From Gimesia benthica (GTDB lineage Bacteria > Planctomycetota > Planctomycetia > Planctomycetales > Planctomycetaceae): 64,000 nucleotides of DNA. The notes under the pieces are model-generated. The model did no database searches, was not told where the DNA came from, and saw only the letters and a program-made list of their open reading frames with translations. A program made the position numbers and the translations under genes. This document shows, piece by piece, positions 1-64,000 of this stretch. How positions within the stretch are numbered: position 1 is the stretch's first letter; each line of letters begins with the position of its first letter. Location of the stretch: assembly GCF_009720525.1 (NCBI RefSeq), contig NZ_CP043930.1, positions 4,806,501 through 4,870,500 on the forward strand, read 5' to 3'.

Positions 1-343
1 ACAGACCGGCTTCGCTGCCATCGGCGTCGATGACGTAGGCGCTGTTGTGATACAGCCCTTCAGTCCGTTTCTCGAAGAAAGGTACAACAATCACGACACC
101 CAGTTCTTTGGCCAGGTTGCTGAAGGCCGTGAAGGAAGGACCATACAGGGGCTCGGCGAACTTGAAGTACTCCGTGGTTTCCTTCTGACAGAAATAGAAT
201 GAGCTGTAGAGTTCAGGCAGACAGATAACCTGTCCCCCTTCTTCAGCGGCGGTACGGACCCAGTCCAGACATTTCGTCAGGTTTTCATCCGGAGTGCCAT
301 TCAGTGAGACCTGCACCAGTGCAAGTTGGAAGCGACGGACCAT
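1..343 (-). CDS. Carbon-nitrogen hydrolase (nitrilase superfamily), N-terminal part, cut by window edge
   Basis: Reading leftward from an ATG at 343-341, an open frame runs off the window start and gives about 114 residues beginning MVRRFQLALVQVSLNG. This is the usual first beta strand of the nitrilase superfamily, followed by a helix (DENLTKCLDWVRTAAEEGG) and the strand QVICLPELYSS, whose Glu is the expected catalytic Glu of the Glu-Lys-Cys triad. Next come a GPSFTAFSNLAKELGVVIVV segment and the strand with YHNSAYVID. The Lys and Cys would lie beyond position 1. The sequence resembles N-carbamoylputrescine amidase (AguB), which makes putrescine from N-carbamoylputrescine, but the substrate cannot be fixed from this part. 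It diverges from the malic enzyme gene. Confidence 0.85.
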   Translation of the reverse strand, partial: MVRRFQLALVQVSLNGTPDENLTKCLDWVRTAAEEGGQVICLPELYSSFYFCQKETTEYFKFAEPLYGPSFTAFSNLAKELGVVIVVPFFEKRTEGLYHNSAYVIDADGSEAGL

Positions 344-437
344 AAGACAAACTTATCCAGGAAATGAAAAGCAGAAAACTTAAAATCCGGTCAATCGGAA
401 CCGGGCCATGTGGATATTTACGATATCTGTTTCCGAG

Positions 438-466
438 TTGCAAGGAGTGGATGCTAAACTTAGAAC
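438..466 (+). promoter_or_regulatory. Possible sigma-70-like promoter upstream of malic enzyme; rest of 344-658 appears empty
   Basis: The 315-base gap 344-658 separates two divergent genes. TTGCAA (438-443) and TAGAAC (461-466) are spaced 17 bases apart, each matching four of six consensus positions. This is weak support, and planctomycete promoters often deviate. I see no tRNA, no strong hairpin and no convincing small gene. The two short overlapping reading frames in the gap have no ribosome binding site or recognisable sequence. Confidence 0.2.
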
Positions 467-658
467 GTTTGCCGGCAATTCGCAGGGGGATGATTACTCT
501 GCGCGAAGGTTTCAGGAATCCGGGCAGTTTCCTGAGAGTAACATCGACAGATTGGCTCTATTTCCAGTATTCTATGCCTGTCGCCGGCGAATGCCAGAGG
601 CGGCACGCCCGTTTCTCCTCATCCACTCGCGATCCTTCTTTTTAGGGCAATTCTTACT

Positions 659-2338
659 ATGAATTCAGGACGGTCAACCGAAGAATTTTCGATACAGAAA
701 CGGGGACATCTGCTGATTGAGGATCCCCTCCTGAATAAGGGGACCGCCTTCAGCGAAAAAGAACGCAGTCAGTTCGGTCTGGTAGGCCTTCTGCCCCCCC
801 ATATCGACACGCTTGAGGAACAGGTTGAACGCTCCTATGAAGCCTTTTGCGATTTTCAGAACGATATCGACAAACATATTTTCCTGAGACAGCTGCAGGA
901 CGAGAACGAGACCCTGTACTACCGGCTGCTGCTGGAACATATCACCGAGATGATGCCCATCGTTTATACACCGGTGGTGGGCCTGGCGTGTGAGCGGTTC
1001 AGCCATATTTATCGTCGTCCCCGCGGGATTTTCATTTCTTATCCCGAACGTGATCAAATGGACGAGATCCTGGAAAATATCGAACGGGATATCGAGGTCA
1101 TCGTGGTGACCGATGGGGAACGCATCCTGGGACTGGGCGACCAGGGGGCCGGTGGGATGGGAATTCCCATCGGTAAACTCTCGCTTTATACTCTCTGTGG
1201 CGGTATCGATCCGGCCAAGACACTCCCGATTCTACTTGATCTGGGAACGAACAACGAAGAACGTCTGGAAGACCCCCGCTACGTCGGCTGGCGGGAACAC
1301 CGCATCAAAGGGGAGGAATACGATGCCTTTATCGACCAGTTCGTCCAGGCCGTCAAGAAACGGTTTCCGGATGTACTCCTGCAGTGGGAAGATTTCGCCT
1401 CAGTCGATGCTGAGCGGATTCTGGATAAATATCGGGACGACCTGTGTACCTTTAACGATGACATCCAGGGAACTGCTGCGGTCACAACGGGAACCATCCT
1501 CGCTGCGATTGAAGCAGCCGGCGGAAAACTCACCGACCAGAACATCGTCATGCTCGGAGCCGGCTCTGCAGGAGTGGGCATCTGCCTGCAGTTAAAACAG
1601 GCCATGCTACAATCCGGTCTGAGTGAGGATGAAGCAAAGGCCCGGTTTTATGTGATCGACCGCGATGGACTCCTGCATTCCGGCAGAAATGATCTGGATG
1701 AACTGCACCAGCAACTCGCACAGTCACCAGAGAACCTTCAGGGTTGGGACTGTGATGTGAGTGGTGCGATCTCCTTTGCGGATGTCGTCCGCAATGCCAA
1801 ACCAGGCGTCCTGGTCGGCGCCACGGGACAGGCGGGCGCATTTACCGAAGAGATTATCCGGGAAATGGCCAGCCACGAAGAACATCCCGTCATCTTCCCG
1901 CTTTCGAATCCGACTTCGCGGGCCGAAGCGACACCAGAAGATCTGTTGAAATGGACGGACGGCAAAGCCGTTATCGCCACCGGCAGCCCTTTCGATCCAG
2001 TGGAATATAATGGCGTGACACATATCATTGCCCAGTGTAATAACAGTTACATCTTCCCTGCGATGGGACTGGGGATTCGGGCTTCCCGGGCGCGCCGGGT
2101 TACCGATTCCATGTTCATGGCGGCGGCGTTTGCCTTGAAAGAGGCCTCTCCGGCCCTCAAAGATCCGACGGCTTCACTGCTCCCTTCACTGACGATTATC
2201 CGTGATGTGGGTCGATCAATTGCCCGGGCTGTCGCGCAGGCAGCCATTGAAGCGGAAGTCGCAGATTCCCTGACCGCAGAAGAAATCGATCAGCGGATCG
2301 AAGAAACCATGTGGAAACCCGAATACAAGTCTCTCTAA
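659..2338 (+). CDS. maeA: NAD-dependent malic enzyme (malate dehydrogenase, oxaloacetate-decarboxylating)
   Basis: The 559-residue length is typical of the large malic enzymes (E. coli MaeA/SfcA is about 565). It oxidatively decarboxylates L-malate to pyruvate and CO2 in the cytoplasm. The N-terminal malic domain contains YTPVVGLACERFSHIYRRP (Tyr at about 103), the nearly invariant stretch GLGDQGAGGMGIPIGKLSLY, the substrate/metal region PILLDLGTNNEERL and the metal-binding FNDDIQGTAAV. The C-terminal Rossmann domain begins with VMLGAGSAGVGI and contains HPVIFPLSNPTSRAEATPED. The NAD preference is inferred from overall similarity to MaeA, not read from a single residue. The pyruvate decarboxylase gene starts 46 bases after the stop with no terminator between them, so the two are probably co-transcribed and the pyruvate formed may pass to the decarboxylase. 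Confidence 0.93.
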   Translation: MNSGRSTEEFSIQKRGHLLIEDPLLNKGTAFSEKERSQFGLVGLLPPHIDTLEEQVERSYEAFCDFQNDIDKHIFLRQLQDENETLYYRLLLEHITEMMPIVYTPVVGLACERFSHIYRRPRGIFISYPERDQMDEILENIERDIEVIVVTDGERILGLGDQGAGGMGIPIGKLSLYTLCGGIDPAKTLPILLDLGTNNEERLEDPRYVGWREHRIKGEEYDAFIDQFVQAVKKRFPDVLLQWEDFASVDAERILDKYRDDLCTFNDDIQGTAAVTTGTILAAIEAAGGKLTDQNIVMLGAGSAGVGICLQLKQAMLQSGLSEDEAKARFYVIDRDGLLHSGRNDLDELHQQLAQSPENLQGWDCDVSGAISFADVVRNAKPGVLVGATGQAGAFTEEIIREMASHEEHPVIFPLSNPTSRAEATPEDLLKWTDGKAVIATGSPFDPVEYNGVTHIIAQCNNSYIFPAMGLGIRASRARRVTDSMFMAAAFALKEASPALKDPTASLLPSLTIIRDVGRSIARAVAQAAIEAEVADSLTAEEIDQRIEETMWKPEYKSL

Positions 2339-2384
2339 TTCGACTGATCGTCTCGCCAGCATTTTTTGTCTGTAAGGAACACTC

Positions 2385-4079
2385 ATGACTGACCATTGTA
2401 CCACCACCGTCGGTTCTTATCTGGCTGACCGTCTGGAAGAAATTGGCTTGAAGCATTACTTCGCCGTCCCGGGAGACTATAACCTGGTTCTGCTGGACCG
2501 GATTCTGGAGAATAAGAATCTGCAGATGATCTCCTGCTGTAATGAATTGAACGCAGGCTATGCAGCAGACGGATATGCCCGGGCGACCGGTGGCGCGAGT
2601 GCCGTGTTTGTAACCTATAGTGTCGGTGGTCTGAGCCTGCTCAATGCTGTTGCCGGGGCGTATGCGGAAGACCTGCCCGTCATCGCAGTTTCCGGCGGCC
2701 CGAATACGAATTCCGAAGCCGAATTCGAAATGCTGCATCACACCTTGGGAAAACTGGATTACGATTACCAGCGAGATATCTTTTCCAAAGTGACAGCGGA
2801 AGCGGTCACGATCCGCGATCCCCATGAAGCTCCAACGAAAATCGATCATGCGATTCAGACTGCCCTGCGGTTTCGTAAGCCGGTCTATATTGAAATCGCC
2901 TGCAACATTGCGGATGCAATCACTTCCAAACCGAATGTTCGCTCCTTTGGTGGTCCAACTGCCAGTGACCCTGTCTCGCTCCAGGCAGCCGTCGATCATG
3001 TGGCGAATTTGCTCAACAACGCAGCCAAGCCGGTTCTGGTCTCGGGTGTCAAGCTCCGCTCCTTTGGAGCCGAGGAAAATTTCCACAAGCTGGCTGATGC
3101 CTCGGGTTACGCGATTGCCAGTATGCCCAATGCCAAGGGTTTTTTTGACGAACAGCATCCGAATTACATGGGCATTTACTGGGGGCCCGTCGGTTCACCC
3201 GGTTGTGGAGAAATCGTTGATTCTTCGGACCTCTGCCTGTTCGCTGGCCCGACCTTCACCGATTACACGACAACGGGGCACGCCGCACTGGTAGACCCGG
3301 GTAAAGTGATTCAGGCACGTCCCAACAGCGTGGTCTGCCCGAATCAGACTTTCAGCAATGTGAAACTGTCCGAGTTCCTTGAACAACTGGCTCCCCGCAT
3401 CAAAGCCAACGATGCTTCCATGGTCGCTTATAAACGAATTCAGGAAGATCCGCCTGCACTATCTGCTGGTGCTCCCGAGACGCCTCTCTCGACCCGACAG
3501 CTGGTTTCGCGTGTCCAACAGATGCTGACCGCAGATTCCGCTGTCATTGCAGAAACGGGAGATTCCTGGTTCAACGGTATGCAGCTCAATCTGCCGACCG
3601 GATCCCGATTTGAAATCCAGATGCAATACGGTTCGATCGGCTGGTCTGTGGGAGCGCTGCTGGGATACTGTATCGGGGCGCCGGAACGACGACCCATTGC
3701 ATTGATCGGCGATGGCTCGTTCCAGCTGACCGCACAGGAAATTTCAACCATCATCCGGTACAACCTGAATCCGATCATCTTCCTGATCAATAATGGCGGG
3801 TACACCATCGAAGTCGAAATTCACGACGGACCATATAACAATATCAAAAACTGGAACTACGCTGATCTGGTTCATGTTTTCAATGCTGCGGACGGCAATG
3901 GCTGGAGTGGTAAAGCGGCGACCGAAGGTGAACTGGATGAAGCGATCAAAACGGCCAAGTCTCATAATGGTCCTGCTTTTATTGAAGTTCTGATCGACCG
4001 CGATGACTGCAGTAAAAATCTGCTGGTCTGGGGCAGTCATGTAGCCAAGAACAATGGTCGACCTCCACGTGTGAACTGA
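2385..4079 (+). CDS. pdc: Pyruvate decarboxylase (thiamine diphosphate-dependent, Zymomonas type)
   Basis: The 564-residue protein is collinear with Zymomonas mobilis Pdc. It splits pyruvate into acetaldehyde and CO2 with thiamine diphosphate and Mg2+. The landmarks are [13 protein letters not shown] (catalytic Asp31), [16 protein letters not shown] (Glu54, which activates the cofactor), MLHHTLGK (paired active-site His118-His119), [13 protein letters not shown], the cofactor motif [11 protein letters not shown] ending in INN, and [19 protein letters not shown] with the C-terminal catalytic Glu. This last block is characteristic of true pyruvate decarboxylases rather than indolepyruvate or benzoylformate decarboxylases. 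Start ATG 2385 follows TAAGGAACACTC. It sits 46 bases behind malic enzyme. No alcohol or aldehyde dehydrogenase is adjacent, so the fate of acetaldehyde is not shown here. An alternative is a broad 2-ketoacid decarboxylase. Confidence 0.92.
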
Positions 4080-4080
4080 G

Positions 4081-4103
4081 CTGATACACATACATTGTAT
4101 CAG
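4081..4103. terminator. Inverted repeat just after pdc
   Basis: CTGATACA (4081-4088) and TGTATCAG (4096-4103) are perfect 8-base complements around a 7-base loop, starting one base after the pdc stop. No T run follows, so this is not a classical intrinsic terminator. It may protect the 3' end, attenuate transcription or bind a protein. Confidence 0.35.
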
Positions 4104-4148
4104 GAAGACGAGTCCGTCACCGACAACAGAGAAACAGGAACGACAACC

Positions 4149-4559
4149 ATGGAAGAGTTCTGTGACCTGCCGGAAGGAAAACTGATACTGCGCACGCTGG
4201 CCATGCCGGCAGATACGAATGCCAACGGAGACATCTTCGGCGGCTGGATCATGTCTCAGATGGATATTGCCGGAGGGATTCTATCAAAAGAGGTCGCAGG
4301 CACCCGCACCGTCACGATTGCGGTGGAGTCGATGAAATTCATTCGCCCGGTCAAGGTGGGAGACGTTGTCTGTTGTTTTGGCCAGGTTGATCGGATTGGA
4401 ACAACTTCGATTACCCTCTCGCTCGAGGTCTGGGTCCAGCCAGTGCTGCGACACGAAGCGTCCGACTGCCCCCGTTTTAAAGTCACCGAAGCCGCCTTTA
4501 CCTACGTGGCCATCGATGATCAGGGAAACAAAACGCCCATTGTTCAGCAGGACTGCTGA
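4149..4559 (+). CDS. Acyl-CoA thioesterase, YciA-type hotdog fold
   Basis: About 136 residues, hydrolysing acyl-CoA to free acid and CoA in the cytoplasm. The family signature is clear: LRTLAMPADTNANGDIFGGW (with the catalytic Asp in the NxNGDIFGG turn), WIMSQMDIAGGILSKEVAG on the central helix, VTIAVESMKFIRPVKVGDVV, and TEAAFTYVAIDDQGN near the end. I chose ATG 4149, preceded by AGGAACGACAACC. The frame can be extended to a TTG at 4095, but that codon sits inside the inverted repeat after pdc and the extra 18 residues look unlike the family. The substrate range (short or medium acyl-CoA) cannot be read from sequence. It may belong to the malic enzyme-pdc unit. Confidence 0.88.
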   Translation: MEEFCDLPEGKLILRTLAMPADTNANGDIFGGWIMSQMDIAGGILSKEVAGTRTVTIAVESMKFIRPVKVGDVVCCFGQVDRIGTTSITLSLEVWVQPVLRHEASDCPRFKVTEAAFTYVAIDDQGNKTPIVQQDC

Positions 4560-4736
4560 TTGAGACCGGTCCGTTTATGGGCCGTTGTCTGTTGCTGGTG
4601 ATGCGATCCGGGTACAATTCAGGAGACTCCCTGAGTCAGATCGCAGTCATTCCATCAGCAAACATTCTGAGTGACACACTCACAGCCGGAACCCTTCTAC
4701 TCCGGTCGACGCAGTGTGCGAAAGGACCGGACTCTC

Positions 4737-6182
4737 ATGAAGACAGTGGCGATTATTGGAGGCGGATTCAGCGGGACCATGGCAGCGGTGAATCTGGCAC
4801 GATTGAGTGACGGTCCGCTCTGCATTCAACTGATCAATGACCGCTATCCACTGGGGCGTGGCGTCGCTTATGGGACGAAACGGGAAGAACATCTGTTGAA
4901 TGTCGCCGCACGCAACATGTCTGCGGTTCCCGACCATGCCAATCACTTTCTGGACTGGTTACGCACTCGCGTGGATTACAGCGACCTGCCCGATCCGCAA
5001 CTGCGTGAGACTTATGTTCCCCGTCGGATCTATGGCGATTATCTGCGAAGTATCCTCGCGAATTACATGCAGCCAATTGACTCACATCATCCGGCGGAAA
5101 TCCGCGTCGTCGAAAATGAAGCCGTCGACATTGAATACAATTTTGACGGGAGTGCTGAGATCACGCTCTGCGATGGTTCTACGCTGGAAGCTGATCGCGT
5201 GCTACTGGCAACAGGAAATCAGCCTCCCACTTCACTGGCCGGGGAAGATTTTACGCATCCCGCCTATTGCGCAGACCCCTGGGGGAACTGGATGGAAAAG
5301 ATTCCGGCTCCCGATCAGGACATCATTGTGCTCGGCACCGGATTGTCGATGATCGACGTCTTTCTCACGCTCAGTGAACTGGGTTGGGAAGGTAATATGA
5401 TCGCAGTGTCGCATAACGGAATGATTCCACAAGCCCATTTCCGGGGCATTGAATATCCTGACTTCCTGCCAGAGGAGCCGGAGAGCCTGGGCCTCGAAAA
5501 CCTGGTCCAGTTACTGGAAAAACATTGTCGACAGCTGCAGCGGATAGGTGAGAACCCAGGCATCGTCGTCGATCGACTGCGGCCCCACACGCAGCGAATC
5601 TGGCAGCAGTTTGACCTCGAAGAAAAACAGGAATTTCTCAAATGCTATGCCGCCCGCTGGAATGTGATCAGACATCGGATTGCGCAGCCGATTCATCAAC
5701 GGGTGACGGAAGCGATAACCGAAGGACGCCTCAAAGTGGTACGGGGCAGAATCACGGGAGTCACAGCTCAGAATGATCACGTCGTTGTGGATGTTCAGAA
5801 TAAAACCGGTTCAACCCAGACGCTTGAGGGGGGACTGGTCATTAATTGCACCGGACCCAATTGTGGATTTTCCGGCACCAGTGTGCCACTGTTCCAGAAT
5901 CTGCTCAAACGGGGACTTATCCGGCCAGACGAACTGGATATGGGCATCGATGTCGGTGCCGATTTCGCAGTGATTGATGCGGAAGGAAATCCCTCTGAGT
6001 TCCTGTTCGCCGTTGGACCGTTGATGAAGGGGACTCTCTGGGAGACCACAGCAGTTCCGGAACTGCGTGGTCAGGCGATGCGTGTCGCGCAGTTGCTGCT
6101 GGATGATGTCGCTCTGGTCACACCGGGACACGATTACCGGATGTCCGTCGAAGAGGAACACGTCATCGAATATTACATTTGA
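4737..6182 (+). CDS. FAD/NAD(P)-binding protein, COG4529 (YdhS-like) family
   Basis: The protein begins MKTVAIIGGGFSGTMAAVNL, a Rossmann dinucleotide-binding motif (GGGFSG) at the extreme N-terminus. LNVAARNMSAVPDHANHFLDWL follows, typical of the COG4529 group of uncharacterised FAD-binding proteins. LEADRVLLATGNQPPTS is the conserved ATG strand of two-dinucleotide flavoproteins, and IIVLGTGLSMIDVFLTL is a second nucleotide-binding turn. The C-terminal part has VINCTGPNCGFSG and FLFAVGPLMKGTLWETTAVPELR. I chose ATG 4737, with AAAGGA ten bases upstream. An in-frame upstream start at 4671 would add residues ahead of the Rossmann strand without family support. The substrate is unknown. The next gene converges from the other strand. 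Confidence 0.8.
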   Translation: MKTVAIIGGGFSGTMAAVNLARLSDGPLCIQLINDRYPLGRGVAYGTKREEHLLNVAARNMSAVPDHANHFLDWLRTRVDYSDLPDPQLRETYVPRRIYGDYLRSILANYMQPIDSHHPAEIRVVENEAVDIEYNFDGSAEITLCDGSTLEADRVLLATGNQPPTSLAGEDFTHPAYCADPWGNWMEKIPAPDQDIIVLGTGLSMIDVFLTLSELGWEGNMIAVSHNGMIPQAHFRGIEYPDFLPEEPESLGLENLVQLLEKHCRQLQRIGENPGIVVDRLRPHTQRIWQQFDLEEKQEFLKCYAARWNVIRHRIAQPIHQRVTEAITEGRLKVVRGRITGVTAQNDHVVVDVQNKTGSTQTLEGGLVINCTGPNCGFSGTSVPLFQNLLKRGLIRPDELDMGIDVGADFAVIDAEGNPSEFLFAVGPLMKGTLWETTAVPELRGQAMRVAQLLLDDVALVTPGHDYRMSVEEEHVIEYYI

Positions 6183-6218
6183 GACGTTGGCGTCAGCCGT
6201 GCATCACAATCTTCAATC

Positions 6219-7127
6219 TTACTCAACCATCGGCTTCACTGCGGTCACAATCGGATAGATTCCCATCGGTTCGGTTACCTGGTCGATGACGCGAAATCCG
6301 ACTGTTTCCAACATCCTTCGTACATCATCGCCGGAGCGTCTGATATGCTGTAGATTGAAGATTCGTTTGAGAGAGGGAGCACCATGCCAGGGATCGAGAA
6401 TCCCATGCGTGACCAGATTTCCTCCCCGGACCATGATTGTATGCAAGGCGGCCAACAGTTCGTGTAACTGCTGGTCATTCAAGTATTCGATGAGACCAAT
6501 CAGTTTAACGATATTCGGTTTGACATCGGGTAATACCGTCTGAATCTCTCGCGCGTCTCCCTGCAGGAAGCTGATACAGTCTGATATTCCGAGTTGTTCT
6601 GCCAGTTGTTGTCCGTATTCGAAGGCATCGTCGTCCAGGTCGATCAGGTGAGCGTGGACTTCGTCTGCACTTAACTGCAATCGGGAAATCGCGGTCTGCA
6701 CATGACGCCCCGGGCCAGCACCGACGCCCATGAGAACGACGGGCCCGTCCGACTGACGAGCCTGGATCAGGTCGATCAGGATTTGGGTTACCGTCTGCAA
6801 TCGATTCCGCGAAGCTCTGGAAATGGGGTTATCCAGGATCGCCTGTCGATCCAGCAGGTCGACCGGTGCATCTTTACGGTACAGGATTTCCATAGCCCTC
6901 CAGCCACCAGGGCGGCGAAAGGTCTCTTCGAGCAACTCGCTCTGACTCGACTGTAGTAATCTTTTGAGCCAACTGGCGGGGATCAGATAATTTTTGTAAG
7001 GATTGATCAGCCAGTTCCCGATTCGCTGTCCCCGGGTCATTGTTTCCAGCGGCTGCTGAAGATCTTGGGGAAGCCAGATCGCAGCAGAATCTGTGTCTGA
7101 CTCAGGTGCTGCCGTTGTAGGTGCCAT
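6219..7127 (-). CDS. Class I SAM-dependent methyltransferase
   Basis: 302 residues. The SAM-binding motif I is VVLMGVGAGPGRHVQTA (glycine loop at 134-140). A strand ending in HLIDLDDDAFEYG gives the acidic residue for the SAM ribose, and FLQGDAREIQTVLP is a post-II/III-like stretch. The first 120 residues are mostly helical and hold INPYKNYLIPASWLKRLL. They resemble from memory the putative methyltransferase domain PF12147, which in other bacteria can be fused to an alpha/beta hydrolase; this family assignment is tentative. The gene lies 40 bases downstream of the oxygenase gene on the same strand, so the two probably form an operon and methylation may be a tailoring step of the same pathway. 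The methyl acceptor is unknown. Confidence 0.78.
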   Translation of the reverse strand: MAPTTAAPESDTDSAAIWLPQDLQQPLETMTRGQRIGNWLINPYKNYLIPASWLKRLLQSSQSELLEETFRRPGGWRAMEILYRKDAPVDLLDRQAILDNPISRASRNRLQTVTQILIDLIQARQSDGPVVLMGVGAGPGRHVQTAISRLQLSADEVHAHLIDLDDDAFEYGQQLAEQLGISDCISFLQGDAREIQTVLPDVKPNIVKLIGLIEYLNDQQLHELLAALHTIMVRGGNLVTHGILDPWHGAPSLKRIFNLQHIRRSGDDVRRMLETVGFRVIDQVTEPMGIYPIVTAVKPMVE

Positions 7128-7167
7128 ACCATTCTGCCTTAGTGGTTAGACATTTAAAACTCTGTAT

Positions 7168-8133
7168 TTATCCCATTGCAACGAGAATCTTACGTGGTCC
7201 TGCATAAGGCATCCGGCCATGGGCGACACTGAAATTATCCAGGGCCAGCACATCTCCCTGCTGCCACGGGAAGATAACGGCCGTCTCCCACAGGGTCTTA
7301 CGGACTCCTGCGAGATCCTCATCGGTAATGGGGGAATCATCCCCGTAATACGCGTGGGTCGGCAGGTTTTCTTCTCCAAATAGCTGCAGCAGCTGAGCGC
7401 GGTTTCGTTCATTCACATTGGTGATATGCCAGAGATCGGCCTGGTTAAACCAGAGCATTTCTCCTGTAACTGGATGGGCCAGCGTGCCGGGGCGGATGGA
7501 CCAGGTACGCAGGTTTCCGTCGGCCGTCCATTCAAATTCGATGTCGTTGTCTTTGAGGTAAACTTCGACCTGATCCCGATCACTGGTTTCGAAATAATCC
7601 ATCCAGGACTTGCCGATCCCCCGCTCCTGCCCATGCATGTTCTTGACATAGCGGACTCCCCGTTCTTCGAATTTCGCCAGAATTTCGGCTGGCATCTCAC
7701 GATAGAGCTTTCGGCAGTCGACGATCGGCGTTTCTCCGCCGGTCTCAGCAGCACGATGACAGTGGAATACGATCCGTGGAGGGGGCGACTTGGTGTAGGA
7801 AAGCTCGTTGTGCAGCGTGATGCGAAACTGGGCAGGAAATTCGGTGGAAGTATATACGTTCCCGGTCACTTTGGTGCGGGGAGATTGCCCTTCGACGTAC
7901 GGCTTTAACTCTGGAATCAGCGCCTGGGCAACGTCCTGAAATTCATCAATTTCCTGAATGGTGAATACACGCAGCAACACGCCTCCCTGCTCCAGCAGAG
8001 TCTGATCCAGCCAGTTCCGTTCCCGTGAGATGTATTCTATCAGGTCACTCAGGGAGGCAGCCCCCTGGTCGGCCGGTTCAATGAGCAGGGGCAGGGTTTG
8101 TGGCTTTTCCAGATTCGAAGTCTTCACTTGCAT
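7168..8133 (-). CDS. TauD/TfdA-family Fe(II)/2-oxoglutarate dioxygenase, SyrP-like
   Basis: 321 residues from ATG 8133-8131. An upstream in-frame start at 8172 is possible but gives no recognisable extension. The family signature is VYTSTEFPAQFRITLHNELSY. His108 and Glu110 form the HxE metal pair, found in place of HxD in the SyrP-type branch. GGETPIVDCRKLYREMP follows. The C-terminal LALDNFSVAHGRMPYAGPRK supplies the distal metal ligand His305 and the 2-oxoglutarate-binding Arg314. Members of this branch hydroxylate amino acids, in known cases while tethered to a carrier protein. That fits the divergently transcribed adenylating ligase and acyl carrier protein that start 360 bases away. Substrate and product (hydroxylation, desaturation or other) cannot be told from sequence. 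Confidence 0.85.
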   Translation of the reverse strand: MQVKTSNLEKPQTLPLLIEPADQGAASLSDLIEYISRERNWLDQTLLEQGGVLLRVFTIQEIDEFQDVAQALIPELKPYVEGQSPRTKVTGNVYTSTEFPAQFRITLHNELSYTKSPPPRIVFHCHRAAETGGETPIVDCRKLYREMPAEILAKFEERGVRYVKNMHGQERGIGKSWMDYFETSDRDQVEVYLKDNDIEFEWTADGNLRTWSIRPGTLAHPVTGEMLWFNQADLWHITNVNERNRAQLLQLFGEENLPTHAYYGDDSPITDEDLAGVRKTLWETAVIFPWQQGDVLALDNFSVAHGRMPYAGPRKILVAMG

Positions 8134-8491
8134 GGGACTTACTCGGAAATAGAGAACGATTGAATGGCACATAGAGGTCAGCCGGAGATTGTTGCTGGAG
8201 AAAAGGCCACAATCAGTGGTATCGGCTACTTACTGAACGGGTGGATGATAGTTCTGAATAGATTAGGTGTAAATCCCTTTATATCCCCTGTGATGTTCGT
8301 TCTGGGTGGTCAGATGGGTGAAATAGGGTGTTTGATCTGGTCGTCCTGATAAAAACGGGGGTATGTATGCCGATTCAGCGGTGCAAACGATCATGAAACG
8401 CCGATAAGGATGAGGGAAATTACCCTCAGATCTACTATGGTCAGAGGGACTCTCTCTGAAGAGAGCAATTTACACTTTGAGACCGTTTCGT
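8134..8491. other. Divergent promoter region of the carrier-protein cluster
   Basis: 358 bases between the leftward oxygenase-methyltransferase pair and the rightward ligase operon. It must carry promoters for both directions. The part near the ligase has a near-palindrome (8411-8428) and a CTCTC/GAGAG hairpin (8452-8465, loop TGAA). TACTAT at 8433-8438 could be a -10 box, but I cannot find a matching -35 box. No gene is convincing here; a 61-codon frame at 8164-8349 lacks a ribosome binding site and any recognisable content. Confidence 0.5.
8411..8428. promoter_or_regulatory. Candidate operator palindrome upstream of ligase operon
   Basis: TGAGGGAAATTACCCTCA matches its own reverse complement at 16 of 18 positions, with arms TGAGGG/CCCTCA around an AATT centre. 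It ends 63 bases before the ligase start codon, a common position for a repressor or activator dimer site. No regulator gene lies in the cluster, so the binding protein is unknown. Confidence 0.4.
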
Positions 8492-10099
8492 ATGCACTTC
8501 CCCATAGACTTTCGCTCCAGCCTCAGGCTGGTCGAGCATCCGCTTGCAGCTTCTCCCATAACCCTTCTGGAGGAGGTGACCTCTGAAAGTACGGGAGCAG
8601 GGTTGGTCGATCGACTACTGGAAATCACAGCTCTGCATAGTGAGCAACCCGCGATTTCCACATCTGAGCGGACCTTGAGTTATGGTGAGCTGATTTTGCT
8701 GGTCAGACATATTTCCGAACAGCTGTCTGAGGTCGCCGGTTTTGAATCCGGAAGCCGTGTTGTACTGCTGGTTCCCAATTCCGTGGAATATATTGCTGCC
8801 TTCTACGCAGTCTTGTTCGCCGGTGGTGTCGTTGTGCCTGTTCCAGCGAATACGGAGAGCGGCGCGCTAAAGAATATTCTGGATTCAACGCAGGCGATCT
8901 GTACGATTACAACTGCCCCGGTTTTAAGGCGTCATCCGGATCTGGAAGAATATACTGTAAAGGGCATGGATTCAGAGGAATCTGTGACCGGAACAGTTCC
9001 AGTAAATACACTCCAGCCGGTTGCACGCTCTGAGAAGAACCTGGCTGCAATTTTCTTTACATCCGGTTCCAGTGGAATGCCCAAGGGGGTCATGCTGAGT
9101 CACGGGAACCTGATCTCTAACGCGCAATCGATTCAGGAATACCTGCAGTTGCAGGCAGACGAACGGCCTATCTGCGTCCTGCCTTTCCATCATGCGTTTG
9201 GAAACTCTGTACTGCAGTCTCACCTTCTACAGGGGGCGCATCTGATTCTGGACGGGAATACCATCTTTCCCGAAAGCATTCTGGAAGCAATGATCCGCCA
9301 CGAATGCACCAGTCTCTCAGCGGTCCCCGACCTGTATCGGATTCTGCTGGAACGAACTTCATTTAAGCAGACGCGGTTTCCACATCTGCGTTATATGTCT
9401 GTTGCGGGAGGTGCCCTGCCCTATGCACAGGCCGTCGAAATCAGCGATGTCATCCATCCGGCCCGTTTCTTTGTCATGTACGGCCAGACGGAAGCTACGG
9501 CTCGCTTGGCCTATGTACCACCGGAGCAAATCGCCGGTGTAAGTGACGGCACCATCGGTCAGGCAATACCCGGAGTAACGCTGCAGATCGTGGATGAAAG
9601 TGGGCAACTTGTGGATGCAGGTACGGTCGGCGAGCTGCGGGCTCGTGGCCCCAACATCATGCAGGGCTACTGGAGAGATGCGGAAGAGACCCGCAAACGG
9701 ATACACAATGGCTGGCTCTATACGGGAGATCTGGCCACTTTCGATCAGTCAGGCAGAATCGTCATCAAAGGTCGACGAAATTCACTGGTCAAAATATCCG
9801 GTTATCGCGTGCATCCGGCAGATCTGGAGCAATTCGCGCTGCGAACTTTTCCCCTGTCGCAGGCTGTGGCGGTCCCCTTTGAAGCAAAAAATACAGGTAC
9901 GCGGCTGGCATTGTACATCGAAACCACTCCAGGAGGTACGGGACTCACGGAAGCAGAAATGCTGAGCGTCTGTCGCAGCCAGCTGCCACGCCAACTCGTG
10001 CCGGACCGGATCCGGATCTTACAGAAAATTCCATTAAATCACGCCATGAAAGTCGATCGGGTCAAGCTGTCAGAATTGGCAGCAGTCGGCGATCTGTAA
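8492..10099 (+). CDS. Class I adenylate-forming acyl/aminoacyl ligase (AMP-binding protein)
   Basis: 535 residues from ATG 8492; a TTG five codons upstream is the only extension. The ANL superfamily core motifs are all present in order: the P-loop-like FFTSGSSGMPKGV (188-200), the aromatic-rich VLPFHHAFGNSVLQSHLL, YGQTEATARLAYVP (A5), the GELRARGPNIMQGYW stretch, LYTGDLATFDQSGRIVIKGR (A7/hinge Asp) and a C-terminal catalytic Lys in LNHAMKVDRVKL (A10). It activates a carboxylate with ATP and transfers it to a thiol. With a free acyl carrier protein 37 bases downstream, loading onto that carrier is more likely than CoA ester formation. The substrate-binding pocket cannot be decoded by eye, so a fatty acid or an amino acid are both possible. 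It is the first gene of a four-gene rightward operon. Confidence 0.88.
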   Translation: MHFPIDFRSSLRLVEHPLAASPITLLEEVTSESTGAGLVDRLLEITALHSEQPAISTSERTLSYGELILLVRHISEQLSEVAGFESGSRVVLLVPNSVEYIAAFYAVLFAGGVVVPVPANTESGALKNILDSTQAICTITTAPVLRRHPDLEEYTVKGMDSEESVTGTVPVNTLQPVARSEKNLAAIFFTSGSSGMPKGVMLSHGNLISNAQSIQEYLQLQADERPICVLPFHHAFGNSVLQSHLLQGAHLILDGNTIFPESILEAMIRHECTSLSAVPDLYRILLERTSFKQTRFPHLRYMSVAGGALPYAQAVEISDVIHPARFFVMYGQTEATARLAYVPPEQIAGVSDGTIGQAIPGVTLQIVDESGQLVDAGTVGELRARGPNIMQGYWRDAEETRKRIHNGWLYTGDLATFDQSGRIVIKGRRNSLVKISGYRVHPADLEQFALRTFPLSQAVAVPFEAKNTGTRLALYIETTPGGTGLTEAEMLSVCRSQLPRQLVPDRIRILQKIPLNHAMKVDRVKLSELAAVGDL

Positions 10100-10136
10100 T
10101 CTTAACTTTCGTCTGCAACTGCAAAGGACACGACTA

Positions 10137-10391
10137 ATGAGTGTATCGATTCAGGAACAACTGGTTGAATTTCTAAACTCCGTCACCGGACAGACAATTA
10201 CTGATAGCACCGAACTGATTGATTCCGGTCTGCTGGATTCCCTGACGATGATGGACCTGCTGGTCTTCGTCGAATCTGATTTTGAAGTACGACTCGATTT
10301 TCAGGATATCAGACCAGATTTATTTAAAAATCCCGCCACGATTTCTCAGCTGATTTCAGAGCGACAGGCAGAGCAGAAAAAAGCTGCCTGA
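10137..10391 (+). CDS. Free-standing acyl carrier protein
   Basis: 84 residues, the usual size for a carrier protein. The phosphopantetheine attachment site is LIDSGLLDSLTMMDLLVF, with Ser35 in the DSL motif, followed by the acidic helix II. It begins 37 bases after the ligase stop, and AAAGGACACGACTA precedes the ATG. It probably receives the acyl or aminoacyl group activated by the ligase and presents it to the oxygenase, the E2-like acyltransferase or the DUF2156 transferase. It is not the fatty-acid-synthesis AcpP: the sequence around the Ser differs from the usual GADSLD motif and no fab genes are nearby. No phosphopantetheinyl transferase is encoded in the window. Confidence 0.92.
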   Translation: MSVSIQEQLVEFLNSVTGQTITDSTELIDSGLLDSLTMMDLLVFVESDFEVRLDFQDIRPDLFKNPATISQLISERQAEQKKAA

Positions 10392-10447
10392 AACTACTCT
10401 GGACAGGACGTCAGAGTATTACAAATCCAATAGACAGGATGTCTGAT

Positions 10448-11347
10448 ATGTATTGGGCGACAAAGAGTAAACCGGTGCCACTCTCCGAGATTGGCTGGAT
10501 CAATACCACCTATCTCGCGAGTACATCGCTCCGTTGCGATCCGATGCTCGTCTGGGGAACCACGGTCGATACCGAAGAGCTGGATTCCTTTCTGGAAGAG
10601 CAGCGCAGACTCAACCGCACTATGCTCACTCCCGCGCATGTTCTGGTACGTGCCGTGGCTGAAAGCCTGCGACAGCATCCGGAAGTCAACCGCCGGGTGA
10701 TTGGGAAAAAAGTTTATCAGTACGAGGGCGTGAATATTGTCATGCCGATGCTGCAGACCAGCACGGGCGAAGTCGATTGTGTCTTCATGCGGAAAGCCGA
10801 AGATTATTCACTCGACGAGATCGCGGGTTACTTCTGGGAGTCAGCCAGAGAAAAATCGATGCAGGTGGCCCGTGATAAAAAACGTGTCAAAGAGGGATCA
10901 ACGTTTAAAAACGCATTGATCAACCTGGGACGCTGGCTCCGGCTTTCCTGGATTCTGCACACCTCGAAGGTTGGATTCACGGCCGGCAACTGGCTTCGGG
11001 CTCCCACCATCTGGCCCTGGCAGCAGGGACTGAATCATGCTGGGGCATTCGTCAATTATCTGGGGTTCTCCGGTGCACCGCCATTGATTGCCCATAAACC
11101 CGCGTCGCTCCCACTCAATGCATACTGTATCGCCGTCACCATGGGAGCTACTGAAAAACGCCCTGTCGTTGTGGATGATAAAGTCGTCGTGCGTAAACAG
11201 GCTTCCCTGTTTGTGCGGCTGGACCATCGTATGGTCAACGGAAATCAGTCTGCAGCGTTCATCAATACCCTGCGCAGCTTTCTGATGCACCCGCAGAGCC
11301 TGGTTCAGCAGTCTGAGGATGCAGAAGTTCAGAAACGGGCTGCCTGA
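10448..11347 (+). CDS. Lipoyl-less 2-oxoacid-dehydrogenase (E2/CAT-fold) acyltransferase-like protein
   Basis: About 299 residues carrying only the chloramphenicol-acetyltransferase-like catalytic fold of E2 enzymes, with no lipoyl or peripheral-subunit-binding domain. Features are LTPAHVLVRAVAESLRQHPEVN, VYQYEGVNIVMPML and a C-terminal LFVRLDHRMVNGNQSAAFIN. The last corresponds to the catalytic DHRxxDG of E2, with the His kept (about His260) but the Asp replaced by Asn. A middle segment around LGRWLRLSWILHTSKVGF is extra relative to E2 cores. I chose ATG 10448 because AGGA lies eight bases upstream; an ATG three codons earlier overlaps that site. In this operon it probably transfers the carrier-bound acyl group to an acceptor, much as condensation domains of the same superfamily do. 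The acceptor is unknown and the Asn may alter activity. Confidence 0.75.
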   Translation: MYWATKSKPVPLSEIGWINTTYLASTSLRCDPMLVWGTTVDTEELDSFLEEQRRLNRTMLTPAHVLVRAVAESLRQHPEVNRRVIGKKVYQYEGVNIVMPMLQTSTGEVDCVFMRKAEDYSLDEIAGYFWESAREKSMQVARDKKRVKEGSTFKNALINLGRWLRLSWILHTSKVGFTAGNWLRAPTIWPWQQGLNHAGAFVNYLGFSGAPPLIAHKPASLPLNAYCIAVTMGATEKRPVVVDDKVVVRKQASLFVRLDHRMVNGNQSAAFINTLRSFLMHPQSLVQQSEDAEVQKRAA

Positions 11348-11430
11348 GTTGAAGAAGAGATTCATTTTAAATCCTGCCTCCCACACGAGGAAGTTCCGTA
11401 CCACGGTCCGTTAATTTTCGGAGCCCACCA

Positions 11431-12762
11431 ATGTCGTCAGCTGATTCTCATTCCAGACAGGGCCTGCAACTGCATCAGAGCGATCAGCGGCAGACACGCC
11501 AGGGCTTGTCCGTCGACCAGCTGACCAGTCAGAACGCAGACCGTTTTGAACGGGCCGGGACACAGTGGCGGATTGATCCATCGCATCAGGTGTTCGATCA
11601 AGAACCGCTGGGTCTGCCCGAGGAGCACACAGAAACAGAACTGCGCGATTTTATTTTTGAGCATGGCAGATATTTTGATTCCTATCTGGCTTCCGAACCG
11701 GATCGTGATCAGTTCTGGTCTCAGGGGAAACGGGGATTAATCTCCTACAAACGCTGGTACCGACATGTCATCATTGGGGGAGGCCTGATTGCTCCCGAAC
11801 CCCATAAACCTCAACTGGTACGCGAATTTCTGGAGTATGCGAAACAGAACCGGCTATCAATTGCCTTTCACAACATCGGAGAAGCAGATCTTCCCCTGTT
11901 TCAGGAAATGCAGTTTCAGGTGACCAAGTGGGGCGAAGACCCGATGATCGATCTGGATACCTGCACCTGGCAGGGAAAAGATTATGAATGGGTCCGCCGA
12001 CAGACCAATTATTGCCTCCGGCAGGGGATGACCGCCTGCGAGGTTCGTCCAGATCAACTGCATCCGCTGCACTGGTCCGATATCATCTCAGAGGTCATTG
12101 AAGTCGCCGACGAATCGTTGACGCGTAAACCTCAAAAAAAAGCGATGCGTTTCTTTGAGGGACGAATTGATAATCATGCACTCGGGCGACGGCGTCTGTT
12201 CATTGCCCGCTACCAGGGACGGATCGAAGGCTTTGTGATCTGTAATCCCATTTTGAATGGGACCGGTTGGGCGACAGAACTCTATCGGCATCGCCTGGAT
12301 TCGGTTAAAGGCACCATGGCCTTCCTGATTCATTTCGTATTACAGCAACTGAAACAGGAAGGTGTTGCGCAGGCCGGGCTCTGTCTGGATCTGGGACGCG
12401 ACTGTCACCGCCTGCCCGGTGACAGTGCGCTGGTGAGGCACGGCTTGCGATTTGCAGAAAATTATCTGACCAGTATCTTTGATTTTACCGGTTTGCGACA
12501 TTTTAAAAGCCGCTTTCGACCGCGCTATGAAAAGCGGTTTGCCTGCGTTTATCCCAAGGTCACCATCGGTTCGATTCTGGCCTTCGTCAGTACTACCGGC
12601 GTACTCGATCTGCACTACGGACGCTATTCCCGCATCCTCTACAATCAGCACTGCAAACGAAAGCTCCGCCGAAATCTGGCGACTGGTAATTCGTCGCAGT
12701 CTGACACTGCAGCTTCGCCGAAAATGAATTCTAAACCTTTCTCTTTGCGGAAGAGTGCCTGA
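11431..12762 (+). CDS. Phosphatidylglycerol lysyltransferase-type (DUF2156, GNAT-fold) transferase
   Basis: 443 residues. The pattern of the catalytic C-terminal domain of MprF/LPG synthases is clear: GKRGLISYKRWYRHVIIGGG (residues 99-118), the helix VREFLEYAKQNRLSIAFHNI, LPLFQEMQFQVTKWGEDPMI, and near the end a basic RFRPRYEKRF block typical of this group. Unlike MprF there is no multi-helix flippase domain, and the first 70 residues are polar, so the protein appears soluble or peripheral. MprF-type domains transfer an aminoacyl group from tRNA to a lipid head group. Here the donor could instead be the carrier protein encoded two genes upstream. It is last in the ligase operon, 83 bases after the acyltransferase, and a hairpin follows the stop. 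Confidence 0.78.
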   Translation: MSSADSHSRQGLQLHQSDQRQTRQGLSVDQLTSQNADRFERAGTQWRIDPSHQVFDQEPLGLPEEHTETELRDFIFEHGRYFDSYLASEPDRDQFWSQGKRGLISYKRWYRHVIIGGGLIAPEPHKPQLVREFLEYAKQNRLSIAFHNIGEADLPLFQEMQFQVTKWGEDPMIDLDTCTWQGKDYEWVRRQTNYCLRQGMTACEVRPDQLHPLHWSDIISEVIEVADESLTRKPQKKAMRFFEGRIDNHALGRRRLFIARYQGRIEGFVICNPILNGTGWATELYRHRLDSVKGTMAFLIHFVLQQLKQEGVAQAGLCLDLGRDCHRLPGDSALVRHGLRFAENYLTSIFDFTGLRHFKSRFRPRYEKRFACVYPKVTIGSILAFVSTTGVLDLHYGRYSRILYNQHCKRKLRRNLATGNSSQSDTAASPKMNSKPFSLRKSA

Positions 12763-12767
12763 TACCC

Positions 12768-12793
12768 GCGAAACACAAATTTGACCGTTTCGC
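12768..12793 (+). terminator. Hairpin at the end of the ligase operon
   Basis: GCGAAAC (12768-12774) pairs perfectly with GTTTCGC (12787-12793) across a 12-base loop, five bases after the DUF2156 stop codon. There is no T run, so Rho-independent activity is doubtful; it may mark the operon's 3' end. Confidence 0.35.
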
Positions 12794-12968
12794 AACCTGT
12801 ATCCTGTCAGTAGTTTAGCGTAGTTGGGGACGCAAAAATCTGAGAGATTGATATCAGGTTCCAGAAAAAAGGGACCAAAATTGTCGGTCTTGTCAGCACG
12901 TTGACGAGTTTCAGTCAGAGAGATGATTTTTCTCACTCGAAATTCGATTCAGGCAGGAGCAGGCGACG

Positions 12969-13346
12969 ATGTCACGATTCATGCTGATTGCAGTGCTGGG
13001 GATGTTCTGCCTTTCCCAGGTCCGGGCTGGGGAGACACGGACCTGGGAAGGGAAATGGAATAACCGCAAGTACAATACGACGGGCCCCTTGAAATGTGTC
13101 GCTACATCTGACGACAAGGGAAACTGGAAAGCCACCTTTACCGGGCTGTTTAAAGGGGATCCCTTCAAATACGAGGCAACCTTTCAGTCTAAATCCACAG
13201 GCATTCAACACAACCTGTCGGGCAAAGCGACCATTCGCGGGCATGAGTACCAGTGGATTGGCTTGATGAAAGGAGCAACACTCAGCGGAAAGTATAAGTC
13301 GAATATCGGCTACTATGGTGAATTCGTTCTCAAAGAGAAAGAGTAA
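12969..13346 (+). CDS. Small secreted protein of unknown function
   Basis: 125 residues starting with a signal peptide (MSRFMLIAVLGMFCLSQVRA, probable cleavage after VRA). The mature part of about 105 residues is rich in Lys, Thr, Tyr and Trp and is predicted by eye to be mainly beta strand: WEGKWNNRKYNTTGPLKC, GNWKATFTGLFKGDPFKYEA, HNLSGKATIRGHEYQWIG, LSGKYKSNIGYYGEFVL. The spacing looks like a small beta-barrel or lipocalin-like sheet, but I do not recognise a family. GCAGGAGCAGGCGACG precedes the ATG and gives a good ribosome binding site. It stands alone, converging with the SRPBCC gene 15 bases away. Confidence 0.7.
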   Translation: MSRFMLIAVLGMFCLSQVRAGETRTWEGKWNNRKYNTTGPLKCVATSDDKGNWKATFTGLFKGDPFKYEATFQSKSTGIQHNLSGKATIRGHEYQWIGLMKGATLSGKYKSNIGYYGEFVLKEKE

Positions 13347-13361
13347 ATCACCTTCTTACAA

Positions 13362-13820
13362 TTAGTCTTCCGCAGTAATATGCTCTTTGATCCGTTGCAG
13401 GTTTGTCAGACCGGTCGGCTTACCGATTTTCATAATCAGCTTGACGAGCAACCAGCCCCAGAAGGGGATTTCTCTTTCGAAAATAATGCGTTCGACAATT
13501 TGAGTGGCGCGTCCACCGGGGATGATTTCATAGACCACTGTCATGTGTTCGGGGTCTCGTTTTTCCGACTCCGTCTGAATGACGATATTACAGGTGACTT
13601 TTAACGGGTCATCGTCTTCTGGGACCATACCGGCAAATTCCAGTGTTTTGCCTTTGAACTCCATCTCACCAAAACAGCGATTCCCCTCCACGGTGACCGA
13701 TTTGATCTTATCATTGATCTTGGGCCAGTTCTCAAGATCGCTGAGCCATTCATGGATGACCTGCGGAGAAGCATTCAGTTTTGTCTTTTCGGACAGCTCT
13801 AGTTTCATTTGTGGAGACAT
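13362..13820 (-). CDS. SRPBCC-superfamily (START-like) ligand-binding protein
   Basis: 152 residues with the layout of small polyketide-cyclase/CoxG-like helix-grip proteins. It opens with KLELSEKTKLNASPQVIHEW and LSDLENWPKINDKIKSVTVE, in which the strand-helix-W-P turn is the family hallmark. Antiparallel strands follow, and a long C-terminal helix (LLVKLIMKIGKPTGLTNLQR) closes the cavity. The fold binds lipids or other hydrophobic ligands; no ligand or reaction can be inferred. There is no signal peptide, so it is cytoplasmic. It is transcribed alone, divergent from the DNA methyltransferase. Confidence 0.75.
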   Translation of the reverse strand: MSPQMKLELSEKTKLNASPQVIHEWLSDLENWPKINDKIKSVTVEGNRCFGEMEFKGKTLEFAGMVPEDDDPLKVTCNIVIQTESEKRDPEHMTVVYEIIPGGRATQIVERIIFEREIPFWGWLLVKLIMKIGKPTGLTNLQRIKEHITAED

Positions 13821-14131
13821 CCTGTCAGCTGGTTTGTTTTATAGAAGATTGCTAAGTATGTTTCGAATGGATTTTGACTGCAATACTGAGTTGTTCGCTC
13901 CTCGTTCCTGAGACTGATAACAAAATCGAGTGACAGTTCCCGGATCTGCCATAGTAGGGGGATTCAACTCTTTCCCGAAAATACAATTTTGTATATTCTG
14001 GTCCCAGGTCTTTTATCTGATGCATCAAATAAAAGTCTATGATGATATGCGAACGGAAGTCGAAGCGGACATTAAGCTGCAACAATGACCTTTCGCTTCC
14101 TGATACAAAACCCGGCGAAAGAAAGAGTCAG
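13821..14131. promoter_or_regulatory. Divergent intergenic region with two palindromes before the DNA methyltransferase
   Basis: 311 bases. A 14-base inverted repeat at 13981-13994 (ATACAA, two T, TTGTAT) is followed 16 bases later by a 24-base near-palindrome at 14011-14034. That one is centred on GATGCATC with outer arms TTTTAT/ATAAAA and only one mismatched base pair; C14010 and G14035 extend it. Such tight palindromes in front of a methyltransferase gene suggest an operator, as in controlled restriction-modification genes, but no controller gene is present. If translation began at the earlier ATG (14039) the site would abut the start codon, one reason I prefer ATG 14132. Confidence 0.45.
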
Positions 14132-15085
14132 ATGAAAAACAATCCTCTGCCGCGCCTGGACGAAGATTTGGTTTTGAGAGAACAACTGTTACCATTCTGC
14201 CGATTGAAACCGGGAGAAATCTGGGAGGATCCCACTGGTCGGCATCGAGTGGCCTGCGCAGATGCCACCAATTCCGAACAGATCAGCAGGCTGATCGGCG
14301 AGGATCGTCCTGTCCTGGCGATTCAGGACCCGCCCTATAATCTGGTCGCCTTCGATCTGCGTAATATCGATACGTTTATTGAGTGGTGTGCCGACTGGGT
14401 GCGCATGTCGGCCCGCTTTCTGAGTTCGGATGCTTCCTTTTATGTCTGGCTGGGAGCGGACCAGAATCAGCATTTTCAACCACTGCCTCAGTTCATGATG
14501 ATGATGCAGCAGACCGGGTTGTTCGAATCACGGTCCTTTGTCACCATGAGGAACCAGCGTGGGTATGGCACTCAGAAAAACTGGATGGCCGTGCGTCAGG
14601 AACTGTTGTACTACACGCGAGGGAATCCATTTTTTGAAGTGCAATACACGGATATCCCGAAGATCCTGCGCGGGTACTATAAAAACATCAACGGAAAAAA
14701 GACGGAGAACCTCGAACGGGGCCGTTCCGAGAACATCAGGCCCGGGAATGTCTGGGTCGATATTCAGCAGGTCTTCTATCGCATGGAAGAAAATGTTTCA
14801 GGATGTTATGCCCAGAAGCCGATCAAATCGGTTGAACGAATTCTGCAGGCCAGTTCTCAACAGGATGACTTTGTACTCGATCTGTTTGCTCATTCCGGTA
14901 CTACGCTCATAGCCTGTGAGCAACTGGGCCGCCGCTGCCTGACCGCTGACCTGGATCCCATTTTCTGTGAGATCAGTATTCGTCGCCTGGAACACTTTCG
15001 TGCGACAGGGAAATCCGGTTGGCAGAACGGGCACCCCTTTGAAGACATTCCCGATCTGAATCCGCAGACCGTTTCAGAGGGTTAA
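14132..15085 (+). CDS. Orphan site-specific DNA methyltransferase, beta class (N6-adenine or N4-cytosine)
   Basis: About 317 residues. The catalytic motif IV is LAIQDPPYN (66-70 for DPPYN), near the N-terminus. The SAM-binding motif I is DLFAHSGTTLIACEQLG, near the C-terminus, with the TADLDPIFCEISIRRL stretch after it. The order IV-recognition region-I defines the beta class. DPPY is most common in N6-adenine enzymes, so adenine methylation is favoured but N4-cytosine is not excluded. The usual FxGSGTT has His in place of the first Gly. KNWMAVRQELLYYTRG is a typical mid-domain stretch. No restriction endonuclease or specificity gene is adjacent, so it looks like a solitary, perhaps regulatory, methyltransferase. 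The start is uncertain: ATG 14039 would add 31 residues of low-similarity sequence. Confidence 0.85.
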   Translation: MKNNPLPRLDEDLVLREQLLPFCRLKPGEIWEDPTGRHRVACADATNSEQISRLIGEDRPVLAIQDPPYNLVAFDLRNIDTFIEWCADWVRMSARFLSSDASFYVWLGADQNQHFQPLPQFMMMMQQTGLFESRSFVTMRNQRGYGTQKNWMAVRQELLYYTRGNPFFEVQYTDIPKILRGYYKNINGKKTENLERGRSENIRPGNVWVDIQQVFYRMEENVSGCYAQKPIKSVERILQASSQQDDFVLDLFAHSGTTLIACEQLGRRCLTADLDPIFCEISIRRLEHFRATGKSGWQNGHPFEDIPDLNPQTVSEG

Positions 15086-15246
15086 GCTCTTGTTGCCGGT
15101 TTTGCTGAACGCAAAGCAGCGCTGACGATACCCGCTGGTTTCATCCAGCGATGCAGATTGTTGTATTGGTGGTTCCTCATTCTTATAATCGTGGGAGCAG
15201 CTTACGTACACAACAATGCAGACCATCATCCTGAGGAGCAGACCAG

Positions 15247-16686
15247 ATGACGTATAAATTCAGCCGACTTGTGTCAGGGGCAGGAATCTGGGGTGCCAGT
15301 TTCTGTCTGTTCCTGTTCGTATTCAGTACCACCACAACTCTTGCGGCTGATAAGGTTCTGAAGGCAGGGGCAGCGACCAGCAATATTACGCCTCCTCTGG
15401 GAGAATATATCGTCGGTGGATTCAAACCGTTTCCGGCCGAAAACGTACACGATGAACTGCACGCCCGCTGTCTGGTACTGGATAACGGTGAAACCAAAAT
15501 CGCCTTCGTGATCTGTGACAATCTGGGGATCACTGTTGATGTATTTCAGGCGGCTCGGGATTTCATCAAAGCAGAAACCGATTTGCCACCTGAGAATATT
15601 CTGATGGCGGCTACTCACACGCATTCCGCGACCCGCGCCAGCAGTTCCAAATATCACGACTTCCTCGCACGAAGAATTGCTGACTGTGTCCGCTGTGCAA
15701 TGGAGAATCGGGAGCCGGCACGCATTGGCTGGGGCGGCGTAGATGAACCTTCTGAAGTCTTTAACCGTCGCTGGTATACGACAAATCCTGATTTCTGTAA
15801 GAATCCATTCGGTGGGGTCGACAAAGTGCGGATGAATCCACCCCGGGGCAATGCTGCTCTGGTAAAACCCGCAGGGCCCATCGATCCGGAAATCTCATTC
15901 ATCAGTGTGCAGTCGCTGGATGGTCGGCCACTGGCACTCCTGGCAAATTACTCTCTGCATTATGTGGGAGGCGTCAATAAAGGAGAAATCTCTGCAGACT
16001 ACTTCGGTATCTTTTCCGAAAAAATTGGCCCCCTGCTCGGTGCGAAGCCGGAAGATCCTCCGTTTGTGGGAATGCTGTCGAATGGCACCAGTGGTGACAT
16101 CAATAACATCAATTTCCAGAAGCCCGGCAAACGGATGGCTGCGTATGAAAAGATGAACCAGGTGGCAGAACTGGTCGCCAGACGTGTGGCCGATGCCTGT
16201 CAGCAGGTAAAGTATCAGGCTTGGGTTCCTCTCGGAGCAGCCAATGCAGAATTGACATTAAAGGTCCGTAAACCTGATGCCGCGATGCAGGCTTATTTCA
16301 AAAAGGTGATGGCTCAACCGGAGGGCGCGGAACAGCATCATCGTTACGAGCGGAATTATGCAGAGCGAGTTCAGCGACTGCTGGAAGGTCCTGATGAAAT
16401 TACTGTAATACTACAGGCATTGAGAATTGGTGATCTGACTGTGGCTGCAATTCCCTTTGAAACCTTCTGTGAAATTGGTCTGGAACTGAAAGAAAAAGCC
16501 CCATTTGAAGATGCCTTCACGATTGAACTGGCGAACGGTTACAACGGTTATCTGCCTACACCTGAGCAGCATAAACTGGGAGGGTATGAAACCTGGATGG
16601 GAACCAACCGGGTCCAGTTAGATGCTTCAGATAAAATTGTGGCAGTGATCCTGGACCTGATGCAAAAACTGAAATCTCAACCCTGA
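15247..16686 (+). CDS. Secreted neutral/alkaline ceramidase-like protein
   Basis: 479 residues with an N-terminal signal peptide (hydrophobic core ASFCLFLFVFSTTTTLAA). Mature sequence begins with KAGAATSNITPPLG, the conserved opening of the neutral/alkaline non-lysosomal ceramidase N-terminal domain. NILMAATHTHSATRASSS contains the zinc-site HTH. NYSLHYVGGVNKGEISADYF, the GMLSNGTSGDINNIN stretch and ANGYNGYLPTPEQHKLGGYE match further conserved blocks. True ceramidases hydrolyse ceramide amide bonds outside the cell. The many planctomycete paralogues may act on other amides, and the usual C-terminal ceramidase domain is missing here. GAGGAG precedes the ATG by a few bases. It is monocistronic by spacing. 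Confidence 0.8.
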   Translation: MTYKFSRLVSGAGIWGASFCLFLFVFSTTTTLAADKVLKAGAATSNITPPLGEYIVGGFKPFPAENVHDELHARCLVLDNGETKIAFVICDNLGITVDVFQAARDFIKAETDLPPENILMAATHTHSATRASSSKYHDFLARRIADCVRCAMENREPARIGWGGVDEPSEVFNRRWYTTNPDFCKNPFGGVDKVRMNPPRGNAALVKPAGPIDPEISFISVQSLDGRPLALLANYSLHYVGGVNKGEISADYFGIFSEKIGPLLGAKPEDPPFVGMLSNGTSGDINNINFQKPGKRMAAYEKMNQVAELVARRVADACQQVKYQAWVPLGAANAELTLKVRKPDAAMQAYFKKVMAQPEGAEQHHRYERNYAERVQRLLEGPDEITVILQALRIGDLTVAAIPFETFCEIGLELKEKAPFEDAFTIELANGYNGYLPTPEQHKLGGYETWMGTNRVQLDASDKIVAVILDLMQKLKSQP

Positions 16687-16774
16687 TGTTTCTATACTCA
16701 TCTTACAGCTGAATTTCGTATCAGAGGTGTGGTTCGATATAATGCGATTTTCTCTCACCCACTGACAGGACCGA

Positions 16775-17284
16775 ATGATGCGCAAGCAACCAAAGCGAAT
16801 GATGTATGCCGGGGGAGGCGTTTTAATTCTGGGGATCATTCTTGGCCAGTTCATCGGCTTGACCCCCGGCATTAATTCCGGACCGGGTGAGGGAGAAGAG
16901 AAGGCAGAACCACAGGCGGAAGAGAGTTCACCCTCCGTAATGGCCTCGACGGAGTCAGATATGATCCCGGTTTTAATCCAACCGGAACCACGAGAACAGA
17001 AAACCCTGGCAGAGCTTCCCTTGCAGGTCCTCGATATTCTGATTGATGATCGCAGTTATAAGGTCAAAGCCGACTCACAGCCCCGCGAAAAATATCAGCC
17101 TGCTGATATTCAAACAATCCTCACGCTGGCAGGCCGGGCTACCGGGGACGAGGATGGTGTCAAAGTTCGCGTCTATCGTACCGGTTCTGCACGCGTGGTA
17201 CCGGAAAAAACGCTCAAAGAGGAACTGACAAAATCCGGCCTTGATGCACAACAGGTCGAATGGAAATCTCATCTCATTGATTGA
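16775..17284 (+). CDS. Membrane-anchored protein of unknown function
   Basis: 169 residues: a short basic N-terminus (MMRKQPKRMMYAGGG), one membrane segment (VLILGIILGQFIGLTPG), an acidic Glu/Pro/Ser linker of about 50 residues, then a compact C-terminal domain of about 85 residues. That domain (from LPLQVLDILIDDRSYKVKAD to the end) has a strand-helix-strand order with VKVRVYRTGSARVVPEKTLK. It loosely recalls the periplasmic domain of ExbD/TolR, but I would not assign it. CACTGACAGGACCGA before the ATG supports the start. Its last 16 bases overlap the end of the convergent peptidase gene. Confidence 0.65.
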   Translation: MMRKQPKRMMYAGGGVLILGIILGQFIGLTPGINSGPGEGEEKAEPQAEESSPSVMASTESDMIPVLIQPEPREQKTLAELPLQVLDILIDDRSYKVKADSQPREKYQPADIQTILTLAGRATGDEDGVKVRVYRTGSARVVPEKTLKEELTKSGLDAQQVEWKSHLID

Positions 17285-18882
17285 ACTTCAAAGTTCTGCA
17301 GTCGTCCCTCGCGTTCGACCTGAAGTTTCAAGGGCAGAGGCAGATCTTTTACGAGTTCGCGAAATTCATCACTGCTCTCAAATGACCGTCCGCTGATCTC
17401 ATAAATCCGGTCGTTGATTTTCAGACCGGCCAGATCGGCAGGTGATGATTTAATGATGTTCGAGATCACCATGACTTCGGGTTCGGTTTCATCAGTATGC
17501 CACTGAATTCCCAGTTTGAGCTGATTGCCTGAAAGTTCTACCGGGATTTCCAGTAGTTCATCTTCCTTTTTTCGTTTGATCTGCAGCTTGATCTTTTCAG
17601 GGGAACTCCGTACCAGCGCTGCAAATCCAGGCGCTTCTACAGGCGATCGTCCGTCGATTTTAATGATCTCATCACCGACCTTCAGGCCAGCGGCATCCGC
17701 TGCTGAACTGGCCAGAACCTGAGTAATCATCAGATGCCCTTCCTCGTACTGGTCTGCATTCCAGGCGACACCCAGCCGGGGCGGATCCTGCGTCGTGATT
17801 CTTGATTCCTGATCGATCCCAGCCAGAATATCCTGATCGGCTGACCGGTATTCCGGCTTTTTATCCTGCATGGCAAATTCAAATACCAGCTGGGTCAACA
17901 ACTGGGCACATTTCTGGGTGCCTGCGTAATCGATTTTGAAGGCGTCATCTTCAGGACGATGATAATCATCGTGTTTCCCGGTATGCAGCATCAGGAAGGG
18001 AATCCCCTTCTGATAGAAAGGCCAGTGGTCGCTGTCGGGGCGGATCGCACTGTCAAATTTGATTTTCAGATCCGTGTCACGATGATTGCATTTGACGGTG
18101 CAGGATCTCAAACCGATGGACGAACGGGATCCGAATAAAGTCAGTGGTTGTTTTTTGAGCCGCCCGATCATGTCCAGGTTGAAATAAATTTGGATCTGTT
18201 CGAGTGGAACACTCGGGTAATTCATCCAGTGTCTGGAGCCAAGCAATCCCATCTCTTCCGCATCCCAGAAGGCGAACAGGATAGAGCGCCGGGGGAGCTC
18301 TTTATGCTCTGAGATGGCTTCAATGATTTCCAGCAGGGCTGCAGTTCCGCTGGCGTTGTCATCAGCTCCGTTATGAATCTGACCGACCCCACCCCGACTG
18401 TTCGAGGGCTTGCCGTACCCCACATGATCGTAGTGAGCCCCGATAACAATATATTCATTTTTTAATTTTGGATCATTACCCGGAATGACTCCCAGGATAT
18501 TCCGAAATCCCCCATCGAACTCCTGAAAGTAGCCTTCTTCACCCATTCCGGGTTGGACACCATGCTTCTGTAAAAAAGTGCGGATATAGGTTCCAGCCGC
18601 CTGGCCACCCTGAGTACCTGCTTCGCGTCCTTCGAGTGCGTCACTGGCCAGGAATTCAATATGAGATTTCAGCTCATCTGTCTTAATCGAACTGGACGCG
18701 GTTTTCGCTGTAACCAGATAACTGGTCTCGGCAGCATTCGACGCAGAGAAACTTATGACCCAGGTCAGGCAGCAGAAAATCAGAGAATACGTGAGCTGTG
18801 ATGGCAACCATGGATCTTCTGGCTGGATGCTCAGTCCTCTGACTGGGGGAGAGGCCAATGGGAGTTGGGTTTTCCGTTTCAC
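17269..18882 (-). CDS. Secreted M28-family zinc aminopeptidase with two PDZ domains
   Basis: 537 residues with an N-terminal export signal (hydrophobic stretch LIFCCLTWVISFSASNA after a basic start). The M28 catalytic domain carries the two-zinc ligands in order: His in IGAHYDHVGYGK, Asp in NGADDNASGTAALLE, the Glu-Glu pair in FAFWDAEEMGLLGSRHW, Asp in FNLDMIGRL and a final His in HTGKHDDYHRPEDD. A protease-associated-type insert is absent. Two PDZ-like domains follow, each with the carboxylate-binding and DxI core (AAGLKVGDEIIKIDGRSPVE and LAGLKINDRIYEISGRSFES). The combination suggests a periplasmic peptidase recognising C-termini or partners. The stop lies inside the 3' end of the convergent gene. 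Confidence 0.87.
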   Translation of the reverse strand: MKRKTQLPLASPPVRGLSIQPEDPWLPSQLTYSLIFCCLTWVISFSASNAAETSYLVTAKTASSSIKTDELKSHIEFLASDALEGREAGTQGGQAAGTYIRTFLQKHGVQPGMGEEGYFQEFDGGFRNILGVIPGNDPKLKNEYIVIGAHYDHVGYGKPSNSRGGVGQIHNGADDNASGTAALLEIIEAISEHKELPRRSILFAFWDAEEMGLLGSRHWMNYPSVPLEQIQIYFNLDMIGRLKKQPLTLFGSRSSIGLRSCTVKCNHRDTDLKIKFDSAIRPDSDHWPFYQKGIPFLMLHTGKHDDYHRPEDDAFKIDYAGTQKCAQLLTQLVFEFAMQDKKPEYRSADQDILAGIDQESRITTQDPPRLGVAWNADQYEEGHLMITQVLASSAADAAGLKVGDEIIKIDGRSPVEAPGFAALVRSSPEKIKLQIKRKKEDELLEIPVELSGNQLKLGIQWHTDETEPEVMVISNIIKSSPADLAGLKINDRIYEISGRSFESSDEFRELVKDLPLPLKLQVEREGRLQNFEVQSMR

Positions 18883-19108
18883 ACCAATGATTTCTATTCA
18901 AAGTGGAAGGGGGAGATTTTGAAGTCTACCTATTTTTACTCGATGACGTATTTTTGGCTAGTGCAGTATACAGGTGTGTCGATGTCGAGCAAGTAGTAAT
19001 GGGGCTACAACGACTGGTATTGCATATATTTACGCATTTTCGATAAAACACAGTCTTCGGTCCCTACGTTTCTATCGGCAGAAATTGCTGCTAAGGGACT
19101 CTAAAAGA

Positions 19109-19137
19109 ATGACTTAGAGTATGAAACTTTAAGTCAT
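19109..19137. promoter_or_regulatory. Inverted repeat upstream of the large membrane protein gene
   Basis: ATGACTTA (19109-19116) and TAAGTCAT (19130-19137) are perfect 8-base complements separated by 13 bases, ending 41 bases before the start codon. This could be an operator (half-sites about two helical turns apart, centre to centre) or a leader hairpin. The remaining sequence back to 18883 shows nothing else I can support. Confidence 0.35.
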
Positions 19138-19178
19138 GATGCAATTCCGATTGATCAATAACGACAGGCAAGGAAGCC

Positions 19179-22100
19179 ATGATACGTTCGTTTGCTCAGA
19201 ATTTAGTCAAATCTACTCTCACTCTAGCTCTGACGCGATTAGGGTTCGCTTTCCTGTCCGGGTGGATTTGCGGCCTTTTTCTGCTCGCCTGTATTCAGCG
19301 GTTTCAGACCCTGGTTGGAGCACATCTGTCTGTCACTACAGGCATCGGTCTGGCAACGGTCATGGGAATCTGGCTGGGATTACCCTCTTCCATCTCAGAC
19401 AGCGTCAATCGTGAGTCTGAAACGACGCTCTGGAAGCAGAAGCGTTTTCGGATTGGCATCACGTTGGCTCTGTTTTCGATCTGGACACTTTGTTTTCCAA
19501 TACTGCTCTGGCAGTTCAACCAGATCCTGCATCTGATCTCACTGGATCAGGTTTCTAACCCGGTCTTTTTAACGGGACTGATGACACTTTCTGCCATGGT
19601 TCTCCTGCTGCCTGTTGTTTTCTGGACTGCCCGCATCTGCTGGTTCTCAGTCAGAGCTTCACTCGAACATCAGTCTGCAGGTAGTACCCCCCTGGTCTCC
19701 CCTGTTGCACGTTTTCTCACAGGTGTGACACTCGCATTACTATCGGCTGTCTATTGCCTGGTTCCCGCGTTGGGCTGGAATCTAGCATTAGGGATCGCAG
19801 CAGGCACCGCTCTGCTGATTGTGATCAGTCCCTGGCTGCGCAAGCTGGCCACTCGATACTTGCCCGGTATGGTCAGCTGGCTGCAGACTATGACCACTAG
19901 CCGTCAGTTAAACGCTAAAACCGATTCCGAAAATGGAAGTATGCAGTGGAAACATTCCCGACTGCTGATTGCCAGCGGCTTTCTGGTCAGCCTGGCGACC
20001 GGTTTTCTGACTATCATCATTGAGCGTGTTGTCTTCCAGCTCTATCCGGACTCACTCTATTTGAAAGTGACTGTCTGGGCGGCGTTGCTCGCAGGCGTCA
20101 GTGCAGCCTGGATCTGGATTGAAACACGCAGTGCAGCGCGGGGTTCACAACTCGCATCACGCTTGACCCTGGGAGCTGCATTAATCGGAGCAGCGGCGCT
20201 GGCACTATTCCCATTCCTGGTGAACTGGATGCTGTATGCCAACGCTTACATCGAATTTGCATTTCTGCTGGCAGTGATACGAGGCGGGCTGCTGACGCTC
20301 TTCCTGGCACCTTTGGGCTTCTGCTGGGGTGGTTGGATGAAGCTGTCGATCACACGCCAGTCACTCAGCACTAATAACACTTCCGTCTATCGTCTGCCGG
20401 TCTGGCAACCTTTCTGTTTGCTGGCAGGATTGCTCTGCGGGTCCTGGTTGATTGGTACCGCACGTGTGGATCTTAAAACACTGTCTCTGGTGACTACGGG
20501 GGCTTTGTCCTGCTTGTCACTCCTGATCTGGGCTGTCCAGTTCCGTTTCCCCCGGTCACGCTGGCAGACAGCCGGCGTCAGTTGTGCTCTGGTCCTGCTG
20601 GTTGTTCTGACTTCCGGATACAACAATTATGATCCGCATCGTTCTACGAAACTCCTGTTTTCCACGAATACATTCACCGGACTCCGTTACGGCTTAAAAC
20701 CGGATCTGCTTCCCTACATGGATGAAGGTCGCTGTCTGTCAGAAGTAGAAGGACCCCACGGAACATATACTGTCTGGTCCTATCATGAAAACCAGCTGCA
20801 AATCCGCCGCAGCGGGCTGCCTGTAGGAGTCACCACTACTGATGCAGGGCTGTGCCCCCATACAACAGGGGAACTGATGCCCTTTGTGATACCGGTAACG
20901 TTGCATGACCGCCCCGCCGATGTCTTGTTCCTGGGACTGGGATCGGGAGTAAGCCTTAACTCCAGCCTGGATTTTCCAGTGCAGCATATCACCTGTCTGG
21001 AATATGATCCGGGACTGATTCAGTTATATCAGGATGAAATTGCTACCCGTAATTCGATCTCAGCGCTGGACTCTGACCGCGTCACTCTGGTGCAGTCCCC
21101 TGTCGCTCTGGCCATGGCGTCGCGTGCAAAAACGACTGCTACTTATGACTTGATTATCAGCAATCCCGTACAGTCGGTCGTCACTCAATCTCAGTCAGAG
21201 TACACGGCGGACTTTTATCGAAATGTCTCCCGGCATTTGAAAGCTGGAGGCATGTTCTGTCAGCGCTTCCAGCATATTGATTTTGGCGCACAACCTCTGC
21301 GGGTAATCACCCGCACATTTCTGTCAGAATTTAAACAGGTAATGGCCATTGAAATTGCGAATGGAGAAACCCTGTTCCTGGCGACCAATTCCGAAGAGGG
21401 CTTTGTTCGCCCCGGACTGCTGGATCGCCTCCAGGCACCTCAGGTCCGTCGCACGCTGGCACAGGTAGGCTGGGACTGGTCAGTTCTTTTGAACCTGGCC
21501 GCATACTCCAATGAATCACTCCAGCAGATGGTGGCAGATCAGCCAACTTCGGTAAACAACTCGGCCACAGGTCGATTTGCCTTCACGCTGCCCTATGAAA
21601 TGATGCGCTGGGGACTGAAGCGGGAAGAAGTTCAGCAGATGGTGGGCCAAGATCAGCGGACCGAACGACTGATCAACTGGATGCATAGTGAGCAGGACGA
21701 CCCGATCGTGCTCCGCAGACTTTCCGAAGTCACAGCGCAGAATAAACTGATGGTGCAATATCCGGATCAGTACTGGAAATATCGCAAGCCAGCCAAAGAA
21801 CAGATCACTGACAACCCCCGCTCGCTGATCAGACAGGTCGCTGCTGAAGGGTTGAATGAGAATGATTTTATCCACAATGAAGATAAACGCCGGATGCTCT
21901 ACTTCAAGGCTCTCTCCGATGCGATGGCGAAACCTTCTCCCTCGGTAGAACTGATTACGCGCGTTTCCCGCTTTACTTCGATCTACGACCCGATGATCAG
22001 TTACTTCATGCACGATGAGGTCGCTGAACTTTACAGAAAATCTGATGATGCTCCGCCGGAACTGGAGTTTGCTCATCGTCTGCACGCGATCAATTACGGC

Positions 22101-22532
22101 GCAGGCTCTGACCGTTCGATCAACTCGGTGGTCCGGGCGATTGAACTCGCTGCAGAGAAACCGGAACTCTTCCAGGAGACCGGGCAGCAGTGGGACCATC
22201 TGAATGGCTTGTTACAGCATTTGAAGACCCGCTGGGACAATCGTTCCCAGGCTCCGCCAGTGACGTCGAAGCAGGCGTTGCATGATATCGAACTCAGCAT
22301 GTCCGCGATTGACCTGGCGTTTGAGGCCATGGAAGAGATCCGGGAAAATGCGGGGATTTCTGAACAGGAGTGGTCTTTGCGCAAGAAAGTCCTGGATCGG
22401 ACACTGGTTCGCCCTCTGGAGACTTATCATCAACGCGTCCTGCCACACCATTACAAGCAGGACAGGAAGAACCGGCAGGAACGCAAGAAGCTGCTGGATA
22501 ATCTCAACCTGCCTCAAGTGCCGTCTCTGTAA
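19179..22532 (+). CDS. Large polytopic membrane protein with a spermidine-synthase-like domain
   Basis: 1117 residues. The first 480 hold roughly 10 to 12 hydrophobic segments (for example LGFAFLSGWICGLFLLACI, TALLIVISPWLRKLA, FAFLLAVIRGGLLTLFLAPL, VSCALVLLVVLTSGYNNYD). After the last one comes a Rossmann methyltransferase-like domain of the polyamine aminopropyltransferase group: ADVLFLGLGSGVSLNSSL (near residue 585), HITCLEYDPGLIQLYQDE and TYDLIISNPVQSV, with AGGMFCQRFQHIDFG after it. The last 300 residues are helical and charged with no family I know. Membrane-fused spermidine-synthase-like proteins are common in bacteria and often lack polyamine activity, so the function is open. AAGGAAGCC precedes the ATG. 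Confidence 0.75.
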   Translation: MIRSFAQNLVKSTLTLALTRLGFAFLSGWICGLFLLACIQRFQTLVGAHLSVTTGIGLATVMGIWLGLPSSISDSVNRESETTLWKQKRFRIGITLALFSIWTLCFPILLWQFNQILHLISLDQVSNPVFLTGLMTLSAMVLLLPVVFWTARICWFSVRASLEHQSAGSTPLVSPVARFLTGVTLALLSAVYCLVPALGWNLALGIAAGTALLIVISPWLRKLATRYLPGMVSWLQTMTTSRQLNAKTDSENGSMQWKHSRLLIASGFLVSLATGFLTIIIERVVFQLYPDSLYLKVTVWAALLAGVSAAWIWIETRSAARGSQLASRLTLGAALIGAAALALFPFLVNWMLYANAYIEFAFLLAVIRGGLLTLFLAPLGFCWGGWMKLSITRQSLSTNNTSVYRLPVWQPFCLLAGLLCGSWLIGTARVDLKTLSLVTTGALSCLSLLIWAVQFRFPRSRWQTAGVSCALVLLVVLTSGYNNYDPHRSTKLLFSTNTFTGLRYGLKPDLLPYMDEGRCLSEVEGPHGTYTVWSYHENQLQIRRSGLPVGVTTTDAGLCPHTTGELMPFVIPVTLHDRPADVLFLGLGSGVSLNSSLDFPVQHITCLEYDPGLIQLYQDEIATRNSISALDSDRVTLVQSPVALAMASRAKTTATYDLIISNPVQSVVTQSQSEYTADFYRNVSRHLKAGGMFCQRFQHIDFGAQPLRVITRTFLSEFKQVMAIEIANGETLFLATNSEEGFVRPGLLDRLQAPQVRRTLAQVGWDWSVLLNLAAYSNESLQQMVADQPTSVNNSATGRFAFTLPYEMMRWGLKREEVQQMVGQDQRTERLINWMHSEQDDPIVLRRLSEVTAQNKLMVQYPDQYWKYRKPAKEQITDNPRSLIRQVAAEGLNENDFIHNEDKRRMLYFKALSDAMAKPSPSVELITRVSRFTSIYDPMISYFMHDEVAELYRKSDDAPPELEFAHRLHAINYGAGSDRSINSVVRAIELAAEKPELFQETGQQWDHLNGLLQHLKTRWDNRSQAPPVTSKQALHDIELSMSAIDLAFEAMEEIRENAGISEQEWSLRKKVLDRTLVRPLETYHQRVLPHHYKQDRKNRQERKKLLDNLNLPQVPSL

Positions 22533-22794
22533 CACATTGGTGTGTTTCACAACTCAGACGCCCTTGCGACGCACGACGATCTAAAATTCCGGATTCCCTG
22601 AATCTATTTGATTTTTTCAGGGGTATACAGGATGATAGCGCGACAGCAGGCCTGTCTCGTCCCGGCTTCTCTGGCACAGAATATGGCACAAAATCTGTGG
22701 CTGTGCTGGTCTCTAAATGCAATCAGATCTTGTGGGCGATGGGCCGGGCTTCTGAAAAATTCTGGTGAAACTCACGTCTGTGAAAAGGGATCGT

Positions 22795-24672
22795 ATGATT
22801 TTTCCATATTCTGCTCCGAGCTTTAATCAACGACAATTCGGCTGGCGCTGCGTGTTTAGCCTGACCTTACTGATGGCCCTGTTCTGTTGCGGCTCATTAC
22901 AGGCACAGGAGACGGACCAGAAAAAAAAGGATGAGGAGCCAGAGAAAAAAAGTCAGTCTGTAGAAGCTCTGTTACCCAAACCTGTTATCGTGGTGAATGT
23001 TGCCAGTGTGGAGCGGATCCTGCAGGATATCGACTTCATTTTTGAACTGGCAGAGCGACCTGAAATTGCTGAGATCGCTTCAGCCTCACTGGCAAATGTG
23101 AACGACCTGGAGGGCCTCGATCAGAATCGCAATCTGGGTTTCGAATTATACCTGAAAACAGGTCTGCGGCCTCAGCCGGTCTTCATCCCTTATTATCCTG
23201 TCTCGAAAATCAGTTCCTTCATTGAAACTTTTCAGAGTATTCTGCCCGGTTTCATGAATGCTGAAGAGCGTCTGCCCCGCGAGGAAGGCTTGTATGTGGT
23301 CGAAGCGGGCAACAGCGCGTTTTACTTTCGCATCGAAGATAAATATGCCCATCAGTTTCATCAGCGGGGAGATGCGGCGCTCGATCTGGAAGTCTTTGAA
23401 ACACATCAGTTCAAAGACCCCGCCCAACAATATCAGCAGCTGACGACTCAATTCGACGCCGCAGCGCAACTTGATATGAGTTCAATTCCAGAACTGATGC
23501 GGACTACGTTTCTGGGCTTTTTCCGCACGGCAATCGAAACACAGTTGCAACAGCGGGACGGTGAATCCAATGCGGCTTACGAACTGCGGAGAATGTCGGG
23601 CAAGCAGAACTTGGAGAACATTGAATATTTTCTCAATGAAGCGCAGCAGCTGACACTGGGAGCCCATATCGATAAAGAGCAGAAGCAGGGCTTCGTCGAT
23701 CTGTTGATCAAGGCCCGTCCGAACAGTGATCTGGCACGCAGCATGAAAAACCTGCCAGGCCAGGCCAGTTACTTCAGCGTCGTGACGGCCCGCGAAACAT
23801 TACCGCTGGCGGCGTCTGTTTCCGTCATCATGCCCCGTCGCGATCGCAAAACCTATCTCAATTATTTGAATTATTTTGAAACACAGTTGAGTGAAAAATT
23901 GCTTACTGCTGATGAGCGGCTCCAGCAGACGAATTCCGTCCAGCAGTTCTTTGCCCCTGTCAAATCTCAGGTTAATAAAGGCCACATTGATGCCTTTGTG
24001 CAATTGGTTTCGACCCCATCCAAGAAATTTGCCTTGATCGGTGGCATTAAAGTGTCTTCTTCTTCAAATCTGCCGGCTGCTCTGCTCGATATGATCAATC
24101 GAGTCGAGAAGAATCCTGATAATAAGGCCCGCATTTTCACAAACGCAGAAACCGTTCAGGGAATTGGCCTGCATCAGTTGCAACCTGATGTTAAAAATGC
24201 AGATGATCGACAGCGACGATTCCTCGGCGGTGTCCCCTCGTTATATGTGGGCGCCGATTCTGAAGTCATCTGGTTTGCGATGGGAACCGAGATCGCGGTT
24301 GCCGCTCTGAATGAAGCTATCGAGCGGATCCATACTGCAACCCCCGAAGAACGCAAGGTTCAGCGGACGGCTCCGTTTCAGTTCGAGTTCCATATCAAAC
24401 CCTGGCTGCAGTTGTTCTCAGAAGCGGAGATCAACGATAGTGAAATCATGAAAATCCTGGACGGAATCTTCACTTCAGAAAATGATCTGGTGCTCATCAC
24501 AACTCAACCGACGGAAACCGGAGTCCGCTCCCGTTTCCAGTTTGACGAGGGCTATCTGAAGTTGCTGGGAGTTTCCATCGGGAAACAGTTTGACCGAAAT
24601 CAGGAACGGCGTGCGCGACGCAACAGAGAACGCGGACAAAAGCGAGACGCTTTACCTCAGCCCAAACGTTGA
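22795..24672 (+). CDS. Secreted protein of unknown function, planctomycete type
   Basis: 625 residues from ATG 22795, chosen because AAAAGGGA lies a few bases upstream; a GTG at 22765 is the alternative. The signal peptide core is CVFSLTLLMALFCCGSLQAQ, with probable cleavage at QAQ. After a Lys/Glu-rich linker comes a long domain starting KPVIVVNVASVERILQDIDF. It contains FELYLKTGLRPQPVFIPYYP and SLYVGADSEVIWFAMGTEIA, mixed alpha/beta, with no motif I recognise. The tail (NQERRARRNRERGQKRDALP) is very basic. It may be a cell-envelope protein. It converges with the EF-hand gene. Confidence 0.7.
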   Translation: MIFPYSAPSFNQRQFGWRCVFSLTLLMALFCCGSLQAQETDQKKKDEEPEKKSQSVEALLPKPVIVVNVASVERILQDIDFIFELAERPEIAEIASASLANVNDLEGLDQNRNLGFELYLKTGLRPQPVFIPYYPVSKISSFIETFQSILPGFMNAEERLPREEGLYVVEAGNSAFYFRIEDKYAHQFHQRGDAALDLEVFETHQFKDPAQQYQQLTTQFDAAAQLDMSSIPELMRTTFLGFFRTAIETQLQQRDGESNAAYELRRMSGKQNLENIEYFLNEAQQLTLGAHIDKEQKQGFVDLLIKARPNSDLARSMKNLPGQASYFSVVTARETLPLAASVSVIMPRRDRKTYLNYLNYFETQLSEKLLTADERLQQTNSVQQFFAPVKSQVNKGHIDAFVQLVSTPSKKFALIGGIKVSSSSNLPAALLDMINRVEKNPDNKARIFTNAETVQGIGLHQLQPDVKNADDRQRRFLGGVPSLYVGADSEVIWFAMGTEIAVAALNEAIERIHTATPEERKVQRTAPFQFEFHIKPWLQLFSEAEINDSEIMKILDGIFTSENDLVLITTQPTETGVRSRFQFDEGYLKLLGVSIGKQFDRNQERRARRNRERGQKRDALPQPKR

Positions 24673-24708
24673 AGGTATCGAAGTGATATCCAAGCGTTGT
24701 CGGCCAGA

Positions 24709-25838
24709 TCAATCTTTTTTGATGGCGATATAATGCTTGACAAACTGTTCCTGCGACATGGTCACAGTCAGGTCGATGCTGGCTTCTTCGAACATGCGTC
24801 GCATGGATCGGCTCTTCTTCCATTCTTCTGCCGAGATGGAATTGTCTTTGTCGCGATCCAGCAGTTTAAAGAAGTAATTCGCCTGGCTGACCATCGGGTC
24901 GGAACTGGGGGCCGCAGGTTTTGTTTCTGCTGTCGGCTGAGCAGACTGTTCTGCTGATTTCGATGCTGAAGCTGGAGTCGCACTCGCAGAGGACTCTTGT
25001 GGAACTGGCTGGGAAGTTCCTGATTGTCCGGAGTTCAACGCGAACATGAACGAGGCAGCACTTCTCTGCGGGGTACCCGCTTTGGAAAGCTGAATTTCCT
25101 TCGGAGTCAGAAACCCGTCACCGTTGAGGTCCATGGAGAAGAACTCTGACAACTTGCCGGGGTTGTTCTTCCGCCACTCATAAAGTCCGATCTGCCCGTC
25201 CTGATCGGTATCATGGGGTACAAAATCTGAATTCAGATCCACAGTAGTCCGTACCGGTTTACTGGGTTCCTTTTGTGAACTGCTGGAGTGGCTGCGTGAA
25301 TCACCCTCGTCACGACCTCGATCTGATTGGAATGATCCGTAGCGTCCTCGCATGGAGTCCCGATCAAAGCCGCCCCGCGAGCTATCATCGCGGTCATCGT
25401 CGTCATCCCCCGGGAACGGGAAAAAGAGCTGGGCGGCCCGCCGAAACCAGAACCACCAAAGCCGGGACCGCCAGAACCGCGGGAAAAACCGGAGCGACCT
25501 CGGTCATCACTATCACCTCGATCACCGCCGCCGAAAGAGCCACGACGGCTCCGCATCTGTTCCATCACGCGTGGCATGACACGTTCATATTCCTGAGCTG
25601 TCATACTGCGGGAGGTGTCAACGCCCGCTGATTCGAGCATCTCTTTAAAGCGTCCCGGCATCCGATCGAATTCATCGGGTTCGATGACACCATTGCGGTT
25701 GCGATCCAGAAAGGACATGAACCCTCGTGAGCGACTGTCTCCACCAGGCTGCGCATATGACAGATCAGCACTGAACGTTACCAGCAGTACAACTGGAACG
25801 AAATATCGGACAAACCGGAACATTTTCTGGCTCCACAT
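24709..25838 (-). pseudogene. Secreted EF-hand calcium-binding protein, reading frame broken once
   Basis: Two overlapping minus-strand frames form one gene. The upstream part starts at 25838 (or ATG 25823) with a signal peptide (VRYFVPVVLLVTFSADLSYA), an EF-hand DRNRNGVIEPDE and a Gly/Arg/Ser-rich linker. At plus positions 25407-25411, a run of five C (sense CCCGGGGG), the frame is lost. In the next frame the protein continues DDDDDRDDSSRGGFDRDS, then EF-hands DTDQDGQIGLYE, DLNGDGFLTPKE and DRDKDNSISAEE up to the stop at 24709. One added G at the run gives one continuous 376-residue protein with four EF-hands. This could be a sequencing indel, a true mutation or slippage. Intact, it would be a periplasmic or surface calcium-binding protein. 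Confidence 0.75.
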
Positions 25839-26154
25839 GAAATAGAGCGGTCTTTCGAGTCAAAAACCGTGTTTAATAAACAGAGACAGGGAATTTGCGC
25901 ATCTTTTGAAATAAGCTGTAATAACCCCGTTTCTGACTCTAACATAGAAACACCAGACCCTTGAGAAAAGATCGCTTCATTCCGGAAGAATCGGTGGATC
26001 CTTGAAACGGTCCATAACTCCTTGGGGTATAAGGTGATACTAACTGAGTCGAATTTTTTATCTTGTAATTGATTTTCTGCAGTTCTAGCATAATGATCAA
26101 AAGAATATCTTATTTGCACTTCTTTGCCGTTTTATCGCAGAATCGTGATTAAAT
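25839..26154. other. Divergent intergenic region before the secretion locus
   Basis: 316 A+T-rich bases between the leftward EF-hand gene and the rightward secretion locus. It must hold the promoters for both. CATAAT near 26090 resembles a -10 box, but no -35 box sits at the right distance. I see no hairpin, RNA gene or small coding sequence worth calling. Confidence 0.4.
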
Positions 26155-29100
26155 ATGACTCGTAAAATGAAATTCCAGTTCTTCCTGCTCAGCGTACTCT
26201 CTTTCACCTTCGTGTGTTCAGAATCCGTACACTCAGTGCTTCTTGCCCAGGAACCTTCCAGTGACTCTGAAGACCGTGGTGGTTTTGGGGGCCGACGGGA
26301 CCGCGGAGGCTTCGGCGGTGACCGAAGTCGCTTTGGTGGCAGAGGTGGATTCGGAGGCGACCGAGGCGGTTTTCGCGGTGGGTTTGGCGGAGGGGGTTTC
26401 AGCGGCTTCCGCGGAGCGATTGGCTTCATGGTGACGCGGGAAGAGATTCAGAAGGAACTCCAGCTCACTGAAGATCAGATCAAACAGCTCCAGGAAGCAG
26501 CCCAGGCGATGCGTCCCAGTCGCGAGTTGATGGAACCCTTCATGAACCGCATGCGGGATGCCCAGACCGACGAAGAGCGAACCAAAGTCCGCGAAGAAAT
26601 GAGTGCTTCCTTTGAGAAACAACGCACGGAGGGCGAAGCCAAACTCTGGGGTCTCCTGAATGAAAAGCAGGCAGCACGCCTGAAACAGCTGCAGCTGCAG
26701 GAAAACGGATATCGTCAGCTGACCGATGACGAAACAGGCAAACAGCTCAAACTGACCGACGAGCAGTTGGCGAAGATCAAAGAACTTGAAGAACAGCGCT
26801 CGGATGCCCGTCGGGATCTGGGTCGACGTGCTACCTCGGAAGAACGGGAAAAAGTGCAGCAGGAGTTCGACCAGAAAATTGAGGCGGTCCTGACTCCAGA
26901 TCAAAAGTCTCAGTGGAAGCAGATGCTCGGTCCCGTACTGGTCACAGCCGAAAGCATAGCCACCCCGGGAGCGACTCCCTCTGTCAGCAGTACTCCCGGA
27001 GCTGCTCCGCGACCAAGACCGCAGATCCCCGTTGAACCGGAAGGGCTAAAGCCTGAAGACCGCAGCATCTCTTTCGGTGCCAAACCAGTGGCAATGAATG
27101 AAAACGAAGCGGATGAGAAAACCGTCCCTGCGAAAAAGCCGGGTGAAGTTGGCAAGATGTCGTTCAACTTCCGTTTCGCACCCTGGGGCGATGTCCTGAA
27201 GCTGTTTGCTGAGTCCGCAGGCTATACGCTCGATCTCAACGATGTGCCCCCGGGGACCTTCAACTACTACGATCAGGGTTCTTACACTCCCACCGAAGCG
27301 CTGGATATCATTAATGGATATCTGCTGCAGAAAGGGTATGTCATTGTTCGGCGGAATCAGTTCTTGGTAGTTCTGAACATAGATAACGGCATTCCACCAA
27401 ACCTGGTACCCATTGTCGATGCCAGTGAGCTACCCCAGCGAGGCAAAAATGAACTGATGAGCGTGAGCTTCCAGCTGGAGGGAGTCGACATTGATCAGGT
27501 CGCCAAAGAAGTCCAGGCCATTCTGGGCCCGCAGGGTAAGTCCGTTGCACTGAAAACCGCCAATTCGATTATCGTTACCGATATCGGCAGCAACCTGCAG
27601 CGTGTGAAAAAACTGCTGGAAGGCGCCATTGCGAATGCCGGTCCTACCGATCTCGCATTCCGCGCGTTTGAATTGAAGTTTATCGATTCCAATGAGGCTG
27701 AGAAAATAGTGCGTAGCCAGTTCGGTCTGCCCTCAGCTACCCAGAATGTCAGTGCCAGCTCGTCCTCTTCTTCTTCACGCTACTACGATTATCGACGTCG
27801 CAGCAGTCGAGACAGTTCTCCACCTCCTCAGACGCCGACGAAAGATACGACAACACAGGTGACAGCGGACCCGCGTACTAATCGGCTGTTGGTAACTGCG
27901 ACACCAGCCCAGCTTAAACTGGCGGAAGAAATTATCAAATCGATTGATGTCGACGAGGGCAACATGCTGGCCCCTGGTGGTAACAAGCCTTACCTGCGTG
28001 TTTACTCTGTCAGTTCTTCGGATCCGCGGGAAGTGACCAAGACCTTGGATGCGATGATGCCGGGAGTCGTCGTTAATGAAGATGGTCGGAATAATAAGAT
28101 TCATATCGTGGCGACCCCCAAGGAGCACCAGGAGATTGATGAATTGATCCGGCAACTGGATGGCGAAGGGGGCAGTCAGTCTGTCTCAGTCATCAACTTG
28201 AGCAAGCTGGATCCCCTTTCTGCAACCACGACCTTACGCTCTCTGTTCCTGCGGGATGGAAACGACGCACCCACGATCGAAGCCGATCTTCTGGGGCGGC
28301 GACTATTGATTCGGGGAACTCCGGATCAGGTGATTCAAGTTAAAGCCCTGCTGGCCCAACTGGGAGAAGATGGCACTGGCAGAGCCCAGGAGAACGCTGA
28401 TCGTGGCCCCATTCGCACGATCCCTCTGGGAGGTCGGGATTCACGTGAAATCATGCAACTGATCGATAAGCTCTGGTCAGCCTCGTCGGGTGATGAAAAC
28501 CCGATTCGCATAGTTGTTCCATCACAGGAAAATCAGATTCGGGAACGCGTGTTGGGAGAAGATGAGAATCCTACTCGGAACCGGGGTTTTCGCAATCCAT
28601 CACGGAATATCAGCACTCCGCTGGATCGACCGATTAATCAGGAACGCCGTAAAACCGACTCCGATCAGACTCGGTTCCTGTTCACAGCCAGTGAGCAGCA
28701 GACAGAATCTGATGCAGGGGAGAAGTCAGGATCAGAAAAACCTGTTACGCAACCAGAGAACAAAACACCTGAAGCCTCCACTGATTCCACAAAGAAAAAT
28801 CCGATCGCGGTTTCCACCAACGGGGATAATCTGATCATCACATCCACCGACCAGGAAGCCCTGGATCGACTGGAGAAAATGATCGATGCCTTGACTCAGG
28901 CGATCCCTCCTAAAAATCAGTGGACGGTTTTTTATCTCCGTTCTGCTGATGCGACTGCCACAGCCAAGATGTTGGAAAGTCTCTTTCCCAGCAGTTCCGT
29001 TTCCGATACTTCCAGTGATTCCGGAATGTTCAGCGGGATCTCTTCGATTGGAGGCGGGCTGATGGATGCAACTGGGCTGTCCACTCTGGGGATGGGGCCG

Positions 29101-29919
29101 CAGACGCTTCGCATTATCCCCGAGGCACGTTCCAATGCTCTGTATGTCACAGGACCTCCCGATAAAGTGCGTTCGGTCGAACAGATGCTCAAAGTGCTGG
29201 ATGCTTCTGAACTCCCCGATTCACTGCGGGATCGTTCTCCTGGCATTATCCCCGTGGAATATGCGTCTGCGACGGAAGTTGCGAATATCGTCAAAGAGCT
29301 TTACAAAGACTATATGGAAGCCCCCCGGCAGCAGAATAACTCTCGGGGCGGCAATCCCTTTGCAGCGATGATGGGCGGTCGGGGGTCTCAGAATTCACAG
29401 GCTGCTCAGCCTCCCGAAGCCAAGCTGGCCGTCAGTGTGGATGCCAACGCCAACCAGTTACTGGTTTCTGCGAATGACTCTCTGTTTCAGGAGATCGAGT
29501 CTCTGGTACGCGAGCTTGATTACTCCGCGCAAATGTCTCGCAAGTCAGTGCGTGTTGTCACGTTGAATAACGGCAACTCGGCTCTGATTCAAAATGCCTT
29601 AACCTCCCTGCTCCCCAATGTCAGTGTCAGTACTACCGGCAGTGATTCGCGTAAGAAAACAACGGAACAAACTCCCTCCAGCTCAAACCCGTCGGATAAC
29701 TCCTCCGGATCCAGCGATCGTGGCGAAGAAATTCGACGGTTCTTCGAACAACGGATGCGGGAACGCATGGAGGGCGCATCGCCGGGGGGTGGTGACTCGG
29801 GCCGTGGTTCTTCCGGTTCACCCTTTGGCGGTCGGTCCTCACGTGGTTTCCGATTTCCCGGCAGCGACGGTGGCTCCCGTGGTGGTAGCAGCCGTTTCGG
29901 TCGTAGCCGTGGACGATAA
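26155..29919 (+). CDS. Secretin-N-domain repeat protein lacking the secretin barrel (type II secretion locus)
   Basis: 1254 residues with a signal peptide (FQFFLLSVLSFTFVCSESVH region). Domain order by eye: a Gly/Arg/Phe-rich tract (residues about 41-85, repeats of GGFGGDR type); a Spy/CpxP-like helical domain (VTREEIQKELQLTEDQIKQL to about 265); an N0-like secretin domain (FRFAPWGDVLKLFAESAGYT, VPPGTFNYYDQGSY); then at least four N1-type repeats marked by strings such as DPRTNRLLVTATPAQLKLAE and EARSNALYVTGPPDKVRSVE. The tail is again Gly/Arg/Ser-rich. The C-terminal secretin signature present in GspD is absent, so it should not form a pore alone. It is the first gene of the type II secretion locus, 52 bases before gspE, and may line or cap the periplasmic vestibule. 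Confidence 0.75.
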   Translation: MTRKMKFQFFLLSVLSFTFVCSESVHSVLLAQEPSSDSEDRGGFGGRRDRGGFGGDRSRFGGRGGFGGDRGGFRGGFGGGGFSGFRGAIGFMVTREEIQKELQLTEDQIKQLQEAAQAMRPSRELMEPFMNRMRDAQTDEERTKVREEMSASFEKQRTEGEAKLWGLLNEKQAARLKQLQLQENGYRQLTDDETGKQLKLTDEQLAKIKELEEQRSDARRDLGRRATSEEREKVQQEFDQKIEAVLTPDQKSQWKQMLGPVLVTAESIATPGATPSVSSTPGAAPRPRPQIPVEPEGLKPEDRSISFGAKPVAMNENEADEKTVPAKKPGEVGKMSFNFRFAPWGDVLKLFAESAGYTLDLNDVPPGTFNYYDQGSYTPTEALDIINGYLLQKGYVIVRRNQFLVVLNIDNGIPPNLVPIVDASELPQRGKNELMSVSFQLEGVDIDQVAKEVQAILGPQGKSVALKTANSIIVTDIGSNLQRVKKLLEGAIANAGPTDLAFRAFELKFIDSNEAEKIVRSQFGLPSATQNVSASSSSSSSRYYDYRRRSSRDSSPPPQTPTKDTTTQVTADPRTNRLLVTATPAQLKLAEEIIKSIDVDEGNMLAPGGNKPYLRVYSVSSSDPREVTKTLDAMMPGVVVNEDGRNNKIHIVATPKEHQEIDELIRQLDGEGGSQSVSVINLSKLDPLSATTTLRSLFLRDGNDAPTIEADLLGRRLLIRGTPDQVIQVKALLAQLGEDGTGRAQENADRGPIRTIPLGGRDSREIMQLIDKLWSASSGDENPIRIVVPSQENQIRERVLGEDENPTRNRGFRNPSRNISTPLDRPINQERRKTDSDQTRFLFTASEQQTESDAGEKSGSEKPVTQPENKTPEASTDSTKKNPIAVSTNGDNLIITSTDQEALDRLEKMIDALTQAIPPKNQWTVFYLRSADATATAKMLESLFPSSSVSDTSSDSGMFSGISSIGGGLMDATGLSTLGMGPQTLRIIPEARSNALYVTGPPDKVRSVEQMLKVLDASELPDSLRDRSPGIIPVEYASATEVANIVKELYKDYMEAPRQQNNSRGGNPFAAMMGGRGSQNSQAAQPPEAKLAVSVDANANQLLVSANDSLFQEIESLVRELDYSAQMSRKSVRVVTLNNGNSALIQNALTSLLPNVSVSTTGSDSRKKTTEQTPSSSNPSDNSSGSSDRGEEIRRFFEQRMRERMEGASPGGGDSGRGSSGSPFGGRSSRGFRFPGSDGGSRGGSSRFGRSRGR

Positions 29920-29971
29920 ACATACCTGAAATCATCTCCTGAAAAGTTCGTTATCCCATCGAGTCAAATCC

Positions 29972-31654
29972 ATGGAAATCAGTGATATTCTCCAACGACA
30001 TGGCATCCTTGACGAACGCCAGTTGCTGTTAGCCCAGCAATCGGCGAACGGTCATCGTCTGGACCGCGTGGTAATGGATATGGGGCTCGCCTCTGAAGAA
30101 GACCTGCTCAAAGCATTCGCTGATGAATTGGGCATGAAATATTTCGAGCTCAAAGACTATCAGGTCGATACCCAGTTGCTGTCGCAGTTTCCGGCAACTC
30201 CGATCTTTCGTCATTCCCTGCTCCCCTTACAGCGTGAAAATGGACGCGTACTGGTTGCTTCTGCCGACCCGTTTGACTTCGAAGCCCTGGATGAACTCAG
30301 CTCGCTCAGTGGTGAAGTACTGGAGCCGGTGCTGGCGTTACATGAAGACGTCGTTGATCTGATCAAACAGAACCTGGGTGTTGGCGGCGATACCATCAAC
30401 GAACTGGTCTCTCAGAAAGCAGCCGAAGACGGCGTTGAACTTCTGGAAGAAGTCTCCGAGGAACATGGCGAACTGGCCGACATGGCACAGACTGCATCGG
30501 TGATTCGTCTGGTCAACGAATTGCTCGTGGAGGCACTTCAGCAGCAGGCCAGTGACGTGCACATTGAACCACACGAAACCGGGCTGGTGGTCCGTTATCG
30601 CGTAGATGGTTTGTTGCGGGTACAGTCGGTACCACCAGAGATTAATCATTTTTATTCAGCGATCATTACGCGTCTGAAAATCATGGCGCATCTGAATATC
30701 GCGGAAAAACGACTTCCCCAGGACGGACGCATCAAACTGCGAGTTACGGGGCGTGAAATCGATGTGCGTGTTTCGATCATTCCCATGATTTACGGCGAAG
30801 GCGTCGTACTGCGTCTGCTCGACAAAGAACGCATGGTTTTCCGACTGGATAATGTGGGCTTGAATGCGGATATGCTGTCCACATTCCGCGAGATGATCGA
30901 GCTGCCGCATGGAATTATTCTGGTGACCGGGCCTACGGGTAGCGGTAAAACTTCGACGCTCTACAGTGCTTTGAATGAGATTAAAAGTCCGGAAACGAAA
31001 ATCATCACAGTGGAGGATCCAGTCGAGTATCACAGCGAAGGGATCAGTCAGATTCAGGTCAATTCCCGCATCGGATTGACTTTCGCAGCGGGATTGCGAA
31101 GCATTCTGCGTCACGATCCGGATGTGGTTCTGATCGGGGAAATTCGTGATGGAGAAACCGCGAACAGCGCTATCCAGGCATCGCTGACCGGGCACCTTGT
31201 TTTCAGTACGCTGCATACCAACGACTCTCCCGGCGCTTTTACCCGTCTGGTTGATATGGGGGTTGAAGCATATCTGGTGGCCAGTACGGTAGAAGCGGTT
31301 CTGGCTCAGCGTCTGGTGCGTGTCCTCTGTAAACATTGTAAACGACCACATCAGCCTCACCCTGATAAAATTCCTCCAGACTTTCCCCTGGAACGGATGC
31401 AGGAAATTTATGAACCTGTGGGATGTCGACACTGCAGAGAAATGGGATACTCGGGACGTATTGGTATCCTGGAACTGCTCATAAATGATCCTGTTATACG
31501 AAAATTGTGTACCGAACACGCCAGCTCAGGACAGATTCGCGATTACGCGCGAAAGAATGGCTGGCAGACCTTGAGGGATGCCGGTTGGGAAAAGGTCCTC
31601 GCCGGAATCACTTCGATCGATGAGATTCTGCGGGTCACCAAGGGAGATATTTAA
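29972..31654 (+). CDS. gspE: Type II secretion assembly ATPase GspE
   Basis: 560 residues, cytoplasmic hexameric ATPase driving pseudopilus assembly. The N-terminal MshEN-like domain ([34 protein letters not shown]) leads to the core with the [20 protein letters not shown] block and Walker [11 protein letters not shown] (320 onward). The Asp box is [19 protein letters not shown], Walker B is [16 protein letters not shown] and the His box is [16 protein letters not shown]. The zinc-binding tetracysteine motif (CKHC and CRHC, about residues 450-490) is complete, as in GspE/PilB. PilB of type IV pili is the alternative, but the following genes are gspF-K. gspF follows after 62 bases. Confidence 0.95.
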
Positions 31655-31716
31655 CTCACGCTCCCGCGGAATGAAAAAGAGTTAAGTCCTGTTTGTAAGT
31701 AATTGAAGTCAGTCAG

Positions 31717-32925
31717 ATGCCCGAATTTCAGTATATCGCACGAGAAACAACCGGCCGCCAGGTGACCGGTGTGCTTTCTGCTGCCAATCAGCAGGACGCG
31801 CTGAATTCGCTGGCTGCCAAGAGTTTGTTTCCGGTCAAAGTCGATCTTGCAGATGCGGCGAAAGCGCAGCTGAGACGGTCTGGCAAACGGGTTCGGGCCC
31901 GCTATCTGTCTGTATTTTATACACAACTGGCCGACCTGCTTAAGTCGGGGGTGCCTCTCTTACGCTCACTGGAACTGTTGAATCGGCAGTCGACCAACCC
32001 GTCGCTCAAGCAGGTACTCGAAGAGGTTCGTGCGGAAGTCGCTGATGGAACCCGGCTGGCAGTCGCGATGGGGCAGCATCCCAAAGTCTTTTCGGAACTG
32101 GCAGTGAGTATGGTACGTGCCGGCGAGGAAGGCAGCTTCCTGGAAGACGTATTAAAGCGAATTGCCAGCTTCACGGACCATCAGGAAGAACTGAAGAACC
32201 GGGTAGTCGGTGCGATGATCTATCCCGCGTTCCTGACCACCTTCGGAACTGTGATCGTCAGCTTCCTGCTGGTTTACTTCGTTCCCAAGTTCGAACCGAT
32301 TTTTCAACGGATGTCTGAGCGAGGCGATCTCCCCTGGGCAACCACAACCTTGCTTGGGTTCAGTGCTTTTATGCAGTCCTACTGGTTTCTGATATTTTTC
32401 GCGATCGCTTTTGTGGGGGCCGCGGTTTATAAGTATATCGAGACAACGGAAGGCCGTCTGAAATTCGATCAGTTCCGGTTGAATGCCTATGGCCTGGGAG
32501 CCATTGTTCGTAGCCTGGCTATCGCCCGTTTCTGCCGAATTCTGGGGACCCTGCTGGCCAATGGCGTCCCCATCCTGCAATCCCTGAGAATCGCCAAGGA
32601 TGCCGCAGGTAATAAAGTCATCAGTAATTCGATTGGTGAAGCCGCAGAGAGTATTTCTGCCGGTAAATCAATTGCCCAGCCTTTTGCCATAAGTGGTCAG
32701 TTCCCGGAAGAAGTCGTCGAAATGATCGCCGTTGGTGAGGAAGCCAACAACCTGGAACAGGTGTTGATCGATATCGCAGACAACATGGAACGCCAGACTA
32801 ACCGCAAGCTGGATATGTTTGTGCGAATGCTGGAGCCACTCATGCTGCTCATGATGGCCGCTGTGGTCGTTTTTGTGATGCTGGCATTACTTTTACCGGT
32901 TTTCCAAAGCTCCGGTTTAATATAA
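31717..32925 (+). CDS. gspF: Type II secretion inner-membrane platform protein GspF
   Basis: 402 residues, the standard length. It has the N-terminal PEFQYIARETTGRQVTGVLS and two copies of the T2SSF domain. The first is around FYTQLADLLKSGVPLLRSLE, the second around ARFCRILGTLLANGVPILQS and IAVGEEANNLEQVLIDIADN. Three membrane segments are visible: AMIYPAFLTTFGTVIVSFLL, SYWFLIFFAIAFVGAAV and the C-terminal LMLLMMAAVVVFVMLALLLP. It anchors the pseudopilus machinery and contacts GspE and GspL. No unusual features. Confidence 0.95.
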   Translation: MPEFQYIARETTGRQVTGVLSAANQQDALNSLAAKSLFPVKVDLADAAKAQLRRSGKRVRARYLSVFYTQLADLLKSGVPLLRSLELLNRQSTNPSLKQVLEEVRAEVADGTRLAVAMGQHPKVFSELAVSMVRAGEEGSFLEDVLKRIASFTDHQEELKNRVVGAMIYPAFLTTFGTVIVSFLLVYFVPKFEPIFQRMSERGDLPWATTTLLGFSAFMQSYWFLIFFAIAFVGAAVYKYIETTEGRLKFDQFRLNAYGLGAIVRSLAIARFCRILGTLLANGVPILQSLRIAKDAAGNKVISNSIGEAAESISAGKSIAQPFAISGQFPEEVVEMIAVGEEANNLEQVLIDIADNMERQTNRKLDMFVRMLEPLMLLMMAAVVVFVMLALLLPVFQSSGLI

Positions 32926-33016
32926 TAATATGTGACAAGTCATTGGTTTTATCTCACTCGGGTAGAACCCAGAACATTCCCTTCTGGAACAAGTATAAAG
33001 TAAAAAGGATGGAGAC

Positions 33017-33469
33017 ATGAAACAAATCAAGATTCACAACAGACAACAGCGGCGTGGTTTTACCCTCCTCGAAATGTTGATCGTGCTGGGCATTATTCTC
33101 GTGATCGCTGCGATGGTCGTTCCCAACCTGCTGGGAAGCCAGAAAAAAGCAAATATCAAAGCGACCCGCGCCAGTATCCATAATCTCGAACAGGCATTCA
33201 AACTCTATGCTGCCGAGAATAATGGTGAATATCCTCAAGGCGGACCGGAACAGTTACAGCTGCTGCTCGAACCCGTCAGCACGGATGGTCAGGCTGCTGA
33301 ACCCTTTATTGAGTCTCTGCCACTGGATGCCTGGGGGCAGATGTTCCACTACGAGTACCCCAACAATAAAGCGCAGTCCACCAAGCCGGCCATCTGGTCC
33401 TCGGGCCCCAATCAGCAGGATGAAAACGGTTCCGGCGATGATGTTAATAACTGGGAGCAGACAGAATAG
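33017..33469 (+). CDS. gspG: Major pseudopilin GspG
   Basis: 150 residues with a class III prepilin leader: MKQIKIHNRQQRRG then FTLLEMLIVLGIILVI, cleavage after Gly14 with Glu at mature position 5. The globular part starts with KANIKATRASIHNLEQAFKL and carries the GspG-type PLDAWGQMFHYEYPN near the C-terminus and acidic residues (DENGSGDD) where the calcium site of GspG lies. It is the main subunit of the pseudopilus. A clear ribosome binding site (AAGGATGGAGAC) precedes ATG 33017. Confidence 0.95.
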   Translation: MKQIKIHNRQQRRGFTLLEMLIVLGIILVIAAMVVPNLLGSQKKANIKATRASIHNLEQAFKLYAAENNGEYPQGGPEQLQLLLEPVSTDGQAAEPFIESLPLDAWGQMFHYEYPNNKAQSTKPAIWSSGPNQQDENGSGDDVNNWEQTE

Positions 33470-33514
33470 TTTCTGTCCCGCTCCAGTCTCTGATTTTACC
33501 AGAGGATATTCCAC

Positions 33515-34135
33515 GTGATCCACCACCAGTACCAGCCAGGAAAACAGCATTCACGACGAGCCGCTTTTACGCTGCTCGAGATGCTGCTGGTCCTGGCTCT
33601 GCTGCTGGTTCTGGTCAGTGTCGTGTGGCCGGCGGTGTTGCGCATCAGTGCGAGCAACCGGCTGCGACAGAGCATGCTGGATCTGAATTCCGCCTTTGCT
33701 GCCGCCCGGGTGCGGGCTATTGATCAGGGGGTGATGTATCAGGTCTTTCTGGAACCGGGAGGGCGGCAGTATCTGGTCGTTCCCGTCGATCAGGGACTGC
33801 TGGGAAGCGAATCTTCTGAAGCCAATGCGGGTACCATCGCGACCAGTCAATCTGTGCTCTCGGGGAAGTTGCCCGAGGAATTCCAGTTCAGCCAGGAAAC
33901 TTCCGCAGTCGTGACGGAAGCGGCAGTCCCCTATGCCTGGTTATCAAACCTGCCAAATTCAAAAGACTGGAACTGGATGCAGGGAGCTTTCCCCATCACC
34001 TTTTATCCGGATGGGACAGCTGCTTTTGATTTGAATCAGGAAGTTCTGAAAGAAAAGCGTTCCGTGGCTCGCATTCAACTGCGCGGCCTTACCGGTACGA
34101 CCACGGTTTCCTACGGACAGGGGAAATCGTCATGA
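33515..34135 (+). CDS. gspH: Minor pseudopilin GspH
   Basis: 206 residues from a GTG start preceded by AGAGGATATTCCAC. The N-terminus carries SRRAAFTLLEMLLVLALLLV, a prepilin helix with Glu5, but the residue before the cleavage site is Ala instead of the near-invariant Gly. The position next to gspG, the NRLRQSMLDLNSAFAAARVR helix and the GQGVMYQVFLEPGG-like strands (here DQGVMYQVFLEPGG) fit GspH/FimT. It overlaps gspI by ATGA (4 bases), indicating coupled translation. Whether the Ala -1 is processed as efficiently as Gly is not known from sequence. Confidence 0.85.
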   Translation: MIHHQYQPGKQHSRRAAFTLLEMLLVLALLLVLVSVVWPAVLRISASNRLRQSMLDLNSAFAAARVRAIDQGVMYQVFLEPGGRQYLVVPVDQGLLGSESSEANAGTIATSQSVLSGKLPEEFQFSQETSAVVTEAAVPYAWLSNLPNSKDWNWMQGAFPITFYPDGTAAFDLNQEVLKEKRSVARIQLRGLTGTTTVSYGQGKSS

Positions 34136-34584
34136 TCAGCATTCCAACGCAAAAACGCACTCGTGCCGGATTGACTCTGCTCGAGGTCTTAATCTCACTG
34201 GCGATTTTCCTCGGCGCACTCACTGCCCTCAGTCAGTTGATTGGCATCGGTTCCCGGGCAGCAGTGCAGGCGCAGTTGCGAACACAGGCAATTCTTAAAT
34301 GCCAGTCAAAACTCGCGGAAGCACTGGCGGGAGCCCAGCCTCTGGAAGCGGTCTCCCAGGCTGCCTTTGAGGATGAAGAAAACTGGAAGTGGAGCCTGGA
34401 TGTCCAGCCTGGCGCCTACGAGAACATGTTGCAGTTAACAGTCAGTGTACTCTACTCCGGTGCGGGAGAAAGTGTCACGACCAGCTATCAGCTGACACGA
34501 CAGATTCGAGATCCGGCAATGCTGCTCGACGCAGCCAACACCGTGGAGTCGGCTTCAGATCTGACACTGGAGGAGCAGCTATGA
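34132..34584 (+). CDS. gspI: Minor pseudopilin GspI
   Basis: 150 residues. The leader MISIPTQKRTRAG is followed by LTLLEVLISLAIFLGALTAL, with cleavage after Gly and Glu at mature position 5. AILKCQSKLAEALAGAQPLE and a WSLDVQP-type strand follow, as in GspI of the pseudopilus tip complex (I-J-K). It overlaps both neighbours by 4 bases (gspH at its start, gspJ at its end), so the three are translationally coupled. Confidence 0.88.
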   Translation: MISIPTQKRTRAGLTLLEVLISLAIFLGALTALSQLIGIGSRAAVQAQLRTQAILKCQSKLAEALAGAQPLEAVSQAAFEDEENWKWSLDVQPGAYENMLQLTVSVLYSGAGESVTTSYQLTRQIRDPAMLLDAANTVESASDLTLEEQL

Positions 34585-35507
34585 AACGCTCCTCATCGCA
34601 CAAGAAAGTTCACAAAGGACGGGCACCCGGGTTCACACTGCTCGAAGTCATCCTGGCCATTGGGCTGACCAGTCTGCTGCTGGCTGCCATTTATTCCGCC
34701 CTGGATCTCTACTGGAAATATACGACGCTGGGGCATCGCCAGGTGGAACAGGCTCAGATTGCTCGAGCCGTCTTCCAGAAAATATCACATGATCTGCACT
34801 GTGTGACTTATCGACTGGAGACCGCAGAAGCAGAGACGGAGGGCACAGGTACTTCTGATACAGAAACCGAAGAAACGGAAACCGTCGAAATCCAGGTGAC
34901 CAGTACCGATGATGCCTACACTTCGGGAAACATTGGTGTGTATGGCGATACTCAGTCTCTCGTGCTCCACACCAGCAGACCAGCCCGCCAGCCACTTCTG
35001 CTCTCTTCGAATTCAGGGGCAACCACCTCGCCGAGCGTCCGCAGTGATCTGCTTTCCGTATCGTACTTTCTGGCAGTTGCGGGGGCCGGAGGACTGCAAG
35101 GGGCCGCCGGCGATCAGTTTCGGAATACTTCGAGGGGTGGTGAAGATGTGCAGGGAGTGGCTCGTCTGGAAGGAGACCGGCTCTCAATGAGCATGGCAGA
35201 TCAGGCTGCGGCTCTGGAGCAGATGGCGTCACAGTCAGAACTCCTGGCGCCGGAAATCAGCAGTCTGCAGTTTCAATATTTTGATGGCACTGACTGGCTC
35301 GAACTCTGGGACAGCACTAAATACGGGACCGTACCGCAGGCAATCAGGGTCACAATCGGCTTTCGCAGCGATCTGCAACAGACTTCGTTGGAGTCTGTGA
35401 ACGAAAAAATAAATGGTTACAACAATACCTACAGCATGGTGATTGCACTCCCGCTGGCTCTACCTGCGGTATTACAGACCACCGAACAGGACACCAGTTC
35501 GTTTTAA
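34581..35507 (+). CDS. gspJ: Minor pseudopilin GspJ
   Basis: 308 residues from ATG 34581, which overlaps the gspI stop and has GAGGAG just upstream. A longer frame back to 34389 lies within gspI and is not used. The leader MKRSSSHKKVHKGRAPG precedes FTLLEVILAIGLTSLLLAAI with Glu5. The globular part has LEQMASQSELLAPEISSLQF and IRVTIGF, typical for GspJ, plus a Thr/Glu-rich insertion around residues 85-110. The product would sit at the pseudopilus tip with GspI and GspK. Confidence 0.87.
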   Translation: MKRSSSHKKVHKGRAPGFTLLEVILAIGLTSLLLAAIYSALDLYWKYTTLGHRQVEQAQIARAVFQKISHDLHCVTYRLETAEAETEGTGTSDTETEETETVEIQVTSTDDAYTSGNIGVYGDTQSLVLHTSRPARQPLLLSSNSGATTSPSVRSDLLSVSYFLAVAGAGGLQGAAGDQFRNTSRGGEDVQGVARLEGDRLSMSMADQAAALEQMASQSELLAPEISSLQFQYFDGTDWLELWDSTKYGTVPQAIRVTIGFRSDLQQTSLESVNEKINGYNNTYSMVIALPLALPAVLQTTEQDTSSF

Positions 35508-35528
35508 TCAGACCCCTGATAATAATCC

Positions 35529-37235
35529 ATGAAGTACACCGTCAATTCACAACCTGGTTTTCGTAGCATTCGACAGACACTTGTCGGCAGGCTGTCGGAA
35601 CGCGCAGGTAGCACTTTGCTGGTCGTGCTTGTGGTCGTAGTGATGCTCAGTCTGGGAGCGTATACCTTTTCGGAACTGATGATTGTGGAGATCGAAGCCA
35701 CCAACAGTTACGGTCGGGCGATTCAGTCTCGGGAGCTGGCGCTCTCAGGAATCGAACTGGCAGCCGCCTATGTTGGAGATCGCTCTGATGTTGATGGCTG
35801 GAATTCGTATCACAATCCGAGTCAGTTTCAGAATATCAATCTGATTCCCAGCGATGTCCCCGGCGTGAGTGGCTATTTCAGTGTTGTTGCCCCGGTCATC
35901 TCAGACGCACAATCAAAAACCATTCGCTTCGGTTTGAGTAATGAGTCGGGCAAGCTGAATCTCAATATTCTCGCGACGGAAGAGGACAATGAACTGGATG
36001 TTGAGGCAATCACTGCTGTTGACCGTCTGATGTACATCCCGAATATGACTGAGGAAATTGCTTCCGCAATTCTGGACTGGATTGATGAAGACGATGATCC
36101 ACGTGCGTATGGTGCTGAGAGCGATTACTATGGCACTCTGGAATCACCTTATTACGCAAAGAATGCCCCGCTGGAATCACTGGATGAACTGTTGCTCGTC
36201 CGTGGAGTGACTCCGGAACTGCTCTATGGGGAAGATACAAATCGTAATGGTATTCTCGATCCGAATGAGGACGATGGTGATGCCACATTGCCCCTGGACA
36301 ATGCAGATGGGGTGCTGGATGCAGGCTGGGCGGCTTATCTTACGGTACACAGTCGAGAGATCAATATTCGTCCGGATGGCTCTGAGAAGATTAATGTCAA
36401 TCAGACGATGCTGACAGAGCTCTATGATCAACTGGAGACCGAACTGGGACCTGATGAAGCCCGGTTCATCGTCGCTTACCGAGTGAGTGGCCCCGTGCAG
36501 ACTGTAGAAGATCTGGACTCGGGGCCAACCTTGACAACCGTGGGAGGTAATACCTCGGAACAACAGGCTTTAAATGAACTGGCCACCGGTCTGGCCAAAG
36601 CGATGTTTTCAGAAGAGGGAGTGACGGTCACCCGGGGAGGTATGGATCTGTCTGCCGGAGCCGCATTCACAATCAATTCCATTTATGATCTGGTGGGATC
36701 TGAAGTTGAAATCGAAATCGATGGGACCAAGACAACACTGACCAGTCCCTGGCCGGCAGACACGGCCAGCATGACGACCAGTCTCCCGATTCTCCATGAC
36801 ATGTTGACGACCACAAAGAATCAGTATATCGAAGGACGAATTCAGATCAGTGAAGCCCGACTGGAAACCCTACTGGGGATTCCCGAAATGGATGAAACGC
36901 TGGCTCATGCGATCGTAAATTCCCAAATGACTGCTACAAACGGAGCCCCTGCCACAGAAATCAGCCAGGCCCGTCAGACAACGGGATGGCTTGTGATTGA
37001 AGGTCTGACGACAATAGAACAGTTACGAAAACTGGCTCCCTATATCTGTAGTGGCGGTGATGTCTTTCGCGTGCAGACGCTGGGCTATTTCGGTCAGTCC
37101 GGACAGATGACCCGCATGGAAGCCATTATTGATGGAACTTTTATTCCGCCACGTATTACCTATGTTCGTGATTTAAGTAATCTCGGTGCAGGCTATGATC
37201 TTTCGACAGTACAGGGAATGTCAGCGGATCAGTAA
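35529..37235 (+). CDS. gspK: Minor pseudopilin GspK
   Basis: 568 residues, long for GspK (usually about 320-330). The N-terminal LSERAGSTLLVVLVVVVMLS has the prepilin-like helix without Glu5, as is normal for GspK. Family stretches include RELALSGIELAAAYVGDRSD, SGKLNLNIL, IASAILDWIDEDDDPRAYGAE (with the acidic cluster) and NAPLESLDELLLVRGVTPEL. Between them lies DTNRNGILDPNEDDGD, an EF-hand-like calcium loop. Helix-hairpin-helix-type segments near the C-terminus (TLLGIPEMDETLAHAIVNSQ, LVIEGLTTIEQLRKLAPY) explain the extra length. GspK caps the pseudopilus tip. It starts 21 bases after gspJ. Confidence 0.87.
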   Translation: MKYTVNSQPGFRSIRQTLVGRLSERAGSTLLVVLVVVVMLSLGAYTFSELMIVEIEATNSYGRAIQSRELALSGIELAAAYVGDRSDVDGWNSYHNPSQFQNINLIPSDVPGVSGYFSVVAPVISDAQSKTIRFGLSNESGKLNLNILATEEDNELDVEAITAVDRLMYIPNMTEEIASAILDWIDEDDDPRAYGAESDYYGTLESPYYAKNAPLESLDELLLVRGVTPELLYGEDTNRNGILDPNEDDGDATLPLDNADGVLDAGWAAYLTVHSREINIRPDGSEKINVNQTMLTELYDQLETELGPDEARFIVAYRVSGPVQTVEDLDSGPTLTTVGGNTSEQQALNELATGLAKAMFSEEGVTVTRGGMDLSAGAAFTINSIYDLVGSEVEIEIDGTKTTLTSPWPADTASMTTSLPILHDMLTTTKNQYIEGRIQISEARLETLLGIPEMDETLAHAIVNSQMTATNGAPATEISQARQTTGWLVIEGLTTIEQLRKLAPYICSGGDVFRVQTLGYFGQSGQMTRMEAIIDGTFIPPRITYVRDLSNLGAGYDLSTVQGMSADQ

Positions 37236-37303
37236 TTGCAGAGTACCAGACAAACCGGCAGTCGAATTCAGCCTGTTTGAACTCGTTTATTGAGAATTTT
37301 ATT

Positions 37304-38779
37304 ATGGCAGATTATCTGGCAATCAACTGGGACAAATCGAAGCTGACTGGAGTCGAAGCGCATGTCGGCGTGGCTTCGGTCTCCATCAAACGCACCTTTG
37401 AAATTACCTGGCCGGAGCAACATCGTCCTGCGCAGGATCCGGTCTCTGCCGGCAGCTGGCTTAAGAATGAACTGCATCGCCTGGGAGTCTCCGCGAAGCA
37501 GGTCCTGATTTCGTTTCCCCGTCACGATTCCACAGTACGACTGATCGAAATTCCCGATGTTCCTCTGGATGAAATTCCCGAAATTGTACGGTTTCAGACG
37601 GCTACGAAATCTTCAGTCCCTCTGGGACAGTTAATGCTCGATTACCTGCTGATGCCGGTTCAGGAAGGTAAGACCACCCGCGAAGTTCTCGTTGTCAGTA
37701 TCGGGAAAGACTTACACGACAAAGCTCTGAAAACATTTCAGTCGATGGGGCTGGAAGTCGCCTCCACCGGACTCAGCTCCGTCAGTGCTGCGGAATGGGT
37801 TGCCCATACGACAACGGGAGATCTGGAATCGCCAACATTGATACTGAATCCGACGGACGGTTATCTGGAAATGTCATTGATCCAGGCGCGTCGGTTACTG
37901 TTTACCAATTCCGTACCGGTTTCTGAAGCAGACGGAACTGTTTCGAATCAAACAATCCAGACCGAACTGAAACGTTTTCTCATGGCACGCAGTACTCAGC
38001 TGGCGGGCCAGAGTATCAGTGCCATCACTCTGATCGGAGATGAGTCCCAACAGCAGTCACTCATTCAAGATCTGCAGGAACAGTATCAGTGTCCAGTCGA
38101 AGTTTTAAATCCACTGTCATCTGTTACGACTGCAGAAAGTTGTCTTTTACCAGGCGCTGTGGCAGGACCACTGGGACTCGTCTCTGCTCGGCAGCACAAA
38201 CGTCTGGAAACAGTTGATTTTCTGCATCCCCATAAAGCCGAAGAAAAGCCGGATCGCAGAAAACTGCAGATTGCTCTGGGAGTCGGAGGCCTGGCGCTGA
38301 TCGTATTGACGGCGTTTTTCCTCACACATCAGCGGGTCTCAGAACTGGATGAAGAAATTGCAGAGCGACAAAAGGTTCAGCGCGATCTCGATGAACTGCT
38401 CAAGCGGGGCCTACCCACCCTGGAGTCGGTGGCTGTGATCGAGGAATGGGAGAAATCAAATTCGCCGACATTAAAGGTCTTTCAGGAACTGGAACGCGTA
38501 TTACCGGGAACAGACCGGATCTATTTGAATGAACTCTCTGTGAGTCGTTCCAGCGGCCAGTCATTGAGCCGTCTGCGTACGACAGGCAATGCCAAAGACG
38601 ATCTGGACGTGAGAGATCTGAATCAGCAGCTCTCATACAACAATTACCGGGTGCATCCCAAACGAAGTAATAATCTGACAAGCGATACCGATTACCCGGT
38701 TCCCTTTGAAATTGATGCAGAGCGCCTGCCGCCTCAAGAAGCCCCCACAACAAAGTCGGCAACGGAAACAAAAAAATAA
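37304..38779 (+). CDS. gspL: Type II secretion platform protein GspL (PilM-PilN type)
   Basis: 491 residues from ATG 37304; the longer frame uses a TTG at 37277. The N-terminal cytoplasmic half is an actin-like PilM/GspL domain: YLAINWDKSKLTGVEAHVG, VLISFPRHDSTVRLIEIPDV, IVRFQTATKSSVPLGQLMLD. A single membrane segment (ALGVGGLALIVLTAFFLTHQ, about residue 335) is followed by a coiled coil (ELDEEIAERQKVQRDLDELL) and a PilN-like periplasmic domain. GspL couples GspE to the inner-membrane platform. In type IV pili these halves are separate PilM and PilN, so the fusion supports type II secretion. Confidence 0.85.
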   Translation: MADYLAINWDKSKLTGVEAHVGVASVSIKRTFEITWPEQHRPAQDPVSAGSWLKNELHRLGVSAKQVLISFPRHDSTVRLIEIPDVPLDEIPEIVRFQTATKSSVPLGQLMLDYLLMPVQEGKTTREVLVVSIGKDLHDKALKTFQSMGLEVASTGLSSVSAAEWVAHTTTGDLESPTLILNPTDGYLEMSLIQARRLLFTNSVPVSEADGTVSNQTIQTELKRFLMARSTQLAGQSISAITLIGDESQQQSLIQDLQEQYQCPVEVLNPLSSVTTAESCLLPGAVAGPLGLVSARQHKRLETVDFLHPHKAEEKPDRRKLQIALGVGGLALIVLTAFFLTHQRVSELDEEIAERQKVQRDLDELLKRGLPTLESVAVIEEWEKSNSPTLKVFQELERVLPGTDRIYLNELSVSRSSGQSLSRLRTTGNAKDDLDVRDLNQQLSYNNYRVHPKRSNNLTSDTDYPVPFEIDAERLPPQEAPTTKSATETKK

Positions 38780-38840
38780 TGTCAGCAGTTTTTAACTGTC
38801 TGAGCTGTCACGATCTTGATTAGTGTTGAATGTAAAAGTT

Positions 38841-40739
38841 ATGCAGAAACGAGAAAAAATACTGGCTGCGATTTTTGGGACCATCATTCTGGTCTGGCTC
38901 GGGATGCCTGTGATTAACAGCTCCTTCATCGAACCGGTTCAGACACGGCAGAATCAGCTGAAGGCATTGAATCAACAGATCGATCAGAAGGAAAACAAGG
39001 AACTGGAACTGCTCCGCTCTGCCCGACAACTCGGTGACTGGGTGGCGCATAGTCTTCCGCCTGACGAGCATGACGCGCAGCGTCTTTACCTTGAATGGTT
39101 GAGCGATTTAGCGGAGCTCTCAGGCATTACCAATCTCAAGCTCTCACCCGGGCGGCGGATTCGGGAAGGAAAGACCTATATTGCGATTCAGGTGTCGCTG
39201 GAAGGGACAGCAACCTACGCTCAGCTCACTCAGTTTCTGCTGCACTTCTACCAGACCGATTTACGTCAGAACATCATCAATCTGGAACTGGACAGCACCG
39301 GGACTGCAAAAGCGGATCAGCTCGAAGTGAAATTAACCGCGGAAGGACTGGCACTGAGTAAAGCCAAGCCGCGCGAACAGCTGTTTCCACGTACCAGGTT
39401 GTCTGAGAGTCTGAAATTTGATGCAACCAGTCTGAAACTGAATGGGGCTGGGGAATTCCCAAACGAAACTCCATTCCGTGTACGGATTAATCAGGAATTC
39501 CTGACAGTGAATGCAATCAAGGGAGATACGTGGACTGTCACCCGTGGTGCCAGCCAAACGGTGCCGGCACGCTATGATGCGGGGACCCCGGTCGAGCTGG
39601 CTCCCTTGAATCAGACAGCGGAAGGAAATACGAAGCTGCAACAGTCGCTGACCGAGGATGCACAATTACTCAAGGTTCTATCGGATCGTTATTTCCCCTC
39701 TGGCGAAAGCTTCCTGATTAAAATTGGTAACGAAATCCTGAATGTGAGCAACCGGAATACAACAGAGTGGACTGTCCAGCGTGGTCTGCTTGATACCAGA
39801 CCAGCCTCGCATAGCAAAGGAGCGGCTGTGACCCAGGTGCCTGAATACCTGCAGGCATTGTATGACTATCAGCAGATCACTGAAAACAGTCCCTTCGCCA
39901 AGCCTGTCCCTGATAAGGTCTATCAACTGGAACTTCGCGATATTGGGAAACAGACCCTGATCAGAGGTAACAGCCTGGATTTGTCCCTGCCTCTCACAGG
40001 GATCAATCCTTCACAGTCAGCACCGAAGATTTCTGTCAAATCAGATTTACCCGGGATTGTGGCTCAGGCTGGAAAACTGCAATGGGCACCGGCAACAGAA
40101 CAGAAGACCGGAACGTTTCCCGTAACAATCACTGCCACCCAAGGCGATCAGAAAGTTGAGAGAATGTTCGAGGTCGAGTTTCTCGAAAAAAATACCGCCC
40201 CAAAACTGGAAACGGTATCTACTGTGACGGCATACCAGACGCGCCCCTTAACCCTCCAGGTAAAAGCAACCGACTCGGATCAGCCTGCTCAGAAACTGAT
40301 GTTCGAATTAGAGTCAGGTGCTCCCGAAGGCATGCGGATCAACTCTCAGACAGGTGAGTTGACCTGGACGCCGTCCGTAGCGACAGAAATGAAAGAATAC
40401 CCCGTGACAGTCAAAGTCACCGATTCCGGGATACCGTCTGCGTCCAGCACACAAAAGCTGACAGTCAATGTCACGTTGGATGATGCATTTTTTACATTTT
40501 TAACCGGCAGTATCGAACTGGACGGCCGTCGAATTGCCTGGATCCGCAATCGCGCTACCAATGAAAAACGGGAAGTCAAAGAGGGGGATTCAATCGATGT
40601 CGCAGATTTACATGCGGTTGTGAAAACGATCACCGATCAACACATCATTCTGGAAATAGACGGAAAGCCCTGGATGCTCTCTTTGGGAGAAAATTTCAGA
40701 TCTCTGCGAAACCTGGCCTCAGTCCCCGTGTTAAATTAG
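38841..40739 (+). CDS. Composite GspM/PilO protein with Ig-like domain and GspC/PilP-like C-terminus
   Basis: 632 residues from ATG 38841; a GTG at 38823 is the alternative. Order by eye: one membrane helix (ILAAIFGTIILVWLGMPVI); coiled coil; PilO/GspM ferredoxin-like domain (RLYLEWLSDLAELSGITNLK, YAQLTQFLLHFYQTD, to about 180). Then two copies of a beta motif: FRVRINQEFLTVNAIKGDTW with TVTRGASQTVPARYDAG, and FLIKIGNEILNVSNRNTTEW with TVQRGLLDTRPASHSKG. A cadherin/He_PIG-like Ig domain follows (LTLQVKATDSDQP, GMRINSQTGELTWTP). The last 80 residues (FLTGSIELDGRRIAWIRN, REVKEGDSIDVADLHAVVKT) resemble the homology region of GspC/PilP that contacts the secretin. No separate gspC is present, so one protein may do both jobs. 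Confidence 0.72.
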   Translation: MQKREKILAAIFGTIILVWLGMPVINSSFIEPVQTRQNQLKALNQQIDQKENKELELLRSARQLGDWVAHSLPPDEHDAQRLYLEWLSDLAELSGITNLKLSPGRRIREGKTYIAIQVSLEGTATYAQLTQFLLHFYQTDLRQNIINLELDSTGTAKADQLEVKLTAEGLALSKAKPREQLFPRTRLSESLKFDATSLKLNGAGEFPNETPFRVRINQEFLTVNAIKGDTWTVTRGASQTVPARYDAGTPVELAPLNQTAEGNTKLQQSLTEDAQLLKVLSDRYFPSGESFLIKIGNEILNVSNRNTTEWTVQRGLLDTRPASHSKGAAVTQVPEYLQALYDYQQITENSPFAKPVPDKVYQLELRDIGKQTLIRGNSLDLSLPLTGINPSQSAPKISVKSDLPGIVAQAGKLQWAPATEQKTGTFPVTITATQGDQKVERMFEVEFLEKNTAPKLETVSTVTAYQTRPLTLQVKATDSDQPAQKLMFELESGAPEGMRINSQTGELTWTPSVATEMKEYPVTVKVTDSGIPSASSTQKLTVNVTLDDAFFTFLTGSIELDGRRIAWIRNRATNEKREVKEGDSIDVADLHAVVKTITDQHIILEIDGKPWMLSLGENFRSLRNLASVPVLN

Positions 40740-41114
40740 CGCCGCATCCCCTCTCTCTCATGTGGCATTTGTAAAAACAAAACCATCCTATCTACGTAGA
40801 CTTACCTCTCCTTTTATCAATCCAAGATATCCTATTTTGCCTGTCGGTATTCGCCAGCAATGTATTTCTTCCTGCGCCAGTATTCCGGTTGGCGTTGTAA
40901 GTTGTAGATATATATGCGCTTAAGGTTGCCTGTCTCCGGTTGAAAAACACCGACTTTCTTGGCAAAAAACAAAACCTTTGTTCAATGTGAATGTTAAGCT
41001 TTACCGATAATAACGATTGTAGGGATTCTGTCGGAGATGATCTCGCTCGAGATGCGTCCACTTTCCCGACCTTTAATTCCTCTCGTTCAGTTCTGATTCT
41101 AATGGGGTGCCCCC
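40740..41114. other. Intergenic region before gspD
   Basis: 375 bases, A+T-richer than its surroundings, between the composite platform gene and gspD; the only long gap inside the secretion locus, so gspD probably has its own promoter here. I find no consensus promoter pair with correct spacing and no T-tailed hairpin. GGGG at 41104-41107 could serve as ribosome binding site for the TTG start at 41115. No gene is supported. Confidence 0.35.
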
Positions 41115-44100
41115 TTGTTTTCTTACAATAGAATAGTCAGAAAATTTTCCAGACATCTGCGTTGTCTGTTAGCGATTCTTATACTGTGCGGTCCAACTCT
41201 GTCAGCATACGCGGACAGCAATCCGGGATTTTGGAACCGCCTGCGTAAACATTCTAATACAACGTCTGATCAGTCAGCAAAAGCAGCAGTGGTGACCTCA
41301 AAGAGTGTTCCCGTATCCGAGCTGCCTGCAGAGGAACAGAATGAAACACAAAACAGCGAAGATGTTGCCAATATCACCCTGAACCATTTGCAGTCCACCT
41401 GGGATCAGGTTCTTCGTAAAGTCGCAGAACAAAGCGGACTGACACTCGTGATGGATGTTGTTCCCAAAGGATTCTTCTCCCGCAGAGACAAACGGCCTCA
41501 TACCCTCGAAGAAACGTTTCAGATTTTGAACCGGGATCTGGAACCCAAAGGTTTCCGTCTGTTACAGAAAGATAAATTTATTGTCGTCCTGGATCTCCGA
41601 TCGACAAAGGCTCGATATATCCGTCCGACAATTCAGTCAGCAGAAAATGAATCAGAGCAGCCTCAGCAGAAGCCGTCAGATGTCGAGCGTGTATCACATC
41701 AGGAAACTGCACCACCCTCGGTTCCAGCAACCAGAAACGCTGATATCGCCGCTAGTGTAGAACCACCGGCATTTGAGAACAGTGCCCGTCAGCTGCAACC
41801 GGGCACAGTTGAACCTGCAAAAGTTCTTTTCAGCGTCCATCCCCGTACCGTTCATAGCACCGATATTCTCAGGCTCTTCTATCATGCTTTTGAAACTCAG
41901 GCAGAACTGCAGGGGGAAGGCCCCGGGGGCTGCCTGGTATTGTGGTATTTGAATCACGCCAGCAGACATTAAATCGCGATCAGGACAGTAAAGGTCTGGA
42001 TGTGATCTCAGCTCGGGTCGATTTCCGTATCGGTCTGGACAAACAGAACAACGAACTTGTTTTCGAGGCATCACGGAAGAAAGCTGCTGCCCTCAAATCA
42101 ACCGTTCTCAAGCTGGACCGATCTGCCAATGGTTATGCGGAATCAATTCAGCTCGTAACGGGTTCGCCACAAATTGGTCGAGTTGCACAGACACTGCATC
42201 AGCAGACACAGATTGCCTCCACTGCAGCCGCTACCCGAAACAGGCCTGCAAAAGGCTATGTTGATCAGCTGGGTTCGCCTCGCGAGCAGCGGGTTGACCA
42301 GCTGCGGGAACGTATCAATCAAATGTCGTTTGATGAGGCTCAACCACAAAACCCGAACGCTCCACAGGTACCACCTCAACCGGCTGAAAAACCGGAGAAC
42401 ATTGCCCCTAAGCCATCGTTACCTGAACTGTTACAGGACCTGAGTGGTAACGTCAACATTGAGTCGATTCCCGATCTGGGAGTCCTGATTCTGCGCGGGA
42501 AAGATGAAGATGTGAACGCGCTGATGAAGATCATCAAGGAACTGGAAAAACTCAGTGAAGGAACACGCCCCGATATTCATCTGTTAAACCTGCGGCACGT
42601 GAACTCTGCTGCTCTGGCAGAACTCTTGAATGGTGTTTACGAAGACCTCGTCAAGCTGCGGGCAATCCAGGGGCAGGAACAGAAGATTAAAATCATTCCC
42701 CTGGTAAAACCGAATGCCCTGCTGATTCTGGCTCCGGAAACCGACATGCCCTCGATTCTGAAACTGGCTAATGAACTCGATCAGCCGGTGGATCCGATGA
42801 ATGAGTTTGGTGTATTTCAGCTGAAGAGCGCCAGCGCCAGTCAGGTTGCGACAACCCTGCGGGAGTTTTACAACGAGCGTGGCGGACTGGGGACGCGGGT
42901 TGTGGTCTCACCAAATATTCGCACAAACTCCATCATCGTGCAGGCACAGCCTCGCGACATGCAGGAGGTGGCTGCTTTAATCAATAAGATTGACCTGGAT
43001 CAGTCGCAGGCGGTGAGCCGAGTTAAAATCTTCCCACTTAAGAATGCCATTGCCGCCGACCTGGCGGAAACGTTGAATGCCACTCTGCAGAGCGTATTAA
43101 ACCCGGCAGCCGCCCGGACCACGACCGGCCTCGGAGCCAACATCGGTGGCGCCGGCGGGGAAGCCGCACAACAGTTGCAGGAAGCCCGCTCTGTGGTACT
43201 CGAATATCTCTCAAAAGAAGGACAGCAGAGTCGGGTACTCAGATCCGGTCTTCTGGCTGACATTCGCCTGATTCCTGATCCTCGGGCCAATACACTGGTT
43301 GTAACAGCCCCTAAGGATAGCCTGGATCTGATCGGCGCTCTGATTCAACAATTTGACGAACGTGTCACCACGGTTGCGGAGCTCAAAGTCTTTACTCTGA
43401 AAAATGCAGATGCAGAATCAATGGTTACATTGTTGCAGTCAACATTCTCAGAGGAAAACCAGCAGACAGACCTGGGGATTCAGATCGCAGGCGTAAATGA
43501 TGCGAACAGTAACCTGATTCCGCTCAAGTTTTCAGTCGATCGCCGTACGAACTCTGTTGTAGCCCAAGGGGGCGCCGATGCTCTGCAGATTGTCGAAGCG
43601 ATTCTACTCAAGCTGGATAGTGCCGACAGCAGGAAACGGGAAACGACCGTTATTCAATTGAAGAATACCCCGGTCGCTGATGTATCTCAGGCAATCAATG
43701 AATTTCTCGACACGCAGCGGTCACTGGTTGCCCAGGATCCGGACCTGATCAGCAGTTTCGAACTGCTGGAACGCGAAGTGATCGTGGTTCCGGAACCGAT
43801 TAACAATAATCTGATCATCAGTGCGACACCCCGTTATTTCGAACAGGTTTCCAACCTGGTCAAAGAACTGGATAAAGAAGCACCGCAGGTGATTATTCAG
43901 GCTCTGATTGTCGAAGTGGAATTGGATAACGACGATGAATTTGGTGTGGAACTGGGTATCCAGGACTCCCTGCTGTTTAACCGCAGTCTGATTGATAATG
44001 TTCTGACGGTACAGCAGACCGTAACCGGTCAGAATAACGTGACTCAGACCAATCAGACGATCGTGTCTCAGGAAGCAACACCAGGTTTCATCTTCAACTC

Positions 44101-45109
44101 AGTCAATCCACTGGGGACCAATAACACGAATAACACCGGCAACACCGCAGGCCAGGCCCTGAGTAACTTCTCGCTGCAGAGAGGCAATAGTGATCTTGGA
44201 TTCGGGGGACTGGTACTTTCAGCCAGCTCGGAATCGGTGAGTATCCTGATTCGGGCCCTCGCAGCAAAGCGGAATGTGCACATTCTGAGTCGTCCACAGA
44301 TTCGTACCGTGGATAATGTGACAGCTCAAATTCAGGTCGGTCAGATCGTGCCCGTGGTCAACGGGGTTTCTGTTACCGCAGTCGGTTCAGCGAATCCTGT
44401 TATCGTGCAGTCGGAAGCAGGGATTATCCTGACGGTTACTCCTCGAATCAGTCCGGACGGTAACATCGTCATGGAAACCCTGGCAGAGAAAAGTGACTTT
44501 AACGGATCGAGTGTTCCCATCTTTACCGATGCTACGACCGGTAACGTTGTGGAATCTCCCATCAAGAATATTACCTCCGTGCAGACAACAGTCAGTGTGC
44601 CTAACGGACAGACCGTTGTTCTGGGGGGCATGATTACGGAATCTGATACCACGATCGAACGTAAGGTTCCCTGGCTGGGTGACATCCCCGTTCTGGGCAT
44701 CCCGTTCCGTTACGATTATCTCTCCACACGTCGTAAAGAACTGCTTGTGTTCCTCACGCCGAGAATTATCCGCAACGATGCAGATTCTGAATTCATTAAG
44801 CAGGTGGAAGCCGAACGAATTCATCTCCAGGTGGAAAAAGCAGAAGATATGCACGGCCCCATCTTCGCAGTGCCTCCGGGAGAACCGGAATTCATGCCTG
44901 ATGGCCCTGGTATGCTGGAAGAGATTCCCACGACTGTGATGCCACAATCAAATCTGAATCCAATGCCCGAAACTCCGCCAGCACCTGCTCTGGGGGGAGA
45001 AATTCAGCAGATGAATTATGAGACGAAATCAAAACCTGCGATCCCCACTAAACCTGCTCCGAAAACACGATTCAAGAAACCGAAATTTCCCTACTGGAAG
45101 CGAGACTAA
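41115..45109 (+). pseudogene. gspD: Type II secretion secretin GspD, reading frame broken once near 41925
   Basis: The N-terminal part starts at TTG 41115 (a stop at 41100 blocks earlier in-frame starts), with signal peptide core LRCLLAILILCGPTLSAYA and an N0-like domain (WDQVLRKVAEQSGLTLVMDV). The frame is lost at CCCCGGGGG (41921-41929). One added G joins it to the downstream frame, giving LPGIVVFESRQQTLNRD across the junction and about 1331 residues. Downstream are N1 repeats (DPRANTLVVTAPKDSLDLIG, EPINNNLIISATPRYFEQVS) and the full secretin domain: LIVEVELDNDDEFGVELGIQ, VHILSRPQIRTVDNVTAQIQ and VPWLGDIPVLGIPFRY, then LLVFLTPRII. It would form the outer-membrane pore. A pilus-type Pro/Ser linker follows. 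A broken secretin in an otherwise intact locus suggests a sequencing indel. Confidence 0.85.
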
Positions 45110-45112
45110 GTA

Positions 45113-46027
45113 ATGCAGCATTCGATCAGATCTATGCGATATTCAGTGATCTGCCTGTTGTGTTTCATTCCTCTGTCTGGTTGCAGCAGCCTGGCACTGT
45201 CGACCTGGAACTGGCAGAATTCCAGACAGTATGCCAGTGCAAAGAAACCGGCAGTGGAAGTGATCGCGTTGTGGGAGCCGGCTGAAGGCAAAGGGGTGGA
45301 TGGTTTACCCACACGTGGATTCGCCGGGCAGTTACTCTTTTTTCAACACAACAATACGACCCCTGTCTACGTGAAGGGGGAAGTCATGATTTACCTCTAT
45401 GACGATCAGGGAGAGGGGACCGAGCAGTCCAAGCCGATTCACCAGTTTAAATTTGATTCCGGAGCCTGGCAGGTGCATGCTGTGGATTCGACCCTGGGGC
45501 CAGCCTATCAACTCTTCATTCCTTACGTACGAAAAGGGAAGGATCAGGCGGAATGTGCTCTGCGGGTCAAGTTGACTCAAACGGAGGCTCCCGAAGTTTA
45601 TTCCCGGATGGTTTCCGTCAAACTGGAAGGCAAGAAGCCTTCTGCTGATACCGCTCAACCACTGACTCAACTGTCACCTGCTCCACAACAGAAAGAAGAT
45701 GCTGTCACCTCCGTCGAGACGCTGGCACGACGTGAGCGCGGCAAGCGACTGGAACTGGCTGCCGATCTCAAACGGAAGCCCGTATCAGTACCGGTTCAGG
45801 AACCTGTGATTCAACAGGTGAGTGCCGAGTCCCTCGCGCCGCGCGAACAACCTCCATCTGCCGATGATCGGGATCTGCGGATTCGACGACTGGAAGAACA
45901 GTTGGGGCAGTTGCTGAACGAGAAGAAACAGACTCGGATTGAACCTGCACCGGTTCAACAGGGAACTTCGCTTGAATCTCAGTCTGATACAGATTATCGG
46001 CAATACCGTCTGAGTGGGAATCGCTAA
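45113..46027 (+). CDS. Putative lipoprotein of unknown function, type II secretion locus
   Basis: 304 residues starting three bases after gspD. The leader ends in a lipobox (LLCFIPLSGCSSLALS; Cys would be lipidated). The domain after it (VEVIALWEPAEGKGVDGLPT, GFAGQLLFFQHNNTTPVYVK, GEVMIYLYDDQGEGTEQSKP, FIPYVRKGK) is a beta-rich sheet I do not recognise. The last 130 residues are Pro/Gln/Glu-rich and end in a coiled coil (LRIRRLEEQLGQLLNEKKQ). Tight coupling to gspD suggests a role as secretin pilotin or envelope tether, but this is inference. ATG 45134 is a possible alternative start. Confidence 0.7.
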   Translation: MQHSIRSMRYSVICLLCFIPLSGCSSLALSTWNWQNSRQYASAKKPAVEVIALWEPAEGKGVDGLPTRGFAGQLLFFQHNNTTPVYVKGEVMIYLYDDQGEGTEQSKPIHQFKFDSGAWQVHAVDSTLGPAYQLFIPYVRKGKDQAECALRVKLTQTEAPEVYSRMVSVKLEGKKPSADTAQPLTQLSPAPQQKEDAVTSVETLARRERGKRLELAADLKRKPVSVPVQEPVIQQVSAESLAPREQPPSADDRDLRIRRLEEQLGQLLNEKKQTRIEPAPVQQGTSLESQSDTDYRQYRLSGNR

Positions 46028-46137
46028 AGAGTCAGCGGGCGACCAACGGATTATTTGCTTCCCCCCGTAAATGACGATGGTATAATTAGAGAAGTGTCTG
46101 CAAGCCCCTGTTCTATCTCCCATTTCAAGGGAATATC

Positions 46138-46845
46138 ATGTTGAATAAATTCTTCACAAGTTCAATGATCGCTGCGGGTTTTGCGTGTGCGGTCATGCTC
46201 CAGACACAAATCTGCCAGGGGCAGGTGCAGACACTTTCTACCAGTGGTGGCTCACAATCATCACGGGGTGGTAATCAATCTTTTGGAGGATCCACATCCG
46301 GGTTCGGGGGAAGTTCAGGGACAGCACAAACTCCTCTGAACAATCTGCAGACACCGCTCTCATCTGGGATGGGAACGCCACAGAATCTGAATTCTCAGAA
46401 CAGTTTTATTGGCCGCTCTGATGCCGCGCAGAATGCATTTATTGGTCGCGATAATGCCCAGTCAGCAACCGGCGGTGCTCCCGGACAGAATCGAAATTTT
46501 AATCGTGCGACGGGAAGAGGCTCGCAAAACAGTCTGAATCAGCGGAATGCAGGGCAGACAGGGCCCAGGGTACCCGAGTTCCGACCCCAGTTACGAGTCG
46601 CATTTACGGCGCCGGCGATTCCCATGAGTAACGTCTCCTCTTCAATCGGGAATTCCTTCGATCAACTGCGAACCCGAAATGACAAATTGAGTGGTGTTCA
46701 GTTTCAGGTCAACGCCGATCACAGTGTGACACTGCGTGGTGAAGTCGAATCCGCAGGAACTCGGAAACTCGTCGAATTCCTGGCGATGCTCGAGCCGGGG
46801 GTGCGCAAGGTCAACAACGAACTGACTGTTAAAGGTCAGAAGTAA
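46138..46845 (+). CDS. Secreted low-complexity protein with C-terminal BON-like domain
   Basis: 235 residues with a signal peptide (MIAAGFACAVMLQTQICQGQ). Residues about 30-145 are rich in Ser, Gly, Asn and Gln and contain two copies of an N-x-FIGR motif (NSFIGR, NAFIGR). The last 75 residues form a BON-type domain: FQVNADHSVTLRGEVESAGT, KLVEFLAMLEPGVRKVNNEL. BON domains bind phospholipid or envelope surfaces. It closes the type II secretion gene run, 110 bases after the lipoprotein, with AAGGGAATATC as ribosome binding site. Its stop is six bases from the convergent trhP stop. Confidence 0.75.
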   Translation: MLNKFFTSSMIAAGFACAVMLQTQICQGQVQTLSTSGGSQSSRGGNQSFGGSTSGFGGSSGTAQTPLNNLQTPLSSGMGTPQNLNSQNSFIGRSDAAQNAFIGRDNAQSATGGAPGQNRNFNRATGRGSQNSLNQRNAGQTGPRVPEFRPQLRVAFTAPAIPMSNVSSSIGNSFDQLRTRNDKLSGVQFQVNADHSVTLRGEVESAGTRKLVEFLAMLEPGVRKVNNELTVKGQK

Positions 46846-46851
46846 ACGGCT

Positions 46852-48228
46852 CTAGGTGAGTGAAGCCGTCGCTGGTGTCCCAACCGATTTCATGAGCAGT
46901 GCGAACTGTTGATCATGATCGCTCATCGAGCCGGCACTCTCTTGAAGCTGATTCTCTGTGAAGGGAATCTTCACTACGTGTCCACTCCCAGGCGCTACAT
47001 CCACAGATTCTGATTTCTGATTCAGCAGCGACTTCAGTGAGAAGACCGTATTCCCTGCAGGAGTCATCAGCTCGAGTTCATCATTGAGCCCGAACTTATT
47101 TTTGACATCGACAATCAGACCGTCTCCATCACGGTCGATGATATCGCCGACAAACTGTTGCTTATTGGCGACCGAACGACCGTGTTCGTAATTCTGCATG
47201 CTCTCTGATGCATGTCTCTGGAAGAAACCTTCCGTATAGCCGCGATTCGACAGACTGTCGAGCATTTCCATCAGTTCGTAATTGAACTCCACCCCTGCTG
47301 CAGCATCGTCGATGGCTTTACGATAGACCTGTGCGGTGCGGGCTGCATAAAAGAAGGACTTGGTGCGTCCCTCAATTTTCAACGAACTGATGCCCATGTC
47401 GGTAAAGGTCTTCACATGCTGTACAGCGCGGAGATCTTTGGAGTTCATGATGTAGGTACCATGCTCGTCTTCATAGGCGGGCATATACTCTCCCGGTCGT
47501 TGCGGTTCTTCGAGCAGGAATACCTGGTCCACGATTGGCAGCTGTGGTTCACGTGGGGGCGGGGGATTCTTCAATACGATGTCCCCTTCCAGTGTCTGTA
47601 CGGCTTCGTTGACTTTATAGTCCCAGCGACAGGCGTTGGTGCAGTTCCCCTGGTTGGAATCGCGATGATTCATATACCCCGATAGCAGGCAGCGTCCGGA
47701 ATAGGCGATACACAGTGCGCCGTGAACGAAGACTTCGAGTTCCATGTCGGGGCATTCTTCCTGGATCTCTGCCACTTCCTTGATGGACAGTTCTCGCGAC
47801 AGAATGATCCGGGTCAGACCAAACTTCTGCCAGAACTTGACGGTGGCATAGTTGACTGCGTTGGCCTGCACTGAAAGATGGATCGGCACATCGGGCCAGC
47901 GTTCGCGGACCATCATGATCAGTCCCGGATCCGACATGATTAACGCATCGGGCTGCATGTCGATGACGGGTTCCATATTCTTGAGGTAACTGCGGACCTT
48001 GAGATTGTGAGGGGCGATGTTGCTGGCGATGTAGAATTTTTTTCCCAGCTTGTGTGCTTCGGCGACCGCATCCGCCATGACATCCAGTTTATTGAATTCG
48101 TTTTCCCGCACACGCAGGCTGTAACGGGGCTGTCCCGCGTAGACGGCATCGGCCCCGAACGCGTACGCGTACTGCATGGCTTTACGGGTTCCGGCTGGGG
48201 AAAGCAGTTCAGGTTTGGTTACAGACAT
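46852..48228 (-). CDS. trhP: U32-family prephenate-dependent tRNA uridine 5-hydroxylation protein TrhP (YegQ)
   Basis: 458 residues (E. coli YegQ is about 450). It begins with the U32 opening KPELLSPAGTRKAMQYAYAF, contains GADAVYAGQPRYSLRVREN, and has the collagenase-family signature ELEVFVHGALCIAYSGRCLL followed by the Cys-rich SNQGNCTNACRW (metal- or cluster-binding Cys set). A C-terminal beta domain (GLIVDVKNKFGLNDELEL) matches the YegQ branch. The family, once called peptidase U32, makes 5-hydroxyuridine at tRNA wobble positions in E. coli. It starts six bases after the stop of the esterase gene upstream on the same strand. Confidence 0.87.
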   Translation of the reverse strand: MSVTKPELLSPAGTRKAMQYAYAFGADAVYAGQPRYSLRVRENEFNKLDVMADAVAEAHKLGKKFYIASNIAPHNLKVRSYLKNMEPVIDMQPDALIMSDPGLIMMVRERWPDVPIHLSVQANAVNYATVKFWQKFGLTRIILSRELSIKEVAEIQEECPDMELEVFVHGALCIAYSGRCLLSGYMNHRDSNQGNCTNACRWDYKVNEAVQTLEGDIVLKNPPPPREPQLPIVDQVFLLEEPQRPGEYMPAYEDEHGTYIMNSKDLRAVQHVKTFTDMGISSLKIEGRTKSFFYAARTAQVYRKAIDDAAAGVEFNYELMEMLDSLSNRGYTEGFFQRHASESMQNYEHGRSVANKQQFVGDIIDRDGDGLIVDVKNKFGLNDELELMTPAGNTVFSLKSLLNQKSESVDVAPGSGHVVKIPFTENQLQESAGSMSDHDQQFALLMKSVGTPATASLT

Positions 48229-48234
48229 CGAAAA

Positions 48235-49215
48235 TCACACTCTCAAATGGAATATAAAAAGAAAAAAGTCTTCACGCAGGATAGTACTAATCCTGGGGGC
48301 TTTCCATAGGGCCTGGGCAAATTTACTGCCTAAATCCAGATAACCTGCTGAATTATAGTGCCAACGATCCGAATAACCATATCCGTCTGTACTGGTTACC
48401 AGGGCCGCGTGTCCGTCTTTTTTGACGAACGACGCCTGGGCATCACGCACGATTTCACCATACTTCCAGACCTTTCCCTCCGGATTATCTCCGGAATCGG
48501 AAATACGTCCAATCACGACGGGCAGGTCATCTGTCAGCAGAGTTGCGCGTATTAAGTCCATCAGTCGCTTGAGGTTGGCTTCATACTGCTGGGCAATCTC
48601 TTCCGTGTAGGCAGCATCACTTTCTCCCTGCATCCAGACGATTCTAGCCGGCACTAGCGTATCTGGCTCTCCGTCCTGATCGATATCACGTGTCTGTAAG
48701 GCCCGTTTCATGCCTGCCAGAAAGTGGTCATATTGGTTGATTCCCTGCCCTGCACCGGTTCCACTGTTGAAATCTGGATCCCAACAACCGAATTTGCCGG
48801 CAGCATCGATGGCGATTGAGGTGCCACCACGCGAGATCTTGATCAGTGCCACCGGTTCATCGGGAGCCAGTTCCTTAATCTTGCGGGCGAACGTCAGCTC
48901 CACTCCGAATCGATTAGAATATGTATTCGAATTTCCATCCGACTTGAAACCGGCTCCATGACCGGGTTTCAGCGGAGCCCAGATACCGCGGCCATCGACG
49001 GGGACGGCATCTGGTGCCGGGTTCGCGTGAAAGATCATCACACCGGAGACTTGGTCACTCAAGTCTTTCGGCAGATCTTTGACATAGCCATAGCCATCCA
49101 TGTTCGACTGGCCTCCCAGGAAATACACCCGGTAGGTTTTTGCAGTTACCCGATCGATATTCAGCAACAGCAGGGATGAAAACAGTGTCAGCGCGAGACA
49201 GACAGAACGCAGCAT
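48235..49215 (-). CDS. Secreted SGNH/SASA-type carbohydrate esterase
   Basis: 326 residues from ATG 49215, with AAAGGG upstream; a longer frame reaches 49272. The signal peptide is MLRSVCLALTLFSSLLLLNI with cleavage near TAK. Catalytic motifs: YFLGGQSNMDGYG (nucleophile Ser in GQSNM), ALIKISRGGTSIAID (oxyanion Gly/Asn region), IVWMQGESDAAYTEE and DRWHYNSAGYLDLG with the Asp-x-x-His pair. This fits the sialate O-acetylesterase-like SASA family / carbohydrate esterase 6, which removes acetyl groups from polysaccharides. The last residues (FFLFIFHLRV) run into the trhP leader and look unlike the family, so the stop may have drifted downstream. Confidence 0.83.
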   Translation of the reverse strand: MLRSVCLALTLFSSLLLLNIDRVTAKTYRVYFLGGQSNMDGYGYVKDLPKDLSDQVSGVMIFHANPAPDAVPVDGRGIWAPLKPGHGAGFKSDGNSNTYSNRFGVELTFARKIKELAPDEPVALIKISRGGTSIAIDAAGKFGCWDPDFNSGTGAGQGINQYDHFLAGMKRALQTRDIDQDGEPDTLVPARIVWMQGESDAAYTEEIAQQYEANLKRLMDLIRATLLTDDLPVVIGRISDSGDNPEGKVWKYGEIVRDAQASFVKKDGHAALVTSTDGYGYSDRWHYNSAGYLDLGSKFAQALWKAPRISTILREDFFLFIFHLRV

Positions 49216-49374
49216 GGGGAACCCTTTCGCAGCAACCTGAGTAAAAAGAAACCGTACGATTCTGAATGGCACGGTCTTATTATACCGGTTCCCTGAGCGG
49301 ATTCGACCGGTCAGTAGAAAAGAAGCCCGATGATTACCTTGAAAAGCGGTTCGGCTGGTGATGAGTGTGCTGGT

Positions 49375-50832
49375 TTATGCGATGATTTCATCAATGGGGT
49401 GACCGAAATCCATTTCAATACGCTTATGGCCGGGCACTTCCAGCAGGCGGGCGTTCAGGCCAAGCTGTTTCATCAGGGTGGCATGCACGTCGGTCACATA
49501 ATGTGGTTTTTCCACAGCGTGGAAGCCGAGTTCATCCGTTGCCCCGTGTGCAACGCCCCCTTTCAGTCCACCGCCGGCCATCCAGATTGAGAATCCGTAC
49601 GGATGGTGATCGCGGCCATTACTTCCCTGGGATCCGGGGGTCCGTCCGAATTCGGTGGCGAAGACGACGATCGTATCTTTGAGCAGGCCGCGGCGTTTGA
49701 GGTCTTTCAGCAGACCGGCAGCAGGCTGATCAACCTGTTTGGCCAGTTTGGAATGACTTTTCTGGAGGTTGGAGTGCGAATCCCAGGCACCGGCGGCACC
49801 AGGCCCGTGCATGATCTGGATGAATCGAACTCCCTTTTCGACGAACCGACGGGCTGCCAGCAGTTGCATGCCAAACGGTTTGGTCTCCGGGTTGTTGAGT
49901 CCATAGAGATCCTGGGTCTCTTTGGTTTCCTGATCGAAACGAATCACCTCCGGGACAGCGGTCTGCATGCGGAACGCCAGTTCGTAGGATTTCATGCGTG
50001 CCTGTAGCGTAGTATCGTTCGGATACTGTTCGGCACTGAGTTGATTCAACTGGTTGACCAGAGAAAACTCAATCTGCTGTTCCCGGTGAGAAAGATCCAG
50101 TTCCGGCTTGGCATAAGGGAGCGGGTTTTTAGGGTCGACTTTCAGAGGAACGGAATCATAGGCGGGGCCCAGGTAATGACCGTCGCGTACGTCAAAGAAA
50201 CGCGGCCCCATATTAATGAACTGTGGCAGGTTCTGGTTTAGAGTGCCGAGCCCATAGTTGACCCAGGCACCAATGGTAGGTACACGCCCATCGAGCATGT
50301 GACGGCCGGAATGGAACTGCACCTGGGCACCGTGGTTGTCATCGGTCGTCCACATTGAACGCACGATCGAAATATCATCGACGCAGCCGCCGATATGGGG
50401 GAACCAGTCGCTGACTTCGATTCCACTCTCGCCATACTTTTTATAGCCGACCTGCAACGGATAGATTTTATTACGCTGCTGACCATTGGCATCATTGACG
50501 ACAACCACTCGGACTTTTTTCAGCTTTTCCGGGTCCTGGACGTCTTTCCAGGGAGTTTCACTGATCGATTTCCCCTCGTATTTGGTGAGCATCGGCTTGG
50601 GATCGAAGCTCTCCATATGACTGACGCCACCTCGCATGAACAGCCAGATCACACTTTTGGCTTTGGGAGGAAAGTGCGGTTGTCCGGTCGGCGGATGATG
50701 TCCGGAGGCCTGCGCCTCTTCCTGCAGCAGAGAAGCCAGAGAGATCCCAGCCAGTCCGGACCCCAGGCTGCCCATAAAATGACGGCGGGGTAACGGGCTT
50801 TGTGTCTGATCAGTATATGATGGATGATTCAT
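49375..50832 (-). CDS. DUF1501 protein with Tat signal
   Basis: 485 residues. The N-terminus has a twin-arginine signal ([20 protein letters not shown]) followed by the DUF1501 core: [60 protein letters not shown] and [26 protein letters not shown], the latter containing the metal-site-like residues of this alkaline-phosphatase-like fold. It is encoded nine bases after the PSD1 gene on the same strand; this pairing is very common in planctomycetes. The pair is thought to act on polysaccharides or their sulfate groups outside the cytoplasm, but the biochemical role is not established. Confidence 0.92.
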
Positions 50833-50841
50833 GAGGCACCT

Positions 50842-53800
50842 TCAGCGAATGGTGATGAAATCATTATGATTGAGTAAGGCGTGAACCAGGTTTTCGCGGG
50901 AGCGCCAGAGCGGCTCTTTCTGCCCGGAAGTCTTGAGCACGGATTGCATTTCCCCCAGTGCCTGTAGACAGAGTGACTGGGCCTCGGCCGTCGGTTCGAC
51001 ACACAGAATCAGTTCATAGGCTTGCTTGACGAATTCCTCGTCATTGGCTTCGGGAGCCTGTTTTCGTAATCGAGCTGTGATTTTACGTGCCATCTGCAGG
51101 GAAACTTTACTGTTTGCCAGAGCCAGTGCCTGCTGGGGAACAACGCTTTCCTGGCGACGATAACAGGCAAAGATGTCAGCAGCATCAAACATACTCAGGA
51201 ATTTTTCCTGGGAGTCACGAGAGTAAGTGAAGTACAGGCTGCGGCGTTTGCTGTCTGTATTTTTATTGGGATCAATAGTCGGGCCACCCAGCGTCAGATC
51301 CAGTTCTCCGGCCAGGGAGAGCAGGCTGTCACGGATGACTTCCGATTCCATGCGGACAGTATTCCGACGCCAGTAATACGCATTGGCTGAATCGGATTTG
51401 AGTGTCTCTGGGTCGGCATCGCGGGTCGAACTGCTGAGTTGATAAGTATGTGAAGTGACCATCAGGCGATGCAGGTGTTTCATGCTCCAGTTGTGTTCCA
51501 TGAAATCGACTGCCAGCCAGTCCAGCAGATCCTGATGTAGCGGCTGTTTGGAACGCAGGCCGAAGTCGGTTACATCTTCTACCAGTGGCTGACCGAAGTG
51601 CCTCAACCAGATGTGGTTGACGGCCACGCGGGCAGTCAGTGGATTCTGGCGATCAGTGACCCAGCGGGCGAAGGCAGTGCGTCGGCCAGTGCTGGTTGTG
51701 GGGTAAGGCAGTGAACGGGAAGCTTCCGTTTCAGCTGGTCCTTCCAGAGCCTTACGCGAAGCACGAACCCGCGTGTATTTCTCACCTGGTTCCTCAATCG
51801 CTTTCCGGGCTGCCTGCAGTTTGCTGTCGGCGGTCTGAATCTCTTTGTCCAGTTTTTTCTGATCTGCAGCCTTAGTGGTCGCTTGCCGTTTTTCCTGCAG
51901 CTGAACCAGTTTCTCTTCTGCCTGAGCCAGCTCATACTGACGGGCCGCCAGAGCGGCAGCGCGTTTCAATTCGGTCTGTTTCTCTTCGGAGAGATCAGAA
52001 TATGCGGCTTTGTCTGCGGCGAATGCAGCCTTTAGAGAGGCTTTATAAAGTTTTGCCGACTGCAGGGCCGCTGCTGAGGTTCTGGTCCTGGCCTGCGCGA
52101 CTTCCAGGCTCGGTTTGGCTGGTTGTTTACCTTGAATCATTTCTGCATCAGCTGGCAGGGGGATAATCTTGACAGAATCGAATTCCGCGGCAGCATCGAA
52201 TGCCAGCAGATCGATTTTCCCGGCTTCCCGTGCCATTGGTAGCGTATAAGCGATTGCATGTTCGCCATTGAGGGCGATATTGACCAGCTGATCGCGAACT
52301 TTGATCTCCAGCTCATAGTTCTCATTCAGGTTGACTTCGCAGGCGTGGCGACCATCAGAAGGATAGATGGACTTCGCATCTTCTTTATAGCTGACCTGTA
52401 GCTTGGAACCGGGCTGGACCGCACTCAGGTAGATCATCTTTTCACGATCTCCATTAACATCGAATGCGAGACCAACTGACCGCCATTTATCACCACCCGT
52501 AGTTTTAAATTTGAATGTGGCTTGGAAGTCCTCCGGGTGAGTCGTCCTGGATCGCAGGTAAGCGCGACCGTAACCGGTTTTTGTCTGGATCAGTTTACCA
52601 TCCTGATAGGCCCATTGTCCGGGACCGAGTTCCCAGAGTTCCGTATTGGCTTTTGCAAAATCGTCGATCAGAAAGGGTTGGGAGGGAACAGGTGATTTTG
52701 TTTGAGCAACCTGAGACCGGGCTGTCTTTTCCAGTTCCGCCAGTTGCTGTTCCGCTTTCTGATGACTGCTCTGTGCTGCAGCGATTTTCGCGTCAGCGGC
52801 TTTTAACTGGTCTTTGATAACAAATTCCTGCAGGGCAGGATGATGTGCGGTCGCGGGGAGAGAGACCGGTGCAGGCTTATATTCTCGGAACGTGAAAATC
52901 TCCGGTGTTGCAGGCGGCATGGCCTGACTTTCGTCCGGATCTTTTTCGTTACCCCGGACATGCACGTAGGTCTTGGCATCATTGTGTGCATCGAAGATCC
53001 GCGGGAGCCCGTCTTGTTCCAGATCGGTGACTCCCGGAACGGGATCCAGGCGGACCTGATATGGTTCGAAGATGGCCCGCATCTGGTAATAGTCGTGATG
53101 CGTCAGAGGGTCATACTTGTGATCATGACACTTGGCGCAGTTCATGGTTAGTCCCAGAAACGCTTTCGATGTATGTTCGAGGGTGCTGTCCAGCCAGGTC
53201 GTGCGGTTAAACAGGTAATAGTGCCGTGCGAGGAAGCCGGTCGCCCGCAGTGCATCGTGATCGGTCGGCTTGAGTTCGTCTGCCGCCAGCATGTCCTGCA
53301 CCATCTCGGCGTAACTGCTGTCGTTATTCAGTGATTCAATTATCCAGTCCCGCCAGTGCCAGATATGCTTTTGGCTGTAACGTAACTGTTTTCCCAGACC
53401 GTACCAGTCAGTATAGCGCCAGATATCCATCCAGTGTCTGCCCCAGCGCTCTCCGTATTGGGGACTGGCCAGCAGGCGATCGACGGCTTTTTCATAGGCT
53501 TTGGGATCGGTGTCGTTTATGAATTGAGCGATCTCTTCCGGTGAAGGTGGCAGGCCGATCAGATCCAGATAGACACGTCTGAGTAAAATTCGCCTGGAAA
53601 CCGGAGCGACCGGGGTCAGATTCTGAGTCTGTTGTTTTGCCCCCAGGAGGGCATCAATCGGATTCGAATGATTTCCTGCAGGTAGTTTAGATTTGACGGG
53701 AGGCTGGAAGGCCCAGTGGTCTTCCGGACGTCCGGGTATGGTCTCGACCGGCGACTCTGCCCCCTGCTCAATCCAGGTTTTGATGAGTTCGATCTGCTTA

Positions 53801-54135
53801 GTTGAGAGACGTGCACCTTCCTCGGGCGGAGGCATCTGTTCGTCTCCCTCTGCCATGATCCGGTAGAGCAGCAGGCTGTCATCTGGTTTGCCGGGAACGA
53901 GGGCCGCTCCGCTGTCACCGCCGTTGAGCATCAGCTCGCGGGTTTCGACGCGCAACTCGGCTTCCTGCTTCAGCGCACTGTGGCAGGCATAGCATTTTTC
54001 GGTCAGCAGTGGTTTGATCTGTTTCAGGTAGTCAACTTTCTCCGCAGCCTGTAAAGCAGGCGTTGAGACAGTGATCAGGGTTAAAAATCCCAGAACTGAA
54101 ACGACACGAACAGGTTCAGGCAATCGTATTTTCAT
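50842..54135 (-). CDS. PSCyt1-PSCyt2-PSD1 planctomycete cytochrome-domain protein
   Basis: 1097 residues with a signal peptide (VVSVLGFLTLITVSTPALQA). PSCyt1 holds a haem-binding CYACHS (CxxCH) near residue 50. PSCyt2 (DUF1549) holds RRVYLDLIGLPPSPEEIAQF and a second CxxCH in LTMNCAKCHDHKYDPLTHHD. A LamG/DUF1080-like beta domain (WELGPGQWAYQDGKLIQTK, FKFKTTGGDKWRSVGLAFDV) and two long coiled coils are inserted in the middle. PSD1 (DUF1553) closes: RTAFARWVTDRQNPLTARVA, NHIWLRHFGQPLVEDVTDFG and QALALANSKVSLQMARKI. It is probably a periplasmic multi-domain redox/carbohydrate-binding protein working with the downstream DUF1501 protein. Confidence 0.92.
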   Translation of the reverse strand: MKIRLPEPVRVVSVLGFLTLITVSTPALQAAEKVDYLKQIKPLLTEKCYACHSALKQEAELRVETRELMLNGGDSGAALVPGKPDDSLLLYRIMAEGDEQMPPPEEGARLSTKQIELIKTWIEQGAESPVETIPGRPEDHWAFQPPVKSKLPAGNHSNPIDALLGAKQQTQNLTPVAPVSRRILLRRVYLDLIGLPPSPEEIAQFINDTDPKAYEKAVDRLLASPQYGERWGRHWMDIWRYTDWYGLGKQLRYSQKHIWHWRDWIIESLNNDSSYAEMVQDMLAADELKPTDHDALRATGFLARHYYLFNRTTWLDSTLEHTSKAFLGLTMNCAKCHDHKYDPLTHHDYYQMRAIFEPYQVRLDPVPGVTDLEQDGLPRIFDAHNDAKTYVHVRGNEKDPDESQAMPPATPEIFTFREYKPAPVSLPATAHHPALQEFVIKDQLKAADAKIAAAQSSHQKAEQQLAELEKTARSQVAQTKSPVPSQPFLIDDFAKANTELWELGPGQWAYQDGKLIQTKTGYGRAYLRSRTTHPEDFQATFKFKTTGGDKWRSVGLAFDVNGDREKMIYLSAVQPGSKLQVSYKEDAKSIYPSDGRHACEVNLNENYELEIKVRDQLVNIALNGEHAIAYTLPMAREAGKIDLLAFDAAAEFDSVKIIPLPADAEMIQGKQPAKPSLEVAQARTRTSAAALQSAKLYKASLKAAFAADKAAYSDLSEEKQTELKRAAALAARQYELAQAEEKLVQLQEKRQATTKAADQKKLDKEIQTADSKLQAARKAIEEPGEKYTRVRASRKALEGPAETEASRSLPYPTTSTGRRTAFARWVTDRQNPLTARVAVNHIWLRHFGQPLVEDVTDFGLRSKQPLHQDLLDWLAVDFMEHNWSMKHLHRLMVTSHTYQLSSSTRDADPETLKSDSANAYYWRRNTVRMESEVIRDSLLSLAGELDLTLGGPTIDPNKNTDSKRRSLYFTYSRDSQEKFLSMFDAADIFACYRRQESVVPQQALALANSKVSLQMARKITARLRKQAPEANDEEFVKQAYELILCVEPTAEAQSLCLQALGEMQSVLKTSGQKEPLWRSRENLVHALLNHNDFITIR

Positions 54136-54576
54136 ACATTAATATGTACCAAGGAATCGGGAGGTGAGTAAGTCCTTACTTTTGATTTTTATATATTATA
54201 TATATTTTTCTTTGTATATTTTATACAAAATAGAGCCAGTCGCAGTGATAATCGGCAAACACAGTGGCCCTTTCCCATCTAGCGACAACTCAGCCAGGTG
54301 GGAATAGAGGTAGCAGGTCCTAAGTATCAGTCCCTAAACAGCCTTGCAGTCCGCATTCAGCACGTCTACTATTGCGGAACACTAACGATTCTGAATTGCC
54401 GGGAATACAACACATTTCCACCGAGACAGTGCTCAAATCGGGTTCTGTTTGCAGGTTTTAGTGATCCCTGGCGGCTCAACATGCGTTGTGCTCAAGGAAG
54501 TCAATTCGATCAATAACGGGGTCTGCTTTTCTGTGTCAGACTCCAGCACCAGTGAATAATGATAAGGAATTCGATC
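54136..54576. promoter_or_regulatory. A+T-rich divergent region with inverted repeat, before PSD1 and smpB-side genes
   Basis: 441 bases between divergent genes. 54181-54230 is almost pure A+T. Within it TTTGTATA (54211-54218) and TATACAAA (54222-54229) form a perfect inverted repeat with a 3-base spacer, about 80 bases from the PSD1 start, a plausible operator/promoter area. The remaining part toward 54576 shows nothing I can call; short frames there lack ribosome binding sites. Confidence 0.4.
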
Positions 54577-55326
54577 ATGGCCGATGATTCCACGATGGGT
54601 GAGGAACTGAAACCGGGAGCCGGGCAGCACAAAGATGATGTCCCCGACCGTATCTATCTGATTTCCTACCCCAAGATTGTGTTTCTCTATCCAACCCTGA
54701 TCGTCTCAATCGCTGCTGCGATTTTTATGACCTTTGCTGGGGAATCAGCGTATGTAGGCGGTAAATCGGAACATACGGCTGAAGTCATGGCCTTGATCTT
54801 TCTGGGTGTCTTTGGCTTTAATCTGACAGTACTGGCGTTTGACTTTCCCCGCACCACGTCGTTGACTCTGTTCTTCCTCGGCGTGGCTCTGTTTATGGGG
54901 GCCTGGATGATCCTGCGGTTTAACCCGGAAATTGTCCCCGCACTGTCGAATTTCCTGAAAAGTCTGCGTCCCTGGGCCAATTCTCAGATGTACTGGATGT
55001 TCTCTGGGATTCTGGGGCTGATCTTCATCTGCGTGGGCATCTATGTTCGCTTTGACTATTGGGAAGTTCGTGGTAATGAACTGCTGCATCATCATGGATT
55101 CTTGAGCGACCTCGAACGATTCTCGGCTCCTAACCTGAAGATTGACAAGGAAATCAGCGATATCTTTGAATATCTCCTGCTGCGTTCCGGTCGACTGGTA
55201 CTGCATCCTCGGAATGAGCCACGGGCCATTGTGCTGGATAATGTTCCCTTCATTTCTAAAAAGGAAAAGCAGATTACCCGGATGTTGGGGGCCCTGCAGG
55301 TTCAGCTGCGACCGGACAGCAATTAA
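54577..55326 (+). CDS. Integral membrane protein of unknown function with C-terminal PH-like domain
   Basis: 249 residues from ATG 54577, with AAGGA ten bases upstream. Four hydrophobic segments: IVFLYPTLIVSIAAAIFMTF, VMALIFLGVFGFNLTVLAF, TLFFLGVALFMGAWMILRF and MYWMFSGILGLIFICVGIYV. The C-terminal 85 residues (YWEVRGNELLHHHGFLSDLE, LVLHPRNEPRAIVLDNVPFI) resemble small bacterial PH-type domains but I do not assign a family. It precedes smpB by 159 bases; any functional link is unclear. Confidence 0.68.
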   Translation: MADDSTMGEELKPGAGQHKDDVPDRIYLISYPKIVFLYPTLIVSIAAAIFMTFAGESAYVGGKSEHTAEVMALIFLGVFGFNLTVLAFDFPRTTSLTLFFLGVALFMGAWMILRFNPEIVPALSNFLKSLRPWANSQMYWMFSGILGLIFICVGIYVRFDYWEVRGNELLHHHGFLSDLERFSAPNLKIDKEISDIFEYLLLRSGRLVLHPRNEPRAIVLDNVPFISKKEKQITRMLGALQVQLRPDSN

Positions 55327-55485
55327 GTCATTTGCTGCTGAACCAGATCACACGTTTGTGTGTCGATACCAGACGCGCGTGTGATTTCAAGCTGATTGAA
55401 ATCAGTTCATTCTCGGTTAATATGTACGTCTTTAGAGTAAGCATCGTTCGCCCGATTATCCGGGTGACTTCAGGAGATTCTGGCA

Positions 55486-55980
55486 ATGGGTAAAAAGGGA
55501 AAGAAGAAAGCTTCGAAAGAAGATCCCAATTCGCGTACCGTCTGCCAGAATCGTAAGGCCCGCCACAATTACGAGATTCTGGATACACTCGATTGCGGGA
55601 TCATGCTGGCGGGGAGCGAAGTCAAAAGCATCCGCGCGAACAAAATCTCCATCGAAGAGGCGTTTGCCCGCGTGCAGGATGGGGAAGTCTGGCTCTTTAA
55701 CTGTGATATCGCGCTGTATCCGCAGGCGAACACAATGAATCATCAGACCCGGCGTCCCCGGAAGCTGCTGATGAAGAAAGCCGAGATCCGCAAATTTGCT
55801 GAGCGGTCTGAGAACTCAAGTCTGACGCTGATTCCATTGACCGTTTATTTCACCCGTGGCCTGGTGAAGGTGAAGCTGGGAATCGCCAAGGGGCGTAAAC
55901 TGCACGACAAGCGAGAGAAGCTCAAGAAAGATTCCGCTCGCATGGATATTCAACGTGCGATGCGCGCCCGCAATAACTAA
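55486..55980 (+). CDS. smpB: SsrA-binding protein SmpB
   Basis: 164 residues. It binds tmRNA and delivers it to stalled ribosomes in trans-translation. All conserved blocks are present: NRKARHNYEILDTLDCGIML, LAGSEVKSIRANKISIEEAF, NTMNHQTRRPRKLLMKKAEI, LTLIPLTVYFTRGLVKVKLG and the basic C-terminal tail IAKGRKLHDKREKLKKDSAR. The N-terminus is rich in Lys, as usual. CAGGAGATTCTGGCA precedes the ATG. The tmRNA gene (ssrA) was not seen in this window. A strong terminator follows. Confidence 0.97.
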   Translation: MGKKGKKKASKEDPNSRTVCQNRKARHNYEILDTLDCGIMLAGSEVKSIRANKISIEEAFARVQDGEVWLFNCDIALYPQANTMNHQTRRPRKLLMKKAEIRKFAERSENSSLTLIPLTVYFTRGLVKVKLGIAKGRKLHDKREKLKKDSARMDIQRAMRARNN

Positions 55981-56012
55981 AAAAGCCCCGGGGTGGTTTC
56001 CCCAGGGCTTTT
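55981..56012. terminator. Bidirectional intrinsic terminator between smpB and the TIGR03009 gene
   Basis: AAAAGCCC (55981-55988) pairs with GGGCTTTT (56005-56012), and CGGGG with CCCC strengthens the inner stem. A runs on the left and T runs on the right let it work for both convergent genes. It lies one base past the smpB stop. Confidence 0.85.
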
Positions 56013-56040
56013 CTACGAGTTATTTATGTTCTTACCCGGC

Positions 56041-57183
56041 TCAGTTTTGTGCTTTACTCGGATCGACGTAGAGTTTCAGATGAATCGTCTGGCCCTTCTG
56101 AGCTGCAGAACCTGGTACAGGAACCTGCTGATAAACCTGGTAGATCAGTTTGGGTTGTCCTGCAGGATCGCCTCGGTGAAACTGAGGTTTCAGGCCCATA
56201 TCTTCCAGTACTTTTCTGGCGGATTTAAAGTCATGTCCGACCATATTCGGTACTTTAAAAGTAGCATGCTGAATAGGAGCGATCTGTTGCTGCGGAGCAG
56301 GTTGTAGCTCCTGACCGCCATCGGCTTGAGCGACCACTTTACCCTGGAGCTGATAGCCTTCCAGGTCCGGGGTAAATGGACTGTTTCCGAATACTGTAGC
56401 GATGATGCCTCTGGCTTTGTTCGCTTCCACTTTTTGGAAACTGTAAACAGTGGACTGATTCCCGCCTGGGTGAATTAACTGCACAGCTCGCGGCAGATAC
56501 GTATTTGGATCCAACAGGACTTTGGCTTCCTGGTAATTTGCCGCATCTGCCCGCCGACGTGGTTTGACGGCGATGACAATTTGTTGTGGTGAGTTATCTA
56601 TCAGTTTTAAATAATACCGTTGCTTAGCAGTTTTTGCAGGCATCCCGAACAGGAACGGCAGGGGGCCTTCCATGATATTGGCACCACGACGCTCCAGGGG
56701 GATCGGAAAGACTTCGTACGCTTTTTCATCTTCATCAATTTTGAAGATCCGATGTCCGTCACAGATCCATTTCTCATTTTCGCCAGGTTGTAATATGAAG
56801 GGTTTTCCTGTTTTGGGATTCACTTTACCCGGCTTGGCATTCTTACCAATTTTCATGCCGGTAATATCGATCCGGCCTTTATCTGGTTTCTCGTAATAGA
56901 ATTTTCCCTCGGAGCGTTTTTCGACACAGAAAACATCGTCATACCAGATGCGAACATGTTCGCCTTCCAGTTTATTGATTTTGCCTGATTCCTTTTCCCA
57001 CTTCGCCAGAATGTCTTCTAACGCTTTGGGGAGTTCCTGGACCTGCATTACTGCGTCGGCCGGGTCGGGGCGTGGTTTTCGCTGATCGACCTGCGCTTCA
57101 AGAGACGCGGTCACAAGCAGTGTCAGCATCGCCCAGGAGAATAACGTGAGAGCACTTTGGTGTAAGACAGGTTTTGACTTCAT
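56041..57183 (-). CDS. TIGR03009-like secreted protein with C-terminal PASTA domain
   Basis: 380 residues with a signal peptide (LTLFSWAMLTLLVTASLEAQ). The body (LPKALEDILAKWEKESGKIN, VRIWYDDVFCVEKRSEGKFY, WICDGHRIFKIDEDEKAYEV, MEGPLPFLFGMPAKTAKQRY) matches planctomycete proteins TIGR03009, whose overall fold recalls LolA-like lipoprotein carriers. The last 70 residues form a PASTA domain: VPNMVGHDFKSARKVLEDMG, LKPQFHRGDPA, YQQVPVPGSAAQKGQTIHLK. PASTA domains usually bind peptidoglycan or beta-lactams in Ser/Thr kinases and penicillin-binding proteins; here one is attached to a soluble envelope protein. It shares the terminator with smpB. Confidence 0.8.
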   Translation of the reverse strand: MKSKPVLHQSALTLFSWAMLTLLVTASLEAQVDQRKPRPDPADAVMQVQELPKALEDILAKWEKESGKINKLEGEHVRIWYDDVFCVEKRSEGKFYYEKPDKGRIDITGMKIGKNAKPGKVNPKTGKPFILQPGENEKWICDGHRIFKIDEDEKAYEVFPIPLERRGANIMEGPLPFLFGMPAKTAKQRYYLKLIDNSPQQIVIAVKPRRRADAANYQEAKVLLDPNTYLPRAVQLIHPGGNQSTVYSFQKVEANKARGIIATVFGNSPFTPDLEGYQLQGKVVAQADGGQELQPAPQQQIAPIQHATFKVPNMVGHDFKSARKVLEDMGLKPQFHRGDPAGQPKLIYQVYQQVPVPGSAAQKGQTIHLKLYVDPSKAQN

Positions 57184-57370
57184 TTGATATCCAAATCCTT
57201 CCCTGAATTGCAGGTCTGGCTTGAGGCCCGATGAGATTTCGCAATCCGTACTTGTGTAGTAGACAGGTTCATCTGAAAGGTGGGGATGGTTTTAATTGTT
57301 GGGTTTCTGAAATGGTGTGGGATTTTATCAGGATAGAGAGATCCTGACCACGTGTGTTTGTGGAACAAAT

Positions 57371-57892
57371 TTACCAGGGGGCTTCCATAAGTTGAACAAT
57401 CTGATTGGCCAGCTCATCGGTGACTCTCTGGGTCGCTGTCGCCAGGGATTGCCCGACTTCCGGTGCAAACGAAGCCTGGGAAACCAGGTTGACGACATCG
57501 GCTGTAATGGGAACCTGCTGTTGTGACAGGATTTGGCCACTTCGCATATCTTCCCAGGTGACATCCACGACAAACTCCAGATTCAGATTACGAGGATCGT
57601 CATTTTGAGTGGTTCCCAATACTGATTTATTGATTTTCCTGATGGTCCCGGTAAGCCGGGTATCTGCTTCCACGCCTTTGGCCAGTCGGAAGGGAGTTCG
57701 TGACTGAATCTTACGCTGCACGGCCTCGGTTAACTGGTACTCATATCCACGACGCAGAGTCTGATTTTCAAAAATAGGTACATACACTGTCTGTACATCG
57801 GGCTGATACGAATTGCCGACGGTGTAGCCGCAGCCTGGCAGGTTGACTGACAGCACCAGCAGCACGAACAGGTTGACCACAAAACGTTTCAT
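57371..57892 (-). CDS. lptE: LptE-family LPS-assembly lipoprotein
   Basis: 173 residues. It starts with a lipoprotein signal ending LSVNLPGCGYTVGNS (lipidated Cys, then the GY typical of LptE). The conserved middle is TVYVPIFENQTLRRGYEYQL, TEAVQRKIQSRTPFRLAKG and DTRLTGTIRKINKSVLGTTQ, and the ending is VTDELANQIVQLMEAPW. LptE plugs the LptD outer-membrane translocon that inserts lipopolysaccharide. It lies 45 bases after bamD on the same strand, grouping two outer-membrane assembly functions. Confidence 0.88.
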   Translation of the reverse strand: MKRFVVNLFVLLVLSVNLPGCGYTVGNSYQPDVQTVYVPIFENQTLRRGYEYQLTEAVQRKIQSRTPFRLAKGVEADTRLTGTIRKINKSVLGTTQNDDPRNLNLEFVVDVTWEDMRSGQILSQQQVPITADVVNLVSQASFAPEVGQSLATATQRVTDELANQIVQLMEAPW

Positions 57893-57937
57893 AAACTAAG
57901 TCATACAGGGTGACACAATTCTGCCAGGCAGAGAGGT

Positions 57938-59410
57938 TTACAGTTGGATCCGTGCCGGTTCCGGTTCTCCGTCTGACGGAATTCTTCTAATCGGTTCGTC
58001 CAGTCCATCCAGTCTCAAACGGGCCGGTGGTTCAAGTCCCGTATCCTCAGCGGGTGCCTGCTCAGCAGGTGCTTTGGACGGGGTGGGAACCGCCTTGGGT
58101 TCGTCGCTGCCAAAACCGGGAATGCCCGGAAGTGAGAAGCGAGATGGTTCTGGTTCTTTTTCAGCTGACTTTTTCCCCGGTACCGCGTAATTGGCCCAGA
58201 GATGATTCGTATTATCGCGTCCCAGTTCGGCCAGCAGATCGCGGGCCTGATTGGCAAAGGGAGACGTGGGATAATGTTCGATCAGCAGGTTACAGTACAC
58301 TGCAGCGGACTTGGGTTTGCTGCGACGCATCCAGTATTGAACGGTCTCCCACTCACGCTTCGCTTTTGCGTATTCGATTTTCTGGAGTTCCGTCTTCAGC
58401 CGTTGTTTGTCGGCGTTGGGGAACATCCGCAGTGTAGTCTCTTTCAGGTTTCCAGCATCGTCGAGCACGGTGGCATCGTAGCGGGGCCCCTGATAAGACA
58501 TCAGTTTCACGTGCGTTCCCAACATGAAGGCATCCTTCAGGTGGGGGCTTTTTGGATATTCTTCACGCAACAGGCCGAATGTCCGGTCTGCATCCATGTA
58601 ACGCCCCTTCTGCAGGTAGTGACTGGCAGTCAGCATGAGAGCGTCATCGGCCAGAGGACCGGTAGGGTCATGCAGCCAGATAGACTTGAGGGCTTCGAGA
58701 GCACGGTTTTCGGTATCAAACACAGGGCGACTGCGGTCAAACAGGTTTGGCACCAATGCCCAACGGCTACTGCGTTTCTTACCATCATCGGGCAGTTCGG
58801 GGGAGTCCGACCCCGGTTCCTCCAGGTTAACCTGCTGGACTTCACTGCCGGAAATGATCGAGGGATCCTGCAACCAGTGGCGTGCGATGGTAAACATCCG
58901 CTTGGTCGTCTGGTCTAGGTGGCGTGTAGAGGGGAAATCCACCAGCAACTGATCGTAGCTGTCCTGTGCCCAGGAATAGCGCTTCCGGGCAAACTGACAC
59001 TCGGCGATCATGAACTGAGCGTCTTCTCGAATGGGATCGTTTTTGAATTTCTTGACGATTGCCTTGAATTCTTTTTCAGCCTCTTTGTAATTCTTGGCGT
59101 CAAACAATTCCTGGGCTTTTTTGTATTCAGTTGCACCAACACCAGGTTTGATGAAGTTGGAGTCCCGTTCTTTTTTCCACATCGCTGTCTGCAGTACGCG
59201 CTGCATGGGGCCGCGTACGTTGTCGATTGTGGGATCGTCGGTCACGCTTTTCTTAGACCAGGGTGGTTTCCATGCGGATAATCCGGTCGAACGGTCGCTG
59301 AACATGGCGCAGCCCGTGGCACTGACACAGACGCTGAGAATCAGAGCCTGAACTACAGTGCGGAATACGCGTGAAGTTTTATTAAGTCGATCATAAGTGG
59401 ACATGGTCAT
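57938..59410 (-). CDS. bamD: BamD-like outer-membrane assembly lipoprotein with extended C-terminus
   Basis: 490 residues, about twice a typical BamD. The lipobox is LSVCVSATGCAMFSD. TPR-type repeats follow, as in BamD/YfiO: YKKAQELFDAKNYKEAEKEF, DPIREDAQFMIAECQFARKR, LVDFPSTRHLDQTTKRMFTI, then again YLQKGRYMDADRTFGLLREE and AAVYCNLLIEHYPTSPFANQ. The last 90 residues are Pro/Glu/Ala-rich and disordered, probably periplasmic linker. BamD supports BamA-mediated outer-membrane protein insertion. The gene starts 31 bases after recO in a shared operon. Confidence 0.85.
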   Translation of the reverse strand: MTMSTYDRLNKTSRVFRTVVQALILSVCVSATGCAMFSDRSTGLSAWKPPWSKKSVTDDPTIDNVRGPMQRVLQTAMWKKERDSNFIKPGVGATEYKKAQELFDAKNYKEAEKEFKAIVKKFKNDPIREDAQFMIAECQFARKRYSWAQDSYDQLLVDFPSTRHLDQTTKRMFTIARHWLQDPSIISGSEVQQVNLEEPGSDSPELPDDGKKRSSRWALVPNLFDRSRPVFDTENRALEALKSIWLHDPTGPLADDALMLTASHYLQKGRYMDADRTFGLLREEYPKSPHLKDAFMLGTHVKLMSYQGPRYDATVLDDAGNLKETTLRMFPNADKQRLKTELQKIEYAKAKREWETVQYWMRRSKPKSAAVYCNLLIEHYPTSPFANQARDLLAELGRDNTNHLWANYAVPGKKSAEKEPEPSRFSLPGIPGFGSDEPKAVPTPSKAPAEQAPAEDTGLEPPARLRLDGLDEPIRRIPSDGEPEPARIQL

Positions 59411-59441
59411 CCGTGACTTCCACCTGAGGAAAATGAATTGA

Positions 59442-60188
59442 TTACAGTTTGAGGTAGGACGCCATTTTGGGGCGACGCCCCAGGATATGGGACATGGTAG
59501 TTGACAGCAGGTGTCGAATCTCGCGTTGTTGTTGAAGGGACAGGTTCAGTCGCTGGGACAGTACCGTTTTTTCAGTTGACAGTTTCTGCAGTACCGAGAT
59601 GGTTCCCCGCGAGACACGCACATTTCCGTGTCTCTGCTGTTCACAATCCCGGCAATACACTCCGCCATTATGGGCATCGTAGAGATACGCTTCAGCAGGC
59701 CCCAGTTCGCCGTTACAGCCGGCACAGTATTCGAACTGAGGAAGCTGACCGATCTCCTCTAATATGGTTAATTCAAATTTAATCAAAGGTTTCTGGAAAT
59801 CGTCGTGTTCCTGCAGGTGCTGTATTGTTTCGCGGACTGCGTCGTACAACTCAGGGTGAGGATCGTACTCCTCAGTCAGAGCATCCAGCAGTTCTGCGAT
59901 GTAATACCCCACATACAGGTGAGACAGGTTTCCAGGATAAGGTCGAAAACGATTCACGAGCTGGGCTTCGGTGAGAATATCGAGCCCGCCGGAAGATTTT
60001 CGGATGAAGACTATCCGACATGTGGCAAGTAAGTCAATAGCAGCCTCAAATGAGCTTTTCAGCCGCTTGGCACCTTTCGCCAGACACGCAGTTTTCCCAA
60101 AGTCCCGCGTAAACCAGGTAACTACTTTGCTCGACTCGCTGAAGTCGGCCAGTCGAATGATGATACCTTCCGTTTTTTCGTTTGACAT
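59442..60188 (-). CDS. recO: DNA repair protein RecO
   Basis: 248 residues. N-terminal OB fold: TEGIIIRLADFSESSKVVTW, GKTACLAKGAKRLKSSFEAA. A central helical region (LYVGYYIAELLDALTEEYDP) is followed by the RecO zinc-finger (FEYCAGCNGELGPAEAYLYD with CxxC, then GGVYCRDCEQQ with CxxC). It loads RecA together with RecR and RecF in recombinational repair. It is the first gene of the leftward unit recO-bamD-lptE. Confidence 0.95.
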   Translation of the reverse strand: MSNEKTEGIIIRLADFSESSKVVTWFTRDFGKTACLAKGAKRLKSSFEAAIDLLATCRIVFIRKSSGGLDILTEAQLVNRFRPYPGNLSHLYVGYYIAELLDALTEEYDPHPELYDAVRETIQHLQEHDDFQKPLIKFELTILEEIGQLPQFEYCAGCNGELGPAEAYLYDAHNGGVYCRDCEQQRHGNVRVSRGTISVLQKLSTEKTVLSQRLNLSLQQQREIRHLLSTTMSHILGRRPKMASYLKL

Positions 60189-60371
60189 AAAGCTGTAACT
60201 GCCGGGCGCTTTGAATTGGGATCGGAGGGCTGGTCAGAGGAGGTCTACCGCCTGGGGAAAGTGAAACTGTGATTCCTGAGCCAGGATTCATTCTGGGGTA
60301 ATTTTAGAATGTCAGCATCGATTGTGGAAAGTGGAACTGACGGGAAATTCAGTTCTCAGAGGGGAATTAAA

Positions 60372-60399
60372 AAAGCCTGCGAAATACTTCGCAGGCTTT
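60372..60399 (-). terminator. Intrinsic terminator for the small aromatic-rich secreted protein gene
   Basis: AAAGCCTGCGAA (60372-60383) and TTCGCAGGCTTT (60388-60399) form a perfect 12-base stem with a 4-base loop. On the minus strand the stem is followed by six T. It terminates the gene at 60448-60753; 60189-60371 otherwise holds only the recO upstream region. Confidence 0.88.
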
Positions 60400-60447
60400 G
60401 GTGTTCAGATCACGGGGCGTGCTGTAGAGAGTCACGCAGGGAGTCTT

Positions 60448-60753
60448 TTAAAAGACGTCCAGATAGAAGTGATTGCCTTTATGGTAAGGACGTTCACTGG
60501 GGTAGAAGTTGTGCCAGTCTTTGTTGTAAACCGGGATTCTCATATTTTCCGGATAGCGGTAATAGAGATTGTCATAGCTCCCCTGAGGTCGCTGGAAGTT
60601 CTGGGGATAATAGACATAGGGGTAATAGTAGAATCGTTTCCAGTCGGTTGGTTGTCCGCGTCCGGCTGCCTGTGCATCAGCAGGGGAAAAAGACGTGGCC
60701 AACCCAACCACAAACAGGAACAACCCTGCGAGCATGAGACGCCGCACCATCAT
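60448..60753 (-). CDS. Small aromatic-rich secreted protein of unknown function
   Basis: 101 residues from ATG 60753, with AAGGAG seven bases upstream; a longer frame starts at 60798. Signal peptide: MVRRLMLAGLFLFVVGLATS with cleavage near AQA. The mature peptide of about 65 residues is extremely rich in Tyr, Phe, Trp, Pro and His (DWKRFYYYPYVYYPQNFQRP, NLYYRYPENMRIPVYNKDWH), with no Cys. I do not recognise a family; it has the look of a structural or binding envelope peptide. It is monocistronic with its own terminator. Confidence 0.78.
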   Translation of the reverse strand: MMVRRLMLAGLFLFVVGLATSFSPADAQAAGRGQPTDWKRFYYYPYVYYPQNFQRPQGSYDNLYYRYPENMRIPVYNKDWHNFYPSERPYHKGNHFYLDVF

Positions 60754-60963
60754 AGTTCTCTCCTTGCCGGTCGGTAGAATAAAGCGAACAGTCCACACAG
60801 GGCTGCCCGTAAATTTCAGCAGTCGGACTCCAGTGTCGGTACCGGGTTCCAGTTAATTCATCGGCCAGACCGGACGCATTACGACAGGAAACTTCGGCAT
60901 AAACCGATTAATCGTCGTAATTGAAACTGTACGGGCGTAATCAACTGCGGCAGAGAACCTGAC

Positions 60964-61740
60964 TCAGGCCAGCTTCGCAGTAGAAATTCCTTCCATGATC
61001 CAGTAATCGAGGGCCCGCAGGAGTTCGCGTCCCTGGTTTTGTACTGAATGCTGAGACGGATGTGGGAGTTGCACGTCCGCGCCTCTGGTTTTCCAGAGTC
61101 GCATCAGTCGCTGTGTGGACAGCGGCTGCTGAGTGTGGTGCGGATCCAGAAGAATCCGTTTCCCTGCGAGATTACCGGTTTCTTGATACTGGAAATCATG
61201 CTTGCTGAAATGTCCCTCCAGAAGAGCGGCTCCCGCAAACAGGTTCTCTGACTGCAGCAGCAGGCGGGTGGCAATTGAACAACCGGTGCCCTTCCCTGCC
61301 AGATAAATCCGGTCGGGATGGATGTGGAATACCTTTTTCAATTCTTCTACCGTCTGTTCTACCTGACTGAGAAACAACTCGATAAACAGCTGGCTGTCGG
61401 GCCAGCGATAGCCATTCTGTGGTGCTTTGGGATCGATGGCTGGAGCCCGGAAAGAAAGTCCCAGATAATTCCGGGTACTGATTTCAGGCATTACCGTATG
61501 CAGGTCGTGTTCAGAGCCACAATCAGGATGCAACCAGATCACGAGCGGATAAGCGTAACCGGCCTGGTAATGTTCCGGGCGGAACAGAGAAATATGCTTC
61601 AGGGGCAGATTCAGAGTGGTGTCTGTCTCCGAGGTCGGTTCCGAGTTGCTGCCTGAAGAATTGAGACGGTCTATCCCTCTGCTCTCTGTCTGTAAAACAT
61701 GTTCAATCCATTTAAGACGTTGAGAATAATCCATTTTCAT
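60964..61740 (-). CDS. Alpha/beta-hydrolase-fold protein lacking the nucleophile serine
   Basis: 258 residues with the architecture of PHB-depolymerase/phospholipase-carboxylesterase-like hydrolases: AYPLVIWLHPDCGSEHDLHT (oxyanion strand), GLSFRAP, the helix LFLSQVEQTVEELKKVFHIH, then HPDRIYLAGKGTGCSIATRL. This last is the nucleophile elbow, normally GxSxG, but here G149-K-G-T-G153, so Gly151 stands where Ser is expected. FAGAALLEGHF and a C-terminal HSVQNQGRELLRALDYWIME follow. Either it is a non-catalytic hydrolase-fold protein or it uses another residue. No signal peptide is seen. GxGxG is encoded by GGC AAG GGT-type codons with no sign of a frame error. Confidence 0.75.
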   Translation of the reverse strand: MKMDYSQRLKWIEHVLQTESRGIDRLNSSGSNSEPTSETDTTLNLPLKHISLFRPEHYQAGYAYPLVIWLHPDCGSEHDLHTVMPEISTRNYLGLSFRAPAIDPKAPQNGYRWPDSQLFIELFLSQVEQTVEELKKVFHIHPDRIYLAGKGTGCSIATRLLLQSENLFAGAALLEGHFSKHDFQYQETGNLAGKRILLDPHHTQQPLSTQRLMRLWKTRGADVQLPHPSQHSVQNQGRELLRALDYWIMEGISTAKLA

Positions 61741-61796
61741 TTTGCTTTCAGTGAGTTAATCAGGGGGTAGTCTTAAATGTGGGGTTGTCTGGTAGG

Positions 61797-62534
61797 CTAT
61801 TCCTGAGCCAGTTCGATCTCAGGTTTTTTCGTGGGATCAGGTGGGGACGTTGATCCGAGCACAGGCAGGTCAACGGCGGAGGCGACTTCGCTCATGGGGA
61901 AGTATTTCCCCGGGCAGGCGGTCGCTTTCACATCGCGGTGTCCCTGTACGTTCTGGCTGGAGATATTGTATTCCGCTTTGAGTACTCCCACGAGCTTCTT
62001 CACAGCAGCCATTTGTGCGTCTGTGGGAGGTTCATTTTCAAAATTTCCAACCAGACAGATCCCGATCCCTTTCTGGTTGTAGGCATTATTTCCCGCATGG
62101 GCTCCATGCATCTGCTCACGCCAGCGGAAGGTGGATTCGATCTCTCCGTCAGGCATACCATTGCCATTGCCAATCACGAAGTGATAACCGATTCCCAGCC
62201 AGGAATTACCGGATTTATCCTTTTTCTTGCTGTGCAGTTCGTGAATGCTTTCGACACTGCCTGAAGACGACGCAGTGTGGTGAATCACAATATATTCCCA
62301 GTCACGCACCTCTGATTCAGGTTTCCAGGGGTTGGACGGTTCGATTGCAATCGTCGGAGGCGTGGTGAACAGGGGCCCGGTAGGAGCTGGCTTTGCTGCT
62401 TGAGCCGGGTATTGAGGGGCTGGCATGGGAGCAGGGGAATTAATAGTTACAGGAGGCAGGGAGTTCCGTTGCGTACATCCCGCGATTTCAAAGGCTGGCA
62501 ACATTGCAACACAACACATGATGATGCCCTTCAT
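61797..62534 (-). CDS. N-acetylmuramoyl-L-alanine amidase (Amidase_2/PGRP) lipoprotein
   Basis: 245 residues with a lipobox ([15 protein letters not shown]), a Pro-rich linker, then an Amidase_2 domain. [20 protein letters not shown] carries the first zinc His pair region, [20 protein letters not shown] and [20 protein letters not shown] follow, and [19 protein letters not shown] supplies the second His and the Cys of the zinc site. It cleaves the amide between N-acetylmuramic acid and L-Ala in peptidoglycan. The gene supports the presence of peptidoglycan in this planctomycete. It is monocistronic by spacing. Confidence 0.88.
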
Positions 62535-62585
62535 ATTGCTGCCCTCCCTGACAGCCCCGCTGCTGATTATTTTCTTGAAAATAAG

Positions 62586-62792
62586 CTAAAGAATATTCCG
62601 TGTGTAATTTTTATAAGTCGGGACTGTAATTCCGAGCCGTTTTTGTGTCAATGCGGGGCACGCGGGTGCTTTGAGGCGGCGACCTGTCAGGCGACAATAC
62701 ATCCTGATTTGTTGATTTGTATCTGCCTGCGGAGCCGGTATTCCCTTGATTTTGAGCAGTAATTCTTTTGCTAGACTATCTAAATTGTCCAT
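62586..62792 (-). CDS. Possible small protein gene in a 353-base gap
   Basis: The gap 62535-62887 is otherwise empty. A 68-codon frame starts with MDNLDSLAKELLLKIKGIP, an amphipathic helix, followed by a basic Cys-containing part (CRLTGRRLKAPACPALTQK). TGAAAAG before the ATG is a weak ribosome binding site, and the codon use is not strongly coding-like. I recognise no family. It may be a small protein or an artefact. Confidence 0.2.
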   Translation of the reverse strand: MDNLDSLAKELLLKIKGIPAPQADTNQQIRMYCRLTGRRLKAPACPALTQKRLGITVPTYKNYTRNIL

Positions 62793-62887
62793 TCTTTTCA
62801 ACAGGCGCGATTTTGAAGCAAAAATTGAATTCGCTTGATTTCGTCTCAAGTCCCGGAAATCCGCTCTAGGATCAGCAGTTGCTCCGC

Positions 62888-63769
62888 TTACTCAGTTGTA
62901 AATCCAATGATGAAGGCCGCGGCAGTCCAGTGGCGAAACCACTCGTGCAGATGAGCGACGAGATCTTCCGGATCCAGCAGTTTTGCTTCTACCAGCACGG
63001 CGATCGCTTCTCCGATTCTCACTCCCTCCTGCAATTGTGAAAGCAGTAAGTATTCAGGCTCGGAAATGCTCTCGCGTCGGACAATAAAGTTGCGGCGGGT
63101 GATCGCCAGCCAGGTGGTCTGGGGGGCCGGAATGGCTGGTTCTTCTGCCTTCCGGACACTGGTGATGAATTCGTGCGCAGGATAGTGGAACCGGCACAGT
63201 CGGAAGCAGGGCGCTAACTGCAGTTTCAGTTCAGGCCACTCTTCGGGAGAGAGGGAGTTCAGTTTTTCCGGTGTCAACAGAGGTGTCTGTTCGATGCCCG
63301 GTCCATCAAAGACTTCGCTGTAAAGTCGCTCCAGCGTTGCGACTTCCACGAGGAAATCGGTCCAGTCCGGTTCGTCTGTCTGTTCCCGAGCCGGTCTGTT
63401 TTCTGACAGGAATTCAGGGAACTGGGCGCCCAAATCCCCCAGGGTATAACTGGTTGAGGGGCATGACTGCAGATATTGCATGCAGAAAGCCCCAAACGCG
63501 GTCTCTCCCAGAACAGCGATCAGTGCCGGGTATTCCTCACTCAGGCATTCCAGTAACCGGGCGTAATAGGCGTTGGCATAGATTCCGATTCGTTCCTGAC
63601 TGGTCAATTGACTGGAGCGGGTAATCACAGTTTCGAGTTCATCAGGATTCAGAGGGATCGCAGACTGCGCATCTTCTGAAGCAATTCCGTCCTGGATTTC
63701 TCCCGGCCAGGTAATTACAGCCTGCATCCAGCGCTGAATCTGATCCAGATGGCGAGGTTGCTGACTCAT
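62888..63769 (-). CDS. DUF2063 (HvfC/BufC N-terminal) partner protein of a DUF692 enzyme
   Basis: 293 residues. The N-terminal part has the DUF2063 pattern: LDQIQRWMQAVITWP, ERIGIYANAYYARLLECLSE, EYPALIAVLGETAFGAFCMQ, YLQSCPSTSYTLGDLGAQFP and DFLVEVATLERLYSEVFDGP. The C-terminal half holds strands and a helical end (SQLQEGVRIGEAIAVLVEAK). In bufferin and related operons this protein is the partner that helps the DUF692 enzyme recognise its precursor peptide. Its ATG overlaps the stop of the upstream DUF692 gene by four bases (ATGA), showing translational coupling. The precursor gene would lie beyond the window. Confidence 0.85.
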   Translation of the reverse strand: MSQQPRHLDQIQRWMQAVITWPGEIQDGIASEDAQSAIPLNPDELETVITRSSQLTSQERIGIYANAYYARLLECLSEEYPALIAVLGETAFGAFCMQYLQSCPSTSYTLGDLGAQFPEFLSENRPAREQTDEPDWTDFLVEVATLERLYSEVFDGPGIEQTPLLTPEKLNSLSPEEWPELKLQLAPCFRLCRFHYPAHEFITSVRKAEEPAIPAPQTTWLAITRRNFIVRRESISEPEYLLLSQLQEGVRIGEAIAVLVEAKLLDPEDLVAHLHEWFRHWTAAAFIIGFTTE

Positions 63770-64000
63770 TCGAATTCCGCCGCGATAAATGCAGCCGGAT
63801 GCGGGATTGCCTCAGAGTGGATAGACCCGCTTTCCGGGGGATCCTGAGCTGGAATGACCAGATTTTCATCCATGTATTGTCGAGCTTTTAAGACTTCCGC
63901 ATGCACGGTCGGGAAAGGCGGAATGTCGGCGTCCCATTCCAGCAGTGTTGCCACGCCTCCCGTACGCTGATGTAGCAATTGAAACAGGTTCCAGACCGGA
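63766..64000 (-). CDS. DUF692 (MNIO, BufB/HvfB-like) enzyme, C-terminal part, cut by window edge
   Basis: About 77 C-terminal residues read from the window edge: PVWNLFQLLHQRTGGVATLL, then EWDADIPPFPTVHAEVLKAR. This matches the end of DUF692 proteins, whose last barrel strand carries the conserved IEWD-type motif (here LEWDADIP). These multinuclear non-haem iron oxidases modify cysteines of RiPP precursor peptides (for example making the methanobactin oxazolones or bufferin thiooxazoles). The tail after residue 40 (EAIPHPAAFIAAEFE) is disordered. The metal-binding residues lie outside the window. Confidence 0.85.
   Translation of the reverse strand, partial: PVWNLFQLLHQRTGGVATLLEWDADIPPFPTVHAEVLKARQYMDENLVIPAQDPPESGSIHSEAIPHPAAFIAAEFE

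Follow-up and report, generated by a model that had tools for sequence, protein, structure and literature searches.

Gene content of the locus

All six open reading frames (ORFs) of a candidate carrier-protein pathway are present in the window, i.e. the whole stretch of 64,000 nucleotides of Gimesia benthica DNA that was analysed (Table 1). Two of them, OX and MT, lie at 6219–8133, beyond the interval covered by the first-pass annotation although named in it.

Table 1. Genes and other features of the unit (positions in the window).
Feature	Description	Position	Strand	Basis
MT	class I SAM methyltransferase, 302 aa	6219..7127	-	Methyltransf_20; Foldseek class I fold
OX	SyrP-like TauD-family oxygenase, HxE...H	7168..8133	-	TauD; PDB matches; relatives in NRPS loci
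Intergenic region	divergent; minus-strand sigma-70-like promoter candidate	8134..8491	.	box scan and alignment
LIG	AMP-forming acyl ligase of 535 aa, stand-alone	8492..10099	+	Pfam AMP-binding
ACP	acyl carrier protein of 84 aa, free-standing; Ser35	10137..10391	+	PP-binding
E2	acyltransferase of the E2 fold without lipoyl domain, 302 aa; DHRxxN with catalytic-type His263	10439..11347	+	2-oxoacid_dh
sLPG	soluble MprF-type transferase, 443 aa, looser member	11431..12762	+	LPG_synthase_C

LIG belongs to the AMP-binding family (2.5e-71), and the N-termini of its orthologues favour ATG 8492 over TTG 8477 as the most likely start. The motifs HA[FY]GNS and PL[NT]xxxKxDR are found in 22 of the 23 sequences; the remaining one is truncated where its contig ends. 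The best match of LIG among PDB sequences is the NRPS LgrA (221.7 bits over two domains); the best single LgrA domain scores 130.8 bits, versus 151 for malonyl-CoA synthetase. In NRPS adenylation domains, the Asp of the FDxS motif serves the alpha-amino group of the substrate. This residue (Asp235) of both LgrA domains aligns opposite Gly237 of LIG, and the identification of LIG as an alpha-amino-acid adenylating domain was set aside on this ground, although its best PDB match is still an NRPS. More distant relatives of LIG (31–35% identity) adjoin an ACP in three of four plasmid loci inspected, one of the four having been chosen because its entry named an ACP. In Azospirillum and Paludibaculum, such relatives are found together with ACPs within polysaccharide clusters.

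The ACP matches PP-binding (7.2e-5, 23.4 bits for a cut-off of 20.8), and the serine of its D-S-L motif is residue 35; this motif is present in 20 of 21 sequences, the remaining one having ESL. Among the NCBIfam models, it scores best with those of the OlsHI-type ACP and of DltC, without reaching the cut-off of either.

E2 matches 2-oxoacid_dh (1.2e-17), and Pfam detects no lipoyl domain on the chain. For its AF2 model (pLDDT 81), the matches listed by Foldseek come from E2 or from the 2-oxoacid dehydrogenase complex, with TM-scores by query of 0.51–0.58. The protein has a DHRxxDG-type motif, of which the later Asp is an Asn in the window, and D262-H263-R264 is invariant in the 21 aligned sequences. 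No hydrophobic window above 1.6 was found in E2. A plasmid search with this protein gave no match, and no LIG match at 1e-4 was found at eleven loci of its distant relatives (22–31%) from other planctomycetes.

sLPG matches LPG_synthase_C (5.8e-42, 144 bits for a cut-off of 27.5) and the lysyl-PG synthase 4v36 (1e-19). It has no hydrophobic window above 1.6 and no transmembrane flippase domain; a full-length MprF frame (858 aa) is found elsewhere in the genome, at 1.67 Mb. A contig scan with the sLPG protein matched one short contig.

MT matches Methyltransf_20 (7.5e-14, 52 bits for a cut-off of 21), and its predicted structure has a class I fold, with many natural-product methyltransferases among the matches listed by Foldseek. 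Neither PDB sequences nor fold narrow its substrate range; a resemblance to PhcB is at most conceivable. OX matches TauD (1.6e-40, 140 bits) and the PDB entries 1y0z and 9yut. Its triad is H121-x-E123 and H318 (numbering of the 334-aa ORF), and HNE is kept in the 15 aligned orthologues, a count that leaves out the copy of genome G378, in which the ORF call is incomplete. The OX gene most likely starts at 8133/8134, i.e. at M14 of the longest ORF, because its orthologues begin there and because G378 has a stop about ten residues into the longer reading, before M14. Relatives of OX (40–45% identity) adjoin or sit inside NRPS genes in all six plasmid records inspected of the 86 matched, two of which already carried NRPS-type names. 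Together with a review according to which TauD/SyrP enzymes act on T-domain-bound Asp (an amino acid), this agrees with the initial placement of OX in a group tied to carrier-tethered substrates.

The promoter candidate consists of TTTACA at 8273, a 17-nt spacer and TATCAT ending at 8245 (minus strand). The scan found one such candidate versus 4.2 expected by chance in 4.8 kb, which is weak alone; the boxes are visible in the alignment of eight loci, except in the most distant one (L076). All six genes have dN/dS values of 0.07–0.16 against genome G181, and five of them (ACP excluded) have values of 0.08–0.16 against genome G238.

Pfam matches bear out the families that the first-pass annotation had assigned to the six genes. 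They also support the lack of NRPS and PKS that it had reported: no family of either kind, no condensation domain and no multidomain synthetase was detected among the ten proteins scanned.

Conservation and layering of the unit

Two samples were used, one of 397 genomes (class) and one of 246 genomes (phylum). The E2 gene is present in 22 of the 397 genomes, all belonging to one family; with contig OFTM93, these provide 23 E2 loci. LIG and ACP accompany E2 in 22 of the 23, the exception being an E2 at a contig end. The first-pass annotation had considered that its proposal would fall if related genomes showed no conserved neighbourhood; the search of the 397 genomes found one, since LIG and ACP accompany E2 across loci.

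OX orthologues (at least 58% identity) occur in 16 of the 397 genomes, all of which also have E2 and MT. MT occurs in 18 genomes, 17 of them with E2; the remaining one has an MT fragment where a contig ends, and the typical flanking genes lie next to it. In four genomes, MT is encoded elsewhere and yet still co-occurs with E2. Five genomes have the LIG-ACP-E2 core without orthologues of OX, MT or sLPG. In two of them (G227 and G591), the core is flanked by the same genes as the empty site, so that E2 is the sole gene left there able to unload the ACP. The hypergeometric figures are 1.6e-24 by genome and 7e-7 by genus, values in which the relatedness of the genomes overstates independence.

The sLPG family is broader (39 of the 397 genomes), and 22 of these genomes have it without E2, in other neighbourhoods. 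The gene lies directly 3' of E2 in seven genomes from two genera and in OFTM93, and G318 retains a remnant. Among 15 loci inspected outside the cluster, five have FemAB-like neighbours (three of these five were Pfam-scanned), and no other common partner was found.

Taken as a whole, the unit is layered: LIG, ACP and E2 form the core, OX and MT a second layer, and sLPG is the loosest part, with a weaker claim to membership. Thus, what had been proposed as one complete six-gene pathway retains its conserved linkage, but as a three-gene core with additional layers rather than as a single block.

Gene order varies between lineages. Within one genus, the same site holds the full unit, the core alone, LIG alone or none of these genes, depending on the genome, which provides a ready comparative set. 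In four genomes of one cluster group, an additional ORF containing GYSSG lies upstream of LIG. In two genomes (G048 and G069), LIG is intact and occupies the same site, but neither ACP nor E2 adjoins it. The dN/dS between these two LIG copies (0.13) indicates purifying selection; therefore, LIG may not depend strictly on this ACP. Four genes upstream of the unit (malic enzyme, TPP decarboxylase, YciA thioesterase and FAD protein) were ruled out of the pathway because they also border empty and ligase-only sites; the YciA thioesterase, although near the unit, thus lies outside it.

A putative carrier-protein pathway and its alternatives

The gene set apparently represents an undescribed small carrier-protein assembly line of some planctomycetes, and no title or abstract opening describing the combination of LIG, ACP, E2, sLPG, OX and MT was found in the open-licence literature. 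The analysis establishes which genes these are, that their catalytic motifs are intact, that they are under purifying selection, and that they are linked and co-occur. A layered, carrier-protein-based pathway that makes a small acyl conjugate in the absence of NRPS and PKS has about an even chance; within it, acyl-ACP as the donor for E2, the order of the steps, the substrate, acceptor and product, and the dependence on tRNA are inferred. The following model can be drawn. LIG would adenylate a carboxylic acid, proposed to be devoid of alpha-amino group because Gly replaces the NRPS Asp235, and would load it onto the phosphopantetheine of the free ACP. OX would hydroxylate the tethered acyl group, and MT would methylate either this group or the product. 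E2 would then use the ACP-bound acyl group to acylate an amine or a hydroxyl acceptor; release from an ACP by an E2-fold enzyme is plausible. Where present, sLPG would add an aminoacyl group from aminoacyl-tRNA. A thiotemplate-tRNA hybrid including all these features (LIG-charged ACP, tailoring by OX and MT, E2 using acyl-ACP and sLPG adding a tRNA-borne amino acid) is proposed only tentatively and is rather doubtful.

Some observations count against the acyl-conjugate pathway. LIG is kept without adjacent ACP or E2 in G048 and G069, the top PDB match of LIG is LgrA, genome G402 has E2, MT and sLPG without OX, sLPG occurs without E2 in 22 of the 397 genomes, and the E2-family enzyme of tetronate pathways is described as an O-acetyltransferase whose substrate is an intermediate already released. 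There is also a mismatch between the carrier-bound substrate of TauD/SyrP enzymes, which is Asp, and LIG, which seems not to select an amino acid.

It is quite possible that sLPG only travels with the unit and serves a separate function, the pathway proper comprising five genes; this would be compatible with the acyl-conjugate model. Its wider distribution and its FemAB-like neighbours elsewhere point in this direction, as opposed to its position directly after E2 in two genera and OFTM93, the remnant in G318 and its absence from the five core-only genomes. Alternatively, E2 might not unload the ACP but O-acylate a product hydroxyl with acyl-CoA, as in tetronate pathways, the ACP-bound group leaving otherwise. 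AbmA4 (annotated as an E2 component of 280 aa, with homologues Agg4 and QmnD3) reportedly adjoins an ACP gene, and its deletion supports a role in acetylation; furthermore, the GYSSG ORF recalls the hydrolase-fold partner of these enzymes. This reading is nevertheless unlikely, as E2 is retained in five genomes lacking OX, which could make the hydroxyl, and as no FkbH or ketosynthase family was found among the ten proteins scanned.

The core could also decorate a surface polymer or lipid in a DltA/DltC-like manner, E2 being the transferase and sLPG a parallel modifier of membrane lipids. The below-cut-off DltC match of ACP and the polysaccharide clusters of Azospirillum and Paludibaculum fit this proposal, but the amino-acid Asp is missing from LIG, E2 is free of hydrophobic segments, and neither a glycosyltransferase nor a membrane acyltransferase was detected among the ten proteins scanned, which makes it rather improbable. 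That LIG is an ordinary acyl-CoA ligase, its gene order reflecting shared ancestry in one planctomycete family rather than one pathway, would be surprising: the selection acting on the solitary LIG of G048 and G069 and the restriction of the 22 E2-bearing genomes to one family are in line with it, whereas LIG and ACP accompany E2 in all 22 assessable loci despite rearranged neighbours, and MT co-occurs even when encoded elsewhere.

If E2 accepts acyl-ACP, a fold of central metabolism would have come to serve in off-loading, with a charging system of its own; should sLPG be a participant, a single pathway would combine thiotemplate and tRNA-dependent chemistry. Cluster finders target mainly large synthetases, so that compact carrier-protein pathways are easily missed.

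Comparison with known systems

The unit shares a ligase, an ACP and a TauD-family enzyme with isonitrile lipopeptide clusters, which in addition include an NRPS. OX resembles SyrP-like TauD hydroxylases by its HxE motif and by its identity to enzymes or domains of NRPS loci; the comparison covered NRPS-linked relatives. The unit has no NRPS, and the free ACP is the only candidate carrier. As in the DltA/DltC system, a stand-alone adenylating enzyme and a small free carrier protein would feed a transferase. The partners of the Dlt transferase step are DltB and DltD, and neither the DltB MBOAT nor DltD was found among the ten proteins scanned; here LIG lacks the amino-acid Asp and the transferase has an E2 fold. 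sLPG has the C-terminal synthase domain of MprF (lysyl-phosphatidylglycerol synthase) without any hydrophobic segment, and a full-length MprF frame lies elsewhere in the genome.

Amide formation without NRPS is also found in planctomycetes in the ornithine lipid pathway OlsH/OlsI, which relies on a GH3 ligase and an alpha/beta-hydrolase and does not need an ACP (PMC12493201). A GH3 gene of the genome is at 3.50 Mb, away from the unit; identity with OlsHI was rejected, as the ACP model match is below its cut-off and OlsHI requires no ACP.

The tetronate acyltransferases AbmA4, Agg4 and QmnD3 are likewise E2-family enzymes encoded beside an ACP gene. In these pathways, the ACP is reportedly loaded by a glyceryl-ACP synthase, the chain is built by a PKS and E2 acetylates the released intermediate, whereas in the present unit no PKS family was detected among the ten proteins scanned and a dedicated ligase is present. 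Since E2-family acyltransferases are already known from tetronate pathways, the novelty of the unit lies in the combination of its parts.

Conservation of the gene set

The six genes that the first-pass annotation read as one plausible pathway form a real and conserved unit in related genomes. The acyl ligase (LIG) and the carrier protein (ACP) accompany the E2-fold acyltransferase (E2) in 22 of the 23 loci compared (22 fetched loci with E2 orthologues and the window). In G611, the exception, E2 sits at the end of a contig and LIG begins on a different one, divergent from the oxygenase gene (OX). The order is E2-LIG-ACP in G402, and about 2 kb separate ACP from E2 in G580.

Genes of the unit in the window
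Gene	Product	Position	Strand
MT	Class I methyltransferase	6219-7127	-
OX	SyrP-like TauD-family oxygenase	7168-8133	-
LIG	Stand-alone AMP-forming acyl ligase	8492-10099	+
ACP	Free acyl carrier protein	10137-10391	+
E2	Lipoyl-less E2-fold acyltransferase	10439-11347	+
sLPG	Soluble MprF-type transferase	11431-12762	+

E2 was searched in 246 genomes of the phylum and 397 of the class. Orthologues occur in 22 of the 397, all from one family and including 9 of the 15 members of the window's genus. In the phylum sample, four members of the genus gave matches ranging from near-identical to 69%; in other families all matches were distant (at most 31% over most of the protein). OX is present in 15 of the 23 loci (the copy of G318 being broken) and on the other contig of G611. 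MT is found in 12, is encoded elsewhere in G482, G416, G382 and G410 and has its own contig in G611; sLPG is found in eight, with a remnant in G318.

OX, MT and sLPG were each searched in the same 397 genomes as E2. At an E-value of 1e-60, OX matches occur in 19 genomes, three at 40–43% identity and 16 at at least 58%; all 16 also have E2 and MT. MT occurs in 18 genomes, 17 of them with E2; in the 18th, G511, an MT fragment lies at a contig end beside malic enzyme, TPP decarboxylase and YciA thioesterase genes, so that its cluster is probably cut by the contig end. sLPG occurs in 39 genomes, 17 with E2 and 22 without; in another genus (g200), G434, G440 and G556 keep sLPG yet lack E2, which makes its co-occurrence there weakly informative. 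Among the 22 E2 genomes, 16 have OX, 17 MT and 17 sLPG; five core-only genomes (LIG-ACP-E2) have none of these genes, and in G402 only OX is missing. Hypergeometric co-occurrence values take no account of relatedness among genomes.

Searches of the open-licence literature turned up no pathway with this gene set, judged by titles and the start of abstracts. The unit consists of known families and apparently has not been described before as a set.

A nested series of gene contents at a single locus

The same FAD and u12969 genes flank the site in all 15 genus members except G511, which is interrupted by a contig end. Six members carry the full unit (the window, G238, G181, G378, G299 and G338), one a decayed unit (G318), two the core only (G227 and G591) and two LIG alone (G048 and G069), and three have an empty site with flanking genes about 220 bp apart (G334, G455 and G470). 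In G318 (locus L077, 8796-9644 and 11969-12883), E2 residues 1–170 are fused in one open frame to sLPG residues 309–443, and the OX matches are split over two frames. The lone LIG (L127 of G048, 6824-8419, and L129 of G069) has 532 aa, keeps HAFGNS, GQTEATARL and KxDR and has no adjacent ACP or E2. Its dN/dS of 0.13 between G048 and G069 indicates purifying selection, which counts against a strict dependence of LIG on this ACP.

The window's genome is a single contig of 8.03 Mb. The G+C content of the unit (52.5%, versus 51.9% in the window) gives no sign of foreign origin. Two further frames of this genome, 399 and 441 aa long, also match E2, each scoring 271 bits and covering almost the full model. 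Promoter-like boxes at 8245-8273 on the minus strand, oriented toward OX and MT, are discernible in related genomes. Elsewhere, the window's genome carries a gene of the GH3 family (G000:C1:3501989-3502900), to which the planctomycete ornithine-lipid enzyme OlsH belongs.

Ligase and putative tailoring enzymes

Both acyl-ligase and NRPS A-domain models of NCBIfam match LIG, under their cut-offs. Among PDB sequences, the NRPS LgrA matches it best (221.7 bits summed over two domains), but the best single LgrA domain (130.8 bits) is surpassed by a malonyl-CoA synthetase (151 bits). In both LgrA domains the FDxS Asp aligns with Gly237 of LIG, and HA[FY]GNS is found in 22 of 23 LIG sequences, the remaining one being cut. 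Relatives of 31–35% adjoin an ACP gene in three of four plasmid loci inspected (270 records matched), one of the four having been chosen because its entry mentioned an ACP. Four genomes from a different genus (L078, 6531-7259; L079; L080; L081) encode a GYSSG-motif protein immediately upstream of LIG; it has no Pfam match in the two scanned (L078 and L080).

OX relatives at 40–45% adjoin or sit within NRPS genes in all six records inspected (86 matched). A review describes hydroxylation of the Asp of a TauD domain while it is tethered to the T domain (PMC8949500). That the tethered substrate described for TauD/SyrP enzymes is an amino acid fits poorly with LIG, which seems to select none. In a core-only locus (L088, from G354), a cytochrome P450 gene (5904-7148), possibly a substitute for OX, and an alpha/beta-hydrolase gene (8430-9353) lie nearby. 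sLPG aligns to lysyl-PG synthase domains. Soluble LPG_synthase_C relatives in L095, L097, L099, L103 and L105 adjoin one gene family, FemAB-like (PF04339) in the three scanned, and the two might form a transferase pair.

Unloading of the carrier and known systems

The predicted E2 structure (pLDDT 81) has two long helices (residues 125–185). The 50 Foldseek hits listed for it come from E2 proteins or 2-oxoacid dehydrogenase complexes, one of them under the bare title 'mitochondrial soluble protein', and their TM-scores by query (0.51–0.58) indicate a fit at family level, not a close one. E2 would unload the acyl group from ACP, as in G227 and G591 no other gene remains at the site to do so; this is the best-supported step of the proposed mechanism, and its least secure parts are what accepts the group and what sLPG does. 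The closest charging module to LIG and ACP is DltA/DltC. For E2, tetronate pathways offer an established use of E2-family acyltransferases in biosynthesis (PMC5819245): like E2 in the unit, AbmA4 (280 aa) is encoded next to an ACP gene, and its acetylation of a hydroxyl is supported there by gene deletion.
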